Shown here piece by piece: positions 1 through 6,477 of a stretch of 6,477 bases of DNA; the stretch's first letter is position 1, and each line of letters opens with the position of its first letter. The notes beneath the pieces are model-generated. The model had not been told where the DNA came from. It searched no databases and was given only the letters and a program-made list of their open reading frames with translations. This DNA comes from an uncultured Pseudoflavonifractor sp. (GTDB lineage Bacteria > Bacillota_A > Clostridia > Oscillospirales > Oscillospiraceae). Position numbers and translations under genes: made by a program. Location of the stretch: contig CANPNN010000075.1 in NCBI GenBank assembly GCA_947575475.1, positions 1-6,477 of the forward strand. The letters are read 5' to 3'.

Positions 1-56
1 GTGTCGGGTTCTTTTTCCTCTGCCAAGTCAAAAAACAGGGTTTCTAAGAAATCCAC
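1..56 (-). CDS. 5' end of a leftward small gene controlled by the XRE repressor at 121 (partial)
   Basis: Only the first 18 codons are inside the window. They read M-D-F-L-E-T-L-F-F-D-L-A-E-E-K-E-P-D from a GTG start at 56-54 with no stop before the edge. The start is chosen because a strong ribosome site (GGGAGGTGA, 69-61 on the minus strand) lies 7 bases upstream; the nearby ATG at 58 runs into a stop after four codons. A perfect consensus promoter (108-80) would give a leader of only about 17 nt. The gene is divergent from the XRE gene at 121 and its control region carries two copies of a palindromic operator, so it is very probably that repressor's target. The hydrophobic then acidic start is loosely reminiscent of the start of the 87-aa protein at 974, but it is too short to assign a family. 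Function unknown. Confidence 0.7.
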   Translation of the reverse strand, partial: MDFLETLFFDLAEEKEPD

Positions 57-60
57 ATAC

Positions 61-75
61 TCACCTCCCAGGTGA
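61..75. promoter_or_regulatory. Second operator copy at the transcription start, module 1
   Basis: TCACC-N5-GGTGA repeats the core of the 85-101 palindrome, with centres 25 bp apart. It covers about -2 to +13 of the leftward transcript and contains the ribosome site of the leftward gene. The stretch between the two copies (71-90) is itself GGTGAT-N8-ATCACC, so half-sites are laid out in alternation. Co-operative binding by two dimers is plausible but not shown. Confidence 0.78.
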
Positions 76-79
76 TTAA

Positions 80-108
80 ATTATATCACCCACCAGGTGA
101 TTTGTCAA
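80..108 (-). promoter_or_regulatory. Consensus sigma-70-type promoter of the leftward gene
   Basis: On the minus strand the -35 is TTGACA (108-103), the spacer is exactly 17 bp (102-86) and the -10 is TATAAT (85-80), a perfect match to the vegetative consensus. Expected start of transcription is near 73. The -35 overlaps the ribosome site of the divergent XRE gene (AAGGGGG, 107-113). A promoter this strong normally needs a repressor, and a palindromic operator fills the spacer. Confidence 0.88.
85..101. promoter_or_regulatory. Operator copy in the promoter spacer, module 1
   Basis: The sequence ATCACC-N5-GGTGAT is a perfect 6+6 bp palindrome lying between the -35 and -10 boxes of the leftward promoter and just touching the -10. 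A protein bound here would exclude RNA polymerase. The likely ligand is the XRE protein encoded from 121, as is usual for divergent Cro/C1-type repressors; this assignment is inferred from position. Confidence 0.8.
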
Positions 109-120
109 GGGGGTCATTTT

Positions 121-381
121 ATGTTTTCACAAGAAAAGTTTTCCCTCCGACTGCGTGAACTGCGAAAATCCCGCAAGGAAACGCAAAAGGCTGTAGCAGA
201 TGCCATTGGAGTCAGCGTCAACCAAATCAGCGAGATGGAGAAGGGCACAAAAATCACCTCCCTTCCAAAGCTCTGCCTCCTCTGCGACTATTTCCACGTC
301 TCCGCCGATTATCTTCTGGGCCAAACGGATGACGGTCCCCATCCTTCAACCCCAAACACGGCCCCAAACATAAACACATAA
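121..381 (+). CDS. XRE/Cro-type helix-turn-helix repressor, 86 aa (module 1)
   Basis: A short single-domain DNA-binding protein of the HTH_3 (Cro/C1) family. The helix-turn-helix spans about residues 21-42 (T-Q-K-A-V-A-D-A-I-G-V-S, then N-Q-I-S-E-M-E-K-G), followed by the family's usual close with F-H-V-S-A-D-Y-L-L-G at 58-67. The last ~20 residues are a Pro/Thr/Asn-rich tail with no recognisable domain. The ATG at 121 is preferred over the in-frame GTG at 97 because AAGGGGG (107-113) sits 7 bases before it and the GTG lies inside the operator. It is divergent from the leftward gene at 56 and probably represses that promoter through the two TCACC-N5-GGTGA palindromes. Its own promoter is not obvious; it must overlap the operators, so autoregulation is likely. 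The family call is safe; the exact target is inferred. Confidence 0.9.
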   Translation: MFSQEKFSLRLRELRKSRKETQKAVADAIGVSVNQISEMEKGTKITSLPKLCLLCDYFHVSADYLLGQTDDGPHPSTPNTAPNINT

Positions 382-471
382 GGGCCGATATTCCCCTCGC
401 CCAGCCCTTGACCTTAGGCCCTTAGGACCCTGGGGCATGGACCCACCCCATCAAAACACCAACCGTCCGAA

Positions 472-503
472 CCCCGGCGGCGTAACGGAGTAAGCCGCTG
501 GGG
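472..503 (+). repeat. Hairpin A: 10-bp stem, 12-nt loop
   Basis: CCCCGGCGGC (472-481) pairs with GCCGCTGGGG (494-503) around the loop GTAACGGAGTAA. The single non-Watson-Crick position (G476 with T499) is a G-U wobble in plus-strand RNA and a C-A mismatch in minus-strand RNA. Confidence 0.7.
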
Positions 504-541
504 TAAATAACCTTCCGCCAGAACAGCTCCGGGGAGTTTCC

Positions 542-598
542 AAAGAGGGGGTCCAGGGGGAGAGAGAGTCGAAACTCTCCCCCCTTGGGCCCTTTCTT
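542..598 (+). repeat. Hairpin B: long GC-rich stem with small bulges
   Basis: The core is GGGGGAGAG (556-564) with CTCTCCCCC (575-583), perfect, around a 10-nt loop. The stem continues outward: A555-T585, CC (553-554) with GG (587-588), GGG (549-551) with CCC (590-592) and AAAGA (542-546) with TCTT plus T595. C584 and T586 are bulged. The imperfect positions T552/G589, G548/T593 and G547/T594 are all wobbles in plus-strand RNA. The A542 end may fray. Confidence 0.65.
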
Positions 599-605
599 GG
601 GGAGT

Positions 606-643
606 CTGAGGGGTCATTCTTTCGGGAAAGAATGATCCCTCAG
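606..643 (+). repeat. Hairpin C: 18-bp near-perfect inverted repeat
   Basis: CTGAGGGGTCATTCTTTC (606-623) and GAAAGAATGATCCCTCAG (626-643) are complementary at 17 of 18 positions, with only GG between them (in RNA the tip would open to a four-base loop). The one imperfect pair, G613/T636, is a G-U wobble on the plus strand. No T-run follows on either side, which argues against a standard intrinsic terminator. Confidence 0.8.
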
Positions 644-671
644 GGCTTGTCCACATTCCAAGGTGGGAACA

Positions 672-881
672 TTACCGTTGATCCGACCGCCCCACTAAGT
701 AATCAATACTGACCCCATAAAAATCCGCCATGTGGATCAGAACGGACACCGTCGCCTCCCGCTCCCCCGCTTCATAGCGCTGATATGTTCTGCTTGTGAT
801 CTCTGTCGCCTTAGCAACAGCCGCCTGAGTGAATTTCTTTTCATTCCTCAGAAGGAGGAGGCGTTCTGAAAATGTTGCCAT
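672..881 (-). CDS. XRE/Cro-type helix-turn-helix repressor, 69 aa (module 2)
   Basis: A minimal HTH_3 protein that is almost nothing but the DNA-binding domain. The helix-turn-helix is at about residues 18-40 (T-Q-A-A-V-A-K-A-T-E-I-T-S-R-T-Y-Q-R-Y-E-A-G-E), and the end reads F-Y-G-V-S-I-D-Y-L-V-G-R-S-D. The ATG at 881 is chosen over a longer in-frame start at 986 because AGGAG (896-892) lies just upstream and homology to the family begins there; the longer version would run through the operators. It is divergent from the 87-aa gene at 974 and shares that gene's control region, with two GACCGTTYGGTCGTA operators. The recognition helix (S-R-T-Y-Q-R-Y-E) differs from that of the module 1 repressor (S-V-N-Q-I-S-E-M-E), in line with the different operator. 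Repressor and autoregulatory roles are inferred from layout. Confidence 0.9.
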   Translation of the reverse strand: MATFSERLLLLRNEKKFTQAAVAKATEITSRTYQRYEAGEREATVSVLIHMADFYGVSIDYLVGRSDQR

Positions 882-897
882 AATTTTTTCTCTCCTC

Positions 898-926
898 TTG
901 ACATAGACCGTTTGGTCGTATATAAT
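898..926 (+). promoter_or_regulatory. Consensus sigma-70-type promoter of the 87-aa gene
   Basis: TTGACA (898-903), a 17-bp spacer (904-920) and TATAAT (921-926), a perfect consensus. Expected transcription start is near 933, giving a leader of about 41 nt. The -35 lies immediately next to the ribosome site of the divergent repressor gene (892-896), the same arrangement as in module 1. Confidence 0.9.
906..920. promoter_or_regulatory. Operator copy in the promoter spacer, module 2
   Basis: GACCGTTTGGTCGTA lies wholly inside the 17-bp spacer, with palindromic arms GACC and GGTC. It repeats at 938 with one base changed (T to C). Likely bound by the XRE protein encoded at 881-672, by position. 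Confidence 0.8.
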
Positions 927-937
927 TGCCGTAAGGC

Positions 938-952
938 GACCGTTCGGTCGTA
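938..952. promoter_or_regulatory. Second operator copy in the leader, module 2
   Basis: GACCGTTCGGTCGTA, a direct repeat of the 906 copy exactly 32 bp away (about three helical turns, so the same DNA face). Extended by C937 it forms the stronger palindrome CGACCG-TT-CGGTCG (937-950). It sits at about +6 to +20 of the transcript. Confidence 0.8.
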
Positions 953-973
953 AACAGTGAAGGGGGAACTTCC

Positions 974-1237
974 ATGTCAGACACAATTCTCGCCCTATAC
1001 CAATATGTCATGAAAAACGATCTCTTTCTCCAATACATCGACGACCCCGAGGAATACCAGTCCAACCTGACCTGCGCCCAGGCCGCCCGCGACCGCCTTC
1101 AGGCCCTGCTGAACGCCCCGGAGAAAAAGGAGCTGGAGCTCTTCCTCGACATGAAGACCGTCGCGGATTCCCTGGAGCTGGAGGCCGCCTTCACCTCCGG
1201 GCTGGCCGTCGGGCTCCGGCTCCTCCGGCTGGTTTAA
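974..1237 (+). CDS. Small protein of unknown function, 87 aa, controlled by XRE repressor 2
   Basis: ATG at 974 preceded by AAGGGGG (960-966) at 7 bases. The protein is mostly helical in appearance and soluble, with no signal peptide. Residues 1-30 include a Tyr/Leu-rich start and an acidic patch (D-D-P-E-E-Y). Residues 48-60 are charged (A-P-E-K-K-E-L-E-L-F-L-D-M). The end A-A-F-T-S-G-L-A-V-G-L-R-L-L (71-84) matches the pattern 'AF-x-x-G-x-x-x-G-x-R-L' that I associate with the DUF6809-like small Clostridia proteins often found beside XRE genes; this match is from memory and is tentative. It is driven by the consensus promoter at 898-926 under double-operator control, so it is probably silent until the repressor is relieved. 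Its stop codon shares two bases with the hflX stop on the other strand. The biochemical role is unknown. Confidence 0.85.
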   Translation: MSDTILALYQYVMKNDLFLQYIDDPEEYQSNLTCAQAARDRLQALLNAPEKKELELFLDMKTVADSLELEAAFTSGLAVGLRLLRLV

Positions 1238-2529
1238 TCCTCCCAGGGCTCCTTGGCGGGCTTCCAGCCCTCGGTGACATAGTTTCGCACCTGTCCCAGC
1301 ACCTTGGGGGTGCACACCGCCTCCACCTCGATGCTCTCGCCGTACTCCACCTTCTCCACCTTAGCCTCCCGGTAGAGCATGTCCACCAAGCCCCCCTGGC
1401 CGTAGGGCAGGGCCAACTTTACCCGCACCGTGCCCTTGTCCAGCCGCTTCCTCAGCTTGTCCAGCAGGAGGGGAACTCCCTCCCCTGTTTTGGCCGACAG
1501 GGTCACGATATCCTCCCCATGGGGCAGGATATCCCCCTCTAAACGGTCACATTTGTTGAACACGTCGATCCGGGGGGTGCCGCTGGCGTTGAGCTCAGTG
1601 ATGAGCCGCTCCACCACTTGGGCCTGCTCCTGCCACAGGGGGTCGGACACGTCGATGACATGGAGGAGCAGGTCGGCGTACTCCAGCTCCTCCAGGGTGG
1701 CCTTGAAGGCCTCCACCAGATGGTGGGGCAGCTTGGAGATAAAGCCCACCGTGTCCGAGATGAGCACCGAGCAGGTGTCGGAGAGCTCCAGGGTCCGGGT
1801 GGTGGTGTCCAGGGTGTCAAAGAGCCGGTCATTGGCGGGGATCCCCGCCCCCGTCAAATGATTGAGCAGAGTGGATTTTCCCGCGTTGGTGTAGCCCACG
1901 ATGGCCACCACCGGCACCTCGTTCTTCTCCCGCCGGGCCCGCTGGGTGGCCCGGATGCGCCGGACCTCCTTCAGCTCCTCCTCCAGCTTGGTGATCTTCT
2001 TGCGGATGAGCCGCCGGTCGGTCTCCAGCTGGGTCTCGCCGGGGCCCCGGGTCCCGATGGCTCCCTCCTGCCGCTCCAGGTGCTTCCACATGCTGGTCAG
2101 CCGGGGCAGCAGGTATTTATACTGGGCTAATTCCACCTGTAAGCGGCCCTCGCTGGTCCTTGCCCGCTGGGCAAAGATATCCAGAATGAGGGCCGACCGG
2201 TCCAGCACCTGGACCCCCAGAGTCTCGGTGAGCACCCGCTGCTGGGAGGGGGAAAGGTCGTTGTCAAAGACCACCAGGTCGGCCTCCCCGGCCTCGCAAA
2301 GCCCCTTCAGCTCCTCCACCTTCCCCTCCCCCAGAAAGGTGCGGGGGTCAGGGGTGTTCTTATTTTGCAGGATGGTGCCCACGCAGACGCCCCCGGCGGT
2401 CTCTAAAAGAGCCTCCAGCTCCTCCAGAGATTCCTCGGTGGCGTTCTGCTCCCGGCTCAAAACGGGGGAATTCAGCCCCGCCAGCACCGCCCGGTTGATC
2501 TTTTGCTCGTCAAAGGTTTTATCGAACAT
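1234..2529 (-). CDS. hflX: GTPase HflX, ribosome-associated
   Basis: A 431-aa protein, the normal length for HflX, which binds the 50S subunit, splits stalled or heat-damaged 70S ribosomes and hydrolyses GTP in the cytoplasm. The N-terminal HflX domain spans about residues 15-195 and includes the family signature R-G-P-G-E-T-Q-L-E (161-169), followed by a charged helical segment (171-203). The G domain has G1 G-Y-T-N-A-G-K-S (212-219), a Thr-rich switch I (D-T-T-T-R, 241-245), G3 D-T-V-G-F (259-263), G4 N-K-C-D (325-328) and G5 S-A-K (345-347). A C-terminal domain follows from about 365. The ATG at 2529 has GGAGG (2538-2534) 4 bases upstream. The flavin-reductase-like gene ends 21 bp upstream on the same strand, so the two are probably one transcript. 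The stop overlaps that of the convergent gene at 974-1237, and no terminator is visible between them. Confidence 0.97.
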   Translation of the reverse strand: MFDKTFDEQKINRAVLAGLNSPVLSREQNATEESLEELEALLETAGGVCVGTILQNKNTPDPRTFLGEGKVEELKGLCEAGEADLVVFDNDLSPSQQRVLTETLGVQVLDRSALILDIFAQRARTSEGRLQVELAQYKYLLPRLTSMWKHLERQEGAIGTRGPGETQLETDRRLIRKKITKLEEELKEVRRIRATQRARREKNEVPVVAIVGYTNAGKSTLLNHLTGAGIPANDRLFDTLDTTTRTLELSDTCSVLISDTVGFISKLPHHLVEAFKATLEELEYADLLLHVIDVSDPLWQEQAQVVERLITELNASGTPRIDVFNKCDRLEGDILPHGEDIVTLSAKTGEGVPLLLDKLRKRLDKGTVRVKLALPYGQGGLVDMLYREAKVEKVEYGESIEVEAVCTPKVLGQVRNYVTEGWKPAKEPWED

Positions 2530-2550
2530 AGTACCTCCATAGAACCTGTT

Positions 2551-3048
2551 TTACTTCTCCAGCACCGCCACGATCTCGCCCACATACATCCGGTGGTAGT
2601 CCTTCCCCGGATAATTTTTCGCGTCCACAGCGGGGTCCGTAAAGCACTCCCCCGCCATGTCCTGCTCATAGACCTTCCGGCAGATGAAGGTCAGCTCTCC
2701 CTCGGCAAAATAGGGGGCCTTCTCATCGCCCATAACTGTCAAGCCAATTTCCTTTACCTTATCTATGTCTCTGCCGCTCTTTGCCCCACAAAGGGCCAAA
2801 ACATCGTGCTTTTCCTCCGGCAGGAATGTCAAGGAGAAATACTGTTCCGCATCCATCAGGGGCTTGGTATACCGCTGGGGCCGGACGTAGACGGTGACCA
2901 CCGGGAGGTTCCAAAGCTGCCCCATCCCTCCCCAGCTCACGGTCATGGGGTTGCACCCCTCCCCGTCCGCCGCAGTGAGCAGCGCCCAGCGCTTTTCCAG
3001 CATCTGGGGCAGATTGATGTTCAGGTCTTCGATAGCGATTTTTTTCAT
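2551..3048 (-). CDS. Flavin reductase family protein (FMN-binding split barrel)
   Basis: A 165-aa protein matching the flavin reductase / flavoredoxin-like family, which bind FMN and use NAD(P)H to reduce flavin or other acceptors. Visible hallmarks are the N-P-M-T-V-S-W-G-G segment (33-41), the V-R-P-Q-R-Y-T-K-P stretch (55-63) that normally contacts the flavin, Y-F-S-L-T-F-L (70-76) and the closing Y-H-R-M-Y-V-G-E-I (151-159). There is no signal peptide. The ATG at 3048 is chosen over an in-frame start at 3078 because AAAGGAGGAG (3064-3055) lies just before it. It precedes hflX by 21 bp. No convincing promoter is seen in the 43 bp between the rpmE terminator and this gene; there is only a possible -10 (TAGAAT, 3086-3081), so some expression may come from read-through. 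The substrate cannot be told. Confidence 0.88.
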   Translation of the reverse strand: MKKIAIEDLNINLPQMLEKRWALLTAADGEGCNPMTVSWGGMGQLWNLPVVTVYVRPQRYTKPLMDAEQYFSLTFLPEEKHDVLALCGAKSGRDIDKVKEIGLTVMGDEKAPYFAEGELTFICRKVYEQDMAGECFTDPAVDAKNYPGKDYHRMYVGEIVAVLEK

Positions 3049-3090
3049 AAACGGCTCCTCCTTTATGGGGTTTTCCATCTATTCTATGCA

Positions 3091-3123
3091 AAAGGGCCTA
3101 TGCCGTACCCGGCACAGGCCCTT
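3091..3123 (-). terminator. Hairpin terminator downstream of rpmE
   Basis: GGGCCT (3094-3099) pairs with AGGCCC (3116-3121) and TGCCG (3101-3105) with CGGCA (3110-3114), with one A/C mismatch and a TACC loop. AA/TT flanks extend the stem. On the minus strand the stem runs into TTTTGC, a short T-tract. On the plus strand CTTTT follows, so it might work both ways, though no plus-strand gene needs it. It separates rpmE from the flavin-reductase gene. Confidence 0.75.
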
Positions 3124-3136
3124 CTTTTCCCACTTC

Positions 3137-3340
3137 TTATTTGTCGAAGCCGAACTTCTTGTTGAAGCGGCTGACCCGTCCGCCGGTGTCCACCATCTTC
3201 TGCTTGCCGGTGAAGAAGGGGTGACACTTGGAGCAGACTTCCACGCGGATATTCTCCTTGGTGGAGCCGGTCTCGATCACATTACCGCAGGCACAGGTGA
3301 TGGTGGTGTGCTTGTAGTCGGGATGGATTCCTTCCTTCAT
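3137..3340 (-). CDS. rpmE: 50S ribosomal protein L31, zinc-binding type
   Basis: A 67-aa protein that sits on the 50S subunit at the intersubunit bridge. It begins M-K-E-G-I-H-P-D-Y and has C-A-C-G (16-19) and [10 protein letters not shown] (36-45). The four cysteines (16, 18, 36, 39) fit the zinc-holding C+ form of L31 rather than the zinc-free paralogue. The ATG at 3340 is preceded by GAGGTG (3352-3347); a longer in-frame reading from 3391 has no support. It is probably monocistronic, with its own promoter upstream (3439-3411) and a hairpin terminator downstream. Confidence 0.97.
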
Positions 3341-3410
3341 GATGTTCACCTCTTTCTCGTTCCGGGCTGAAGCGGCGCAGCAAACCTCCACGCCTGATAA
3401 ACGCTATGAT

Positions 3411-3439
3411 AGGATAGCACACTTTTTCCAAAAAAGCAA
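3411..3439 (-). promoter_or_regulatory. Probable rpmE promoter
   Basis: On the minus strand TTGCTT (3439-3434), 17-bp spacer, TATCCT (3416-3411). The upstream and spacer DNA is A/T-rich in runs, unlike the GC-rich surroundings. Expected start is near 3404, giving a leader of about 64 nt. Confidence 0.65.
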
Positions 3440-3453
3440 GCAATTTTTTCGCT

Positions 3454-3654
3454 CTATCCCCGCTTTTGAAATCTCCGCCGCAGCCTGTCCCAAAAGCCTT
3501 CCTTCTCATAGCCCTTCGCCACCCGGAAGGCCCGCTCGGCGGCCTCGGCCTTCTTCAAGGCCTTCTTCTCCGCCCCGGTGAGATAGGGCTGGGTCTCCCC
3601 CATGATAAGCTCGGCGTTCATTTTCCCCTTCTGCATCTGGCCGGGATCCAACAT
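3454..3654 (-). CDS. Small basic protein of unknown function, 66 aa
   Basis: I do not recognise the family. The ATG at 3654 has AAGGGAGGAG (3670-3661) at 6 bases, a strong ribosome site. The protein has a flexible, Met/Gly/Gln-rich start (1-20), then a Lys/Ala/Glu-rich segment likely to be one long helix (A-E-K-K-A-L-K-K-A-E-A-A-E-R-A, 28-42), and ends in a strongly basic, aromatic-containing tail (F-W-D-R-L-R-R-R-F-Q-K-R-G, 54-66). This could bind RNA or the ribosome, given its charge and the rpmE neighbour, but that is speculation. There are no membrane segment and no cysteines. It appears to have its own promoter (3726-3698) and lies just upstream of the rpmE promoter. Confidence 0.75.
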   Translation of the reverse strand: MLDPGQMQKGKMNAELIMGETQPYLTGAEKKALKKAEAAERAFRVAKGYEKEGFWDRLRRRFQKRG

Positions 3655-3697
3655 ACCTGTCTCCTCCCTTCAAATGTAAGGAACCGTCTTCATCTCT

Positions 3698-3726
3698 ATG
3701 ATACCACAATGCTCCGGCGCCCGCAA
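3698..3726 (-). promoter_or_regulatory. Possible promoter of the 66-aa gene
   Basis: On the minus strand TTGCGG (3726-3721), 17-bp spacer, TATCAT (3703-3698), giving a start near 3691 and a leader of about 37 nt. The -35 is only a partial match, in GC-rich DNA. Confidence 0.5.
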
Positions 3727-3746
3727 GAGCCCGCCGCCGAAAGCTG

Positions 3747-4427
3747 TCAGCGGATCACCTCATAGCGCAGTCTCAGATATGAGTTCTCCAAAACATCGAA
3801 TTCCCGCAGCTTCAGCACACCCAATTCTGACAATTCCCCTTCCGACAGCAGGGATCTTCCGTCGATCAGTGTGGAGGTATCCCTGCCCCCGATCAGTATA
3901 GGCGCCACCACAATGTCGATATGATCGATCAGCTTTTCACGCAGGAACAGTCCGTTCAGCGTGCCGCCGGTCTGCAGCGTGATCCTCTCGCAGCCATATT
4001 CCCTTTTCAGCCTTCTCAGCGCGTCCTCGGGCGACAACTCTCTTTGATATATGATGTGGAGATTTTCCTCCTCCACCTCAAAGGCCGGGTGCTTTTCGTT
4101 GGATGTGATCAGCACAAACTCCTTTGACAAAGCGCAGAAATAGCGTATCCCATGCTCCGTCAAATGCCTGTTGTCGATCACGGCAAAGGAGACCGGCGTT
4201 TTATCGGGCGTCTTCGCCCTGTTGACCCCGATCTTGGCCTGCACCCTTCCGGAGTTGAGCGACCACAGATCTGTCGTCTGCTCGATCTCATAATATTGAT
4301 GCAATCCTTCCTTCACTCCCGCAATTTTAGGAAAATCCTTGTCCACATCCAAATCGTCGGACGCCCCCGTGCTGATTTTTCCATCCACAGACATCAGCAT
4401 AAACAGCGTTACAACAGGTCTGTCCAT
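3747..4427 (-). CDS. RibD C-terminal domain / dihydrofolate-reductase-fold protein
   Basis: A 226-aa stand-alone RibD_C-type reductase. In riboflavin synthesis this fold reduces the ribosyl-aminopyrimidine intermediate with NADPH; stand-alone copies often have other or unknown substrates. The N-terminal strand reads T-L-F-M-L-M-S-V-D-G-K-I-S (7-19), the usual substrate and cofactor end. T-G-G-T-L-N-G-L-F-L (153-162) is the cofactor glycine motif, and V-A-P-I-L-I-G-G (174-181) is the conserved strand before it closes. There is no deaminase domain, so it is not full RibD. The ATG at 4427 has GGGAGGAC (4439-4432) just upstream. It lies 77 bp after addA on the same strand. Two 60-base rows inside it (4021-4140) count 50% and 48% GC, against 67% at 5701-5760 in addA, suggesting a different origin. 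Substrate unknown. Confidence 0.88.
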   Translation of the reverse strand: MDRPVVTLFMLMSVDGKISTGASDDLDVDKDFPKIAGVKEGLHQYYEIEQTTDLWSLNSGRVQAKIGVNRAKTPDKTPVSFAVIDNRHLTEHGIRYFCALSKEFVLITSNEKHPAFEVEEENLHIIYQRELSPEDALRRLKREYGCERITLQTGGTLNGLFLREKLIDHIDIVVAPILIGGRDTSTLIDGRSLLSEGELSELGVLKLREFDVLENSYLRLRYEVIR

Positions 4428-4504
4428 CTTGTCCTCCCAACAGTCGACTTGACGATACTCTCTTCTTCCCTTGCAAATTCGCCAGCCCTTCCAGGCCAGG
4501 GCCG

Positions 4505-6477
4505 TCACACCTCCACCGCCCGCTCTTCGGAGAAAAACCACAGCACCCTCCGGCAGACCGCTTTCCCCGTGATCTCCCCCAGGGCCTCCCCGTAGGCCTC
4601 CAGCTGGGGGCGGTACTCCTCCGCCCGCTCCAAAAGCCTTTCTCCGTACACCTGGTCGGTCTTGAAGTCCACCACGGTGATCCCCGCCCCCGTCTCGAAG
4701 TAACAATCCACCACCCCTTGGAGAAGGACCTGCTCTCCCTCCCCCGCTTGGGGGTAGTACCGCCGGGCCGGGGACAGGATGGAAAATTTGAACTCCCGCC
4801 GGAGGGCGCCGGAGGACATGGCCTCCCGGCCCAAGTCCGAGGCAAAGAAGGATCGGATCTTCTCCGGTTCCACCGCCTCCGCCTGCTGGGGGGTGATAAA
4901 GCTTTGCTCCGTGAGACGGGATATCTCAGCGGAGATCTCCTCCACGCTGCCGCAGCGGTCAAAGTCGATATACTGCATCACCAGGTGGAGGGCGGTGCCC
5001 TTCTGGGCCGGAGTGAGCCCCAGCCTTTCCGCGGCAAACCGGGGCCGGTCAAACCGGGGGGGACTGGGGGGCCGGGGGGCCTCCTGGGCCGCCTCCTCGT
5101 CCAGCTCCCGGCCCTTGAGCTGGGTGGCGGTGAGCTTGGAGGGCAGCTCCACATCCCCGGCATAGGGGTAGGTCCAGGTAAAGGCCGCCAAAAGCTCCTC
5201 CCCGGTCCGGGCCGTCTCCTCCACCCTCTGGACGCTCCGCCGTCTCTTGGGAGCCTCGGCAAAGGGGGCGGCCTCCACCCACCGAATGTCCCAGGATGGG
5301 CCAAAATCGGTGCCGGGGGACACCGGGGGCTGGAACAGGCCGTCCCGGTAGCCCTCGGCCTCGGGCCGGGCCAGCGCGGGGAGCAGGACCCACTGGGCCG
5401 GGGTCTGGCAGTCCAGAAGGGCCTGGGGCTCCACCGGGACCCCCGCCGAGGGCAGCAGCTTCTCCAGCTCCCGCCAGCCCCGGGTGAGGGCGCAGGACAG
5501 GATCAGCTTCTCCTGGGCCCGGGTCATGGCCACGTAGAGCAGCCGCAGCTCCTCGGCGGCCAGCTCGTATTCCATCTTCTTCGCCACCGCCAGCCGGGCC
5601 AGGGTGGGGTACTCCACCATCCGCTCCAAATCCAGCCGCTTGGGACCCACCCCCAATTCCGGATGGAACAGCATGGGCTGGGTCATGTCGGTCTTGTTGA
5701 GCTGCCGGGACAGTCCCGCGAGCAGGACCACGGGAAATTCCAGTCCCTTGGAGCGGTGGATGCTCATGATCCGCACCCCGCCCCCGGCGCTGCCCATATT
5801 GGGGAGGACCAGGGAGCGTCCGTCCTCCTCCAGGCGGCGGAGGTAGCTGAGAAAGCCGAAGAGGCCCTTGTGGCCCGCCGCCTCAAAGTCCCGGGCCAGC
5901 TGGGCCAGCAGGAGCAGGTTGGCCCGCCTGGTCTCCCCCTCGTCCATGGCCCCGTATATCCCCAGCAGGTTAGCCCCGTCATAGACCTGCCACAGAAGTT
6001 CGGCGCAGCTCCGATCCCCCGCCTGGCGGCGGAGAGCGTTCAGCTCCTCCAAAAAGGCCCCCACGTCCTCTCCCCCGTCCCGGGTGAGGGCGGTATAGAA
6101 GTCCTCGTCGGGGGCGGCGGCCCTGATCCGGGCCAGCCGGTCGGCGGAAAAGCCGTAGACCGCCGAGCGCAAAGCCGCGATAAGGGGCACGTCCTGGCGG
6201 GGATTGTCCACGATCTGAAGGAGGGACAAAGCCACCTGGATCTCGGTGGCGGCAAAGAAATCCCCCGCCCCTTCGGCAGACCAGGGGATGTCCTGCTCCC
6301 CCAAAGCCCCAGCATAATAGGAAAGGACGGAGCCGGGGGAGCGGAGCAGGATCACAATGTCCTCCGGCCCCACAGGCCGCACTCCCCCCTCCCCGTCGGA
6401 GACAGGAAATTTTTCGTCCAGCAGCTCCCGGACCCTCTGGGCAATAAACCGGGCCTCCAGCTGGTCCCGGGAGAGCT
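4505..6477 (-). CDS. addA: ATP-dependent helicase/nuclease subunit A, C-terminal 656 residues (partial)
   Basis: The reading frame is open to the window edge, so the N-terminal ATPase half (Walker A and following motifs) is outside; the family is about 1,150-1,250 aa. AddA with AddB processes double-strand DNA ends for RecA loading in Firmicutes. Counting from the edge, visible parts are the D-I-V-I-L-L-R segment (39-45), UvrD/RecB helicase motif V I-M-S-I-H-R-S-K-G-L-E-F (236-247) and motif VI L-L-Y-V-A-M-T-R-A (312-320). After a Pro/Arg-rich linker (about 464-479) comes the RecB-type nuclease: G-T-A-L-H (493-497), G-V-V-D-C-Y-F (587-593), V-D-F-K-T-D (602-607) and Y-R-P-Q-L-E-A-Y (621-628). 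The catalytic Asp and Lys are present, so the nuclease looks intact. A GTG at 6382 is internal, since conserved AddA sequence (E-A-R-F-I-A-Q-R-V) continues upstream of it. addB is expected upstream, as in relatives. Confidence 0.97.
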   Translation of the reverse strand, partial: LSRDQLEARFIAQRVRELLDEKFPVSDGEGGVRPVGPEDIVILLRSPGSVLSYYAGALGEQDIPWSAEGAGDFFAATEIQVALSLLQIVDNPRQDVPLIAALRSAVYGFSADRLARIRAAAPDEDFYTALTRDGGEDVGAFLEELNALRRQAGDRSCAELLWQVYDGANLLGIYGAMDEGETRRANLLLLAQLARDFEAAGHKGLFGFLSYLRRLEEDGRSLVLPNMGSAGGGVRIMSIHRSKGLEFPVVLLAGLSRQLNKTDMTQPMLFHPELGVGPKRLDLERMVEYPTLARLAVAKKMEYELAAEELRLLYVAMTRAQEKLILSCALTRGWRELEKLLPSAGVPVEPQALLDCQTPAQWVLLPALARPEAEGYRDGLFQPPVSPGTDFGPSWDIRWVEAAPFAEAPKRRRSVQRVEETARTGEELLAAFTWTYPYAGDVELPSKLTATQLKGRELDEEAAQEAPRPPSPPRFDRPRFAAERLGLTPAQKGTALHLVMQYIDFDRCGSVEEISAEISRLTEQSFITPQQAEAVEPEKIRSFFASDLGREAMSSGALRREFKFSILSPARRYYPQAGEGEQVLLQGVVDCYFETGAGITVVDFKTDQVYGERLLERAEEYRPQLEAYGEALGEITGKAVCRRVLWFFSEERAVEV

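Follow-up and report, generated by a model that had tools for sequence, protein, structure and literature searches.

The window analysed here (the whole stretch of DNA, 6477 bases) contains two modules of one design, in the order target 1 (minus strand), XRE1 (plus strand), a gap, XRE2 (minus strand) and target 2 (plus strand). The next gene after target 2 is hflX. The features are listed below.

1..56, minus strand: target 1, 5' end of a probable DUF6809-type gene, GTG start codon at 56-54, 18 codons, truncated by the window edge
61..75: operator 1B, TCACC-N5-GGTGA (sequence reading, repeat scan, shuffles)
80..108, minus strand: target 1 promoter, -35 TTGACA at 108-103, 17-bp spacer, -10 TATAAT at 85-80 (12/12)
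86..100: operator 1A, TCACC-N5-GGTGA, within the target 1 promoter spacer (sequence reading, repeat scan, shuffles)
121..381, plus strand: XRE1, predicted 86-aa HTH_3 repressor, recognition helix SVNQISE (HTH_3, 9.1e-13)
544..643: dispersed intergenic repeat with an inverted repeat (606-623/626-643) inside (genome matches, repeat scan)
569..1252: block near-identical to locus L196, comprising repeat, XRE2, operators and DUF6809 gene (99.6%, 3 mismatches in 684)
672..881, minus strand: XRE2, predicted 69-aa HTH_3 repressor, recognition helix TSRTYQR (HTH_3, 1.2e-13)
898..926, plus strand: target 2 promoter, TTGACA at 898-903, 17-bp spacer, TATAAT at 921-926 (12/12)
906..917: operator 2A, GACC-N4-GGTC, within the target 2 promoter spacer (sequence reading, repeat scan, paired-palindrome scan, shuffles)
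938..949: operator 2B, GACC-N4-GGTC, shortly past the expected transcription start (sequence reading, repeat scan, paired-palindrome scan, shuffles)
974..1237, plus strand: target 2, 87-aa DUF6809 protein, predicted all-helical (PF20648, 5.9e-08)

The original prediction, made from the letters of this DNA, had described the same layout. It stands with three corrections. Target 1 runs off the edge of the window, with 18 codons inside; its ribosome site is overlapped by operator 1B; and the supposed structured gap holds a dispersed intergenic repeat, which was matched 24, 7, 6 and 6 times in four genomes out of six and not at all in the other two. The perfect TTGACA-17-TATAAT claimed for both targets was recovered by a promoter scan (12/12 each), which returned one further site, scoring 9/12, elsewhere in the window. 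A palindrome in each spacer and a second one near each start had also been proposed. When the bases of each of the two intergenic regions were shuffled 2000 times, paired palindromes with identical arms never arose, which confirmed this part. Read from the sequence, the -35 of target 1 (103-108) shares bases with the ribosome site of XRE1 (107-113), and the XRE2 ribosome site, on the minus strand, abuts the -35 of target 2, as had been described for both modules. The two modules differ, again as predicted, in operator core and in recognition helix. Both XREs passed the HTH_3 profile test, and a domain search of the two found nothing beyond HTH_3, neither a sensor nor a C-terminal domain. The relatives listed for XRE1 at E ≤ 0.001 comprise 64 proteins, the window's own included.

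Target 2 scored 33.9 bits against Pfam PF20648, above the cut-off of 27, and is thus a DUF6809 protein. Its structure model (pLDDT 95.7) contains only helices, and a Foldseek search with the DUF6809 model gave zero matches at E ≤ 0.001. The visible 18 codons of target 1 (VDFLETLFFDLAEEKEPD) are too short for an HMM test. Past the start codon they are identical to the first residues of a DUF6809 protein from another locus (L063), with 48 of 56 bases shared at the DNA level. This match makes it most likely that target 1 and target 2 are members of a single family. At E ≤ 0.1, PF20648 was matched by 53 of the 55 members of our DUF6809 profile (A2). DUF6809 proteins are acidic, with a mean net charge of -6.0 (n=101).

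Genomes were scanned with XRE1 relatives, and 80 loci (L017-L096) were kept, by title largely from Oscillospiraceae and other Clostridia. A divergent DUF6809 match was found in 47 of them, all within the 50 best and none in the weaker 30; wider profiles added L033 and L071. In the non-redundant set the two start codons lie 58-100 bp apart, one split gene excepted. Altogether, 308 loci yielded 268 DUF6809 hits, some places being captured repeatedly. A divergent XRE lay within 500 bp of 199 hits and was absent within that distance for 69. The 199 reduced to 147 distinct modules, or 148 with module 1 of the window, found mainly via genomes titled Oscillospiraceae, and some of the pairings (e.g. 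L293, L317) may be chance neighbours. The share of DUF6809 genes with an XRE is biased upward because L017-L096 were found through XRE1. When DUF6809 was searched first, a divergent XRE was present at 17 of 30 loci and absent at 13. Among 13 inspected hits lacking an XRE, 9 resemble by eye another subfamily (MRDTLENLYFG-type). A DUF6809 relative of this XRE-less kind occurs in three gut phage records, with DNA methyltransferase and amidoligase genes nearby in the two annotated ones. Within the family of G001, profile A2 matched 24 of 61 genomes; phylum-wide, counting G001, it matched 9 of 299. All 24 genomes picked for holding a module had matches, up to 12 in one of them.

The promoter design recurred with the genes. 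The DUF6809 promoter scored 12/12 in 75 of the 148 modules and at least 11 in 119, compared with 0 and 0.6 per 148 in shuffled regions. In a profile built from 107 modules, the reversed -35 is followed immediately by G, A/G, G, G, a ribosome site for the XRE. The signal for a promoter of the XRE itself was weak, with TANNNT present at -30 in 20 cases out of 106 and at -35 in 18 out of 104. Thus the check suggested in the original prediction, a search of relatives for an XRE with TTGACA-palindrome-TATAAT and a small outward gene, found the design more than 100 times. Neither DUF6809 nor PF20648 was named in the library of open-access papers searched. XRE/DUF6809 switches are apparently a large, unstudied family of gut bacteria.

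Each intergenic region was searched for two palindromes with agreeing arms, one of them centred in the spacer, and scored against shuffles that keep the promoter hexamers. Of the 148 modules, 93 scored above the 99th percentile of these shuffles and 115 above the 95th; the operator pairs of the remaining 33 did not pass the 95th. For covariation we used 104 of the 148 modules, filtered on promoter, operator score and spacing, and left out 44. After removing the rest of the XRE, similarity of the operators correlated with that of six helix-3 residues (partial r 0.336 for 72 odd-length operators and 0.425 for 32 even-length ones), a level reached in 0 of 1000 permutations in either class. The reverse partials, rest of the XRE against operator with the helix corrected for, were 0.124 in the odd class (1/1000) and 0.271 in the even class (5/1000). 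Odd-class pairs less than 50% identical outside the helix region had a mean operator similarity of 0.546 when at least 5 of 6 helix residues were common (13 pairs) and 0.265 when at most 2 were (1145 pairs); the even class held zero pairs of the former kind. Locus L269 has the helix TSRTYQR of XRE2 and likewise its half-site CGACC.

Closely related XREs were also compared with each other. In 102 close pairs, the exposed helix columns were 0.55 identical and the remaining columns 0.79, a divergence reached by 0.2% of random five-column sets; one cluster of 17 dominates this comparison. The most variable column, 22, lies outside the helix. Of 15 clusters, 10 had a helix less conserved than the other columns, and in 5 the helix was conserved equally or more. 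A mutual-information scan gave scores to columns outside the helix too, so ancestry is incompletely removed. These results indicate that the XRE recognition helix and its operators change together, and that the copies carry many different codes. The claim that the two modules of the window are insulated circuits did not gain from this, since co-resident modules in one genome were no more different than expected.

The operator pattern of one module was searched genome-wide in each of three genomes (G034, G306 and G235). Zero-mismatch matches were confined to the module in G034 and G306, and to the module and one other place in G235; therefore the best sites sit at the cassette. Near matches were more frequent than those of a reversed-pattern control: 34 places versus 4 in G235 (up to 1 mismatch), 6 versus 0 in G306 (up to 1 mismatch, forward) and 18 versus 4 in G034 (up to 2 mismatches, forward). 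Further binding sites, and with them a regulon wider than the cassette, may exist.

How the two modules came to lie side by side can be judged from their relatives. Duplication of a switch in place, one origin offered in the original prediction, was not supported: XRE1 and XRE2 are 38% identical (24/64), and each has closer relatives elsewhere. XRE1 has a database relative 89% identical and, with DNA context, one 74% identical (L127); XRE2 has an identical gene copy in L196. The evidence fits the other origin offered, in which two related elements landed next to each other. The pair does not appear to travel together: the module-1 relatives L127 and L017 and the module-2 relative L129 each stand alone in the flanks available (about 3.3 kb each for L127 and L129, 12.2 kb for L017). 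Two true modules were present in 2 of 50 XRE1-found loci, a third listed locus being read as one split gene. Modules do sometimes cluster: on single contigs, six pairs of DUF6809 hits are separated by 4 to 8 kb.

The block at 569-1252 differs from L196 at 3 of 684 positions, one of which falls in the -35 of L196 (TTGGCA). The hflX gene that borders the block on its right is 84% identical. An identity of 99.6% in the block versus 84% in hflX indicates that the cassette containing module 2 was exchanged as a block, in a single case, L196 belonging to a genome (G313) that we take to be metagenome-assembled, as another of its loci (L058) is titled. L128 and L129 have this hflX site as well; there hflX is 86% and 84% identical, and the XRE2 stretch just 58% and 62%. 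Loci grouped by common neighbours (single linkage, which may merge adjacent sites) also differ in code, eight such loci having the half-sites CTCAGT, CTCAAT, CCCAATA, GTACCTT and CCCCTTT.

The DUF6809 protein might be an antirepressor of its own XRE, as in SinI/SinR, where a small protein binds and inactivates a repressor to form a bistable switch. The two genes are adjacent and of similar size, the DUF6809 product is small and helical, and the XRE has no sensor domain. XRE similarity and DUF6809 similarity correlate (r 0.472, 101 modules), as binding partners would, although common descent predicts the same. However, XREs that are 88-93% identical outside the helix region are paired with DUF6809s that are 22-28% identical (L050/L054, L052/L054 and L061/L052). 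This re-assortment argues against a SinI/SinR-type pair, as does the existence of DUF6809 without a divergent XRE, and we consider an antirepressor unlikely.

Both genes are under purifying selection. In 12 of 12 hand-picked close pairs, XRE dN/dS was 0.01-0.17. For DUF6809 it was 0.13-0.50 in the 11 computable of 12 hand-picked pairs, exceeding the XRE value in 10 of 11; several dS values lie above 1 and are rough. Around 20 modules, 115 flanking proteins (long ORFs chosen by a simple rule, from 20 loci only) were assigned to families, the commonest in Pfam including DprA, GidA, LuxC, MreC and topoisomerase among the 25 of 58 families shown.

The circuit resembles the lambda/434 phage immunity switch, in which the CI repressor faces a divergent early promoter. 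An XRE-type HTH repressor, a divergent promoter and paired palindromic operators overlapping the promoter elements are common to both, and in the window operator-like palindromes lie over a strong promoter divergent from the repressor. The same arrangement exists in viruses: a perfect promoter with TCACC-N5-GGTGA in its spacer was found on 21 viral contigs, 12 of them with an adjoining XRE-type repressor on the opposite strand. This suggests a mode of action like that of phage immunity switches, with the window modules themselves located outside phages. The same kind of search with the module 2 pattern gave zero matches on viral contigs. Unlike in lambda/434, the window XREs show no C-terminal domain, the modules are multi-copy in genomes and the product is DUF6809. 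A phage or prophage location with lytic genes under the promoter was not seen; DUF6809 and then hflX follow it, and no phage genes were recognised by eye in the window.

Degraded lysogeny switches, a CI-like repressor and its early promoter retained by chance after phage decay, could leave a similar picture. Besides the viral contigs above, XRE2 has 16 distant relatives among viral contigs, and the 115 flanking proteins matched 24 PHROG families at E ≤ 1e-10, including three for endolysins that were each represented by a single member. On the other hand, XRE1 and target 2 had zero confirmed relatives in viral contigs in a search that covered close relatives, and one XRE-linked DUF6809 had zero in 50,697 phage records. 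The flanking Pfam families shown (25 of 58) are mostly housekeeping. Selection on both genes, and promoters kept at consensus, also speak against chance retention. Prophage leftovers are therefore quite improbable in our judgement.

Other known systems were compared as well. A PDB entry for ICEBs1 ImmR (7t8i) is among the sequence relatives of both XREs; unlike ImmR, the window XREs consist of the HTH alone, and no ICE genes were recognised by eye in the window. The single operon of a type II toxin-antitoxin system was not observed: the XRE and DUF6809 genes are divergent. In Cluster A mycobacteriophages, the specificities of repressors and their operators have likewise split into several types, and immunity phenotype follows the C-terminal region of the repressor, not its HTH domain (PMC6550527). 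Set against that account, here the recognition helix tracks the operator, and does so outside phages.

From the anatomy, recurrence and covariation described above, we consider it probable that the module is an autoregulated, repressor-gated, horizontally exchangeable cassette. A dimer of the minimal XRE (HTH alone, about 75 aa) would occupy both palindromic operators: the first lies between the -35 and -10 of a near-perfect sigma-70 promoter, the second at about +1. Binding would turn off the divergent gene for a small, acidic, helical DUF6809 protein. The XRE would most likely repress itself too, because its 5' region is the same operator DNA. As the XRE has no sensor domain, relief would probably come from its loss, by proteolysis, by dilution or when the cassette enters a cell that lacks its cognate XRE; alternatively, the XRE may be titrated. 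The family is multi-copy in Oscillospiraceae, its codes diversifying across copies.

What the cassette would release is a separate matter. A toxin or abortive-infection effector, restrained by transcriptional repression, would suit a very strong promoter beneath an adjacent repressor and a small, fast-evolving product, and the XRE-less-kind relative in three gut phage records lies near DNA methyltransferase genes in the two annotated. The original prediction had raised a small regulatory or defence-like system as a possibility. A role in defence was not supported: across 55 members, DUF6809 had no convincing match to a PADLOC model of known anti-phage defence, its matches being three single ones (best E 0.017), and PHROG matches were likewise single and weak. 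Few of the 115 flanking proteins matched PADLOC (five models), and the top count, 5, equals the DprA count in Pfam. An effector of this kind is fairly unlikely.

Beyond the cassette reading itself, a speculative and unlikely extension is that the cassettes form a polymorphic self/non-self DNA code in gut Firmicutes, in which a resident XRE would silence a cassette (or a phage operator) only if the two were of one type. If so, incoming DNA of another type would fire its perfect promoter at entry (zygotic induction), or foreign operator copies would titrate the resident XRE and the resident DUF6809 gene would fire. Selection for rare types would then explain the co-change of helix and operator throughout the family, including copies at a single chromosomal position. 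If binding follows the codes, the 104 modules would represent a natural library of about 100 repressor/operator pairs that share a scaffold of some 75 residues, and most of these pairs have a near-consensus promoter. Such a library would pose the question of which selection drives new DNA-binding specificities in a switch around a protein without known function. The XRE recognition code would also be readable from nature, and the pairs would be candidate orthogonal parts.

The surroundings of the two modules contain the following features:

Window 544-666, a dispersed repeat roughly 100 bp long, intergenic and situated between the two modules, with a near-perfect inverted repeat inside it
Window 1234-1237, stop-codon overlap of the convergent genes hflX and DUF6809 (target 2)

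In G001, G235 and G313, some copies matching the repeat were located within 1 kb of DUF6809 hits, and two contigs of G313 terminate in it. The right-hand edge of the block exchanged with L196 of G313 (window 569-1252) lies at most 15 bases from the hflX/DUF6809 stop-codon junction.

The XRE1 promoter/operator pattern is shared by 21 viral contigs (L324-L344), and an XRE-type repressor was found on the opposite strand in 12 of them. The recognition helix of those repressors that were listed differs from that of XRE1, which suggests that a single half-site may be readable by different recognition helices. At L128 and L129, which occupy the same hflX site as module 2, the two operators within a single module are unlike each other, GACC-type versus GCCC-type, and these modules look as if they were caught between two codes.

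DUF6809 of an apparent MRDTLENLYFG-type subfamily occurs without a divergent XRE gene (L098, L102, L112 and L117), and one genome (G005) carries several copies. At another locus, L119, the XRE next to DUF6809 is of another type (MDTRGAIAARIVQLCEERNITPN) and the palindromes are AGTGATATATCACT-like, suggesting that the repressor/DUF6809 design may have more than one origin.
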